Shown: positions 1 to 42,799 of the stretch, piece after piece
Position numbering within the stretch: position 1 is the stretch's first letter
Layout of the letters: every line of letters starts with the position of its first letter
From: Actinomycetes bacterium
GTDB taxonomy: Bacteria; Actinomycetota; Acidimicrobiia; Acidimicrobiales; Acidimicrobiaceae
Direction: 5' to 3'
Length of the DNA: 42,799 nt
Assembly (NCBI GenBank): GCA_021842145.1
Contig: JAKCBW010000006.1
Location: 1 to 42,799, forward strand
The notes under the pieces: model-generated
The model's input: only the letters and a program-made list of their open reading frames with translations
The model's database searches: none
Told to the model about the DNA's origin: nothing
Position numbers and translations under genes: made by a program

Positions 1-1233
1 ATCGATAGTGTGCATATTGCCGCTCGTATCGAACTGGACTACCGTAAAGTCAGAGAAGACATTGTGGTACTTGTTGAAGTTCTCATTACCAGATGCTCCC
101 TGGTAGTTGATAGCCTTCCCAGCATTTAGTTCCTTGACACCTTGCGGATACGTATACACGTCGACGCCGGGTCCGTTTGCCACCTTCTTGATATATGGCC
201 GCCAAACCACCGGGTTTGTGGAATGGGCTGCGGTCATTGCCAAAGCAGCTATTACAACTCCGTCGTACATAGCTGGCGAAGCTGGTAATGGCTTGTTGGT
301 ATGCCAAACAGCCTCGTAAGCCTTAAGGAAGGCAGCTTGGGATTGCGGGTACGCCGCGGGAGCGCCCATACCGACCATCCACTTAGCAGCATCCGACAGA
401 CCAAAGGCCTGAGCTAGCTGCAGCGAGGCACCGGTATCTCCAGTGATGAACTTGACATTCATGTGTCCCAGCTGGCGAACATTTGCAAACTCTGTAGCCG
501 CAGTCTGAGGGTCAGCATGGAAAAATACACACTGAGGATTTTGGGCAAATGCCTTGGTAACCTCGGTCAAATACGAAGACTGACCAGCTGTTATCTGCTC
601 ATTGGCAAGGATAGTCCCGCCAAGTGCCTTGAACGCCCTGACAACTGCAGGGACTTCAGCCTGAGCATTTGCGTCCGCAGTGTACATCAATGATGCTCGC
701 GTGCAGTGGTCTTGCTTTACTGCGTAGTATGCCTCAGCGGCAAGCAGTGCCGAGTCCGAAGGGAAAACCCTGTAGACATAGGGATACTGCATCTTGTCTA
801 GCTGGGTAGTACCACCCTCCATCATGTCCACAATCTTTGCATTCTGGAAGTCATTTATAACTCCCATTATTTCCAGAGACGATGGTCCCATGACAAATGA
901 CGGCTTCTGCAGTTGCAACGTGTGCCAAGCCGTTACAGCATCAACCGGATCACCAGCGGTATCTTCAAGAACCGGCACCAATTTGGCACCCATGACACCG
1001 CCCGCTGCGTTAACCGCTTGAATACCAGCTTTGACTCCGTGGTCGAACCACTGCCCGACGAATGCTTCGGCCCCCGACATCGGCAGAAGCTCTCCGACCG
1101 TTATAGTTTTTGGCACCGCTGTGGTCGTTGACCCAGATGATGAAGAACTAGACGATCCCCCACAAGCTGCCAACACCATAGAGAGAGCCCCGACCGCACC
1201 TAGCCAACGGCTAAATGACTTGAATCGCCCCAA
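1..1233 (-). CDS. LIV/HAAT-type ABC transporter substrate-binding lipoprotein, C-terminus beyond the left edge
   Basis: The frame is open from a TTG at 1233 to the window edge, giving 411 codons without a stop; the end is missing. The TTG is chosen because AGGAGG (1241-1246 on this strand) sits 7 nt upstream. The N-terminus has Arg/Lys, a hydrophobic stretch and a lipobox ending L-A-A-C (Cys24), followed by a Ser/Gly/Thr-rich linker typical of lipoproteins. The mature part opens with a GELLPMSGAEAFVG strand and continues with NAAGGVMG and LVPVLEDTAGDP, the pattern of the type 1 periplasmic binding fold (Peripla_BP_6). By family it captures a small solute outside the membrane and hands it to the two permeases encoded upstream in the same operon. 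The family binds branched-chain amino acids, amides, urea or carboxylates; the ligand here is unknown. Confidence 0.9.
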   Translation of the reverse strand, partial: MGRFKSFSRWLGAVGALSMVLAACGGSSSSSSSGSTTTAVPKTITVGELLPMSGAEAFVGQWFDHGVKAGIQAVNAAGGVMGAKLVPVLEDTAGDPVDAVTAWHTLQLQKPSFVMGPSSLEIMGVINDFQNAKIVDMMEGGTTQLDKMQYPYVYRVFPSDSALLAAEAYYAVKQDHCTRASLMYTADANAQAEVPAVVRAFKALGGTILANEQITAGQSSYLTEVTKAFAQNPQCVFFHADPQTAATEFANVRQLGHMNVKFITGDTGASLQLAQAFGLSDAAKWMVGMGAPAAYPQSQAAFLKAYEAVWHTNKPLPASPAMYDGVVIAALAMTAAHSTNPVVWRPYIKKVANGPGVDVYTYPQGVKELNAGKAINYQGASGNENFNKYHNVFSDFTVVQFDTSGNMHTID

Positions 1234-1240
1234 AATAGGT

Positions 1241-1246
1241 CCTCCT
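1241..1246 (-). promoter_or_regulatory. Strong ribosome binding site deciding a TTG start
   Basis: AGGAGG on the minus strand lies 7 nt before the TTG at 1233. It decides the start of the binding-protein gene. The next in-frame ATG (codon 19) would remove most of the signal peptide. Confidence 0.75.
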
Positions 1247-1286
1247 AATCTTTCTACACTTACCGTACCTGGAACTAGACTCCGAA

Positions 1287-1310
1287 AATGGCGCCTCCAG
1301 GCTCGCCATT
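1287..1310 (-). terminator. Hairpin between the LivF-like gene and the binding-protein gene
   Basis: AATGGCG at one end pairs with CGCCATT at the other, and CCT/AGG extends the stem inside, with a 2-nt bulge. On the minus strand the stem is followed by a short T run. It could be a partial terminator, or a processing or stabilising hairpin setting the ratio of binding protein to membrane subunits. The T run is short, so full termination is unlikely. Confidence 0.4.
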
Positions 1311-1356
1311 TCCTTCTCCCCCCCCTTCGCATTCAGACCGAAACGAAAAGGCAAGC

Positions 1357-2100
1357 TCACTTACGTTGGAGCATGCCCTCTTCTTCGTTCGCAGCCTGAA
1401 CTGCCCCCAGGAAGATCTCTCCGAGCTCAAGCTCGGCAATCGCCGCAGCTGGACCGTCGACCCTGTTCCGCCCGGCTACCAGCACGTAAACCCAATCGGA
1501 AGAACTGATCGCCCTGTCGACGTTCTGCTCAACCACTACCACCGACGTACCTGACTCGGCTATCCTCTTGACCTGCTGCCAAACGACATCGACGTAGATC
1601 GGTGAAAGACCGGCAGTCGGTTCATCGAGAAGAATCACCTTGGGCTCGGCCATCAGCGCCCTGGCCATCCCCAACATGTTTCGCTGACCTCCCGAGAGGT
1701 CACCACCTTTTTTGTTGCGGGCAACGTGAAGATCCGGAAAGATCTCGAGAACTTCTGAAATCCTCCGCTTCAAGTCCGACTTCTTCATCATTCCGCCGAG
1801 TTCAAGGTTCTCCTCGACCGACATGGTTGCAAAAACATTTTGGACCTGGGGGACGTACGCTAGGCCAGACCGAGCCAGCAGATAGGACGACCGCCCAGTA
1901 ACGTCAGTCTCGTCGAGCCGGATATTTCCCGAGTCAATTCGGACCATGGAAAAGATCGCCTTCAATAGGGTCGACTTGCCTGCGCCATTAGGACCTACGA
2001 TCCCGACTACCTGTCCGACCTTCGCCTGGAGATTGACATCCCAGACGATCGGATTCTTACCATAACCCGCTGTGAGGCGATCAACTACCAACACGCTCAC
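1357..2100 (-). CDS. livF: LIV-type ABC transporter ATP-binding protein (LivF-like)
   Basis: This is one of two ATPases powering the uptake system. Walker A (GPNGAGKST) is at about residues 36-44. The LSGGQ signature and Walker B with its D-E-P follow at about 133-160, then the switch histidine region is replaced by VVVVEQN, as usual in LivF. About 247 residues is normal length. A GTG at 2100 is preferred over the GTG at 2109: AGGGG lies 8 nt before the former and directly abuts the latter. The gene overlaps the end of the LivG-like gene by about 20 bp, so the two are probably translated together. The C-terminal tail (EEEGMLQRK) is slightly longer than usual. Confidence 0.93.
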   Translation of the reverse strand: MSVLVVDRLTAGYGKNPIVWDVNLQAKVGQVVGIVGPNGAGKSTLLKAIFSMVRIDSGNIRLDETDVTGRSSYLLARSGLAYVPQVQNVFATMSVEENLELGGMMKKSDLKRRISEVLEIFPDLHVARNKKGGDLSGGQRNMLGMARALMAEPKVILLDEPTAGLSPIYVDVVWQQVKRIAESGTSVVVVEQNVDRAISSSDWVYVLVAGRNRVDGPAAAIAELELGEIFLGAVQAANEEEGMLQRK

Positions 2101-2896
2101 GAACGTCACCCCCTAAATACGCCTCAACAACGGCTTTGTTCTTTCTCAGCTCTGCCATCGTTCCAACGGCCAAGGTCGTCCCGAGAGCCACCACTATGAC
2201 TTTCGAGCAGATCTTTTCGACTATTTCCAAGTTGTGCTCGACGAGAACAAAAGTCGTCCCCAGGTCTTTATTCAGCTCGACGATATGTTCTCCGAGCTTC
2301 TCAATGAGGGCTGGATTGACCCCGGCCATCGGCTCATCGAGGAGAAGGACTTTGGGGTCGGCCATGACCGCCCTCGACAGCTCCAGGAGCCGCTTTTGTC
2401 CGCCAGAGAGGTTCCGAGCGTATTCGTTCCGCAGTGGATAGAGACCAAAAGTTATCAAGGTGTGAAGAGCTCGTTCCACCAGTTCACGATCCCTCTTTTT
2501 ACCCACCGAGGGCCTAAAGCAGACGTTGAACAGCTTCTCGCCTTGGTTAGACGCTGAAACGATCAGATTCTCCATTACCGTCATGTCTGGGTACTCTCTG
2601 GAGATTTGGAAGGTCCTAATCAATCCTCGAGCACCGATCTCATGGGGCTCGAGACCCCCGATCTCCTGTCCGTCTAGCCGAATATGGCCAGAATCTGGAC
2701 TTAGTGCCCCTGAGATCAAGTTGACCATCGTCGACTTGCCGGCACCATTCGGACCGATCAATCCGGTAATCGTGCCCTTTTCCACCGAGAAGCTAGCCCC
2801 GTCGACCGCAGCGACACCACCAAAACTCTTCTTTAGCGAATCGACCTCGAGGGCCACTTTCGCCACGGCGGACGGGTCTTTCGAAATCATCGTCAT
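2081..2896 (-). CDS. livG: LIV-type ABC transporter ATP-binding protein (LivG-like)
   Basis: This is the second ATPase of the uptake system, 271 residues. Walker A (GPNGAGKST) is near residue 50. The sequence RTFQISREYPDMTVMENL, which follows the Q-loop, is characteristic of LivG. NLSGGQKRLLELSRA is the signature and VLLLDEPMAGVNP the Walker B. The switch region reads FVLVEHNLEIV, with the expected histidine. The ATG shares its A with the TAA of the permease gene upstream, so coupling is tight. About 15 extra N-terminal residues precede the ABC fold. It is expected to pair with the LivF-like ATPase under the two permeases. Confidence 0.93.
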   Translation of the reverse strand: MTMISKDPSAVAKVALEVDSLKKSFGGVAAVDGASFSVEKGTITGLIGPNGAGKSTMVNLISGALSPDSGHIRLDGQEIGGLEPHEIGARGLIRTFQISREYPDMTVMENLIVSASNQGEKLFNVCFRPSVGKKRDRELVERALHTLITFGLYPLRNEYARNLSGGQKRLLELSRAVMADPKVLLLDEPMAGVNPALIEKLGEHIVELNKDLGTTFVLVEHNLEIVEKICSKVIVVALGTTLAVGTMAELRKNKAVVEAYLGGDVRERVGS

Positions 2897-3921
2897 TACT
2901 GCTCTCCAACCTTGGAAAGACCACCCGCTAGGTGCTCCTCTATTGCCTTCGAACTATCACCAAGTGGTACTTCTAGGAAGGTATTCTTCTTCTCCGGGAA
3001 CATCCCTTGCGGCCTAAAGTAGACCGAGAGAATTACGGCTAGGCCGATCAGTACGTATCGAATATCCGGGATCAGGTTTGGATGTGCCGGTATTTGAGGA
3101 AGGTACCTAGTCGCCTCGTTGAACACCACTGCGACCAAGAAGGATCCCACGATCGCACCGAAATTATTGCCCCGGCCGCCGACTAGCAGGGCCGCCCAGA
3201 CTACAAAGGTTTCACCCGTCGTCCAGCCAGCTGGAGAAAGGGCAGTTATATAGGCGATGGTCAAGACTCCGCCGACCCCGACGTACATCGACCCAATTAC
3301 CATCGCCGTCATCCTCACCTTGAAGGTGTTTTTGCCGAAGGCCTCTACGACGTCCTGATCGTCACGTACCGCTCGCATGACCCGCCCTAAGGGCGACTTA
3401 TAGATTCGATTGGCAAACAACCACAGCAGGACGAACAGAACACCGGTCATGATGGTAAAGAAGATCGAATAACCAAGGGGCGTCCAGGTTCGAAAGCCAG
3501 CGAAAGGCTGTGGAACGTTGAACAGGCCCTGCCACCCATCGAAGATCGACGTCCCATTGCCAATCAGACCATAGAGCAGGGTCCCTGTCGCCAACGTGAC
3601 GATAGCAAGGTAGTCGCTCCTGAGCCTCTTGAGAGCTATCTGACCGATGAGGTAGCCCAGTAGCCCAGCGGCCAGGACCCCCCCAAGGGCCGCAATTGGC
3701 CAGGGAAGATTGAGCCCGAGTATGTAGTAGATTCCACTTCCGGCGGCCGCCTTTGGCATCGCCAAGACTCCCGCCACGTAACCACCGATTGCCATAAAGG
3801 TGATCACCGTGAAGTTCAAGATGCCCGTGTAGCCAAACTGTATGTTAAGGCCCAGGGTAAAGATGTTGTAGGTAAAGAAGAAGACCAGTATGGTCGTCAC
3901 GTAGCCGAGAATTATATCCAA
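2896..3921 (-). CDS. livM: LIV-type ABC transporter permease (LivM-like)
   Basis: An integral membrane protein of 341 residues, made largely of hydrophobic segments. It carries the LivM hallmarks NIFTLGLNIQFGYTGILNF near the N-terminus, and LKRLRSDYLAIVTLATG, RAVRDDQDVVEAFGKNTFKVRM and GGRGNNFGAIVGS further on; these include the cytoplasmic coupling region that contacts the ATPases. By family it forms the solute channel with the LivH-like subunit. The start is a TTG with GGGGGAAG shortly upstream. The C-terminus has a hydrophilic tail of about 40 residues after YFRPQGMFPE. A 57-bp gap separates it from the LivH-like gene. Confidence 0.93.
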   Translation of the reverse strand: MDIILGYVTTILVFFFTYNIFTLGLNIQFGYTGILNFTVITFMAIGGYVAGVLAMPKAAAGSGIYYILGLNLPWPIAALGGVLAAGLLGYLIGQIALKRLRSDYLAIVTLATGTLLYGLIGNGTSIFDGWQGLFNVPQPFAGFRTWTPLGYSIFFTIMTGVLFVLLWLFANRIYKSPLGRVMRAVRDDQDVVEAFGKNTFKVRMTAMVIGSMYVGVGGVLTIAYITALSPAGWTTGETFVVWAALLVGGRGNNFGAIVGSFLVAVVFNEATRYLPQIPAHPNLIPDIRYVLIGLAVILSVYFRPQGMFPEKKNTFLEVPLGDSSKAIEEHLAGGLSKVGEQ

Positions 3922-3978
3922 TTTTCACTTCCCCCAAGGTATTCAAAGGTTCCAAAGCTTCCAGTCATATCGGCCCCC

Positions 3979-4854
3979 TTACGCCTTGCCCTGGGAAGCG
4001 ATGATCCCCTGAGGCCTTACAAGCAGCATGACGACGAGGATCAAAAAGGCCACGTCGGTTTTGTAGGCCGAAGAGACCCAGACCGCCGAAACCTCGGTAA
4101 CTACCCCGATCACCAGGGCACCGAGCATAGCTCCATAGGTCTGCCCGATCCCACCAAGGATAACTGCGGCGAATATCACAAAGAGAAGGCTGTCACCGGT
4201 TGTCGTCTCAAAATAGACGGTATTGAGGGCTAAAACCACTCCGCCAAGACCAGCCAAGGCTCCTGAGATCGCCCAAGTCGCCCTAGTGACCGACTTTGTA
4301 TCTATTCCAGATATCTTCGCCAGATCAGGGTTGTCTGACATGGCTCGCATCTTTTTACCGAGAGAAGTTCTGGTCAACAAGAGGTGGATCACTACCATCG
4401 ACACGACCGCGACCAAGATGATCAGAAGCTGCACCCCGGTAAAGTCAAACGGGCCGATCTTAATCGCTGCACTCTGTTTGATCGGGAATTTCTCGAAACC
4501 AACTCCGTAGAAAATCTGCAGAATCGAGTCGAGAAGCAAAGACAGCCCAAATGTGACTATGAGCATGTAAAAGATACTCTTGCGCCTCTTGGCAAATGGC
4601 TCAAAGACGACCTCATTGACTATCAGCGCCAATATCGCCGTAAGGATGACTCCACACGCGGCCGCCAAGACGAAAGGAAAATGTAACTTAGCGGAAAATG
4701 TCCAGGTGAACAGCATCCCAGCGGAAAGATAAGAACCGTAGGCGAAGTTTACGAAATTAGTAACTCCAAACTGCAGACTTAATCCGACCGACAAAAGCGA
4801 AAGGACCGACGCAGTCACCAGCCCGAATCCCAACGTCAGAAAAAATAGACTCAT
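3979..4854 (-). CDS. livH: LIV-type ABC transporter permease (LivH-like)
   Basis: First gene of the uptake operon, 291 residues. It is hydrophobic throughout, with the LivH-type N-terminal VLSLLSVGLSLQFGVTNFVNFAYG. The coupling-helix region reads RTSLGKKMRAMSDNPDLAKISGIDT, and the end reads LLVRPQGI, both usual for this family. By family it pairs with LivM to form the permeation path. The ATG has a GGAGA/GGGGG stretch upstream. Its promoter is probably in the divergent region shared with the sensor kinase gene, which suggests that the neighbouring two-component system controls uptake. Confidence 0.93.
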   Translation of the reverse strand: MSLFFLTLGFGLVTASVLSLLSVGLSLQFGVTNFVNFAYGSYLSAGMLFTWTFSAKLHFPFVLAAACGVILTAILALIVNEVVFEPFAKRRKSIFYMLIVTFGLSLLLDSILQIFYGVGFEKFPIKQSAAIKIGPFDFTGVQLLIILVAVVSMVVIHLLLTRTSLGKKMRAMSDNPDLAKISGIDTKSVTRATWAISGALAGLGGVVLALNTVYFETTTGDSLLFVIFAAVILGGIGQTYGAMLGALVIGVVTEVSAVWVSSAYKTDVAFLILVVMLLVRPQGIIASQGKA

Positions 4855-4953
4855 GCCCCCAAATCTCCAAGTCCTTCGACTAATGCCGGCTGTACCGGGG
4901 AGTTTGCCTCAAAGAGCGAACCTCCCGAAACAAATTGGCCACCTGACAAAAAA

Positions 4954-4981
4954 TTCATAAGTAATTATTACTAGATGACAA
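4954..4981 (-). promoter_or_regulatory. Candidate promoter of the uptake operon with a palindrome in its spacer
   Basis: On the minus strand TTGTCA (4976-4981) and TATGAA (4954-4959) are separated by 16 nt, about 100 nt upstream of the LivH-like ATG. The spacer holds the perfect inverted repeat AGTAAT-T-ATTACT (4960-4972). A protein bound there would sit between the two promoter boxes. The -10 match is only moderate and the assignment is inferred. Confidence 0.4.
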
Positions 4982-5005
4982 AAAGGTAGGGACCTTGTGA
5001 CCAAT

Positions 5006-5050
5006 TTCACTTACTTTTTCCCATTCATTCACTTAATCCCATTAATCCCA
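5006..5050 (+). repeat. Clustered short direct repeats in the divergent regulatory region
   Basis: TTCACTTA occurs at 5006-5013 and again at 5028-5035, 22 bp apart start to start, about two helical turns. Overlapping the second copy is a perfect 9-bp tandem repeat, TTAATCCCA at 5033-5041 and 5042-5050. Such spacing is what tandem response-regulator sites look like, and the adjacent gene pair encodes a CitB/DcuR-type regulator. The binding role is inferred. Confidence 0.5.
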
Positions 5051-5063
5051 GCACGCGTCTAGC

Positions 5064-5078
5064 GTGAGAAAAACTCAC
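5064..5078. promoter_or_regulatory. Inverted repeat upstream of the sensor kinase gene
   Basis: GTGAG and CTCAC flank five A residues, a perfect 5-bp dyad about 30 bp before the kinase start. It could be an operator or a small leader hairpin. Confidence 0.35.
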
Positions 5079-5108
5079 AGTAGGGCGCGAACTTGCTAGC
5101 CTTTTGGA

Positions 5109-6944
5109 TTGGGGGAGCAGGTGGACGGCCAAAACGAGACAAAAAAGGACTCGAGAAATCTACGGCTGAGGCTAGGGGCCACAATCGCAGCTTTGGCGGT
5201 CGTCGCAATGAGTCTTTCGGCTTTACTAGTTGCGTCGGCGGCGTCCTCACACCTTGTTGTAAAGACCAAACGCCAACTCTATACCAGCTATGCCATTGCG
5301 GGCCAAAAGATTGGCCCGATTGGAACCGATGCGCGGTCCAATCGAACTAAACCACCGCCACTTCCAGCTAGCACGATCGAGTCATTGGACCTGCTCTGTC
5401 GTGACCTCCACGTCAACCTCGCATACCTCCCAGACTTTGAGGTCTCGGCGATCCGTCCACCTTCAACCAGTCAAATCCCTATCGGTGGAATCGAAGGCAC
5501 GGCCGCCCAAGATGCCAAATACTCATACGGATACCAGCCGCCTTCCACGCTAGCTGAGCTCGCCACCGACCCCAATGTCTCGTCGTTTTGCAAGGGCAAT
5601 AACTCCCCCGGGAATGTCGCCTATATCGGAAAACTCGAACCCTTAGGAAAGTTGCCGGGCTACGACTTGGTAGTCACCGCTACCAGTGAAAATCTCTATC
5701 AGATACTCGCTGGATCTGGCTGGAAACTTTGGCTGGCAATTATAGCCACGCTCGCGCTAGCCGCACTCGGAATGTACCTGGCCGGCAGGCAGCTAAGGGA
5801 GGCTACCCTTGGGATGTCGCCGACCCAACTTGCCTCTGTGATCGAAGAGCAGCAGGCCCTGCTCGAGGGGATCTACGAGGGAGTCATCGGTCTCGACGGT
5901 GAAGGCAGAATCAGGTTCTTCAATAACGAAGCTCAGAGACTTCTGAACCTTCCAAAGCGTTCCGCCGGACGCCCACTTTCGGTGCTCGTTAGGGGATCTC
6001 GACTAAAGGCGGTGCTGACGCAGCAAATTACCGGGTCAGACCTACCAGTTGTCGTTGGCGACTCTGTTCTCATCATCAACAACATCGAGGTAACCCAAAA
6101 CGGACGCAGTCTCGGCCATGTGATAACGATACGTGATCAAACCGAACAGGAGGGGCTCCTCAAGGAGCTTGATTCACTTGTAGGAATGACTGAAACCCTT
6201 CGTGCACAGGCGCATGAGTTCTCCAACAAGCTCCACACCATTATCGGACTAATTGAGATAGGCGAGTCCCAGGAAGCGGTGGCATTCGCCCGTGACGTAT
6301 CGCTGACCCAAGATACCATCTCGTCGCGACTCACAGACCAGGTGAAGGACCCAATGGTAACCGCCCTTATTTTCGCAAAGGGCGCCGCTGCCGCAGAGCG
6401 CTCCGTGAGGCTCATTGTAGACGAATCGACCCACCTCGACAACAAGCTTGTAAATCCGGTCGAAGTGCTGTCGGTGCTTGGAAATCTGATTGATAACGCT
6501 ATCGACGCGGCGGCTCTGCCGGCACTGCAAGTTGGATGGAACAGTGGTGACCCCGGTTGGGTAAGGATAAAACTCACAAATCTTGGACAAGATCTACTAA
6601 TTGAGGTCGAAGACTCGGGAACGGGAATTCCCGCTGAACTTCGTGAAGATATATTCGTCGACGGTTTCTCGACCAAGCAATCTCGCCACGGGGCCAGACG
6701 TGGATTAGGCCTAGCGCTAATAAAGCAGGTGGTATCGAAGTCGTCGGGGAGCATCGAGGTCTCTAACACTCCGGGTGCGTGTTTCAAGATCGTCCTACCG
6801 TTCTCGGTCGGCCCAGCAAAGCCAAAGCGGGCAATGGCCACCAAGAAGGTACCGCCCGAAGATTCGAAAAGCAACCATCAAGCGTCGCACGTCGCAGAAT
6901 CAGCGGCGATCAAAATTGATCAAGACTCAAGCTACGGGCCATAG
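5109..6944 (+). CDS. CitA/DcuS-type sensor histidine kinase
   Basis: Membrane sensor of 611 residues. Order: transmembrane segment at about 25-47; an extracellular sensor region of about 150 residues with two cysteines; a second membrane segment at about 205-222; a PAS domain (LLEGIYEGVIGLDGEGRIRFFN); a helix with the family's phosphoacceptor motif QAHEFSNKLHTI (His369); and an ATPase domain with N-box LGNLIDNAIDAA, then VEDSGTGIP and RGLGLALIK. The HEFxNKLH form is that of citrate/C4-dicarboxylate sensors. A hydrophilic C-terminal tail of about 45 residues follows. The TTG at 5109 has no good ribosome site; a GTG at 5121 directly after GGGGGAG is an alternative. It probably signals to the regulator encoded next and, by position, controls the divergent uptake operon. 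Confidence 0.9.
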   Translation: MGEQVDGQNETKKDSRNLRLRLGATIAALAVVAMSLSALLVASAASSHLVVKTKRQLYTSYAIAGQKIGPIGTDARSNRTKPPPLPASTIESLDLLCRDLHVNLAYLPDFEVSAIRPPSTSQIPIGGIEGTAAQDAKYSYGYQPPSTLAELATDPNVSSFCKGNNSPGNVAYIGKLEPLGKLPGYDLVVTATSENLYQILAGSGWKLWLAIIATLALAALGMYLAGRQLREATLGMSPTQLASVIEEQQALLEGIYEGVIGLDGEGRIRFFNNEAQRLLNLPKRSAGRPLSVLVRGSRLKAVLTQQITGSDLPVVVGDSVLIINNIEVTQNGRSLGHVITIRDQTEQEGLLKELDSLVGMTETLRAQAHEFSNKLHTIIGLIEIGESQEAVAFARDVSLTQDTISSRLTDQVKDPMVTALIFAKGAAAAERSVRLIVDESTHLDNKLVNPVEVLSVLGNLIDNAIDAAALPALQVGWNSGDPGWVRIKLTNLGQDLLIEVEDSGTGIPAELREDIFVDGFSTKQSRHGARRGLGLALIKQVVSKSSGSIEVSNTPGACFKIVLPFSVGPAKPKRAMATKKVPPEDSKSNHQASHVAESAAIKIDQDSSYGP

Positions 6945-6985
6945 AGTTGAATGTGGTGGTCTCCACAGTCAAAGGAAATGGTAAC

Positions 6986-7663
6986 TTGAGCGATATAAAT
7001 GTTCTTGTCGTCGAGGACGACTATCGCGTAAATCAGATCCACTCAACCTTCGTTGAAAGGGTCGCCGGATTTCGGGTTCAAGGGCACGCCTTTTCCGGTG
7101 AGCAAGCGCTAAACCTCATCGCCCAGAACCATCCAGACCTCGTACTTCTTGACCTCTACCTGCCCGACATCACCGGGCTGGAAGTGCTATCTAAGCTCAG
7201 CCAGATGGAACCTCCAAGGCCGGACGTAATTGTAGTGAGCGCTGCAAAAGACACCGCTAGCGTCCGAACTGCCATGCAGGCCGGTGCGGTGCATTTCATT
7301 ACCAAGCCCTTTGACTCGGCGAGTCTGACTGAAAGGCTCCACTCATACCGAATCTTCAGACAGGAAGTCGATTCGGTGGAGGAAGTCGACCAGGCGATGA
7401 TCGACAAACTCTGGCTCTCCATCCGATCTACCCCTGAAGAGACGAGGCCAAAGGGGCATTCGATCCACACCACTGAGAAAGTCGTTGAAACACTTCGCCA
7501 GACCAAGGAGGACCTGACGGCAGAAGAGGTATCGAAGCGAAGTGGCCTTTCAAGGACTTCAACTCAACGTTACCTCTCCTACCTCGCGCGGTTGGGAAAG
7601 GTCGACATCACCCTCAAGTACGGAGCGACCGGGAGACCGGAGCACCTCTATAGGTGGAAATAA
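6986..7663 (+). CDS. CitB/DcuR-type response regulator
   Basis: It has an N-terminal receiver domain: acidic pair in VLVVEDD, phospho-acceptor Asp in LVLLDLYLPD, conserved Lys in FITKPFD. After a linker comes a C-terminal helix-turn-helix (DLTAEEVSKRSGLSRTSTQRYLSYL) ending in GRPEHLYRW, the layout of the CitB/DcuR family. The start is placed at the TTG at 6986, because AAAGGA lies 9 nt upstream and the receiver begins at once; an upstream TTG at 6947 would add 13 residues. It follows the kinase gene directly and is its expected partner. Likely targets are the repeats in the divergent region at 4954-5078. Confidence 0.9.
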   Translation: MSDINVLVVEDDYRVNQIHSTFVERVAGFRVQGHAFSGEQALNLIAQNHPDLVLLDLYLPDITGLEVLSKLSQMEPPRPDVIVVSAAKDTASVRTAMQAGAVHFITKPFDSASLTERLHSYRIFRQEVDSVEEVDQAMIDKLWLSIRSTPEETRPKGHSIHTTEKVVETLRQTKEDLTAEEVSKRSGLSRTSTQRYLSYLARLGKVDITLKYGATGRPEHLYRWK

Positions 7664-7722
7664 ACTTACCCAAATCCGCCTAATATCGGGTCCGGAGCAA
7701 CCAGTTTGAGTTGTCGCCTTAC

Positions 7723-8751
7723 CTAGCCAAGGACAAGCTCAGCCATGGTACGAATTAATTGGAGGTCTCCGCCGACGATCAAGGTGGTGATTACCGTATC
7801 ATTCCACCGCTCGAGATCATCTTTTATCTTCTCCTTCGGTCCGATGAGTGCAACATCCTCTACCATTCGAAGCGGAACCAGCGAATTTGCGCCGGCCTTG
7901 TCTCCTGCTAGAAATGCCTCTTGAATTTTGTGGCACTCCTCCTCATAACCCATGCGAACAAACACATCGGCGTGGAAATTTGCCGCCTTTGAACCCATGC
8001 CCCCGACGTAGAGGGAAATGAAGGGTCGGATCTTGTCCGCCGCGGCCTCGACGTCCTCGTCGATGGCGACCATGGTCGGACATGCGACCTCAAATCCTTT
8101 GGCCTTGTCCAATAATGGCTGAGCAGAGAAGCCTTCGGAAAGTGCTTGGCGATAGAAAGAGTCCGAACTTGGCGAAAACCAAAAAGGAAACCAGCCGTCC
8201 GCCACCTCGGCGGCCAAAGCGACGTTCTTCGGACCTTCTGCCGCCATAAATATCGGTAGATCCTTACGCAGGGGATGAACCGTAGATTTAAGTGCCTTCC
8301 CTAGGTTGCTTCCACCTTGTAGCGGGAGGTTATAAAACTCGCCATTGTGAACGAGCGGACCTTCTCGCTTGAGGGTAGAACGTACTACCTCTATATATTC
8401 TCGAGTACGCAGAAGTGGTTTTGGATACGGCTGTCCGTACCATCCTTCGACGACCTGAGGACCAGATGCACCAATCCCCATTATGAACCGCCCATTGCTG
8501 AGGTGATCCATGGTCAAGGCGGCCATCGCCGCTGCGGTAGGTGTCCTAGCGGAGAGCTGCATGATGGCAGTCCCTAATTTGATGCGCTTGGTCTGCGAAC
8601 CCCACCAAGCCAATGGCGTAAGGGCATCGGAACCGTAGGCTTCTGCGGTCCACGCCGAATCAAAACCGAGGTCCTCTGCGGCTAGCAGTAGCTCTAATGC
8701 TCCCGTTGGTGGTCCCGACGACCAGTATCCAAGCTGCAAGCCGAGTTTCAC
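7723..8751 (-). CDS. LLM-class (luciferase-like) oxidoreductase, probably F420-dependent
   Basis: About 342 residues of a TIM-barrel luciferase-like monooxygenase fold. KLGLQLGYWSSGPP is the first strand, LAAEDLGFDSAWTAEAYGSDALTPLAW the usual second block. IKLGTAIMQLSARTPTAAAMAALTMDHLSNGRFIMGIGASGPQVVEGWYG is the characteristic core, and ALAAEVADGWFPFWFSP follows. The GTG at 8751 is chosen because AAGGAGGAGAC precedes it; an upstream start at 8796 would add 15 residues not seen in the family. By family it oxidises or reduces a small organic substrate with reduced flavin or F420. The substrate is unknown. It is divergent from a PPOX-class gene, another family that uses F420. Confidence 0.88.
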   Translation of the reverse strand: MKLGLQLGYWSSGPPTGALELLLAAEDLGFDSAWTAEAYGSDALTPLAWWGSQTKRIKLGTAIMQLSARTPTAAAMAALTMDHLSNGRFIMGIGASGPQVVEGWYGQPYPKPLLRTREYIEVVRSTLKREGPLVHNGEFYNLPLQGGSNLGKALKSTVHPLRKDLPIFMAAEGPKNVALAAEVADGWFPFWFSPSSDSFYRQALSEGFSAQPLLDKAKGFEVACPTMVAIDEDVEAAADKIRPFISLYVGGMGSKAANFHADVFVRMGYEEECHKIQEAFLAGDKAGANSLVPLRMVEDVALIGPKEKIKDDLERWNDTVITTLIVGGDLQLIRTMAELVLG

Positions 8752-8874
8752 GTCTCCTCCTTGATTCTGTAAATACAACCCTGCAGAATCTAACACTTTT
8801 GGACCCTATAGTCTGGTCGACCCCTAAGAGCACCGTTTAGCTTTTGCGAACCTTGGTCCAGGAGAATTGGTGAA

Positions 8875-8915
8875 TATTCGATAATTGCACATCGAGCGTA
8901 ATGTAGTATTCGATA
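8875..8915 (+). repeat. Direct repeat TATTCGATA upstream of the PPOX-class gene
   Basis: TATTCGATA is present at 8875-8883 and 8907-8915, 32 bp apart start to start, about three helical turns, inside the AT-rich divergent region at 8752-8946. It could be a paired operator. No clear -35/-10 pair was assigned. Confidence 0.4.
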
Positions 8916-8946
8916 TTCTGAGAGTAAAGATTAAAAGGGGAAACAG

Positions 8947-9339
8947 ATGGCCAACAAATTAACCGATGCCGATATTGAACTCCTAAAAGAGGCGCAAATT
9001 GCGATAGTTACCACCGTTAATCCCGACGGTTCACTGCACTCCACGCCTACCTGGGTCGACACCGACGGAGAAGCCGTCATAATCAACACTTCAGTTGGCC
9101 GAAAAAAGCATCGCAACATTGAGCAGTTCAAGCACGTTTCGATCTGCGTGGTCGATTCCAAGCAGCCCTACCGATGGGTCTCGGTGAGCGGAAAGGGGGA
9201 GTTCGAGACCAAGGAGGCCGACGCGCATATCAATGCAATGGCAAAGAAGTATCTTGGACAAGATACCTACCCCTTCCGAACCGAGGGTGAAGTTCGAGTC
9301 ATGGTCAAGGTAGTGCCGACAAAAAGGCTCGGCAGCTAG
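8947..9339 (+). CDS. PPOX-class (pyridoxamine 5'-phosphate oxidase fold) protein, probably F420- or FMN-binding
   Basis: A small split-barrel protein of 130 residues. AQIAIVTTVNPDGSLHSTPTWVDTDGEAVIINTSVGRKKHRNI is the signature of the family annotated as PPOX-class F420-dependent enzymes, and YRWVSVSGKGEFETKEADAHINAMAKKYLG is the second half of the barrel. The length is typical. ATG at 8947 follows AAAGGGG. By family it acts as an F420/FMN-dependent reductase or a cofactor- or heme-binding protein in the cytosol. The exact substrate cannot be read. It diverges from the LLM-class gene and is probably monocistronic. Confidence 0.88.
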   Translation: MANKLTDADIELLKEAQIAIVTTVNPDGSLHSTPTWVDTDGEAVIINTSVGRKKHRNIEQFKHVSICVVDSKQPYRWVSVSGKGEFETKEADAHINAMAKKYLGQDTYPFRTEGEVRVMVKVVPTKRLGS

Positions 9340-9656
9340 CACGCCTCATTCGGCAGAAATTCCCAATTCATCCCGTCCGTTGCCATTGGCACAAACCCAC
9401 AGAAACGGACGGGTTGGCCTCAATTTTGATCACCTCACCTCTTTAGAAGGCCAGTGCCGAGTTCAAGAGTCTTCCGCATTCAACCCGGTGCCCAGTTTTT
9501 CCAAAATTCGACGGGCAAATCCAATTGGCAGGCCAGAAAAGTCGCTAACTATCGTCGCAATTTCAACTTAAATTCCTCGGTAGCCTTTAGACTTATATTA
9601 CATAACAAAGCCGGGTAGGCCCTATATCACTCCACTATGGCGCGCCCGCGAGGATT
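9340..9656. other. Intergenic region with a nested inverted repeat, no gene seen
   Basis: About 317 bp between the PPOX-class gene and the MFS gene. The only structure noticed is the inverted repeat at 9372-9413. One frame stays open for 63 codons across 9380-9571 but has no ribosome binding site and no recognisable protein features. Confidence 0.6.
9372..9413 (+). terminator. Perfect 10-bp inverted repeat downstream of the PPOX-class gene
   Basis: CCCGTCCGTT (9372-9381) is the reverse complement of AACGGACGGG (9404-9413). Between the arms is a smaller dyad, TGCCA-T-TGGCA (9381-9391). The hairpin lies 33 bp after the stop codon. No T run follows, so it may be a factor-dependent terminator, an mRNA 3' stabiliser or a binding site. 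Confidence 0.4.
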
Positions 9657-10859
9657 ATGAAGGCTTTTAGAAGACTCTTTGAAATGCAACGGTCGGAATT
9701 GGCCGGATTTGTGGGCTATCTCGCGATAGCGGCCCTATTTCGGGCGAGCAATAACAGCGTCCAGACCACGGCTCCGCTTTTAGGAAGGCAAGCCCTCTCC
9801 CTTTCGACTTCGTCAATTGGACTAGCTGTTGCCCTCTCTGGGGTGTCTGCGGTACTGACCGCCTTTTTGATTTCGGTTCGCAAAACACCACTTAAATCGG
9901 CGCCCAGGCTTGCCCTGTTAGCTACTGGACTTTCGATCCTCTTGGTCATCTCAAAGGATCCGGCGGGATTCTTTCTGGGCTACATAGCCCTTGGGATCTC
10001 GGGTGGAGTTATGTATCCGAGCTTGGCAACAATCGGGTCTCACTTAGAGGGCGTCTCGCCCAGCAGGGGTGTGGCGGCCTACACCTTTGCCTTATCTGCA
10101 AGCCTGGCCGTCGGACCTCTACTTGAGTCTGTTCTGCTTCGCCTCTGGCCCGGTTCGCTGGTTGTAGCGATGGGTAGTTTCTTACCCTTTGTACTTCTTG
10201 CCCTTTGGCTAACCAAAAAGACTGAGGTCGGATCGGTCCAAGGCCCCCCAGAAGTGGTAGTTCCGAAAAAGAAAATATCGGTCGCCGAGTTGATGCGAAT
10301 CCGAGGCTTCAGGATCGCAATCTACACCCAGCTCATATACTCCTTCCCCTTCGTGGCTGCGGTATCTTTCGGTGCCCTCGTCGCCCACTTCATCTACCAC
10401 GTCTCGGCTTCTTCTACTCAGCTAGCATTTACCACGCTCTTTATGGCCTCCTTCGCATCTCGGGGGGTCATACTTCTCTACCCTCACAAGCTAAAGCTGC
10501 GAGCTCTTGTCATATTCTCCTCCTCGCTCTCGATTATTGCGATTGTTATCTTTGCACTCGGCAGCTCACCGATGGAGCTCTTTTTGTCCTTCGCGCTGCT
10601 AGGTATTCCCCATGGTCTGGTATATCCAATTTCTCTCAACCTCGCTAGAAACTCGATAAATGAGGACGAGTTGGATCGAGCGAACTCCTTGCTATCCGCC
10701 GCCGCTGGGAGCGCAAACATTATCTCACCTTTTATTTTGGGTTATTTTGCCGACTTCTTCGGTCTGAGGTGGATGATCATCTTGGTCTTGATCCCGACCA
10801 TCGCCTTTGCCATACCTTCGATCAAGCGAGAAGGATACCTGACACTCGCCACTCAGTAG
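9657..10859 (+). CDS. MFS transporter
   Basis: A 400-residue membrane protein with about 12 hydrophobic segments in two halves joined by a hydrophilic loop near residues 195-215 (TEVGSVQGPPEVVVPKKKIS). The fold is that of the major facilitator superfamily: ASNNSVQTTAPLLGRQALSLSTSSIGLAVALSGVSA at the start, and a repeat of the pattern in the second half ending SPFILGYFADFFGLRWMI. The ATG has GAGG a few bases upstream. The family moves drugs, sugars or metabolites by proton-coupled transport or exchange. The substrate is not evident, and neighbours give no clear hint. Function beyond membrane transport is unassigned. Confidence 0.85.
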   Translation: MKAFRRLFEMQRSELAGFVGYLAIAALFRASNNSVQTTAPLLGRQALSLSTSSIGLAVALSGVSAVLTAFLISVRKTPLKSAPRLALLATGLSILLVISKDPAGFFLGYIALGISGGVMYPSLATIGSHLEGVSPSRGVAAYTFALSASLAVGPLLESVLLRLWPGSLVVAMGSFLPFVLLALWLTKKTEVGSVQGPPEVVVPKKKISVAELMRIRGFRIAIYTQLIYSFPFVAAVSFGALVAHFIYHVSASSTQLAFTTLFMASFASRGVILLYPHKLKLRALVIFSSSLSIIAIVIFALGSSPMELFLSFALLGIPHGLVYPISLNLARNSINEDELDRANSLLSAAAGSANIISPFILGYFADFFGLRWMIILVLIPTIAFAIPSIKREGYLTLATQ

Positions 10860-10880
10860 TCATCGAATCTTCACCCGGCC

Positions 10881-10909
10881 CAATTTGACACAATTTGACA
10901 CAATTTGAC
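10881..10909 (+). repeat. Three tandem 10-bp repeats containing TTGACA
   Basis: The unit CAATTTGACA occurs three times in a row (the last copy ends in C) between the MFS stop and the AddB-like start. The period is 10 bp, one helical turn, and two copies contain the -35 consensus TTGACA. No good -10 box is visible at the matching distance, so a promoter role is only possible. Confidence 0.6.
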
Positions 10910-10953
10910 CTCTGGAAAGCGAATGTCCCAACCAATGGGTAATTTGTTGGGGG

Positions 10954-13900
10954 ATGCCCTATACAGATTCAAACAAGTCGGACCAGTCGAAGGTTGGACC
11001 AGCGGACCCCGATACAGTTACAACACCGGCAAATGGCCAGTCGGCTTACCCCCAATGTAAAACCAGTTGGGTAACGCCAGAGTCAGATCCGATAAGAGTA
11101 CTTGCCGACGAGATCAAGAGGTTAAAAAGCGACGAGAACCTAAAGAAGGTCTCCGTAATCGTGGATTCACACGAAACCGGCGTGCTCACTAGAAGGAATC
11201 TTGCACCGCTGTTCGCCGGACCGGGAACCGGGAATGGTCTTGGCGCAGTCGACTTCATCACCTTCGATCAATTAGCTGAATCGATAGTAAGGCGGGATGG
11301 GAGTCTAGCAAAGCGCCGAAAATCCAGCGGCGGGGTGGTCAGGTTAGCCGCCAAGAAGGTCCTGGAAAACCATAGCGCAGAATTTCCCGGTACGAATCAA
11401 AAAAGGGTCACCATCGACTCTTTTCAATCGATATTTCGCAGTTACGAACTGCTAAGAGAACGCGACAAAGCGACGCTTCGAGGCTTGACTGGCAGGACTT
11501 CTACGCTGCTAAGGGTTTGCGACGAAATAAGTGACCGAATATCACCTAAATTCTATTCATCGTTCGAGATACGAGAAATTGCGGCCAAAACCCTTCGGAT
11601 GAACCGAACAAGCCTGCGCCTAGATCCGGTGATAGTCTTTTTACCCACCCGCATCAATCCAACTGGCGCAGAGATAGTGGCGGGATTAGCCCGCCACTGT
11701 GAGGTGTCAATCATACTTAGGGTCTTCGGAGACAAAGATATCGACGAACCATTCGCCGTCTGGGCAAAGCAAGCCAACCCAACGGTAAACGGAATCCAAG
11801 GGAGCTCATTTCCCGTGTTGAATTTCGCCTTCGTAGACGCACACGACCCATCAGACGAAGTCCGTTACGCAGTAAGGCTGGTAATAGAAGCGGCAAAAAA
11901 GGGTGTCAGATTCTCCGAGATGGAGATCACCTACACCTCCGAGGACCCCTACCTCCCATACCTACTCTCTCAGCTGAGTAGGTCTCAGATACCTTACGTC
12001 GCGTCCCCAGCCGGCCACTTGGGCGACACAGCCTGGGCGAGGCGCGCTGAAACGATCTTGGAAATCGCTGCATCACCACCCACCCTGAAGAGCCTTTTTG
12101 ATCTGCTAAAGCTTCAAGATAAGGCCGATGAAAAAGACACGATAGCAATCTCTGCCATGGAAGAAGTGGCGCGCAACGTATTGGGTGATCTGGCAGAGCC
12201 GTACTGGCTTGAGAGGTTGAACGGTTGTGCTAGCGAGCTTCTTGGCGCACTGAATACCTACAAGTTCAGTCATAACTTCACTCCAATCCAAATTCACCAG
12301 GCATGTCTAAGGCTCACCGAAGAGATCAAATTCGTTGCCAAACTTCAAGAGTCCACAAAGGACACTGCTATGAGCTTCAAAGACTGGATAGCTTGGGGGG
12401 ATCGGTTCCAGCTTTGGCGCCTAGAAAAGGATGATGAGGTCTCCAATCGAGAAATATTGCAAGCAAAACGGGAGGCGGTTGCCGAGGTAATACGGGCTTT
12501 GAAAAAACTTGACCTCGTGGTCCCGGCTGTCAACTTTGAAGAATTCAGAGACTCAGCAAGAAGCGCTATCGAAGCGGCACAGCTGACAGTGGGAAAGATT
12601 GACCTTGGTCTACCGATCCACCCCGTATGGTCAACTCCCTTTAGCCCCCGAAAACTGGTGGTAGTACTTGGGATGACCGAGGATAGGGTGTCCGCTCTTA
12701 GGGCCCACAATCCACTAGTAACTCCTTATTTAGAAGCAAGATACGGTATTGAAGCGGAGCAAGGCGGGAGCCGCTACTTTGAAGCGAAGGCTGCCCTTTC
12801 GAACATCGCTTTCGCATCAAAAGAGGTCGTCTTGATGAGCAGCAGAAGTGATCTCAGCGGCACGAAGGCCAAGTCTCCATCTAGGTGGCTATGTGACCTA
12901 ATTTCAAAGTCAATCGGAAGGCGTGTATCGACCTCGGAGTACCTATTTCTGAGGGACCCTAGGCTGACCCACCTTGACGGAGACTTCACTGACCTGTCTA
13001 AAACCCATTCTCCGATCGACAAACGCGAGATCACAATGCTTCGAGCCAGAAAGATCAATAATTCTGACCACAAAGCAGCGGCACTTCTTTTAGGTGAATC
13101 CAAAGATCCACTTGAAAGTGGTTACAGAACTAAAAGGGCGCGGTCTGCTTGGCACTTCACCGAATTCGACGGGATGATTGGTGAGCCAATTTCTACCAAG
13201 ATCGAACTGCAAGCCTTCTCTCCTACCTCCCTCGAACGTTGGGTCGCGTGCCCATTCGCCTACTTTGCAAGGGAGGTACTGTCGATAACTCCAATTGAGC
13301 AGGCTTCTACCGAAGCAGATATTTCGCCTCGAGATCGAGGGAACATAATCCACCATGCCCTGGACACAATGGTGAAATGGTCCTTAAAAGAACCCGCCGG
13401 CACAAGCAGAACACCTGGCGAACGTTGGAGCGAACAGGAGTTGATGGTTGCCATCTCGAGCGCAGAGGAAAAAATTGGCGAGCTTGCCAAGCTCAACCGA
13501 TTTACCAAGCCAATTTTTTATGAGTTCGAACGAAGTCGACTGATCGGCGAGATCAAACAAATAGTCCAAAAAGATAGCGAGTTCAGAGAAGCTAGCAACG
13601 CCGAAGCCATCGGTTCTGAGGTCTACTTCGGACCAAACGAGCGGCTCCGAGCCAGTCTGTCAGTAACCGGGGAACCAGTGATCGAATTTATCGGCAGAAT
13701 CGACCGGATAGACCTGAGGCACGACCTGAATCAAGCTGTTGTCATCGACTACAAGTCCGGAAAATCGAGCTACTACAAGGTATCCCCCGATGATCCAACT
13801 CAAAACGGCAGAAACCTTCAGCTGGCCATCTACGCCGCAAGCCTCGAGGGCATGGAATGGGACACGGCATCAACTCCACAGTTGCTCGGCGAATACCTCT

Positions 13901-14211
13901 TTACCGCAACGCCTGAAGAGGCAAGGAGGATCAGCCTGGCGCTCACCGAAGATGTCAAGGAAAAAGTCGCCGAGGTCGTAAATTCAATAGTCAAAGCAAT
14001 CTGGGACGGATCGTTTCCCCAAGGAATGCTCAATCCACGGAATAATCCAATTGGCTGCGAGTACTGTGACCCATCTAACTTGAGGCCACGCTGGCACAAC
14101 CAGCAGATAAGAGCAAAATTTGCCGACCGAGCCATTTCGAGCTTCGCCCATTTGGTCTACCCAGATGAATTGCGCTTTCAGGATGACTTCTCAGATAGCG
14201 CAGACGAGTGA
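10954..14211 (+). CDS. AddB-like helicase/nuclease subunit with RecB-type PD-(D/E)XK nuclease
   Basis: 1085 residues. There is no Walker A motif in the N-terminal part, which otherwise reads like the inactive helicase-like half of AddB (VILRVFG...AKKGVRFSEMEITYTSEDPYLPYLLSQLSRSQIPYV). The C-terminal third is a RecB-family nuclease: LQAFSPTSLERWVACPFAYF, GNIIHHALD, IGRIDRIDLR, VVIDYKSGK (Asp932, Lys934) and LQLAIYAAS. AddB and related proteins bind a 4Fe-4S cluster through C-x(n)-C-x2-C-x5-C. Here Cys766, Cys1035 and Cys1038 are present but the fourth place is Arg1044. With the next gene it should form an ATP-driven end-resecting nuclease. The first 30 residues are polar and low in complexity. 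The ATG directly follows GGGGG, an unusually short ribosome-site spacing. Confidence 0.85.
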   Translation: MPYTDSNKSDQSKVGPADPDTVTTPANGQSAYPQCKTSWVTPESDPIRVLADEIKRLKSDENLKKVSVIVDSHETGVLTRRNLAPLFAGPGTGNGLGAVDFITFDQLAESIVRRDGSLAKRRKSSGGVVRLAAKKVLENHSAEFPGTNQKRVTIDSFQSIFRSYELLRERDKATLRGLTGRTSTLLRVCDEISDRISPKFYSSFEIREIAAKTLRMNRTSLRLDPVIVFLPTRINPTGAEIVAGLARHCEVSIILRVFGDKDIDEPFAVWAKQANPTVNGIQGSSFPVLNFAFVDAHDPSDEVRYAVRLVIEAAKKGVRFSEMEITYTSEDPYLPYLLSQLSRSQIPYVASPAGHLGDTAWARRAETILEIAASPPTLKSLFDLLKLQDKADEKDTIAISAMEEVARNVLGDLAEPYWLERLNGCASELLGALNTYKFSHNFTPIQIHQACLRLTEEIKFVAKLQESTKDTAMSFKDWIAWGDRFQLWRLEKDDEVSNREILQAKREAVAEVIRALKKLDLVVPAVNFEEFRDSARSAIEAAQLTVGKIDLGLPIHPVWSTPFSPRKLVVVLGMTEDRVSALRAHNPLVTPYLEARYGIEAEQGGSRYFEAKAALSNIAFASKEVVLMSSRSDLSGTKAKSPSRWLCDLISKSIGRRVSTSEYLFLRDPRLTHLDGDFTDLSKTHSPIDKREITMLRARKINNSDHKAAALLLGESKDPLESGYRTKRARSAWHFTEFDGMIGEPISTKIELQAFSPTSLERWVACPFAYFAREVLSITPIEQASTEADISPRDRGNIIHHALDTMVKWSLKEPAGTSRTPGERWSEQELMVAISSAEEKIGELAKLNRFTKPIFYEFERSRLIGEIKQIVQKDSEFREASNAEAIGSEVYFGPNERLRASLSVTGEPVIEFIGRIDRIDLRHDLNQAVVIDYKSGKSSYYKVSPDDPTQNGRNLQLAIYAASLEGMEWDTASTPQLLGEYLFTATPEEARRISLALTEDVKEKVAEVVNSIVKAIWDGSFPQGMLNPRNNPIGCEYCDPSNLRPRWHNQQIRAKFADRAISSFAHLVYPDELRFQDDFSDSADE

Positions 14212-17200
14212 TGGTGGGCCCTGCGGAAGGATCAAACTCCGTTGGTCCAAATGTGATTCAGGTCAAAGACCAAGGCGCACGGGTCCAAATAGCGGAGCAG
14301 CTTAAAAGGACCTTGTTTGTCGAGGCTGGAGCTGGCAGTGGCAAGACCACTTCGCTCGTGGAAAGGGTAAAGAATCTCCTCCTGGTCGAGGGTGTGAGCA
14401 TTTCTAAGATCGTCGCAATTACCTTTACCGAGAAATCGGCCAAAGAGCTTTTGGAAAGGATAACCTTCGAGCTAGCCGACCTCGAAGCCTGCGAAGAGGA
14501 AGAAATCTCTTTGACAAGAATCAAACGAGCGCTCTCGGAGATTGAGGGAGCACCGATTGGAACGATCCACTCCTTCGCCAGGAGGATATTGAGTAGCTTT
14601 ACATTCGAGGCCGGCCTTACTCCTGAAATCGAAGTATTAGATGAGATAGAAAAGGAAATTGAGTTCGAAACCCGTTTTGAAGGTTTCCTGTCAAAATTGT
14701 TGCAGGCCCAACCAGATCCACTCGGGCCAGACCTCCTCCCGTGGGCCATGGTGGTCGCACATTCCCAAGGTGCAAGCCTCTCGGTTATTAAAAAAGCCGC
14801 CAGAGCGCTTGATGCGGCGTGGCCGCTGCTTTCAAGGACACTAACCTCCAGTCCTCAACCTACTCCCACGTTAATACCCGAACTGGTGGGAAAAAATAGC
14901 CAACTCTTATCGCTTACCAAGGAGTTAATGGGGCTGCTTGACCCGGAAAAAATGGCTGCAAAAAGGTGCCTGAAGCTATTTACATACGCCAAACTGCTAG
15001 CGGATCCATTGTCGTCAAACAATCTGTTTTTACTGTTAGAACTGCTAAAAGACGCTCCCAAACCTAGTAGCAGAAAGCCGAGGACCAAGATACCACCAAA
15101 CGCCGCACTGGCGAGGATAGCGGAATTAACCGATGGCACCGAGGAGATCTACAGCGAGATCATCGACATCAAGACCCGCTATATCCAGCACTGGTTGTCG
15201 GTCCTCAGTGACGCCTTGATCGAATTCACCTTCGAAGGGGTACAAGACAGACGCACAGAGGGAACTCTTAGCTACGAAGACCTCCTAGGAATGTCTCGAG
15301 ACCTTATTTTGGGACCCGATTCAAAAGTCGTGCTAGAGCAGCTTGGCCAGCAATACACCCACTATCTAATCGACGAATTTCAAGATACAGACCCACTCCA
15401 AGTCGAACTGATCTTCTCTTTGGCTGGAATGAATACCTCCGTTTCAGAGGTAACCCAAGGGTCAATGAGGGCGGGAACCCTCTTCTTCGTAGGTGACCCC
15501 AAACAGTCAATTTACCGCTTTAGAGGGGCCGACCTCCGCCAATTCAACTCCGTTAGGTCCCAGATAGAGCCACTTGGCGGTGGCATAGTCGAGCTGACAA
15601 CTAATTTTAGAAGTCGGATCGGGATCGTTAATTTCGTCAATTCGATTTTCGAAAGGCTCTTGGATGGATCCGCTCAGGGTTACTCGTTCAAGGCTCTAAC
15701 GCCTTACGTCGATGACCAGCCAGAGCAGCCTTCGGTTCTCATGCTCGGACCGATCGAAGCGATCCAGCATGCCCTCATAGGCCCAATCAGAGACCAGGAA
15801 GCCGTAGCCGTCGTCGCCCAGATAGACGAGTTGATAAAAAGTGGGACCATGATTAGGGACCGATTTACCAACGAACTTAGAGAGATCAACGAATCCGACA
15901 TAGCGATACTCTCTCCGAGAAGGTCGGGGTTTGACTCGATAATCCAGGAGTTGGATTCCTCCCCCTATCAATACGCCATCGGCTCGATAATCTCGGTCTA
16001 TCGGTCACCCGAGATCAATGATGTACTGGACACCCTTAGCGCAATTGACGACCCGGGAAATGAGATATACGTCCTCAAAGCCCTAAGGTCTCCACTTTTC
16101 GGCCTCTCGGACAAGGAAATATACCATTACATAAAAGATCTCGATCGTAGAATCAACTTTGAACTCGATCCCCCTCCACCGATTGGCGAGGATAACTCGG
16201 TAGCTGGAGCACTTAGTTATTTGCGTCGAAAACGCTCCGCTCTCGCATCCATAAACGTATACGAAATGATCGAATCAATTGTTTCTGAAAGACTCTGTTT
16301 TGAGATCGCGGAGTTTGACAGAAAACCTCAGCAGAGCCGTTCAAGATACAGACTCCTCCTCGAAGAGGCTCGCCTTTGGGGGCAAAAGGCGCCACGGGGG
16401 ACACTAAGCGAGTACCTAAATTGGGCGCGCTCTCGCCAGGAAACCGAGAAGGCAGTTGAGGAACTTCCCCCACCACCTGACACAAATCAGATAAAATTGA
16501 TGACAATCCATTCGTCAAAGGGTCTCGAATTCCCCGTAGTGTTTCTGGTTGGCATTGGTCAGAGCAATTCAGTAACGTCCCACGCATTAGGTTTCTCAGA
16601 CTCGAAAAAACCCCTCCTCAAGATCAATTCAGCGCTGACCGTCAAGGGATTCGACGAGTGGATAGAAATTGACCGTGAATCACAAGACGCCGAGTTTCGC
16701 CGACTTTTGTACGTAGGATGCACTAGGGCAAGGGATCTATTGATCATCTCGACATATCGTAAGTACGTCAAGGCTGCAACTTCACCAGGTGGCGCCGAAC
16801 TGATCACAAACACGATCAACGAATTCTCAATCCCGGTTACTTGGGTAACCAAGAAGTACCCAGTTTCAACAGAACACCGAAATGACAGAGCGACTGCCCC
16901 TGCGTCGTCGGTACTCTACGATGCAGAAGCCGATTTCAGACTAACAGAGCAAGCAATTGCAGCAGCATCGGAGTCACTCGTCCTAACGGCAACGGGTGAC
17001 AACTGGGTCGATAGCGCGATAGTTCTAGAGACCCCGACCCTAAGTCACGACTTCGAAGCGGGAAGTGAATCGGTGATTATTGGTAATGCTGTCCACTTCG
17101 CCCTTTCGATCTTCGATATCTCTTTGCTAAAGGACTCGCCTAAAGACGGTCCGCTCAGCGACCAGCTGATCGATTTGGTTCGCACTGCGGTACTTGAAGC

Positions 17201-17594
17201 ATGTCACAAACACGATGCAGAGGTCCATTTTGATCGCGTCGTGGGTCTAGTCCTCGCCGCTTGCGATAGCGGCGTTCTCAAACGGGCCGCACTTAAAACA
17301 CACTGGAAAGAGATGTATTTCTGCAGTGAAATTAGCGGAGGGGGCACACTCGAGGGGTACGTGGATCTTCTCTTCGAAGAGGAGGGCTCCCTGCACATAG
17401 TGGACTATAAAACCGCCGAGTTCGCTACCGACTGGCTTATTGACAAGAGGGTTAGCGACTACTCATCCCAGGCAACTACCTATAAAGAAGCTATAGAACG
17501 GGTTAGCAATCGGCCGGTGTCGACGGTCACCCTACTTTTCCTTACCAATCGAGGGGCCGTGTCTAGGACCTTGACGGCGGCTTCTGACTTTTAA
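14211..17594 (+). CDS. AddA-like UvrD/RecB helicase-nuclease subunit
   Basis: 1127 residues of a superfamily 1A helicase fused to a RecB-type nuclease. Visible motifs: Walker A AGAGSGKTT (39-47), motif Ia AITFTEKSA, Walker B DEFQDTDP (from residue 388), motif III FFVGDPKQSIYRFRGAD, motif IV TTNFRS, motif V LMTIHSSKGLEFPVVF and motif VI RRLLYVGCTRARD. The C-terminal nuclease has GNAVHFALS, LEGYVDLLF and IVDYKT (Asp1065, Lys1067). Its ATG overlaps the TGA of the AddB-like gene by one base (TGATG), so translation is coupled; a GTG three bases earlier is possible. The pair should unwind and degrade double-stranded ends for recombinational repair. AddAB-type is favoured over actinobacterial AdnAB, because only this subunit has a Walker motif. 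Confidence 0.92.
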   Translation: MVGPAEGSNSVGPNVIQVKDQGARVQIAEQLKRTLFVEAGAGSGKTTSLVERVKNLLLVEGVSISKIVAITFTEKSAKELLERITFELADLEACEEEEISLTRIKRALSEIEGAPIGTIHSFARRILSSFTFEAGLTPEIEVLDEIEKEIEFETRFEGFLSKLLQAQPDPLGPDLLPWAMVVAHSQGASLSVIKKAARALDAAWPLLSRTLTSSPQPTPTLIPELVGKNSQLLSLTKELMGLLDPEKMAAKRCLKLFTYAKLLADPLSSNNLFLLLELLKDAPKPSSRKPRTKIPPNAALARIAELTDGTEEIYSEIIDIKTRYIQHWLSVLSDALIEFTFEGVQDRRTEGTLSYEDLLGMSRDLILGPDSKVVLEQLGQQYTHYLIDEFQDTDPLQVELIFSLAGMNTSVSEVTQGSMRAGTLFFVGDPKQSIYRFRGADLRQFNSVRSQIEPLGGGIVELTTNFRSRIGIVNFVNSIFERLLDGSAQGYSFKALTPYVDDQPEQPSVLMLGPIEAIQHALIGPIRDQEAVAVVAQIDELIKSGTMIRDRFTNELREINESDIAILSPRRSGFDSIIQELDSSPYQYAIGSIISVYRSPEINDVLDTLSAIDDPGNEIYVLKALRSPLFGLSDKEIYHYIKDLDRRINFELDPPPPIGEDNSVAGALSYLRRKRSALASINVYEMIESIVSERLCFEIAEFDRKPQQSRSRYRLLLEEARLWGQKAPRGTLSEYLNWARSRQETEKAVEELPPPPDTNQIKLMTIHSSKGLEFPVVFLVGIGQSNSVTSHALGFSDSKKPLLKINSALTVKGFDEWIEIDRESQDAEFRRLLYVGCTRARDLLIISTYRKYVKAATSPGGAELITNTINEFSIPVTWVTKKYPVSTEHRNDRATAPASSVLYDAEADFRLTEQAIAAASESLVLTATGDNWVDSAIVLETPTLSHDFEAGSESVIIGNAVHFALSIFDISLLKDSPKDGPLSDQLIDLVRTAVLEACHKHDAEVHFDRVVGLVLAACDSGVLKRAALKTHWKEMYFCSEISGGGTLEGYVDLLFEEEGSLHIVDYKTAEFATDWLIDKRVSDYSSQATTYKEAIERVSNRPVSTVTLLFLTNRGAVSRTLTAASDF

Positions 17595-18098
17595 TAAAAC
17601 GGGCGACTGAAGCGACTCACGATAGATCCACCCACTATCCGCTTCGGTGATCTCTACTGACGAAGGGAACTTCATGACAAATCCGCACGTCGTTGGCTTC
17701 TCAAGGCGTACAGCAAACCAGGGCCTTCGCCACCTCGAAACTCTGTCTCGCACGCCTCGGCGAGTCTTTCACCCGTGGAGACACTAAGGGGCTCCTGGGA
17801 ATCTGAGCCATCCGATATGTAATTCGTGCCTCCAGAATCCCCGGCCCAAATCATAGTTATACTTCACGAAACCGCAGCTAACACGACCCATAGCAATGGA
17901 GAGTTCCAAGTCGCCCCTTGAACCTCACCGCAATGGCCAACATAGAGCCATCATCCGCCTCGTTACCACCTCAGTTGGTCTCAGGCGGGACAAGGAGAGT
18001 GGCGGTTGCACCCGTCCTTACGGTGACAACGCACACCTCACCGTTATCTTGCAGGTCTACTGAATTGCAGGTCTACTCGTGGCCGAATGCCTATACAG
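17595..18098. other. Intergenic region between convergent genes, no gene recognised
   Basis: About 500 bp between the AddA-like gene and the tail of an MFS gene on the other strand. Short frames (for example minus 17854-17672) lack ribosome sites and family features. TTGCAGGTCTACT is directly repeated at 18049-18061 and 18065-18077. An imperfect dyad, CTTCG...CGAAG, near 17642-17665 may help end transcription but has no T run. Confidence 0.55.
18049..18077 (+). repeat. 13-bp direct repeat, two copies
   Basis: TTGCAGGTCTACT occurs at 18049-18061 and 18065-18077, separated by 3 nt. It lies just beyond the 3' end of the MFS gene on the minus strand. No function assigned. Confidence 0.6.
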
Positions 18099-19430
18099 CT
18101 AGCCCGATTCGTCGAGCTCCTCTTCGGGTCTGGTGGCTTTGAAAAAGTGATAATACAACAAGCCACTGAGCAGTTGCAGCAGACCACCGATTTCGAAGGG
18201 AATGCTAAGGGATAGATTATCAAACATCCAGCCGCTCAGGGAAGGTGAGGCAGCAGAAAATACCTGGCTGGGGAGGTTAGAAAGGGCCGCCACCCTAGCC
18301 CGTTCATCGGGGTGCGCCATCGCCACTGCGAAGGACTGACGCAGCGGCAATGCCGCCCTCTGCGCGAGCATCCTGATCAAATAGATCGCAGAAGCAACGA
18401 TAAAATTCGGCGCCAGGGCGAGCGGGAAAAGCAGAATGCTCTGGGCAAAGCGCAAAAAGGTGCTGGCTTTCACGATACCGAAGCGTCGCGCAAGCGGAGC
18501 AGCAGATATCGCTGAACTTAGAGAAGCTAAGTTCACAATCGCGTAAAGAAAACCAATTTTTGCCGGACCCGCCCCAAATCGTTTGAAGAACCAGTAGGTG
18601 ATGAATGGCCCGAACATTCCAACCGCAATGCCATTTAGGGAGTTTGTGGCCCAGAACCTGAAGAGAAGTTTCATCGACCTCTTCGGCCAGAAGCCTCCGT
18701 CGGAGCGGGCCCTGCGGAGCTTAGCCGACTCAGACTTCTCCCTGATTCCAAGTGCCAGTAGTGAAGCGCAGATGGACAATCCGGCAATAAGCAGCATCGA
18801 GAATCTAAAGGCGGCGCTTAGGTCGGTAGCTTTCAGGTGTCCCCCCGGGGCAAATACCGCTAATAAAGCCCCGAGCAGGGCCCCAAGTGTCGACATCAGG
18901 GAAATTCGTCCAAACACGTCGTTACGGAACTTGGCCGGTACACCTTGGGTCAAAAATGAACTCTCAGCTGGTTGGTATGGCCCGACCATTCCGCCACCGG
19001 CACCCGCACCCCTCCCAAAAGAACCGAGAGCGGCAAATATGTAAAGGCCGACGATGTGCGAGAAAAAGGCGTAATAGATCGCCGCCATTGCCGCAAGTAG
19101 TGGGAAAACTACCAGTGCAAACTTGTTGCCTATCTTGTCAGAAAGGTACCCAACAAGCGAAGACATCAAGGCCGAAACTATTCCCACCAAAACGAAAAGT
19201 TCGCCGAGCCTGGTCGCATCGAAACCGAGCAAGGCGAGATATATGGGGACAATTACTCCCGCCAATGACCTCGCAGCGCTCATCGCCAGCCTTGCGAGCC
19301 AGATCAATTTAATGTTTCTGTCTACCCAGTCGGGGTAGAACCAATCGCCAAAGGCTTTAATCGAAAGCCACTTTCCTATAGGTGTAACCCATGAGCACAA
19401 CCCACGAGTCGTCGAACAAGGCTGGTCCAA
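18099..19430 (-). CDS. MFS transporter
   Basis: About 443 residues with roughly 12 membrane segments. MFS hallmarks are visible in VGYLSDKIGNKFALVVFPLLA (the D-x-x-G-[KR] loop after the second helix) and in the second half (AAPLARRFGIVKASTFLRFAQ). GSFGRGAGAGGGMVGPYQPAESSFLTQGVPAKFRNDVFGR is a glycine-rich segment around helix 4 and the loop after it. The start is uncertain: the TTG at 19430 has no clear ribosome site, and the first 25 residues (MDQPCSTTRGLCSWVTPIGK) do not look like a typical MFS N-terminus, so a start further in is possible. Likely monocistronic. The transported compound is unknown. Confidence 0.8.
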   Translation of the reverse strand: MDQPCSTTRGLCSWVTPIGKWLSIKAFGDWFYPDWVDRNIKLIWLARLAMSAARSLAGVIVPIYLALLGFDATRLGELFVLVGIVSALMSSLVGYLSDKIGNKFALVVFPLLAAMAAIYYAFFSHIVGLYIFAALGSFGRGAGAGGGMVGPYQPAESSFLTQGVPAKFRNDVFGRISLMSTLGALLGALLAVFAPGGHLKATDLSAAFRFSMLLIAGLSICASLLALGIREKSESAKLRRARSDGGFWPKRSMKLLFRFWATNSLNGIAVGMFGPFITYWFFKRFGAGPAKIGFLYAIVNLASLSSAISAAPLARRFGIVKASTFLRFAQSILLFPLALAPNFIVASAIYLIRMLAQRAALPLRQSFAVAMAHPDERARVAALSNLPSQVFSAASPSLSGWMFDNLSLSIPFEIGGLLQLLSGLLYYHFFKATRPEEELDESG

Positions 19431-19552
19431 ATCGGTAAATTGGATGCGCTATACAACTAATACCCTATCAGCTCACCGCCGAGTAGCAGAATGCTTGAGA
19501 CTAATAGTTGGAGTCGTGAATCGATCTAAAATGCCCATCGGATAACTAAAGA

Positions 19553-19579
19553 AGCCCTTTCGGTCAACTTGGTAGGGCT
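19553..19579 (-). terminator. Possible terminator after the carboxylesterase gene
   Basis: AGCCCT and AGGGCT form a 6-bp stem with a 15-nt loop. On the minus strand the stem is followed by TCTTTAGTT. It lies about 85 bp after the carboxylesterase stop. The stem is short, so the call is weak. Confidence 0.25.
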
Positions 19580-19662
19580 GATACGTTGTTCAAAGGCGAG
19601 CCCTTCACTCCCAGCACCACATTTTCTCGACCTTTAGAACCCACTTCGCCGGTTCGCAAAGA

Positions 19663-21150
19663 TCACCGAACGCCTTTCCAGACCTCTCGAGTCTCGCCGC
19701 GTGGGTCTACCTCAACCCGGGATTCATCGCCAAATAAGCGAACCGCTCGATGCTCCGGCGAATAGCTATCCCAGCCCGGATCGAGGGTCTTGACAAATGC
19801 CACCCAAGCCGAGTGCATCTCCTCGGCAAGCTCTTGGGGTCCCTCCACGAATGCACTGTCAATTGCTTCTGTTGTCACGCCAAGGGTATCAAAAACGAAG
19901 GGGAGTTCTATTGCGTGACATGACCCGAGGCGCCCTTCAAACATTGGTGACCGCCAGCGGAACTCATAGAGATACGTGCCAGCTTTTGCACCTTGGCGCG
20001 CCTCAGCCAACCTGATAGCGGGAATCCTGAAAAACCAATCGCCAGCAATCTGGGAAAAAACTTCTCCCTGGGGATCCTCTGACAAGAGCCTCTGATATAC
20101 AGCGAGTTTTTCGGCGTCTAAGCCAAAGGCCATCGCAGCGAAGGAAACCACCGCAGAGTTGATTGAGTCGTAGAGGCCAGTGGGGACGGTGAAAAAATTG
20201 AATTCCTCTCTATTCGTCCCGATCAAAACGGAGACGTCCCCTCCCGTCCCCTCCCTAATCGAGTCGATAGGAGGTGCCTTCAGCACTTTGCCGTCCACCG
20301 TTGGCTCAAAGATCATCAAATTCAAGGTTACTTCACCCCACTTAGCGGGGTCGGGCTTCGCCTGGGGCTCCGATGCCAAAACTGATGTAGCCTCAACAAG
20401 TCGATCAACTTCAACCGCCCTGAACTGGTCACGTATAGGCTCGATACCAAGTGCCTCTGCCAGATATCCCGCCACCTTCTTGGCGGTTCCGGCGCTCAAG
20501 TAGTGATGAGCAGCCCCACTTTCTAAAATCGCCCCCCTGAAGAGGCCCTTTGCGGCATCGAGCGAAAGAAGTGTCCCCACACTCATCGCCCCGGCAGATT
20601 CGCCAGCTATGGTAACCTTCGCTGGGTCACCACCGAAGGCAGAGATGTTGTCTTGGACCCAGCTAAGCGCCTCGAGCTGGTCCAGGATCCCTAAGTTGGA
20701 TATCCCGTCGTCCAAAAACAGAAATCCATCCGCACCTAGACGGTAATTTATTGTCACACATATGACGCCATCTCGTGCAAAGTTACTACCGTCATAACTC
20801 GATACGGCTCCGGATCCATTCAAAAAGGACCCACCGTGGATCCAGACTAAAACCGGAAGCCCCTTCGCACCCAGCCGGGGGGTCCACACGTTCAGGTTCA
20901 AGCACTCTTCGCCTGGTATTGAAGGTTCGGGGAGTATTTTGTCGAATGGCGGTGCATAGGGACCTTTAGGAACCGTCGGACCGTAATCTAAACAGTCTCG
21001 CACTCCGTCCCATCTGGAGTGCGCAACCGGCGGTCGCATGCGATTCTCGCCAAATGGCGCTTCAGCATACGGTATGCCTTTGAAGCATACAACATCGCCT
21101 AAGTCCACTCCCCTTACCATTCCGTTAGTGACTCTTACGATCGTCTCCAC
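19663..21150 (-). CDS. Type-B carboxylesterase (alpha/beta hydrolase)
   Basis: 495 residues, the usual length of the carboxylesterase/cholinesterase family. FKGIPYAEAPFGENRMRPP opens the fold, and EECLNLNVW precedes the oxyanion region HGGSF (105-109). The nucleophile elbow is GESAG with Ser185; the acid is most likely Glu316 in GTNREEF; the base is His412 in GSCHAIELPFVFD. The triad is thus intact. By family it hydrolyses carboxylic esters. No signal peptide is seen, so it is probably cytosolic. The start is a GTG with AAGGGGA four bases upstream. The natural substrate is unknown; the flanking MFS genes might move a substrate or product, but they are not in the same operon. Confidence 0.92.
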   Translation of the reverse strand: METIVRVTNGMVRGVDLGDVVCFKGIPYAEAPFGENRMRPPVAHSRWDGVRDCLDYGPTVPKGPYAPPFDKILPEPSIPGEECLNLNVWTPRLGAKGLPVLVWIHGGSFLNGSGAVSSYDGSNFARDGVICVTINYRLGADGFLFLDDGISNLGILDQLEALSWVQDNISAFGGDPAKVTIAGESAGAMSVGTLLSLDAAKGLFRGAILESGAAHHYLSAGTAKKVAGYLAEALGIEPIRDQFRAVEVDRLVEATSVLASEPQAKPDPAKWGEVTLNLMIFEPTVDGKVLKAPPIDSIREGTGGDVSVLIGTNREEFNFFTVPTGLYDSINSAVVSFAAMAFGLDAEKLAVYQRLLSEDPQGEVFSQIAGDWFFRIPAIRLAEARQGAKAGTYLYEFRWRSPMFEGRLGSCHAIELPFVFDTLGVTTEAIDSAFVEGPQELAEEMHSAWVAFVKTLDPGWDSYSPEHRAVRLFGDESRVEVDPRGETREVWKGVR

Positions 21151-21563
21151 GATTTCCCCTTAAGGTCGGCCCATGAATTTTCTCTTGGCCCCATTTACTC
21201 GAATCATATGCGAATCTGGGGACTAGAACTGGTCGGTCGAAAAAGCGGGCGCCGAAAACGCTGAAGGTACGCCTGGGTTCACGTCTCCTCTATGGCCTTT
21301 TACCGCGCTGACCTGGCACTAGGGACAAGTGGGGCACCAAATAGAATTTAAGGAAGTTTCACGGCCTTGTGACGCTGAAGCAAGCCAGCTGAGACGTCAA
21401 AGGCACTGTTTTCTACGAACTTTTTTGACGCCTTTACGAACCACAATTTGTGCCCTGGGAACGGTCGAAAATAACTTTAGACCTACGACCTGCTTTTTAG
21501 TTGAGCTAAAGCGCATGCGACACGGCATATATTTGGAACCACAATTAAGGCAAGAGCGAATGG
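21151..21563. other. Divergent intergenic region between the carboxylesterase and MFS genes
   Basis: About 410 bp. It contains a TATATT box near 21530, close to the MFS gene, and a broken dyad made of GTCAAAGGC and GACGCCTTTAC within about 21390-21440. No gene with a ribosome binding site was seen. A frame open across 21329-21733 is an overlap artefact of the MFS gene. Confidence 0.5.
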
Positions 21564-22820
21564 ATGAGATTGATGTCAGAAGGTCCCCGGAGCAAAGGCG
21601 GCCAGTTAGATCGCTCGGAAAGAAAAATCATCTCCCTGATGACCGCCTCCCACGGAATTCAGCACTTCTATGTTTCGGGCATCGCACTTACCTACCCATA
21701 CGTGATCAAGGAGTTCCACGCTTCGTACGCTAGCCTCGGCGTGGTACTCGGGGTGTCCGGGGTGATAGGCGGATTACTGCAAAGCGCAGCTGGACTCGTC
21801 AAGGGACGCCAAGCCCGATCGGTTTTAGCGTTACAAGACATCGGCTTGGCACTCGCCTGCGCTTTCGGGGCGATATCACCGGGATTCACGGCTTATGCCG
21901 GCGCCAAGGCTTTCGGTTCCCTTGCGCAATGGCCACAACACCCCGTCGGCAGTGCATATCTTTCGGAAAAGTTCCCCGAACGAAGGGGAACGGTTCTCGC
22001 CTGGCACACAACCGGCGGGTCTATCGGCACATTGGTCATTCCGCTGGCCATGTCGGTAGCTATCACCGCCTTTGGATGGAGGATTGCACTAGCCCTACTC
22101 GGTTTGTCGCTATTGATTGGCGCTTCCCTCGTACAGTTTTTCCTGCCGCCGCAAGAAAAACCAAAAGTTGCCAAACCAACCGGACCAACTAGGCCCTCAA
22201 TTTCGTCCCTTGCCAATTCAGTCCGAAATATGGGTAATGTCATCAAGGAGACGACCGGCGAAACCAAAAGAATACTCGTCGCTTCGACCGTGGCCGCTGG
22301 AGGGCGAGGTCTCGGCGTAATTGGGGCCTTTATCCCCCTCTATCTTGAAGACTCCAGACACCTAAGCCAGATCGAGACAGGAATCATCTACACCACCATG
22401 CTCCTTGGTGGAGTTATCGGCCCACTCTATGCCGGGAATCTATCCGACCGGATAGGCCGAAAGACCGTCATAATGGCCTCCTATTTTCTGGGTGCGGCTT
22501 CATTTATTGGCTTCGCTTTTACCGGCCAAAATAGGGTACTCCTAGGGACCTGGGGGTTTATCGTAGGCGTCCTTGCGTATTCTGAATCCCCACTATTGCA
22601 GTCGATGTTCGCAGACTCGGTACACAACAGGGAGGGCAACTCGGCATTTGGTACCTACTTTGCAATCGCCTACGGGGTTGGTGCTATCTGGCTAAGCATC
22701 CTCGGGTGGGTAATCGCCAGTTACGGCTTTAGGGCTTTTTTCGCCACTATGGCGTTCTCATTCCTGGTAGCTGGGGGAATAATAGCCACGCTCCCAAGGC
22801 AAATAAAGCTAAGCTCTTGA
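21564..22820 (+). CDS. MFS transporter
   Basis: 418 residues, about 12 membrane segments. The N-terminal part, SHGIQHFYVSGIALTYPYVIKEFHASYASLGVVLG, recalls the fosmidomycin-resistance-like group, in which a His-x-x-x-x-x-Tyr segment is common. The loop between helices 4 and 5 reads YLSEKFPERRGTVLAWHTTGGSIG. The second half repeats the MFS loop as GNLSDRIGRKTVIMASY. A hydrophilic central loop is near residues 195-230. Start at the ATG at 21564; an in-frame ATG at 21573 is also possible. Substrate unknown; export of a small molecule is the common role. Confidence 0.87.
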   Translation: MRLMSEGPRSKGGQLDRSERKIISLMTASHGIQHFYVSGIALTYPYVIKEFHASYASLGVVLGVSGVIGGLLQSAAGLVKGRQARSVLALQDIGLALACAFGAISPGFTAYAGAKAFGSLAQWPQHPVGSAYLSEKFPERRGTVLAWHTTGGSIGTLVIPLAMSVAITAFGWRIALALLGLSLLIGASLVQFFLPPQEKPKVAKPTGPTRPSISSLANSVRNMGNVIKETTGETKRILVASTVAAGGRGLGVIGAFIPLYLEDSRHLSQIETGIIYTTMLLGGVIGPLYAGNLSDRIGRKTVIMASYFLGAASFIGFAFTGQNRVLLGTWGFIVGVLAYSESPLLQSMFADSVHNREGNSAFGTYFAIAYGVGAIWLSILGWVIASYGFRAFFATMAFSFLVAGGIIATLPRQIKLSS

Positions 22821-22900
22821 ACCAGCAAACGCCATCGGTCATCTAACGAGTCGACGATGACGTCAATAGGTGATGAAGGCTTTTGGGCTTGGGATTTTGG

Positions 22901-23425
22901 ATGATGGATGACAATGAGGCAAGTGGGCTGATCCAAATTAAACCTATCGTGCCGCAAGAGTACGAAGCTACTGGTGAAGTCGTATTGAAGGCATACCGTC
23001 ATCTCTTGGGGGATTCCCTAGACGAGGGTTACGCTCGCTACATCGGTGACGTTTCGGCTCGGGTCGACGATTCAATGGTATTAGTTCTTAAGAAAAATGG
23101 CAAAGTGATCGGCACGGTAACCTTCGTAGGCGACCCATCATCCCCCATGGCGGAAGGATTGGAGGACGGCGAGGGAGCGGTACGCATTTTAGCCGTCGAC
23201 CCCGCCGAACAACGTAGCGGCTATGGGAGGTTGTTGATGGCCGAGACCATCCGATTGGCCAAGGAACGCCACCTCGATGCGCTCTTTCTGCACTCCACAA
23301 AGGAGATGGTGCAAGCCCACAACCTCTATCTGTCACTAGGTTTTCTGAGGGTATCAAAGAGGGATTTTCGCCCTATAGAGACGGTCTCGCTCTTAGCATT
23401 TCGGTTACCACTCGAGAAAATCTAG
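22901..23425 (+). CDS. GNAT-family N-acetyltransferase
   Basis: About 174 residues. A central strand, GKVIGTVTFVGD, leads to EGAVRILAVDPAEQRSGYGRLLMAETIRLA, where Q-R-S-G-Y-G is the acetyl-CoA pyrophosphate-binding loop (Q/R-x-x-G-x-G/A). LDALFLHSTKEMVQAHNLYLSLGFLRVSKRDF is the usual C-terminal motif B. Start: the ATGs at 22901 and 22904 follow GGGA by 6-9 nt, whereas the upstream TTG at 22883 has no such site. By family it transfers an acetyl group to an amine of a small molecule or protein. The acceptor is not predictable. It follows the MFS gene on the same strand by about 80 bp and may be cotranscribed. Confidence 0.88.
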   Translation: MMDDNEASGLIQIKPIVPQEYEATGEVVLKAYRHLLGDSLDEGYARYIGDVSARVDDSMVLVLKKNGKVIGTVTFVGDPSSPMAEGLEDGEGAVRILAVDPAEQRSGYGRLLMAETIRLAKERHLDALFLHSTKEMVQAHNLYLSLGFLRVSKRDFRPIETVSLLAFRLPLEKI

Positions 23426-23474
23426 ATTTAAAGCCACCTTTCAAACCTTGCACGGTCAGCGATGTTCTACCACT

Positions 23475-24422
23475 CTATCGACCGTTCGTTGCGGCTTCAC
23501 CCCGAACAGCTTCGGAATTTGAGCTCATTATGGCAATGCGTAGTAGCTCCCTTTCAGCGGCGCTGATTCCGCGCTTTTTTGACCAAACTGCATACAGAGA
23601 GCGACTCAAGTCAAGACCCTCCACTTTTACGTGGACAAGCTCGGACCGTTCCACCTCCTGGGCTACCGCCAGGCGACTCAGGACACCTGCTGAGGCCGAG
23701 TATAACAGAGCCGACTTGATCATTGCCGTAGAACCCATCTCCGCTTTTATAGAAAGCTCATTCAAACCCAGATGGGCCATCGCCTCCTCGAATACCTCTC
23801 TGGTCCCAGATCCACGCTCTCGCAAGATCAGAGGTCCACGAGCAACTTCACTCGGAAGAAGCGGTCTATTTAATCGCGCCCACCCGTGATTTGGAGCGAC
23901 GACCACCCATAGCTCGTCTTGGCCGACCGAAATTCGCTCTAGATCAGCATGGGTGCTACTCGATTCCATAAAGCCCAGATCGCCAGAGGACAGGACCGAC
24001 TCGATTACCTTGGCTGAATTAGCGACGGTTAGCTCCGGCAATATCCCGTGGTCGGCGAGGCGGAGCTTGTCCAACCACTGCGGGAGAAGGTACTCAGCTA
24101 TCGAGTAGCTGGCCAAAACCCTCAGCCTTTGGGCCATCGAGCCAGAGATCTCGACGGCACTTAGCATCAAGGATTCGGCCGCCGCCAAGACCTTCTTGGC
24201 CTGATTGTAGATGATGAGTCCAGACTTGGTGGCGGTGGAGCCGTGCGAAGTGCGATCCAGCAGGGTTACCTTTAGGATCCTCTCTAGTGTAATGATACGC
24301 TCACTCGCCGACGGTTGGGAGATGCCATAGAGGGAAGCCGCCTTAGAAAGGCTTCCGAGCTCTACCACTGCGACAAATATTTCAAGTCCCTCCAGGGACG
24401 GGACTAAGGGATACAGGGCCAC
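23475..24422 (-). CDS. LysR-family transcriptional regulator
   Basis: About 315 residues. The winged helix near the N-terminus reads LEIFVAVVELGSLSKAASLYGISQPSASERIITLERILKVTLLDRTSHGSTATKSG, the LysR DNA-binding pattern. A two-lobed effector domain follows, with LRVLASYSIAEYLLPQWLDKL and LGFMESSSTHADLE. The GTG at 24422 is preferred because it places the helix-turn-helix about ten residues in; the frame is open to 24500, which would add 26 residues. It diverges from the molybdoenzyme operon, the classic position for a LysR activator of its neighbour. The small-molecule effector is unknown. The gene converges with the GNAT gene. Confidence 0.9.
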   Translation of the reverse strand: MALYPLVPSLEGLEIFVAVVELGSLSKAASLYGISQPSASERIITLERILKVTLLDRTSHGSTATKSGLIIYNQAKKVLAAAESLMLSAVEISGSMAQRLRVLASYSIAEYLLPQWLDKLRLADHGILPELTVANSAKVIESVLSSGDLGFMESSSTHADLERISVGQDELWVVVAPNHGWARLNRPLLPSEVARGPLILRERGSGTREVFEEAMAHLGLNELSIKAEMGSTAMIKSALLYSASAGVLSRLAVAQEVERSELVHVKVEGLDLSRSLYAVWSKKRGISAAERELLRIAIMSSNSEAVRGEAATNGR

Positions 24423-24599
24423 GCCATAGTCTATCCCTATAACCCCAAAGGAAGCTGCTAAGTACCGCAGGGAAATTGCAGTCGTATTATTTGTTAGCAA
24501 GATCGTTAGTGGGAGAAATCGAGCTACGAGCGGAGTCGTGGCTTACGCCAGTAGATAGAACTGAAAATACGATTTCAATTAGTCGGCCTAGGGGGAGTT

Positions 24600-26129
24600 T
24601 TGCCAAAGGTGGCATTGAGTGAATCCGAGGTTACTTGGGTCAAACTGATAGACCAGACGAAGTGCATCGGCTGTCACGCCTGCTCGGTGGCGTGTAAGTC
24701 AGAAAATTCGGTGCCAATCGGCGTAAACCGCACCTACGTCAAGGCGGTCGACGTGGGAGTCTTCCCCCAGGTAAGGAGGAACTTCCAAGTCACGAGGTGC
24801 AACCAGTGCCTCAACCCACCCTGTGTCGCAATATGTCCAACGGGAGCGATGTATCAGCGGTCAGACGGAATCGTAGATTTCGATAAAGCAAACTGCATAG
24901 GATGCAAAGCCTGCATGGCCGCATGTCCTTACGACGCTATTTTTATCAATCCCGACGATCACACGGCGGAAAAATGCAACTTCTGCGCCCATCGGATCGA
25001 CGTCGGATTGGAACCGGCCTGTGTTTCGGTCTGTCCTACCGAGGCGATTTTGATCGGCAACCTCAAAAACCCAACCGACAAGGTGTCGGCGATAATCCAT
25101 CGCGAGCCGGTCAAGGTCAGAAGGGGTGAAAAATCGACTAGACCGAAGCTCTTCTATAAAGGGGCACACGAAGCCACCCTGGATCCACTCGCAGCAAGCA
25201 GGCCTGAAGGTGACGTCTTTATGTGGTCACAGATGAATCAAGACCCGCATTTAATCAACTCAGGACATGATTTCGGAGACCACACCAACCACTCAGTGGA
25301 GGCAAAACTTGCCTATGACGTTTCCCATTCGGTCCCCTGGGGAGTGCGTGTGAGCGCATACACCTGGACTAAAGGAATTGCCACGGGTACGACGATGGGT
25401 CTCGGCCTAGCGATACTAGCGAACAAAATTCCATCTGGATCTAACGGATCGGTGTTTCTTGCCCCGCTGGTTGCGCTTTTTGCCTTGGCGATAACTGGGC
25501 TCTTACTAATAGCGGACCTGAAGAGGCCGGAAAGGTTCATCTTCCTATTTACCAAGGCCCGTTTCGAATCCTGGCTTGTCAAAGGGGGAATCCTGCTCGG
25601 CCTCGATGGGGCCCTGACCCTCGCTTGGCTACTGCAAGGGGAGTTGGCCTCCTCGACGGTTTTACGGGGGGTTATTGGGGGACTTCTCTTTGTTGTCTCA
25701 GCCATGACCGCAACCTATACCGCCTTTCTCTTTGCGCAAGCAAGGGCCAGAGACCTATGGCAAAGTCCACTTCGGCTTCCACACCTACTAGTTCAATGCC
25801 TACTGGTCGGTTTTGGCGTGTTAGCCCTCGTCGATGGGAAGGTCGGAGAGGGCTTCCTCCTAAGGACCGGGGCCGCCCTCGTGGTACTCCACCTGCTGCT
25901 CGTGCTAGGAGAAACCACCATGGCACACCCCACCTCGCATGCTAAAGCTGCTGTGTGGAACATGACGAGGGGAAAATTCCGCCGCCCCTTCTGGATAGGC
26001 ATGACGCTCACAGCGCTCGGCATCTTTGCCCCGTTAGGCGGGGTAAGCCTGATGGTGATTGCGGCGATCGGCATACTTGGGTATGAGCATGCGTATATCC
26101 AGGCGGGACAGTCAGTTCCATTGGCATAA
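24600..26129 (+). CDS. Ferredoxin-type 4x[4Fe-4S] / NrfD-like membrane anchor fusion protein
   Basis: 509 residues joining two subunits that are separate in most molybdoenzyme complexes. Residues 1-160 are an electron-transfer subunit with 16 Cys in four sets: 22, 25, 28, 32; 67, 70, 75, 79; 99, 102, 105, 109; 126, 129, 141, 145. Such a set binds four 4Fe-4S clusters. After a linker rich in His and Asp (about 200-240), residues 250-505 are hydrophobic, with about eight membrane helices of the NrfD/PsrC type, the quinone-reacting anchor. With no signal sequence, the cluster domain should face the cytosol. The TTG at 24600 has a very close GGGGGAG; the GTG at 24609 is an alternative start. It is the first gene of the operon with the catalytic subunit. 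Confidence 0.9.
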   Translation: MPKVALSESEVTWVKLIDQTKCIGCHACSVACKSENSVPIGVNRTYVKAVDVGVFPQVRRNFQVTRCNQCLNPPCVAICPTGAMYQRSDGIVDFDKANCIGCKACMAACPYDAIFINPDDHTAEKCNFCAHRIDVGLEPACVSVCPTEAILIGNLKNPTDKVSAIIHREPVKVRRGEKSTRPKLFYKGAHEATLDPLAASRPEGDVFMWSQMNQDPHLINSGHDFGDHTNHSVEAKLAYDVSHSVPWGVRVSAYTWTKGIATGTTMGLGLAILANKIPSGSNGSVFLAPLVALFALAITGLLLIADLKRPERFIFLFTKARFESWLVKGGILLGLDGALTLAWLLQGELASSTVLRGVIGGLLFVVSAMTATYTAFLFAQARARDLWQSPLRLPHLLVQCLLVGFGVLALVDGKVGEGFLLRTGAALVVLHLLLVLGETTMAHPTSHAKAAVWNMTRGKFRRPFWIGMTLTALGIFAPLGGVSLMVIAAIGILGYEHAYIQAGQSVPLA

Positions 26130-26139
26130 GGGGTAGGCC

Positions 26140-29085
26140 ATGAAAGACAAGGAAAATCAGAAATTGAACTTATCGTCCCGACTAAAAAGCACCGCAGAAA
26201 GGGTATCGGCGGCCAAGGAGGCGACCGAGAAGCGCGGTGAAACCTTTTACCAGGGCCCCTCTGGGATACACTTAGCCTCCCATCCGCCATTTGAGCGCTG
26301 GGGCGACTGGATGGAACTCGACTCCAGGGCTTGGCCGACAAAGAAGGAGCGCCGCTACGCCCTAATCCCGACCACCTGCTTCAACTGCGAATCCGCTTGC
26401 GGATTATTGGCCTACGTCGACAAGGATACCAACCAGGTTACAAAGTTCGAAGGTAACCCGGAACACCCAGGTTCAAGGGGAAAAAACTGCGCCAAAGGCC
26501 CGGCTACCATCAACCAAATTACCGACCCGGATCGAATTCTCTTTCCTCTCAAGAGGGCTGCTGGCCGAGGGGAGAACAAGTGGGAGAAGATCAGCTGGGA
26601 TACCGCTCTCGATGAAATAGCGGCCAAACTTCGAAGCTCAATTACCGCTGGACGCAAAGACAAGATCGTTTGTCACATAGGTCGACCAGGCGAGGATGGC
26701 TTCACCGAAAGGGTGTTCGCATCGTGGGGGGTGGATGGCCACAACTCCCACACCAACGTATGCTCCTCCGCCGGAAGGGCTGGCTGGCACTATTGGACTG
26801 GCATGGATCGGCCAAGTGCCGATTTTGCTAACGCCAAGGTAATTTTTCTGGTTAGTGCTCACCTGGAAACCGGCCACTACTTCAACCCACACGCTCAGCG
26901 AATTACCCAGGCCAGGGAGCGTGGTGCTAAGTTAATCGTGTTGGACACTCGACTCTCCAACACCGCCACCCACGCCGACTATTGGCTGTCACCCTATCCA
27001 GGGAGCGAGGCGGCGATCCACTTGGCGATCGCCAACTACCTAATCCAAAATGGTCTCTTCGACCGGGAGTTCGTTAGGAAGTGGTGGAACTGGCAGGAGT
27101 GGCTAGCAAGCGAGCGAGCGGATCTCCCGCAGGATTTCGAAAGTTTCATTTCTTTGCTCAAGGAGACCTACGCCCCCTATACCTTCGAGTACGCAGCTTC
27201 TGAATCACGTATTGACGAAAAGGTTCTGGTCGAGGTGGCAGAGATCGTGGCAAGCGCAGGTGCGAAATTTGCGAGTCACATCTGGCGTTCGGCCGCAGCT
27301 GGCAACCTTGGAGGATGGCAGATCTCACGGACCCTGCTTTTGATCAATGCCCTACTCGGGGCGATTGCCAGCGAAGGTGGAACATACCCAAATGCCTGGA
27401 ACAAGTATGTTCCCAAACCGATCTATACCCCCCCTCACCCAGACGTTTGGAACGAACTCTCCTGGCCATCCGACTATCCGCTCTCGATGAATGAAATGAG
27501 TTTTCTTCTGCCGCACCTAGTCGGCCAAGGTCGCGGAAGTATGGACGTCTATTTCACAAGGGTTTATAACCCGGTCTGGACCAACCCAGACGGCATGGCG
27601 TGGATCGACATGCTCTTAGACGAGTCCAAGGTCGGCTGCTACGTGGCTCTGACCCCTACCTGGAATGAAACCTCCTACTTTGCGGATTATGTCTTGCCGA
27701 TGGGCCACTCCTCTGAGAGGCACGACCTCGCCTCATATGAGCAGTATGACGGTCAGTGGGTTGCCTTCAGGCAACCGGTACTTCGCACCTACGCCAACAG
27801 TCAGGGAGCAGAAGTACGCGACTCCAGGGAGACCAACCCAGGGGAGGTTTGGGAAGAAAATGAATTCTGGATCGAACTCTCCTGGAGGATTGACCCTGAC
27901 GGTTCGCTCGGAATCAGGCAGTACCACGAATCGAAGAAGAATCCAAATACAAAGCTAACCGTTGAGGAGTATTACGAATACATCTTCGAGAACTCGGTAC
28001 CCGGTCTGCCGGATCGAGCAAGGAAGGAAGGAACTACACCACTTGGGTACATGCAAAGCCACGGGGCATTTGAGATCACGACCAAAGTGGGCCAGATATT
28101 CGCAGAATTAGTACCCGACAAGGAGTTGATTGAGACCTCGGTAAGCCAATTGGGAAGGGTCTACACCAAGGCGGAAAAACCATTATCGACAAACATTGTC
28201 CCCACCGGGGATCCGGATCCAGACCCTGACGGGAAAAGGCCGGTCGGCATCGTAGTTGACGGGGAGATTCGACGAGGCTTCCCCACTCCATCTGGAAAGC
28301 TGGAGTTCTACTCCAAAACCCTCGCCGAATGGGGATGGAAAGATCAGGCGATCCCGAATTACATAAAGAGCCATATCCATCCCGACAGCCTTGAGGGAGA
28401 TCAGATGGTCCTGATCTCGACTTTTCGCCTGCCGGTTCAGATCCACACTCGCTCCGCCAATTCAAAATGGCTCGATGAAATTGCCCATACCAACCCCGTT
28501 TGGATCAATCCAATCGACGCAAAAAGGTTGTCGATCAAGGAGACCGACCTCGTAAGGGTGAATTCCGAAATTGGATACTTCGTCGCAAAAGTTTGGATTA
28601 CCCAAGGGATCCGTCCAGGTGTGGTCGCTTGCTCACACCACATGGGTCGATGGAAATTCTCCGACGCAAACAATTCGTTGACCATGCGAAGGGTAGAGCT
28701 TAACTCAGACGGACCAAAACGAAACCTGATACCGAAGTCGCCACCCCAACCATATACCTCCTCCGACCCAGACACCTCAAGATTTTGGTGGAATGACGTC
28801 GGAGTTCATCAAAATCTGATCTTTCCAGTACACCCAGATCCAATTTCTGGAATGCACTGCTGGCATCAGGCGGTAAGTGTGGAGAAGGCCCACCCTGGTG
28901 ATGAGTTCGGCGAAGTTCACGTTGACCTCGATAAATCAAAGGCCGTCTTTGAAAGGTGGCTAAGGATGACAAAAACGGCCTATGAAGTATCTCCCGACGG
29001 CACACGAAGGCCCAGATGGCTAATGAGGCCGCTGAAGCCGACTAAAAGGGCCAGTCAACTCCAACCCGCAGACTCGCCACGATGA
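26140..29085 (+). CDS. Molybdopterin-dependent oxidoreductase catalytic subunit (DMSO-reductase superfamily)
   Basis: 981 residues. An N-terminal 4Fe-4S site is formed by C-x2-C-x3-C (Cys80, 83, 87) and Cys117. Cofactor-binding blocks follow: WDTALDEIAAKL; HTNVCSSAGRAGWHYWTG, in which Cys208 is the probable molybdenum ligand; AKVIFLVSAHLETGHYFNPHAQRI; LIVLDTRLSNTATHADYWL; and a C-terminal dinucleotide domain (LISTFRLPVQIHTRSANSKWL, NPIDAKRL, DLVRVNSEIG). No twin-arginine signal is present; the first 75 residues are charged, so the enzyme is probably cytosolic. It lies 10 bp after the ferredoxin/NrfD gene. Sulfite, polysulfide, thiosulfate or formate chemistry are all possible by family. The substrate cannot be decided from motifs. 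Confidence 0.9.
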   Translation: MKDKENQKLNLSSRLKSTAERVSAAKEATEKRGETFYQGPSGIHLASHPPFERWGDWMELDSRAWPTKKERRYALIPTTCFNCESACGLLAYVDKDTNQVTKFEGNPEHPGSRGKNCAKGPATINQITDPDRILFPLKRAAGRGENKWEKISWDTALDEIAAKLRSSITAGRKDKIVCHIGRPGEDGFTERVFASWGVDGHNSHTNVCSSAGRAGWHYWTGMDRPSADFANAKVIFLVSAHLETGHYFNPHAQRITQARERGAKLIVLDTRLSNTATHADYWLSPYPGSEAAIHLAIANYLIQNGLFDREFVRKWWNWQEWLASERADLPQDFESFISLLKETYAPYTFEYAASESRIDEKVLVEVAEIVASAGAKFASHIWRSAAAGNLGGWQISRTLLLINALLGAIASEGGTYPNAWNKYVPKPIYTPPHPDVWNELSWPSDYPLSMNEMSFLLPHLVGQGRGSMDVYFTRVYNPVWTNPDGMAWIDMLLDESKVGCYVALTPTWNETSYFADYVLPMGHSSERHDLASYEQYDGQWVAFRQPVLRTYANSQGAEVRDSRETNPGEVWEENEFWIELSWRIDPDGSLGIRQYHESKKNPNTKLTVEEYYEYIFENSVPGLPDRARKEGTTPLGYMQSHGAFEITTKVGQIFAELVPDKELIETSVSQLGRVYTKAEKPLSTNIVPTGDPDPDPDGKRPVGIVVDGEIRRGFPTPSGKLEFYSKTLAEWGWKDQAIPNYIKSHIHPDSLEGDQMVLISTFRLPVQIHTRSANSKWLDEIAHTNPVWINPIDAKRLSIKETDLVRVNSEIGYFVAKVWITQGIRPGVVACSHHMGRWKFSDANNSLTMRRVELNSDGPKRNLIPKSPPQPYTSSDPDTSRFWWNDVGVHQNLIFPVHPDPISGMHCWHQAVSVEKAHPGDEFGEVHVDLDKSKAVFERWLRMTKTAYEVSPDGTRRPRWLMRPLKPTKRASQLQPADSPR

Positions 29086-29975
29086 CCACACAAGGATCGG
29101 CGACCCTCGTCGCCCAGGCTGAAGTGGCGATGGCGTTGGCGGAGGTGTCGGAGGGAGTCGTCCCTTCTCAGGCACTGCTAGACGCCCTAGGAATGGACAT
29201 CGAGGAGTGTGGCATCACAAACACCATCCTGGTAAACGAACTACCCCCATTTGCCTCGATATACCTATCGCAAGACGGAAACATTGGCGGGCAATCGCAC
29301 GCCGAGATTGCTGGCTTCTACCTAGCCATTTCGGCAAGAGTACCCCCCAACCCCGACTACCTGTCTTCACTCCTCTATCTGTTAGGACAGATACTAAAGA
29401 AGGAGGCTGAATTCCTCGACATCGACATCGACATCGACAAGCCCAGGGCCAAGGCGATTGAAAATGCGAAGTTCACCTTAGTACGCCACCACCTCGCACC
29501 CTGGCTCGTCCCCTACTTGCTGAGGGTAAAGCAGCTTTCCGGTTCCGAAAACCCAGTCTGGGCAGAACTTGGATTGGACTTAATCTCCTCGATCCTCCGT
29601 CCTGGAATCCCTCGATCACTAGAGAGAGACCTTGACCAGCCGACCCAAGAGCCAATCCAAGCCTTCGGTGATTCGGCAGAATTCATCACCTGGGTAACCA
29701 CCCCGGCGCTATCTGGAGTAATTGTTGCGCCAGCTGACTTAGCAAGGATGGCCAGAGACCTAGGGCTAGCGACAAGAATAGGCCGAAAAAGGTTCGTTTT
29801 AGAGGGACTTACACAACAAGATGGACGTGCAATCCTCGGCGCGTTTGATCGATTTGTCGCAACCCAAAGGGATCTCTACCTAGCAAGATCTGCCGAGTTC
29901 GACGTGCTACATTCGTGGTGTTACAGGTCGGTCACCACCCAAAAGCGAATACGGGCCACCCTAGAGATGGAGTAG
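29082..29975 (+). CDS. TorD/DmsD-type molybdoenzyme chaperone
   Basis: 297 residues, mostly helical. NELPPFASIYLSQDGNIGGQSHAEIAGFYLAISARVPPNPDYLSSLLYLLGQILKKEAEF follows the TorD-family pattern of E-x-P-x-x-S-x-Y, then a G-F-Y helix and the D-[HY]-L segment. RHHLAPWLVPYLLRVKQ matches the family's H-L-x-x-W motif. Its ATG overlaps the catalytic subunit's TGA (ATGA), so the two are made together. By family it holds the apo-catalytic subunit for cofactor insertion. The C-terminal 100 residues go beyond the usual chaperone length and are not recognised. A (GACATC) triplet repeat codes an Ile-Asp run near residue 115. Confidence 0.85.
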   Translation: MTTQGSATLVAQAEVAMALAEVSEGVVPSQALLDALGMDIEECGITNTILVNELPPFASIYLSQDGNIGGQSHAEIAGFYLAISARVPPNPDYLSSLLYLLGQILKKEAEFLDIDIDIDKPRAKAIENAKFTLVRHHLAPWLVPYLLRVKQLSGSENPVWAELGLDLISSILRPGIPRSLERDLDQPTQEPIQAFGDSAEFITWVTTPALSGVIVAPADLARMARDLGLATRIGRKRFVLEGLTQQDGRAILGAFDRFVATQRDLYLARSAEFDVLHSWCYRSVTTQKRIRATLEME

Positions 29976-30099
29976 CGAGCTACGCGAGGCCGACAACCAT
30001 AAAACCAATCGAGGCATTACCCCAAGATCTCATCGAAACTCCTTCCACTCTCGCCGACGACCAGCTTTGGAAAACTTAGCAAAGTGCTGCACGATAAGT

Positions 30100-30115
30100 C
30101 GGACTTAGCAGTCCG
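30100..30115 (+). terminator. Hairpin after the molybdoenzyme operon
   Basis: CGGACT and AGTCCG flank a TAGC tetraloop, a perfect 6-bp stem 125 bp after the TorD-like stop and about 90 bp before the glycosyltransferase gene. No T run follows. It could be a factor-dependent end or a leader hairpin of the next gene. Confidence 0.3.
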
Positions 30116-30203
30116 TTGCCCATCGACCTTGAGGGCATGGGGTATTCCAGGTCGTGCTGTATAAGAGCCATGGCAAAGGATTAGCAACCAGGATTGATTT
30201 GCC

Positions 30204-31409
30204 TTGCATTATGATTTAGCAGTGCCTCGAAAGTCCCTAGCGGCCTGCCTAATCGTCAAAAATGAGGAGACCCATCTACCGGGTTGCTTAGCGTCTGTAA
30301 GGCCCTTCGTAGATGAGATAGTCGTATACGACACCGGCTCTACCGACACTACCATTGAGGTCGCCAAACTCCTCGGTGTCAAAGTCGTCCTGGGGTGGTG
30401 GGACGATGACTTCGCCGCCGCTCGCAATAGGGCCCTCGAGCATGTCGGGTGCGAATGGGTAATCAGCATTGATGCTGACGAACTACTCGAGGGTGATCCA
30501 TCTGAACTAAGGTCACGAATCGATTCATTTCAAAACGAAAATCTCCTATCGCTAACCGTCCGGTACAAGTGCGCAGATGAAATCGGCGGAGACTATGACT
30601 CTCCGGTTATTCGGATCTTTAGGCGCGCTTCGAGCTCGTGGAGGGGTCAAATCCACGAAGAACTTATCGAGAATGTAGCTAGCCGCCACGCGCCAAGAGC
30701 CCTCGACTTTGAGGTCGCCCACATCTTGGATCTGAGCTATCAAGATTCAAAGTCGATCGCAGCCAAAGCCACGAGAAACATCGCAATCTGCGAAAAAGAG
30801 CTCGCCACCTTGGTTCGCTCCCACGCAAGTGATTTGGACTTTTACCGACTAAAACTTCAGCTTGCACGCTCCTTGATAGGGGCCAATCGGTCGGACGATG
30901 CCATCGATGCCCTCCTAGAAATCAAAGAGAATTTGTCGGAGGGAATTATCTGGCAGATCGCTACAGAGTTTCTTGCTCGAATTTACCTCGGGCGTGGTCA
31001 TGCCGAAGAGGTGATTTCCCTCGCCCAAGAGCTCCGGACTGCCAGCCCTTTCACCCAGTACGCAGATTGGCTGGCCGCCCAGGCATGGGTCAAGCTTGGT
31101 GGCTTCGACCAGGCGTATCGGCTAGTCGCCCCGCTTAGCTTGCTAATCGACTCACAGATGCACAACTACGGAACCGGCAGACTCGAAGAGACCAAGGGGC
31201 TAATCTGCGGTCTTTGCAACCGAGTAGACGAAGCAGTTGATCACCTATGGTCGGCTATTTTTGACCACGGACTGGCAAGCGGGAACCTGGGCATTTTGTT
31301 TGGTTTGGTCCGCGAGTCGCACCCGGGAAAATTTGATCGACTCCTGAAGCTAGCCAAGGACAGATTCCCGGAGGAATTCGAGTTGATCAGCGGGCAGGGA
31401 AAAGGTTGA
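30204..31409 (+). CDS. Family 2 glycosyltransferase with helical (TPR-like) C-terminus
   Basis: 401 residues. The GT-A domain starts at once: LAACLIVKNEETHLPGCLASVRPFVDEIVVYDTGSTDTTIEVA. WWDDDFAAARNRALEHVGCEWVISIDADE follows, with the D-x-D type metal site, and then IRIFRRASSSWRGQIHEELIE. The second half is made of short helical repeats (SDDAIDALLEIKENL, GHAEEVISLAQELR, NRVDEAVDHLWSAIF), like tetratricopeptide units. This order of W-x-x-D-F-x-x-A-R-N, D-A-D, R-x-x-x-W-x-G-x-x-H-E-E and repeats is shared with the SunS-like group. The TTG at 30204 has AGGA 10 nt upstream; the GTG at 30222 is an alternative. The acceptor is unknown, and no precursor peptide gene was found beside it. Confidence 0.85.
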   Translation: MHYDLAVPRKSLAACLIVKNEETHLPGCLASVRPFVDEIVVYDTGSTDTTIEVAKLLGVKVVLGWWDDDFAAARNRALEHVGCEWVISIDADELLEGDPSELRSRIDSFQNENLLSLTVRYKCADEIGGDYDSPVIRIFRRASSSWRGQIHEELIENVASRHAPRALDFEVAHILDLSYQDSKSIAAKATRNIAICEKELATLVRSHASDLDFYRLKLQLARSLIGANRSDDAIDALLEIKENLSEGIIWQIATEFLARIYLGRGHAEEVISLAQELRTASPFTQYADWLAAQAWVKLGGFDQAYRLVAPLSLLIDSQMHNYGTGRLEETKGLICGLCNRVDEAVDHLWSAIFDHGLASGNLGILFGLVRESHPGKFDRLLKLAKDRFPEEFELISGQGKG

Positions 31410-31463
31410 CAACCAGGTTTGACTTATAGCAAATCAGACCTAATATGCGCTGACCCGGCACCG

Positions 31464-33254
31464 CTACACCAGGCGCCTTAGTGGCGTCTCGGCCTCTAGC
31501 CAATTCTCCCACGAGGGAAGCTTTGTACCGAAAAAGCGAGATATATCCTCCGGTCTCTCCGGCTTGGCCATCAAATAACCCTGCACACTGTCGCATCCAA
31601 GGTCGACCAACCTCCTCAACTGCTCTGCGGTCTCAACCCCTTCGGCCACCGTCTCCATTCCGACGCTACGTGCCAGGTCGCTAATTGCCCTGACGATGGC
31701 GAGTGCCACTTGGTCAGAGGAGACGTCGTCCACGAACGCTTTATCGATCTTTAGGATATCGGCAGGAATCTTGCGCAGGGAACTCATTGAGGAGTATCCC
31801 GTCCCGAAATCGTCGATTGCAACATGAAGTCCTCTGTCAAGCAAGGAAAGTAGCACAGAAGACTCCTGGGACAATGCGACGCTTTCGGTAATTTCAAGGA
31901 TCAGGTTGGTCGCACATAGTTCGCTCTTCACGAGGAGCTCTTCGAGGTCTTTGACGAACTCGGGATCTCGTAGTTGGATTCCAGAAACGTTGACACCCAT
32001 GGTAAGTGGGGGTCCATCGGGTTCGATATCTAACCACTCCCCAAGCTGTCTGCACGCCTCATGTAGCACCCACCTACCGACTGGAACGATCAAGCCGGTC
32101 TCTTCGAGGGTCTCGATAAACTCCACCGGACCAACTAATCCCCTGGTCGGATGCTCCCACCTGATAAGGGCTTCGACGCCAACCACCGTTCCCGATTGCA
32201 GGCCAACCACGGGTTGATAGAACAGCACGAATTCACCGTTGTCTACCGCCCGAGCGAGGTCCTCTCTAAGAACAGCCCTAGCTGCGAAGTCGCTTCGAAG
32301 AGTCGAACTCCATTCTAGGACCTCGACCCCTTCGGCCTTTGCTGCATGCATCGCCATATCTGCGTCATTTACTAGGGTCTCTGAGACCTCGGGTCCTTGG
32401 GCTGCGAAGGCTATTCCGATACTCGCCTTGATATGGACAACCTCCCGTCGCGCCTCGCCATCGGATGCCAGCACGTTTACAACAAAGGGCTTACCCATAA
32501 AGTGCTGCATACGTTGGGCAACCTCAAGTGCAGCCTCTTTGTCCTGTAGGTCTAGCAGGAAAACAGCAAACTCGTCCCCGCCAAATCTAAAACAACTCTC
32601 CGCCTCGCAAGCTGCGCTTTGCACTCGGCTTGCGACTTGGCGAAGAATCTCGTCACCAACTTGGTGACCAAAGGTATCGTTGATGAGCTTAAAGTCCTCG
32701 AGGTCCAACAGCAACAGTGCCGCAGACACCGACTCTTCTCCAGTTGGGCCCGCAAGACGGCCGTCAAGGGAGTCCCTTACGACTTGGGAAAATAGCGCCC
32801 GATTCCCAAGCCCGGTCAAGGAATCGTGAAATGCCTCAAATAGTCGACCTTGGGCCTGAGCATGGACGATATCGAAACTATGGCCAAGGATCAGAGCGAC
32901 AATGTCGATCGACACCATTTGAACCACGTGCGCCCAGCTCAAAATAGTGTTTGGAGCGTGGTCGAGCATCAGGTCGACGATCACCAACAAAGTCACCCAG
33001 GCGGCGGTCGCCATCGAACCACTTAGGCCAAAACTGTAGGCAGCGATGGTTATCGGGATGAGGTAGGCGCTAAGAAGAAATAGGAGGAGGACCGCAGAAG
33101 AGACACCGGAGTGAGAATACGACTCCAACAGCTGGTGAGTAAGAAAAATCAACGCAATGGAGGCCTGAATCACCCAAAAACGCTTACTTGCAAGCAACTT
33201 AGGGTGCCAAGCGACAAACCTAGAAAGCCCCTCCCTGGACGCCCTCTTCGTCAT
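31464..33254 (-). CDS. Membrane GGDEF-EAL protein (cyclic di-GMP turnover)
   Basis: 596 residues. About four hydrophobic segments (residues 25-130) form the N-terminal membrane part. A GGDEF domain starts at DSLTGLGNR (144) with an intact FRFGGDEF (GGDEF at 225-229); no R-x-x-D inhibitory site precedes it. An EAL domain follows, with intact GVEALIRWEHP, NVSGIQL, LEITESVA, IDDFGTGYSS, KIDKAF and AEGVET. Both cyclase and phosphodiesterase activities look possible. ATG 33254 is preferred because GGAAGGA lies 8 nt upstream; an open frame extends to 33341. It converges with the glycosyltransferase gene. By family it tunes the second messenger controlling surface attachment or exopolysaccharide. 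The signal sensed is unknown. Confidence 0.92.
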   Translation of the reverse strand: MTKRASREGLSRFVAWHPKLLASKRFWVIQASIALIFLTHQLLESYSHSGVSSAVLLLFLLSAYLIPITIAAYSFGLSGSMATAAWVTLLVIVDLMLDHAPNTILSWAHVVQMVSIDIVALILGHSFDIVHAQAQGRLFEAFHDSLTGLGNRALFSQVVRDSLDGRLAGPTGEESVSAALLLLDLEDFKLINDTFGHQVGDEILRQVASRVQSAACEAESCFRFGGDEFAVFLLDLQDKEAALEVAQRMQHFMGKPFVVNVLASDGEARREVVHIKASIGIAFAAQGPEVSETLVNDADMAMHAAKAEGVEVLEWSSTLRSDFAARAVLREDLARAVDNGEFVLFYQPVVGLQSGTVVGVEALIRWEHPTRGLVGPVEFIETLEETGLIVPVGRWVLHEACRQLGEWLDIEPDGPPLTMGVNVSGIQLRDPEFVKDLEELLVKSELCATNLILEITESVALSQESSVLLSLLDRGLHVAIDDFGTGYSSMSSLRKIPADILKIDKAFVDDVSSDQVALAIVRAISDLARSVGMETVAEGVETAEQLRRLVDLGCDSVQGYLMAKPERPEDISRFFGTKLPSWENWLEAETPLRRLV

Positions 33255-33341
33255 AGCCTGATCCTTCCAAAGGGATGTCCTATCCCTAATATCTACTGAA
33301 ATAGTGCCGCCACACCATGGCTCGTCAAATGCAAGCTGCAT

Positions 33342-33987
33342 GTCCCTCGGGAAAACCGGAAGGGCAAGTAGACAACATAGCTACTATCCGCACTTTGTTA
33401 TGAAACCAAAAACCCCAAAAACAGATGACTTAAGTCTCTTATTTAAAAAGCTCCAATGGGAACCGCTTTGTACTGCCAGAACAGGTTACCGCAGTAAATC
33501 CGAAACTGAATAAAACAAATTAACTATCGGAATACTGTGGCTTTAAATAAGCGACAAGGGGAGATACACCTTCAAATTCAAAATTTACAACGAGGAGGGG
33601 GCCTTTGTACTCTACGGACCTGCTACAAAGTATCTTCCTGGCTTAGTCTTAGGCAACTTGTCGGGCAACTTGGAAGGTTAAAGGTTGCAAACTCTAGAAC
33701 CCGGGGCGGGATGGTCAGCCAGATAGAAGTCCACACCCGGCCAATTCCAGTGGCCGGGACTCGAAATGGTCGCAGTAGTTATAGAACATTACTGAGTTAA
33801 AAGTCCGTTTGCCCGGTCCGAAGGCAGCGATATTAAGGTCCGCTGTGTCCAAGGACTCTTGGCCCACTCAAGGAGTAGGTTAAATACATTTTTCGAGTTA
33901 GCCTCCACGTCGAATCCGTCGTCGGCCGAATGGCGAAGTACCTTCTCTGCCAACTCACATAACTCAATATCTATTTATCTCGAACCA
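33342..33987. other. Long intergenic region, no gene recognised
   Basis: About 650 bp between the GGDEF-EAL gene upstream region and the tail of the TetR gene. The left part is AT-rich. A strong GGAGGGGG ribosome-site-like stretch at about 33593-33601 is followed only by a 13-codon frame. GGCAACTTG is repeated around 33651-33671, and a perfect dyad is at 33736-33758. An 87-codon frame at 33537-33800 has no recognisable features or ribosome site. Confidence 0.5.
33736..33758. repeat. Perfect 8-bp inverted repeat
   Basis: CCCGGCCA and TGGCCGGG flank a 7-nt loop (ATTCCAG). It is a strong GC-rich hairpin in an otherwise featureless gap. It could be a terminator element, a remnant of a mobile element end, or an operator. 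Confidence 0.5.
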
Positions 33988-34635
33988 TCAGCGTTGGGCA
34001 TCGGTTTCTATTACGCACCCATTAGAAACTACATCGAAGGCCTTCGCCAGCACCTCCACAACCACCCCCGGGGCGAGTCCTCCTTCACGACTTATGCTCC
34101 TCGCCGCCTCGAAGGTCGTTCGCATCGCCGCAATTCCGCACCTAGCCGAGACGACGGCTACGACATCCGAATCGGCGAGTCCGGGGTTGATTGCTCTAAC
34201 TTTAACCTTCATGGATGCGACTATCCTGGCCTCCCAGTTCAGGAAGATCTTTGCCACTCGAGTCGCCGGAACGGAGTCACTCAGGGCCGGCAATTGAAGG
34301 AGCAGCGACCTTTCTCCACCTCTACCCTCAGCCAGAACTTTCTTGACCGACTCCATAAGGCTTTCAATCGGCTGCTGGCTGGGCGGGCTTAGCTCGAGCT
34401 GCGTAGCGATCCGATCCAAGAAATCAACCAAGTCAGGGAGTAATAGGTCCTCTTTGGATTCGAAATAGCGGAAAAAGGTCCGTTCCGAAACATCCGCCAA
34501 GTCCGCAATCTGACCTACCGTAGTGTTCTGATAACCGTTTGTTCGAAAGAGCTCACCGGCCGCTTCGAGCAGTGCTCGCCGGGTATCGGCCTTTTTTACC
34601 TCTCGCCTATTGGTAACGACTTTCTGACTCATCAT
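33988..34635 (-). CDS. TetR-family transcriptional regulator
   Basis: 215 residues. The N-terminal DNA-binding domain is ADTRRALLEAAGELFRTNGYQNTTVGQIADLADVSERTFFRYFESKEDLLLPDL, a textbook TetR helix-turn-helix. The rest is a helical ligand-binding and dimer domain of normal length; the STIGMVRRCG-like part GIAAMRTTFEAA recalls C-terminal domains of actinobacterial TetR proteins. It diverges from the MmpL-type exporter gene, with a 20-bp perfect palindrome between them, so it most likely represses the exporter until an inducer binds. It probably starts at the ATG at 34635; a second ATG follows directly. Confidence 0.92.
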   Translation of the reverse strand: MMSQKVVTNRREVKKADTRRALLEAAGELFRTNGYQNTTVGQIADLADVSERTFFRYFESKEDLLLPDLVDFLDRIATQLELSPPSQQPIESLMESVKKVLAEGRGGERSLLLQLPALSDSVPATRVAKIFLNWEARIVASMKVKVRAINPGLADSDVVAVVSARCGIAAMRTTFEAARSISREGGLAPGVVVEVLAKAFDVVSNGCVIETDAQR

Positions 34636-34687
34636 CGAACATGCTACAGTGCATCAAATAACTCCAATTCTTTATGGCATAGATGTC

Positions 34688-34707
34688 AAGTGGCAGCCCT
34701 GCCACTT
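34688..34707. promoter_or_regulatory. Palindromic operator between TetR and MmpL-type genes
   Basis: AAGTGGCAG and CTGCCACTT form a perfect 9-bp inverted repeat with a 2-nt centre (CC). Size and symmetry fit a TetR dimer site. It lies 53 bp before the exporter ATG and 52 bp before the regulator ATG, just upstream of a TATACT box, so binding would cover the -35 region of the exporter promoter and could also affect the regulator gene. Confidence 0.7.
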
Positions 34708-34713
34708 TTACTG

Positions 34714-34719
34714 TATACT
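34714..34719 (+). promoter_or_regulatory. Candidate -10 box of the MmpL-type exporter gene
   Basis: TATACT on the plus strand. With a 17-nt spacer the -35 hexamer would be TGGCAG (34691-34696), a poor match that lies inside the operator. The gene's ribosome site AGGAGC follows, 5-6 nt before the ATG. Confidence 0.45.
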
Positions 34720-34760
34720 GGGACCGTCCGGTTACCTTATCCTTCACATCAGGAGCTTAA

Positions 34761-37028
34761 ATGAGCAAGAAGCCAAGTTCATTAGAGCAAATAGGTCGGT
34801 TCTCAGCCGGGCACCCGGTGATCGTCATTTCATCCTGGATACTCGTCGCCATAATTACCTTCTTCGCACAGAAGGCTTACGGCGGAATCTACCAAGATAA
34901 CTTCAACCTCAAAGGAACTCAGTCCTACCAAGGACTATCCCTGCTCTCAAAGAGTGACAAGGCCGCCTCCGGATACGGCGGACTAGTCGTCATCCACGCA
35001 TACAAGGGCACCATCCCACAGCAGAGTGCCGCTGTTTTGCAGTCGTACTCAAACCTTGCAAGCCTGCCGGACGTACTTTCAGTCTCAAACCCACTTGCGG
35101 CTAACTCCCCAACTATGTCCAAGAATCAGACGACCGCATATTTCAACATTAACTTCTCGGTAGTACCTAAGTCCCTCGGCACTGGGTATCTAAATTCGCT
35201 TTATGCCGCGACCCAACCGATGAAAAAGGCTGGACTGGAGGTGGAATATGGTGGCGGACTAGACCAGTTAACCCGCCCTACCACGAAGGATATTGGGTCT
35301 GAGGCGATCGGATTTGGTGTCGCACTTGTGGTATTGCTGATAAGTTTCGGCACCGTAGCAGGGTCGATTCTTCCATTGCTAACCGCCTTCCTATCGGTAA
35401 TAATCGGGTTGAGCCTCCTTGGATTAGTAGCGGCAGTAGTAACCTTTGGAACCGTCTCCCCGACCCTTGCCGTCATGATCGGCTTAGGGGTCGGGATCGA
35501 TTACGCGGTATTTTTGACAACCAGATTCCGCCAGAAGATCATCGATGGCTTCGATCCCATTTCGGCTGCGGGAGCAACCGTCAAATCGAGCGGACACGCA
35601 GTCTTAGTCGCCGCTACGAGTGTGTCGATAGCGCTATTTGGGCTGTACGGTTCTGGTATCGGATTTATCGGACAGCTCGGATTTGCTTCGGTCTTTGGAG
35701 TTGTCACCGCAGCAATCGGGGCGATGACATTGGTGCCAGCCGCTCTCGGTCTGATTGGCAGAAGGATCGACCATTTCAAGGTCAGAAAACCGGTTGCAGA
35801 GGCGTCGGGCGGCACAGAAAAAGATGGCTGGTACCGCTATGCGCTAAATGTAGCTCGCCGACCTTGGATCTTCCTTATTGGCGGCGTCATATTGATGGTC
35901 ATCCTTACCATCCCACTGTTCTCGATGAGAATCGGTCATATCGGCGACGGTGCTGACCCGACAAGTTTCACCGACAAGCGAGCGTATAGCCTGATCTCGA
36001 CGGCGTTTGGCCCCGGTGCAAACGGTACCTTCCAAGTCGTGATCGATATGGCTGGCACAAAGGTGAGCGCAAGCCAGCTCGAGGAAAAACTCTACACATC
36101 TTTAACTTCAACTACCGATGTCGCACGGGCATCTCAACCGACGCTCACACCCGACGGAAAGCTAATAGTGGCGACCGTGGTGCCTATGACAGATCCACAA
36201 AGTTCGCAAACCACCACCCTCTTCAACACCCTGCTCAACACCACCGTCAAGCAAGTCACCACTGGAACTGGGGCAACGGGTTATGTGACCGGGGGAACGG
36301 CATCACAGATTCAGTTTTCCCAAACTCTGGCATCAAGGCTTCCGATAATCATCCTCATCGTCGTACTTACGGCTTTCTTACTCATCATGTCGACATTCAG
36401 AAGCCTCATCTTGGCAATCAAAGCCGCAGCTTTGAATCTGTTGAGTATCTCTGCAGCCTACGGAGTAATCACCGCCGTCTTCCAATGGGGATGGGGGCGT
36501 AGTCTCCTTGGTGTCAGCGAAAACGTGCCGATCGAATCTTACGTTCCGATGATGATGTTCGCAATAGTCTTTGGACTCTCGATGGACTACGAGATTTTCC
36601 TGCTCTCCAGGGTCAAAGAGAGCTGGGATATCACTAAAGACAATTCGCTATCGGTAGCCAAGGGCATTTCGAGCACTGCAAGGGTTATTACCGCAGCTGC
36701 TCTAATTATGGTGAGCGTATTTACCGCATTCGTCGGCTCGCCCGAAGTAGAGATCAAGATGATCGCAATAGGCCTAGCGACGAGCGTACTAATCGATGCC
36801 ACCGTGGTCCGATTACTACTCGTCCCCGCAATCATGAACATCCTAGGGCCCAAGTGTTGGTATATACCAAAGTGGCTAGATCGAGTCTTACCACACATCG
36901 AAGCCGAAGGGGCAGAAGATGAGGATCACCGGGAGCCTTTGACCGACGAGGCGGCTCAGTTGGCTTTAGAGGGAGATGAAAGCCGCGCTCCTTCACAAGA
37001 GGTTGAGACCTCAGCGACAAACGGCTAG
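34761..37028 (+). CDS. MmpL-type RND family exporter
   Basis: 755 residues of the MMPL branch of the RND superfamily. One membrane helix (about 18-38), a large extracellular domain, then five helices including GLGVGIDYAVFLTTRFR. The pattern repeats: second extracellular domain (about 390-510) and five helices with FGLSMDYEIFLLSRVKES. The two Asp-Tyr pairs are the proton-relay motifs of this family. The C-terminal tail of about 55 residues is acidic and cytosolic. AGGAGC lies just before the ATG. It should export lipids, drugs or other amphiphiles using the proton gradient. Control by the divergent TetR is strongly suggested by the operator. Confidence 0.93.
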   Translation: MSKKPSSLEQIGRFSAGHPVIVISSWILVAIITFFAQKAYGGIYQDNFNLKGTQSYQGLSLLSKSDKAASGYGGLVVIHAYKGTIPQQSAAVLQSYSNLASLPDVLSVSNPLAANSPTMSKNQTTAYFNINFSVVPKSLGTGYLNSLYAATQPMKKAGLEVEYGGGLDQLTRPTTKDIGSEAIGFGVALVVLLISFGTVAGSILPLLTAFLSVIIGLSLLGLVAAVVTFGTVSPTLAVMIGLGVGIDYAVFLTTRFRQKIIDGFDPISAAGATVKSSGHAVLVAATSVSIALFGLYGSGIGFIGQLGFASVFGVVTAAIGAMTLVPAALGLIGRRIDHFKVRKPVAEASGGTEKDGWYRYALNVARRPWIFLIGGVILMVILTIPLFSMRIGHIGDGADPTSFTDKRAYSLISTAFGPGANGTFQVVIDMAGTKVSASQLEEKLYTSLTSTTDVARASQPTLTPDGKLIVATVVPMTDPQSSQTTTLFNTLLNTTVKQVTTGTGATGYVTGGTASQIQFSQTLASRLPIIILIVVLTAFLLIMSTFRSLILAIKAAALNLLSISAAYGVITAVFQWGWGRSLLGVSENVPIESYVPMMMFAIVFGLSMDYEIFLLSRVKESWDITKDNSLSVAKGISSTARVITAAALIMVSVFTAFVGSPEVEIKMIAIGLATSVLIDATVVRLLLVPAIMNILGPKCWYIPKWLDRVLPHIEAEGAEDEDHREPLTDEAAQLALEGDESRAPSQEVETSATNG

Positions 37029-37122
37029 TCTTCAAGCAGTCGTTGGATCCAACAGCCCATTGCAACTAGCCAACGCGCCATTGAGCGCTATCGTGGGACT
37101 ATAAGGACGATCCGACAAGATG

Positions 37123-37167
37123 CGGTGGGCAAGTCGCTGTTGACAGATCAAGAGGATCTGCCCACCG
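37123..37167 (+). repeat. Nested inverted repeats in the gap after the exporter gene
   Basis: CGGTGGGCA (37123-37131) pairs perfectly with TGCCCACCG (37159-37167). Inside, CAGATC (37144-37149) pairs with GATCTG (37155-37160), sharing two bases with the outer arm, so two alternative folds compete. It lies 95 bp after the exporter stop and 110 bp before the lipoprotein gene. It may be a terminator-like end or a regulatory leader. Confidence 0.5.
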
Positions 37168-37191
37168 ACGATAAAGGGAGCTTAAGGGGTG

Positions 37192-37215
37192 GTTTTGAGC
37201 TACATCGGTCAAAAC
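37192..37215 (+). repeat. 7-bp inverted repeat upstream of the lipoprotein gene
   Basis: GTTTTGA and TCAAAAC flank a 10-nt centre, about 60 bp before the lipoprotein start. Possible operator or second leader hairpin. A short stem (GGCT/AGCC) followed by five T residues comes after it, at about 37240-37262. Confidence 0.45.
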
Positions 37216-37276
37216 TCCGCCGTGGTCGGGCACCCAATAGGCTGCGCTTAGCCCTCAATTTTTAAGAAGGTGACCC

Positions 37277-39319
37277 ATGGGAGCAAGCTTGCGAGCCAAC
37301 AAAACTCCAAAGTGGACCAATAGGTCATGGCACCTTGAGCTTGCTAGTGAGCGAGGACGCTGGACTTCATGGCTGACAGCGTTAGCGTTTTTACTTGCTG
37401 GCTGCACTATAGGGACTAACAATACACAGGGGAGTGCACCTCCGACCTCCTCGCAGAAGGGTACTCACGGTACCGGGGCAAAGACCGAGGTACAATGTCC
37501 CTTCAGTTACGCTTTCACCCAGGTGACCCAGTCGAATACCGGAGCCATCTCTGGTTGCTACCGGATTCCACCAGCTAACCCCGGACCGCTCACTCTGGCT
37601 ATTGAGAGCGGCCCAAACTTCAAGTCGTCCATTAATACAACCGGCTCCTCTCAGCCTAAGGTCGCCTTGGATAAGCCGAAAAATCCGGTCATTGCGGGTA
37701 AATCCATCACCATTTTCGGTTCTTACGTCGGCTCGACTCCGAGCGGACACCTCCCCCGCCACGCCACGGCATGCTGGGGAGGTTGCTCAAGCGGCCTCCA
37801 TGAGGACGCTGTCCCGGTAACCCAGCTAGGTGGGGGAAGGTTTAGCTTCGTTCTACTTACTCCTGGCGCACCTTGGGTGCAAGGTAACGGAGTACATTCC
37901 TTGGTCTCGGGAAGCTACAGAATCTCGCTAACCTGCCTCTCCTACTATTCAAGGGGTTGCGAATACGGCCCAGCTCAGGGGGGTGTAAGAGTCGACCTAC
38001 GGGTAATTCACCCGATGATGTGCAGTAAGGGATGTTCAAAGCTAACCGCAAGCCCTGGGGAAGCCCTACCCGGGGAAGTCGTGAAAATTACTGGGTTCTC
38101 TCCGGTCTATGAGATCATTGGCAATAATCCGGTCGCGCCAAATCTGACAGCCTTTCCCGGAAAGGAATCGGTGCAGATTCCAACGGTTTCCACCTTCGCC
38201 AAACCCTACGCCACCGAGACAATACTCGCCAAAACAACATTGACGGTCAAAAAGGGAACCAGCTGGAGCGACCTGAAGGCCATTACCGGGCCAAGCTCCA
38301 TAGGGATACCGGACCAAAACACGATAGCTAGCATTTCGGGCAGTCCCGGGATAACCGCATACTGTTCTCAAACTGGGCTGATGATCTCGACGGATTCAGC
38401 AAAGACCTGGACGAAAAGCCCGCTAAATGGGATCGCTGGAGTGATCCAATCCCAGCGGCTTTCACCACTAGCCTTTCAACCGCCAAACTGCTACCAGGTC
38501 GCCCTCGAACCTGGGTATTCAGCAAGCCTCTTCACAGCTTTCCCTGTCACCCCATTTAGCCAGCCCGCTCCACCGGTCTACCTCGATCCCCTATATTCGA
38601 CCGACTCGGGATTGAACTGGAAATCTGTCCCGATACCTAACGGCCTTACCCCGATCGACTTCTCAGCATTCATAAACAGAGGATCTGAAATCGAAGCCTA
38701 CTTCACCCGTCCCAACTCGATAGTTGGGACTATTGAAACGACCATTAATGGAGGCCAGACCTGGACGAATTCGGCGCCCAAGTGTCCAATAACTGGACCG
38801 TGCATAGCAATAGAGCCAACAATCCCCGGTAACTGCGCAATGAACGGCATGCCTACGAACCTCGTCTACTCATTGAACCACGGTTTGACCTGGGGAAAAG
38901 CCATGTGGCCGTACTCGATAAATATCTGCAACTTTGCCGAGATAGTCCCCCTTGGACCAAAATCTGCGCTGCTAATTGCTGGCGAATCGAACTACCCGCT
39001 GAGAGTCACCTACGACAGCGGGGTAACGTGGAGTTATGTATCACTTCCTCAACTACCAGGGAGCGACACGGCCATTTTGGGAGCAAACCAGCCACTCTAC
39101 CTTTTGCCCAATGGGTCGCTGCTATCATACGGGTCGAAGTGGATGCTGCTGACGCCCGGCTCAAAAAGCTGGTGTATACCAAAGGCAACAATTGCTGGCT
39201 CCAATAGCTTCATATTCGCTGCACCCAAGGTCAACTTTGGCCATTTCGAATGGATAAGCTCCAGCCCTCAAAGCACTTTCGAGTCTTTGCCTCTCTCGAA
39301 GCTGACCTGTCGAAGCTGA
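37277..39319 (+). CDS. Cysteine-rich secreted lipoprotein with Asp-box (BNR-like) repeats
   Basis: 680 residues, function not known. A long charged N-terminus is followed by WLTALAFLLAGC, a lipobox with Cys43. The mature protein has about 16 further cysteines, often in close pairs, as in disulfide-bonded extracellular proteins. The second half holds five Asp-box motifs, S/T-x-[DN]-x-G-x-x-W: STDSAKTW (about 370), STDSGLNW (439), INGGQTW (488), SLNHGLTW (530) and TYDSGVTW (578). These form turns of beta-propellers seen in sialidase-like and Ycf48/Vps10-like proteins; no sialidase active-site set was recognised. The start has GAAGG upstream. The last eight codons lie within the 14-bp repeat array, which supplies the final Cys and the stop. 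Confidence 0.8.
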   Translation: MGASLRANKTPKWTNRSWHLELASERGRWTSWLTALAFLLAGCTIGTNNTQGSAPPTSSQKGTHGTGAKTEVQCPFSYAFTQVTQSNTGAISGCYRIPPANPGPLTLAIESGPNFKSSINTTGSSQPKVALDKPKNPVIAGKSITIFGSYVGSTPSGHLPRHATACWGGCSSGLHEDAVPVTQLGGGRFSFVLLTPGAPWVQGNGVHSLVSGSYRISLTCLSYYSRGCEYGPAQGGVRVDLRVIHPMMCSKGCSKLTASPGEALPGEVVKITGFSPVYEIIGNNPVAPNLTAFPGKESVQIPTVSTFAKPYATETILAKTTLTVKKGTSWSDLKAITGPSSIGIPDQNTIASISGSPGITAYCSQTGLMISTDSAKTWTKSPLNGIAGVIQSQRLSPLAFQPPNCYQVALEPGYSASLFTAFPVTPFSQPAPPVYLDPLYSTDSGLNWKSVPIPNGLTPIDFSAFINRGSEIEAYFTRPNSIVGTIETTINGGQTWTNSAPKCPITGPCIAIEPTIPGNCAMNGMPTNLVYSLNHGLTWGKAMWPYSINICNFAEIVPLGPKSALLIAGESNYPLRVTYDSGVTWSYVSLPQLPGSDTAILGANQPLYLLPNGSLLSYGSKWMLLTPGSKSWCIPKATIAGSNSFIFAAPKVNFGHFEWISSSPQSTFESLPLSKLTCRS

Positions 39320-39415
39320 CCTGTCGAAGCTGACCTGTCGAAGCTGACCTGTCGAAGCTGACCTGTCGAAGCTGACCTGTCGAAGCTGACCTGTCGAAGC
39401 TGACCTGTCGAAGCT
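39297..39415 (+). repeat. Array of 14-bp tandem repeats, about 8.5 copies
   Basis: The unit CGAAGCTGACCTGT occurs eight times without a change, followed by the partial copy CGAAGCT. The first copies code for the end of the lipoprotein and its TGA stop. Because 14 is not a multiple of 3, every plus-strand frame meets TGA within 42 nt, whereas the minus strand has no stop in any frame. Perfect identity suggests recent expansion or ongoing slippage. It lies between convergent genes. Confidence 0.95.
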
Positions 39416-39769
39416 AGAGTGACGGGGAGAATCTCCCGGCCCATCCTCTGCTCTGTCGAGCCCTCTGAGACTAAAAGCAGCAAAATAATATACAACGACC
39501 AGCAACCCGGCCATCCGAAGGTGCAATTGGCAGGTCGCAGTGAAAGGCGGAATCGGACCGATCGGCACCACTCGAAGCATCATCTGGATCCGCAATAGTT
39601 GACCGCTTTATATTCTCAAAATATGACTTTCACGTCGTCCAGATGTCACCGGACTAACGGAGATCTCTCAGCTCCACAACCGCCGGTGCATGTTCGACTT
39701 TTCAGTTTCTGTACCGATTTCGTCGCTAAATACCTCTGGGTTCTAAATACCTCTGGATTCTAAATACCT
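39416..39769. other. Intergenic region between convergent transcription units
   Basis: About 350 bp between the repeat array and the response regulator gene on the other strand. No gene was recognised. GGGAG-AAT-CTCCC makes a small dyad near 39425-39437. The region ends in the 17-bp repeats at 39726-39771. Confidence 0.5.
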
Positions 39770-39771
39770 TT
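39726..39771 (+). repeat. 17-bp tandem repeat, 2.7 copies, touching a stop codon
   Basis: CTAAATACCTCTGG plus three further bases is repeated at 39726-39742 and 39743-39759, then partly at 39760-39771. The third copy overlaps the TAA of the response regulator gene. One base differs between the first two copies. Confidence 0.8.
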
Positions 39772-40408
39772 AGTCGCCGAATAGACCATATCTATATGCG
39801 TAAACTACCGCCTGCACTCGATCCCGCAACTTCAGCTTGAACAGAATCCTAGAGATGTAGGTCTTCACCGTCGCTTCAGATAGATAGAGGTGCTCCCCAA
39901 TCTCTTGATTTGACCACCCCTGAGCGAGGCACTTTAGCACTTCGAGCTCTCTGGAACTCAGATCTTCAACCTCTGCAGGCGGCTCATATCTAAAGGTGGG
40001 GGCCTCGCGAACCAGGTTCAAAACCGTCTTGGTGACCGATGGGGAAAGTGCAGCATCACCGTTTGCTATCGACCTCACCGCCCCGACTAACTCCTCGGCG
40101 GTGGAATCCTTTAGTAAAAATCCGCTCGCTCCCGCCGCTAACGCCGAGACGACGTATTGGTCTAGGTCGAAAGTCGTTAGTATCAAGACCTTTGACGACT
40201 TGATTTGTCTCGTGGCTTCGATCCCGTCCATGTGGGGCATCCTGATATCCATGAGGACTACGTCAGGTGCCAGCCGCTCCGCCAGCTCTACCGCCTGTTC
40301 ACCATCACTTGCTTCTGCAACGACATCGATATCGCCCTGGGCCTCAAGGATCAACTTGAACCCGGAGCGAATCATAGGCTGGTCGTCGACGATCAGTACC
40401 CTAATCAA
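39770..40408 (-). CDS. NarL/LuxR-type response regulator
   Basis: 212 residues. Receiver domain: VLIVDDQPMIRSGFKLILEAQ, phospho-acceptor in VVLMDIRMPHMDG, switch Thr in LILTTFD and Lys in FLLKDS. Then a LuxR-type helix-turn-helix, LSSRELEVLKCLAQGWSNQEIGEHLYLSEATVKTYISRILFKLKLRDRVQAVVYAY. The TTG start overlaps the kinase gene's TGA (TTGA) and has AAGGA five bases upstream. It is the last gene of a four-gene operon with an ABC transporter and the cognate kinase. By family it would activate the transporter genes in response to an envelope or drug signal. Confidence 0.93.
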   Translation of the reverse strand: MIRVLIVDDQPMIRSGFKLILEAQGDIDVVAEASDGEQAVELAERLAPDVVLMDIRMPHMDGIEATRQIKSSKVLILTTFDLDQYVVSALAAGASGFLLKDSTAEELVGAVRSIANGDAALSPSVTKTVLNLVREAPTFRYEPPAEVEDLSSRELEVLKCLAQGWSNQEIGEHLYLSEATVKTYISRILFKLKLRDRVQAVVYAYRYGLFGD

Positions 40409-41634
40409 GGTTGTCCTTGTTCCATCACCGGTATCGAAGCCTTAATCTCAAAACCACCTGCGATCCTGTTTCCTGCTACGAGACTTCCACCAAATATGGC
40501 TACCCTCTCCTGCATCCCAGCAATCCCATGACCCACCCTCTTGTTTGATGCTTCACCCGGGCCATCATCCAGCACCGCCAGGACAACATCGGTCTGAGTA
40601 ATTGCCACTTTTACCAAAGTATGCGAAGAAGGCGCATACTTAATAACGTTGGTGAGCGCCTCTTGGATAATACGGTAGCAGGATAGCTGAACCTGTTCGG
40701 AAAGGGATGATGGATCACCCTCCATTACGTATTCGACCGAAATTCCCGCCTCCTCAGTTCTATGGACCAGCCCCCTGATCTCTTCGATTCCTGGAGATGG
40801 GCCAAGTGGAGCGGTGGCGAGGTCGGCGGTCCTTAGCACTCCGAGCATGCGTCGCATCTCATTCAATGCACTTCGCCCCGAACTGGCCACCTGATCGATC
40901 ATCTCGGCACTTTTGGAAGGGTGGCTCGTCAGGGTAGCCCGCGCAGCGTTTGCCTCGATTACCATCAGGGCGATATGGTGCGAGACTATATCATGAAGCT
41001 CCCTCGCAATTCGGACCCTCTCCTCGGCGACCGCCTTGTCGGCTAGCAAGTTTCGCTCCCTCGCCAATGTCTCCGCCCTCTCTAATAGCTGAGCGACGTA
41101 ATCCCGGCGAATTCCGGCATATAGGCCGGTGGTTGAACCAACTCCCACTACCAGTGTTGCGATAGCAATGATCCCAAAAAGGCTTCCCAAATTAAAGGGC
41201 GCAGCAAGCGACATAGCCACAATCACGCCAAGCCATGTCAAAAGGGCCGTCTTGTATAGCTTTGACAGGTTTGACCTTAGTGCATATGAGTAGATCGCCA
41301 CAATCAGCGCAATTGGCGCGTCGAAGATCGGAACGGAGAATCCCTTTAGCAACTCAGCAACAAAGAAGGCCAGGAGTGTGCCCACTAGAACTAGGGCTGG
41401 CTGGGTGCGTCGCCTGATCAGTGAAAGATCGCCTAGCACCAGAGCCAACGACCCGATCAGGGTCAAAACTTGGTGTCCCTGGTCTCGCCTTACAAACAGT
41501 ACTATCAACAGTCCCGTACACAGGTGCAGCAGCGATAAGCCAACGACGAGCGCTTGGTCGAAGTATTTGCCCGACAAGCGCCGAAGTGCAGCCGTTCCGT
41601 CCGATCCAGGAAGATGTCCAAAACTGTTGGTCAT
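40405..41634 (-). CDS. DesK/NarX-type sensor histidine kinase (HisKA_3)
   Basis: About 409 residues. The N-terminal third has about five or six membrane helices with no large extracellular domain. A coiled segment (LLERAETLARERNLLADKAVAEERVRIARELHDIVSHHIALM) holds the phospho-acceptor His of the HisKA_3 family, E-R-x-R-I-A-R-E-L-H-D. The ATPase domain has YRIIQEALTNVIKYA, VLDDGPG and GHGIAGMQERV. ATG 41634 is preferred, giving a 41-bp gap to the permease gene; the open frame runs to 41733. It pairs with the regulator it overlaps. Lack of a sensor domain suggests that it senses the membrane, or senses through the adjacent transporter. Confidence 0.92.
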   Translation of the reverse strand: MTNSFGHLPGSDGTAALRRLSGKYFDQALVVGLSLLHLCTGLLIVLFVRRDQGHQVLTLIGSLALVLGDLSLIRRRTQPALVLVGTLLAFFVAELLKGFSVPIFDAPIALIVAIYSYALRSNLSKLYKTALLTWLGVIVAMSLAAPFNLGSLFGIIAIATLVVGVGSTTGLYAGIRRDYVAQLLERAETLARERNLLADKAVAEERVRIARELHDIVSHHIALMVIEANAARATLTSHPSKSAEMIDQVASSGRSALNEMRRMLGVLRTADLATAPLGPSPGIEEIRGLVHRTEEAGISVEYVMEGDPSSLSEQVQLSCYRIIQEALTNVIKYAPSSHTLVKVAITQTDVVLAVLDDGPGEASNKRVGHGIAGMQERVAIFGGSLVAGNRIAGGFEIKASIPVMEQGQP

Positions 41635-41675
41635 GACTAGGTCAGATCCTAGGGCCAGTGAACTCCCTAACGTCC

Positions 41676-42470
41676 TTAAGCATCCATCCTTCTCGTCTTG
41701 AGGGCTCCGATTCCAACGGCGGCGACCGTCCACACGACAAGGACGACGATGGCGACAAATGCACTCTCTCCTGGGACAAAGCGCAATGGACCATGTGACT
41801 TAGGCGAGAGTCTTCCGATGGCTGAAAGAGGGAGAATCTCTCGGGTAACCCCAAACCAAGTTATCAGCAAAAGTAGCTGCTGGACGATGAATTCCCAGGC
41901 CATCAAGACCGCTATCGTCACCGATTTAGATACAGTGAAGGAGGCAAGCCCGAGGGCCAAAAGTAGCTCAAAGGTCGTCGACAGCAGGGCTATCGCACCG
42001 TAGTGTGCGAGTGTTCCCAAGCTCGGCGCAGCATTAACCCCCGTGCCTGCGAGGGAAGTGCTCACCAGTGCCATCGTGACAAATGCGGCCAAAAACATCG
42101 GCCAAAACATCCCAAGGGCACCGGAAATCCGGGCAAAAAAGAGGCCCACCCTCGACCTACCAGTTGCGACCAGATCCCTAAATACTCCGTTTGAATCTCC
42201 GGCACCGGCGTTAGCACCGACAAGGATTGCCGCTGTACCTCCGATGAGGGTTTCTATGTTTATCGCCCGAGATAGATTGAGTGCACCCCCGGCCACCCCG
42301 TGTGTTGCCGGCGAAATGAGGTGCATTATCTCGAGCACCGCATAATAAACGACGACAGATCCGAAGCTCAAAAGCAGGCTCGTCCAGAAGAGTCCACGCC
42401 TCTTGGTGAGCTTGGTAAACTCGGACTTGCTCATCGACCGAACCAGCCATCCGTAATCGATCGTGGTCAT
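41676..42470 (-). CDS. ABC-2 type transporter permease
   Basis: 264 residues with about six hydrophobic segments. The start, MTTIDYGWLVRSMSKSEFTKLTKRRGLFWTSLLLSFGSVVVYYAVL, with a cytosolic amphipathic lead and first helix, is typical of ABC-2 exporters. DSNGVFRDLVATGRSRVGLFFARISGALG is the loop and helix that usually contact the ATPase. It ends VVWTVAAVGIGALKTRRMDA, the common ABC-2 tail. The ATG overlaps the ATPase stop by four bases (ATGA). Together they should export a hydrophobic compound or peptide. The substrate is unknown. Confidence 0.87.
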   Translation of the reverse strand: MTTIDYGWLVRSMSKSEFTKLTKRRGLFWTSLLLSFGSVVVYYAVLEIMHLISPATHGVAGGALNLSRAINIETLIGGTAAILVGANAGAGDSNGVFRDLVATGRSRVGLFFARISGALGMFWPMFLAAFVTMALVSTSLAGTGVNAAPSLGTLAHYGAIALLSTTFELLLALGLASFTVSKSVTIAVLMAWEFIVQQLLLLITWFGVTREILPLSAIGRLSPKSHGPLRFVPGESAFVAIVVLVVWTVAAVGIGALKTRRMDA

Positions 42471-42799
42471 AGCTGTACTCCACTCTTGTTTGTGATGGCC
42501 AAAAATTCGTCTTCTAGGTTGGTCGTCTCGTTGAGAATCGACTCAACCGCAATACCTGCGTCAACGAGGACCTTCGTGACCTGCGAAGTCAGTACGCCTT
42601 TGGCCAGTTGAACCCTCACTTGGGTCTCTGAGACCCTAGTAACGCCGATAGCCAAGCTCGTTCTTGCGACCGTCGACTGAGCGAGGTCGCTCGAATTTAC
42701 TTCAAAAAGTGCCGTACCCGTTGATATGCCGGTCAGCTCGGATAGGTCTCCCTGCTTTACAACTTGTCCACTGTCTACAATTGCCACTGCATCGCAAGT
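42467..42799 (-). CDS. ABC transporter ATP-binding protein, C-terminal part (N-terminus beyond the right edge)
   Basis: Only the last 110 residues lie in the window; the frame is open to the edge. It begins CDAVAIVDSGQVVKQGDLSELTG, the standard sequence after the switch histidine of an ABC exporter ATPase. It then has a C-terminal extension of about 85 residues (FEVNSSDLAQSTVARTSL...LVDAGIAVESILNETTNLEDEFLAIT), as found in ABC-2 drug-export ATPases. The nucleotide-binding motifs are outside the window. It is the partner of the overlapping permease gene. Confidence 0.88.
   Translation of the reverse strand, partial: TCDAVAIVDSGQVVKQGDLSELTGISTGTALFEVNSSDLAQSTVARTSLAIGVTRVSETQVRVQLAKGVLTSQVTKVLVDAGIAVESILNETTNLEDEFLAITNKSGVQL

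Follow-up and report, generated by a model that had tools for sequence, protein, structure and literature searches.

How does a protein-coding gene come to end inside a perfect tandem repeat, and what does the repeat do to the protein that it terminates? These questions are raised by a putative lipoprotein gene in an actinomycete of the Acidimicrobiaceae (assembly GCA_021842145.1), which we analysed in a stretch of 42,799 nt (the window; contig JAKCBW010000006.1, our contig 157). The genome, here G000, is a 2.0-Mb draft of 206 contigs that is 76% complete. At positions 39296 to 39415 of the plus strand, TRF called an array with a period of 14, 8.6 copies and 100% matches, and a script counted 120 consecutive matching bases from 39296. 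The 120 nt consist of eight full units of TCGAAGCTGACCTG followed by 8 nt (8.57 copies, 100% identity), in agreement with the eight identical copies and a half described in the initial annotation; the end given there, 39415, is also right, whereas the true start lies one base to the left of its 39297. The longest run of period-14 identity is 106 nt, compared with at most 9 nt across 20 mononucleotide-shuffled versions of the window, and with up to two mismatches the 14-mer occurs eight times, against 0.37 expected from dinucleotide shuffles. By unit length (above 10 nt) and identity (14 nt × 8.6, 100%), this is a bacterial minisatellite, or variable-number tandem repeat (VNTR), whose exact copy number rests on the assembly because the genome is a draft.

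The host gene (37277 to 39319, plus strand) encodes 680 residues, and by eye its product has a lipobox-like LLAGC close to the N-terminus and Asp-box/BNR-like motifs. Pfam gave nothing above threshold, with sub-threshold matches of BNR type (a weak BNR_2) and of other kinds; the only ncbifam match, to a glycosylhydrolase, was likewise below threshold, and no meaningful match was found among the sequences of solved structures. Among named relatives, the one closest to this gene is carried by a metagenome-assembled Acidimicrobiaceae bacterium (JABEUO010000037.1). The array codes for the last seven residues, SKLTCRS (39296 to 39316), and the open reading frame takes its TGA stop (39317 to 39319) from the second unit, as had been proposed; the accompanying proposal that the array encodes a final Cys was mistaken, since the protein ends in Ser 680 and the Cys lies at position 678. 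The locus does lie between convergent genes, with a response regulator gene (Response_reg and GerE/LuxR domains) on the minus strand at 39770 to 40408 and a histidine kinase gene next after it. The same intergenic gap contains a second short array of 17 nt × 2.6 (39726 to 39769).

We compared the locus across five genomes of the genus, G000 included, and 42 of the family. A member of the lipoprotein family is present in four of the five (again with G000) and in 24 of the 42, and usable orthologues of the array locus were provided by G002 and G003; G004 has the response-regulator side only, near a contig end, and G001 only a distant lipoprotein homologue (33% identity). The G003 lipoprotein shares 75% identity with that of the window across its C-terminal 259 residues and has no array, its gene ending CTC ACA AAG CTC ACC TGT AGA AGT TAG, that is, in Lys-Leu-Thr-Cys-Arg-Ser and then TAG. 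The G002 lipoprotein is 95% identical and has the same end, SKLTCRS, with about 2.6 units (2 units + 9 nt) in its gene, which ends CTC TCA AAG CTG ACC TGT CGA AGC TGA and is followed by what is left of the second unit, part of a third and then GAGTGA. The window reads as G002 does but with TCG for TCA, has eight units and continues with AGAGTGA. Array length thus differs among the three genomes (none in G003, about 2.6 units in G002, 8.6 in the window), as it does in VNTRs, and the protein end KLTCRS is constant.

The initial annotation suggested that the array might stand in place of the gene's original end. We reject this possibility, because array-free G003 already ends in KLTCRS and the protein end therefore predates the array. 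Homologous loci in the family agree: of 35 that were read, we set aside 6 (5 that duplicated one place and 1 truncated at a contig end), and a Cys stands among the final six residues in 28 of the remaining 29 members, where the frequency of Cys elsewhere predicts 13%. Between the window and G002, dN/dS is 0.27 (42.5 synonymous and 36.5 nonsynonymous differences), a value indicative of purifying selection on the gene between the two. Judged from these sequence comparisons, the C-terminus is native and constrained, and the exchange affected the stop codon alone. The ancestral stop persists as a relic: the TAG that ends the gene in G003 is found at 39415 to 39417 of the window (plus strand) and falls in frame when the array is reset to one unit. 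At this site G002 reads TGG, as expected because the stop is no longer used, though a single substitution is weak evidence.

The exchange of stop codons can be understood from the length of the unit. A length of 14 nt is not divisible by 3 and shifts the reading frame by one in the second unit, so that AAG-CTG-ACC becomes AGC-TGA, the stop lands exactly at the former TAG and the protein is unchanged for one or more copies. Within the array, TGA recurs every 42 nt in each of the three plus-strand frames, which bears out the earlier observation that every such frame ends within 42 nt. In an in-silico model of copy number, all arrays of n = 1 to n = 11 gave a protein of 680 residues with the same end, stopping at TAG for n = 1 and at TGA for n = 2 to 11, and n = 0 gave 677 residues ending in SKLE. 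The prediction that copy-number change would leave the protein end unchanged thus holds in silico from one to eleven units, n = 0 being the exception, and within that range the array does not switch the protein as a phase-variable contingency repeat would. Because the protein is unchanged at copy numbers of one or more, expansion would be close to neutral and unchecked by selection at the protein level.

It is very probable, in our view, that the array is a young minisatellite derived from the gene's own last codons by local duplication and slippage, under near-neutral conditions. Two near-identical 8-mers (TCRAAGCT), TC(A/G)AAGCT and TCGAAGCT, code for SKL and (C)RS and lie 14 nt apart, and this near-repeat probably seeded the first duplication. 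In the ancestor shared by G000 and G002, slipped-strand mispairing or recombination between the 8-mers would have duplicated 14 nt, leaving an 8-nt partial unit, which matches the observed array; the TGA of the second unit would then have replaced TAG as the stop, leaving the old TAG behind, and later slippage would have brought the window's lineage to about eight units. The seed is derived from the window and G002, and G003 agrees with it at only 4 of 8 positions (by eye). Growth had been described as recent, and so it is relative to the split from G002 with its two units and 9 nt, although the ancestor of G000 and G002 could instead have had more units and G002 could have undergone contraction. 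The TCG of the window's first unit, compared with TCA in G002, may be due to either homogenisation or a point mutation, which cannot be told apart here. Neutral slippage remains the most likely cause of the array, and it is from the comparisons above that we infer this mechanism, the order of its events and their neutrality.

A local birth was further examined against the possibility of a dispersed element. In the 76%-complete draft, with at most one mismatch, the unit was found only at positions 39296 to 39407 of contig 157, so the search for other arrays of the same unit that had been suggested earlier returned none. No two exact units were found in the genome_contigs and viral_contigs sets, from which the window's own or very near genomes are possibly omitted, and no similar DNA was found in plasmids or phages. 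Since the draft genome carries the unit nowhere else and the contig sets gave no exact two-unit match, the array appears to have been born locally; one unit at several loci, as in a dispersed repeat of the MIRU type, is not what we observe, and we reject a dispersed element.

Short arrays are nevertheless common in this genome. A survey of the window and 18 further stretches of G000 (an 11% sample; TRF score of at least 50) found 25 distinct arrays in 225,641 nt, among which the stop-spanning lipoprotein array has the highest copy number. Only two of the 25 overlap the stop of an open reading frame of at least 100 codons, compared with 2.6 by random placement (two against 1.4 with a limit of 150 codons), and one of these two, L050, is also inside another open reading frame and may be spurious; we thus reject the idea that arrays are enriched at stop codons in G000. 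For six arrays we compared orthologues in G002, namely, the lipoprotein array, the 17-nt array at 39726 and four chosen for their high score, and all six differ in copy number, which is not a rate because the choice favours long G000 arrays. The copies in G000 and G002 are 8.6 and 2.6, 5.5 and 3.5, about 3 and 5, and 5.5 and about 2.5; of the remaining two, the array at 39726 has one 17-nt unit fewer in G002, and the other has one 21-nt unit more there. As far as these sequences indicate, array length generally turns over between the two genomes. The initial expectation of a hypervariable locus is supported to that extent, that is, at the level of two species-level genomes that differ in copy number.

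Two further repeats may be noted. The 17-nt array at L049:5626-5680 has about 3 copies, compared with 5 in its G002 orthologue L075, and its units resemble one another within either genome and differ from those of the other, a pattern that suggests homogenisation. Just upstream of two lipoprotein homologues (L035:1419-1463 and L036:3572-3662, in G029 and G013), there is a perfect 23-nt repeat, with 2 copies in one of these genomes and 4 in the second, a possible case of promoter-repeat variation.

Could the array instead be kept by selection as a 3′ element, acting as an insulating RNA structure or terminator or as a set of protein-binding sites? Its position between convergent genes would suit such a role, as would the minus-strand RNA, whose fold is somewhat more stable than those of dinucleotide shuffles (z −2.1, 3/200), and a GC-rich hairpin (GGGAG-AAT-CTCCC, 39425 to 39440, plus strand) that lies just after the array and is also present in G002. 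However, on the plus strand the fold reaches a z of only −0.62, and when the unit was permuted, the resulting arrays equalled or exceeded the fold of the real one in 77% (plus strand) and 54% (minus strand) of 300 cases, so the modest minus-strand signal is explained by the repeat form itself. The terminator scan made no call at the array, and Rfam gave no match for it. The hairpin, a possible terminator identified from sequence, alignment and fold, lacks a T tract and is absent in G003, which also has no array, and the single genomic locus of the unit is unlike a regulator's site. We therefore reject a structured RNA or terminator on the fold tests, the terminator scan and Rfam, neither a hairpin with a T tract nor, the minus-strand z aside, a better-than-chance fold having been found, and consider selection for a 3′ element to be very unlikely, even if the array may have some role at the mRNA level. 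A gene on the minus strand, coding for a protein of 14-residue repeats and overlapping the lipoprotein end, is more improbable still, to the point of being negligible. As the initial annotation pointed out, all minus-strand frames are open across the array and code for one 14-residue repeat, and open reading frames of 144 and 75 residues cover it, but this openness is trivial because the reverse complement of the unit contains no stop, and in G002 all three corresponding frames carry stops, so the open reading frame is probably not a gene and we reject it as one. Overall, there is no good evidence for a function of the array from folding, the terminator scan, Rfam, recurrence of the unit or conservation of the minus-strand frames.

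A different concern is that the copy number, rather than the existence, of the array is a product of assembly, the true array being longer, shorter or mixed. A perfect repeat of 120 nt is close to the span limit of short-read graph assemblers, and the genome is a fragmented draft. On the other hand, the contig extends beyond the array in both directions, its flanks matching those of G002, and the five other orthologous arrays also differ from G002, as real variation would, so we regard an assembly product as unlikely, though less so than the functional readings above.

The origin proposed here may be considered at a more general level. A frame-shifting unit made from last codons recreates a stop in the next frame, so that an array of this origin would be unseen by protein-level selection and free to grow; such self-terminating repeats might recur in this lineage as a class of hypervariable 3′ ends, a generalisation that we find quite doubtful at present. 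Two other repeats at gene ends may be recorded here. A G002 paralogue of the lipoprotein (L012:1633-1666, contig 82 of G002) has a perfect 17-nt × 2 duplication across its own stop codon, for which no orthologue was found. In contig 173 of G002, a 15-nt × 2.6 array (L065:10433-10471) lies over the stop of a 154-codon open reading frame; it is not frame-shifting, its successive units carry TAA, TAG and TGA, and searches for its orthologue returned no more than partial flanking matches in G003 and G004 and nothing in G000 or G001. The lipoprotein locus itself offers a three-stage picture (no array, about 2.6 units and 8.6 units) of the birth of a minisatellite in coding sequence, with the stop taken over and the protein untouched. 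It could be useful in teaching or as a typing marker, and it leaves the general understanding unchanged; stop-codon takeover by a locally born minisatellite is an example of a known process, most probably ordinary DNA slippage. Our term searches found no paper on stop-codon capture by tandem repeats, as judged by title or the start of the abstract.

Like bacterial VNTRs and minisatellites, the lipoprotein array has head-to-tail units longer than 10 nt, near-perfect identity and a copy number that varies between relatives; unlike typical VNTRs, it spans a stop codon, and its unit is derived from codons of the gene that it terminates. Slippage and recombination are the two models for the evolution of tandem repeats put forward in one review, which also associates longer and purer arrays with a higher mutation frequency (PMC3899988). 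For Mycobacterium tuberculosis, another article reports promoter tandem repeats that vary in copy number and that its authors link to phenotypes and to variation within cultures (PMC12817950). The two cases share actinobacterial copy-number variation at a non-coding position beside genes and differ in that the lipoprotein array lies at the 3′ end of its gene and is described here from a comparison of genomes. Some mycobacterial interspersed repetitive units (MIRUs) overlap stop and start codons, and MIRUs are dispersed at many loci. Like some of these elements, the unit described here supplies a stop codon, and, unlike them, it occupies one locus, at which it was born.
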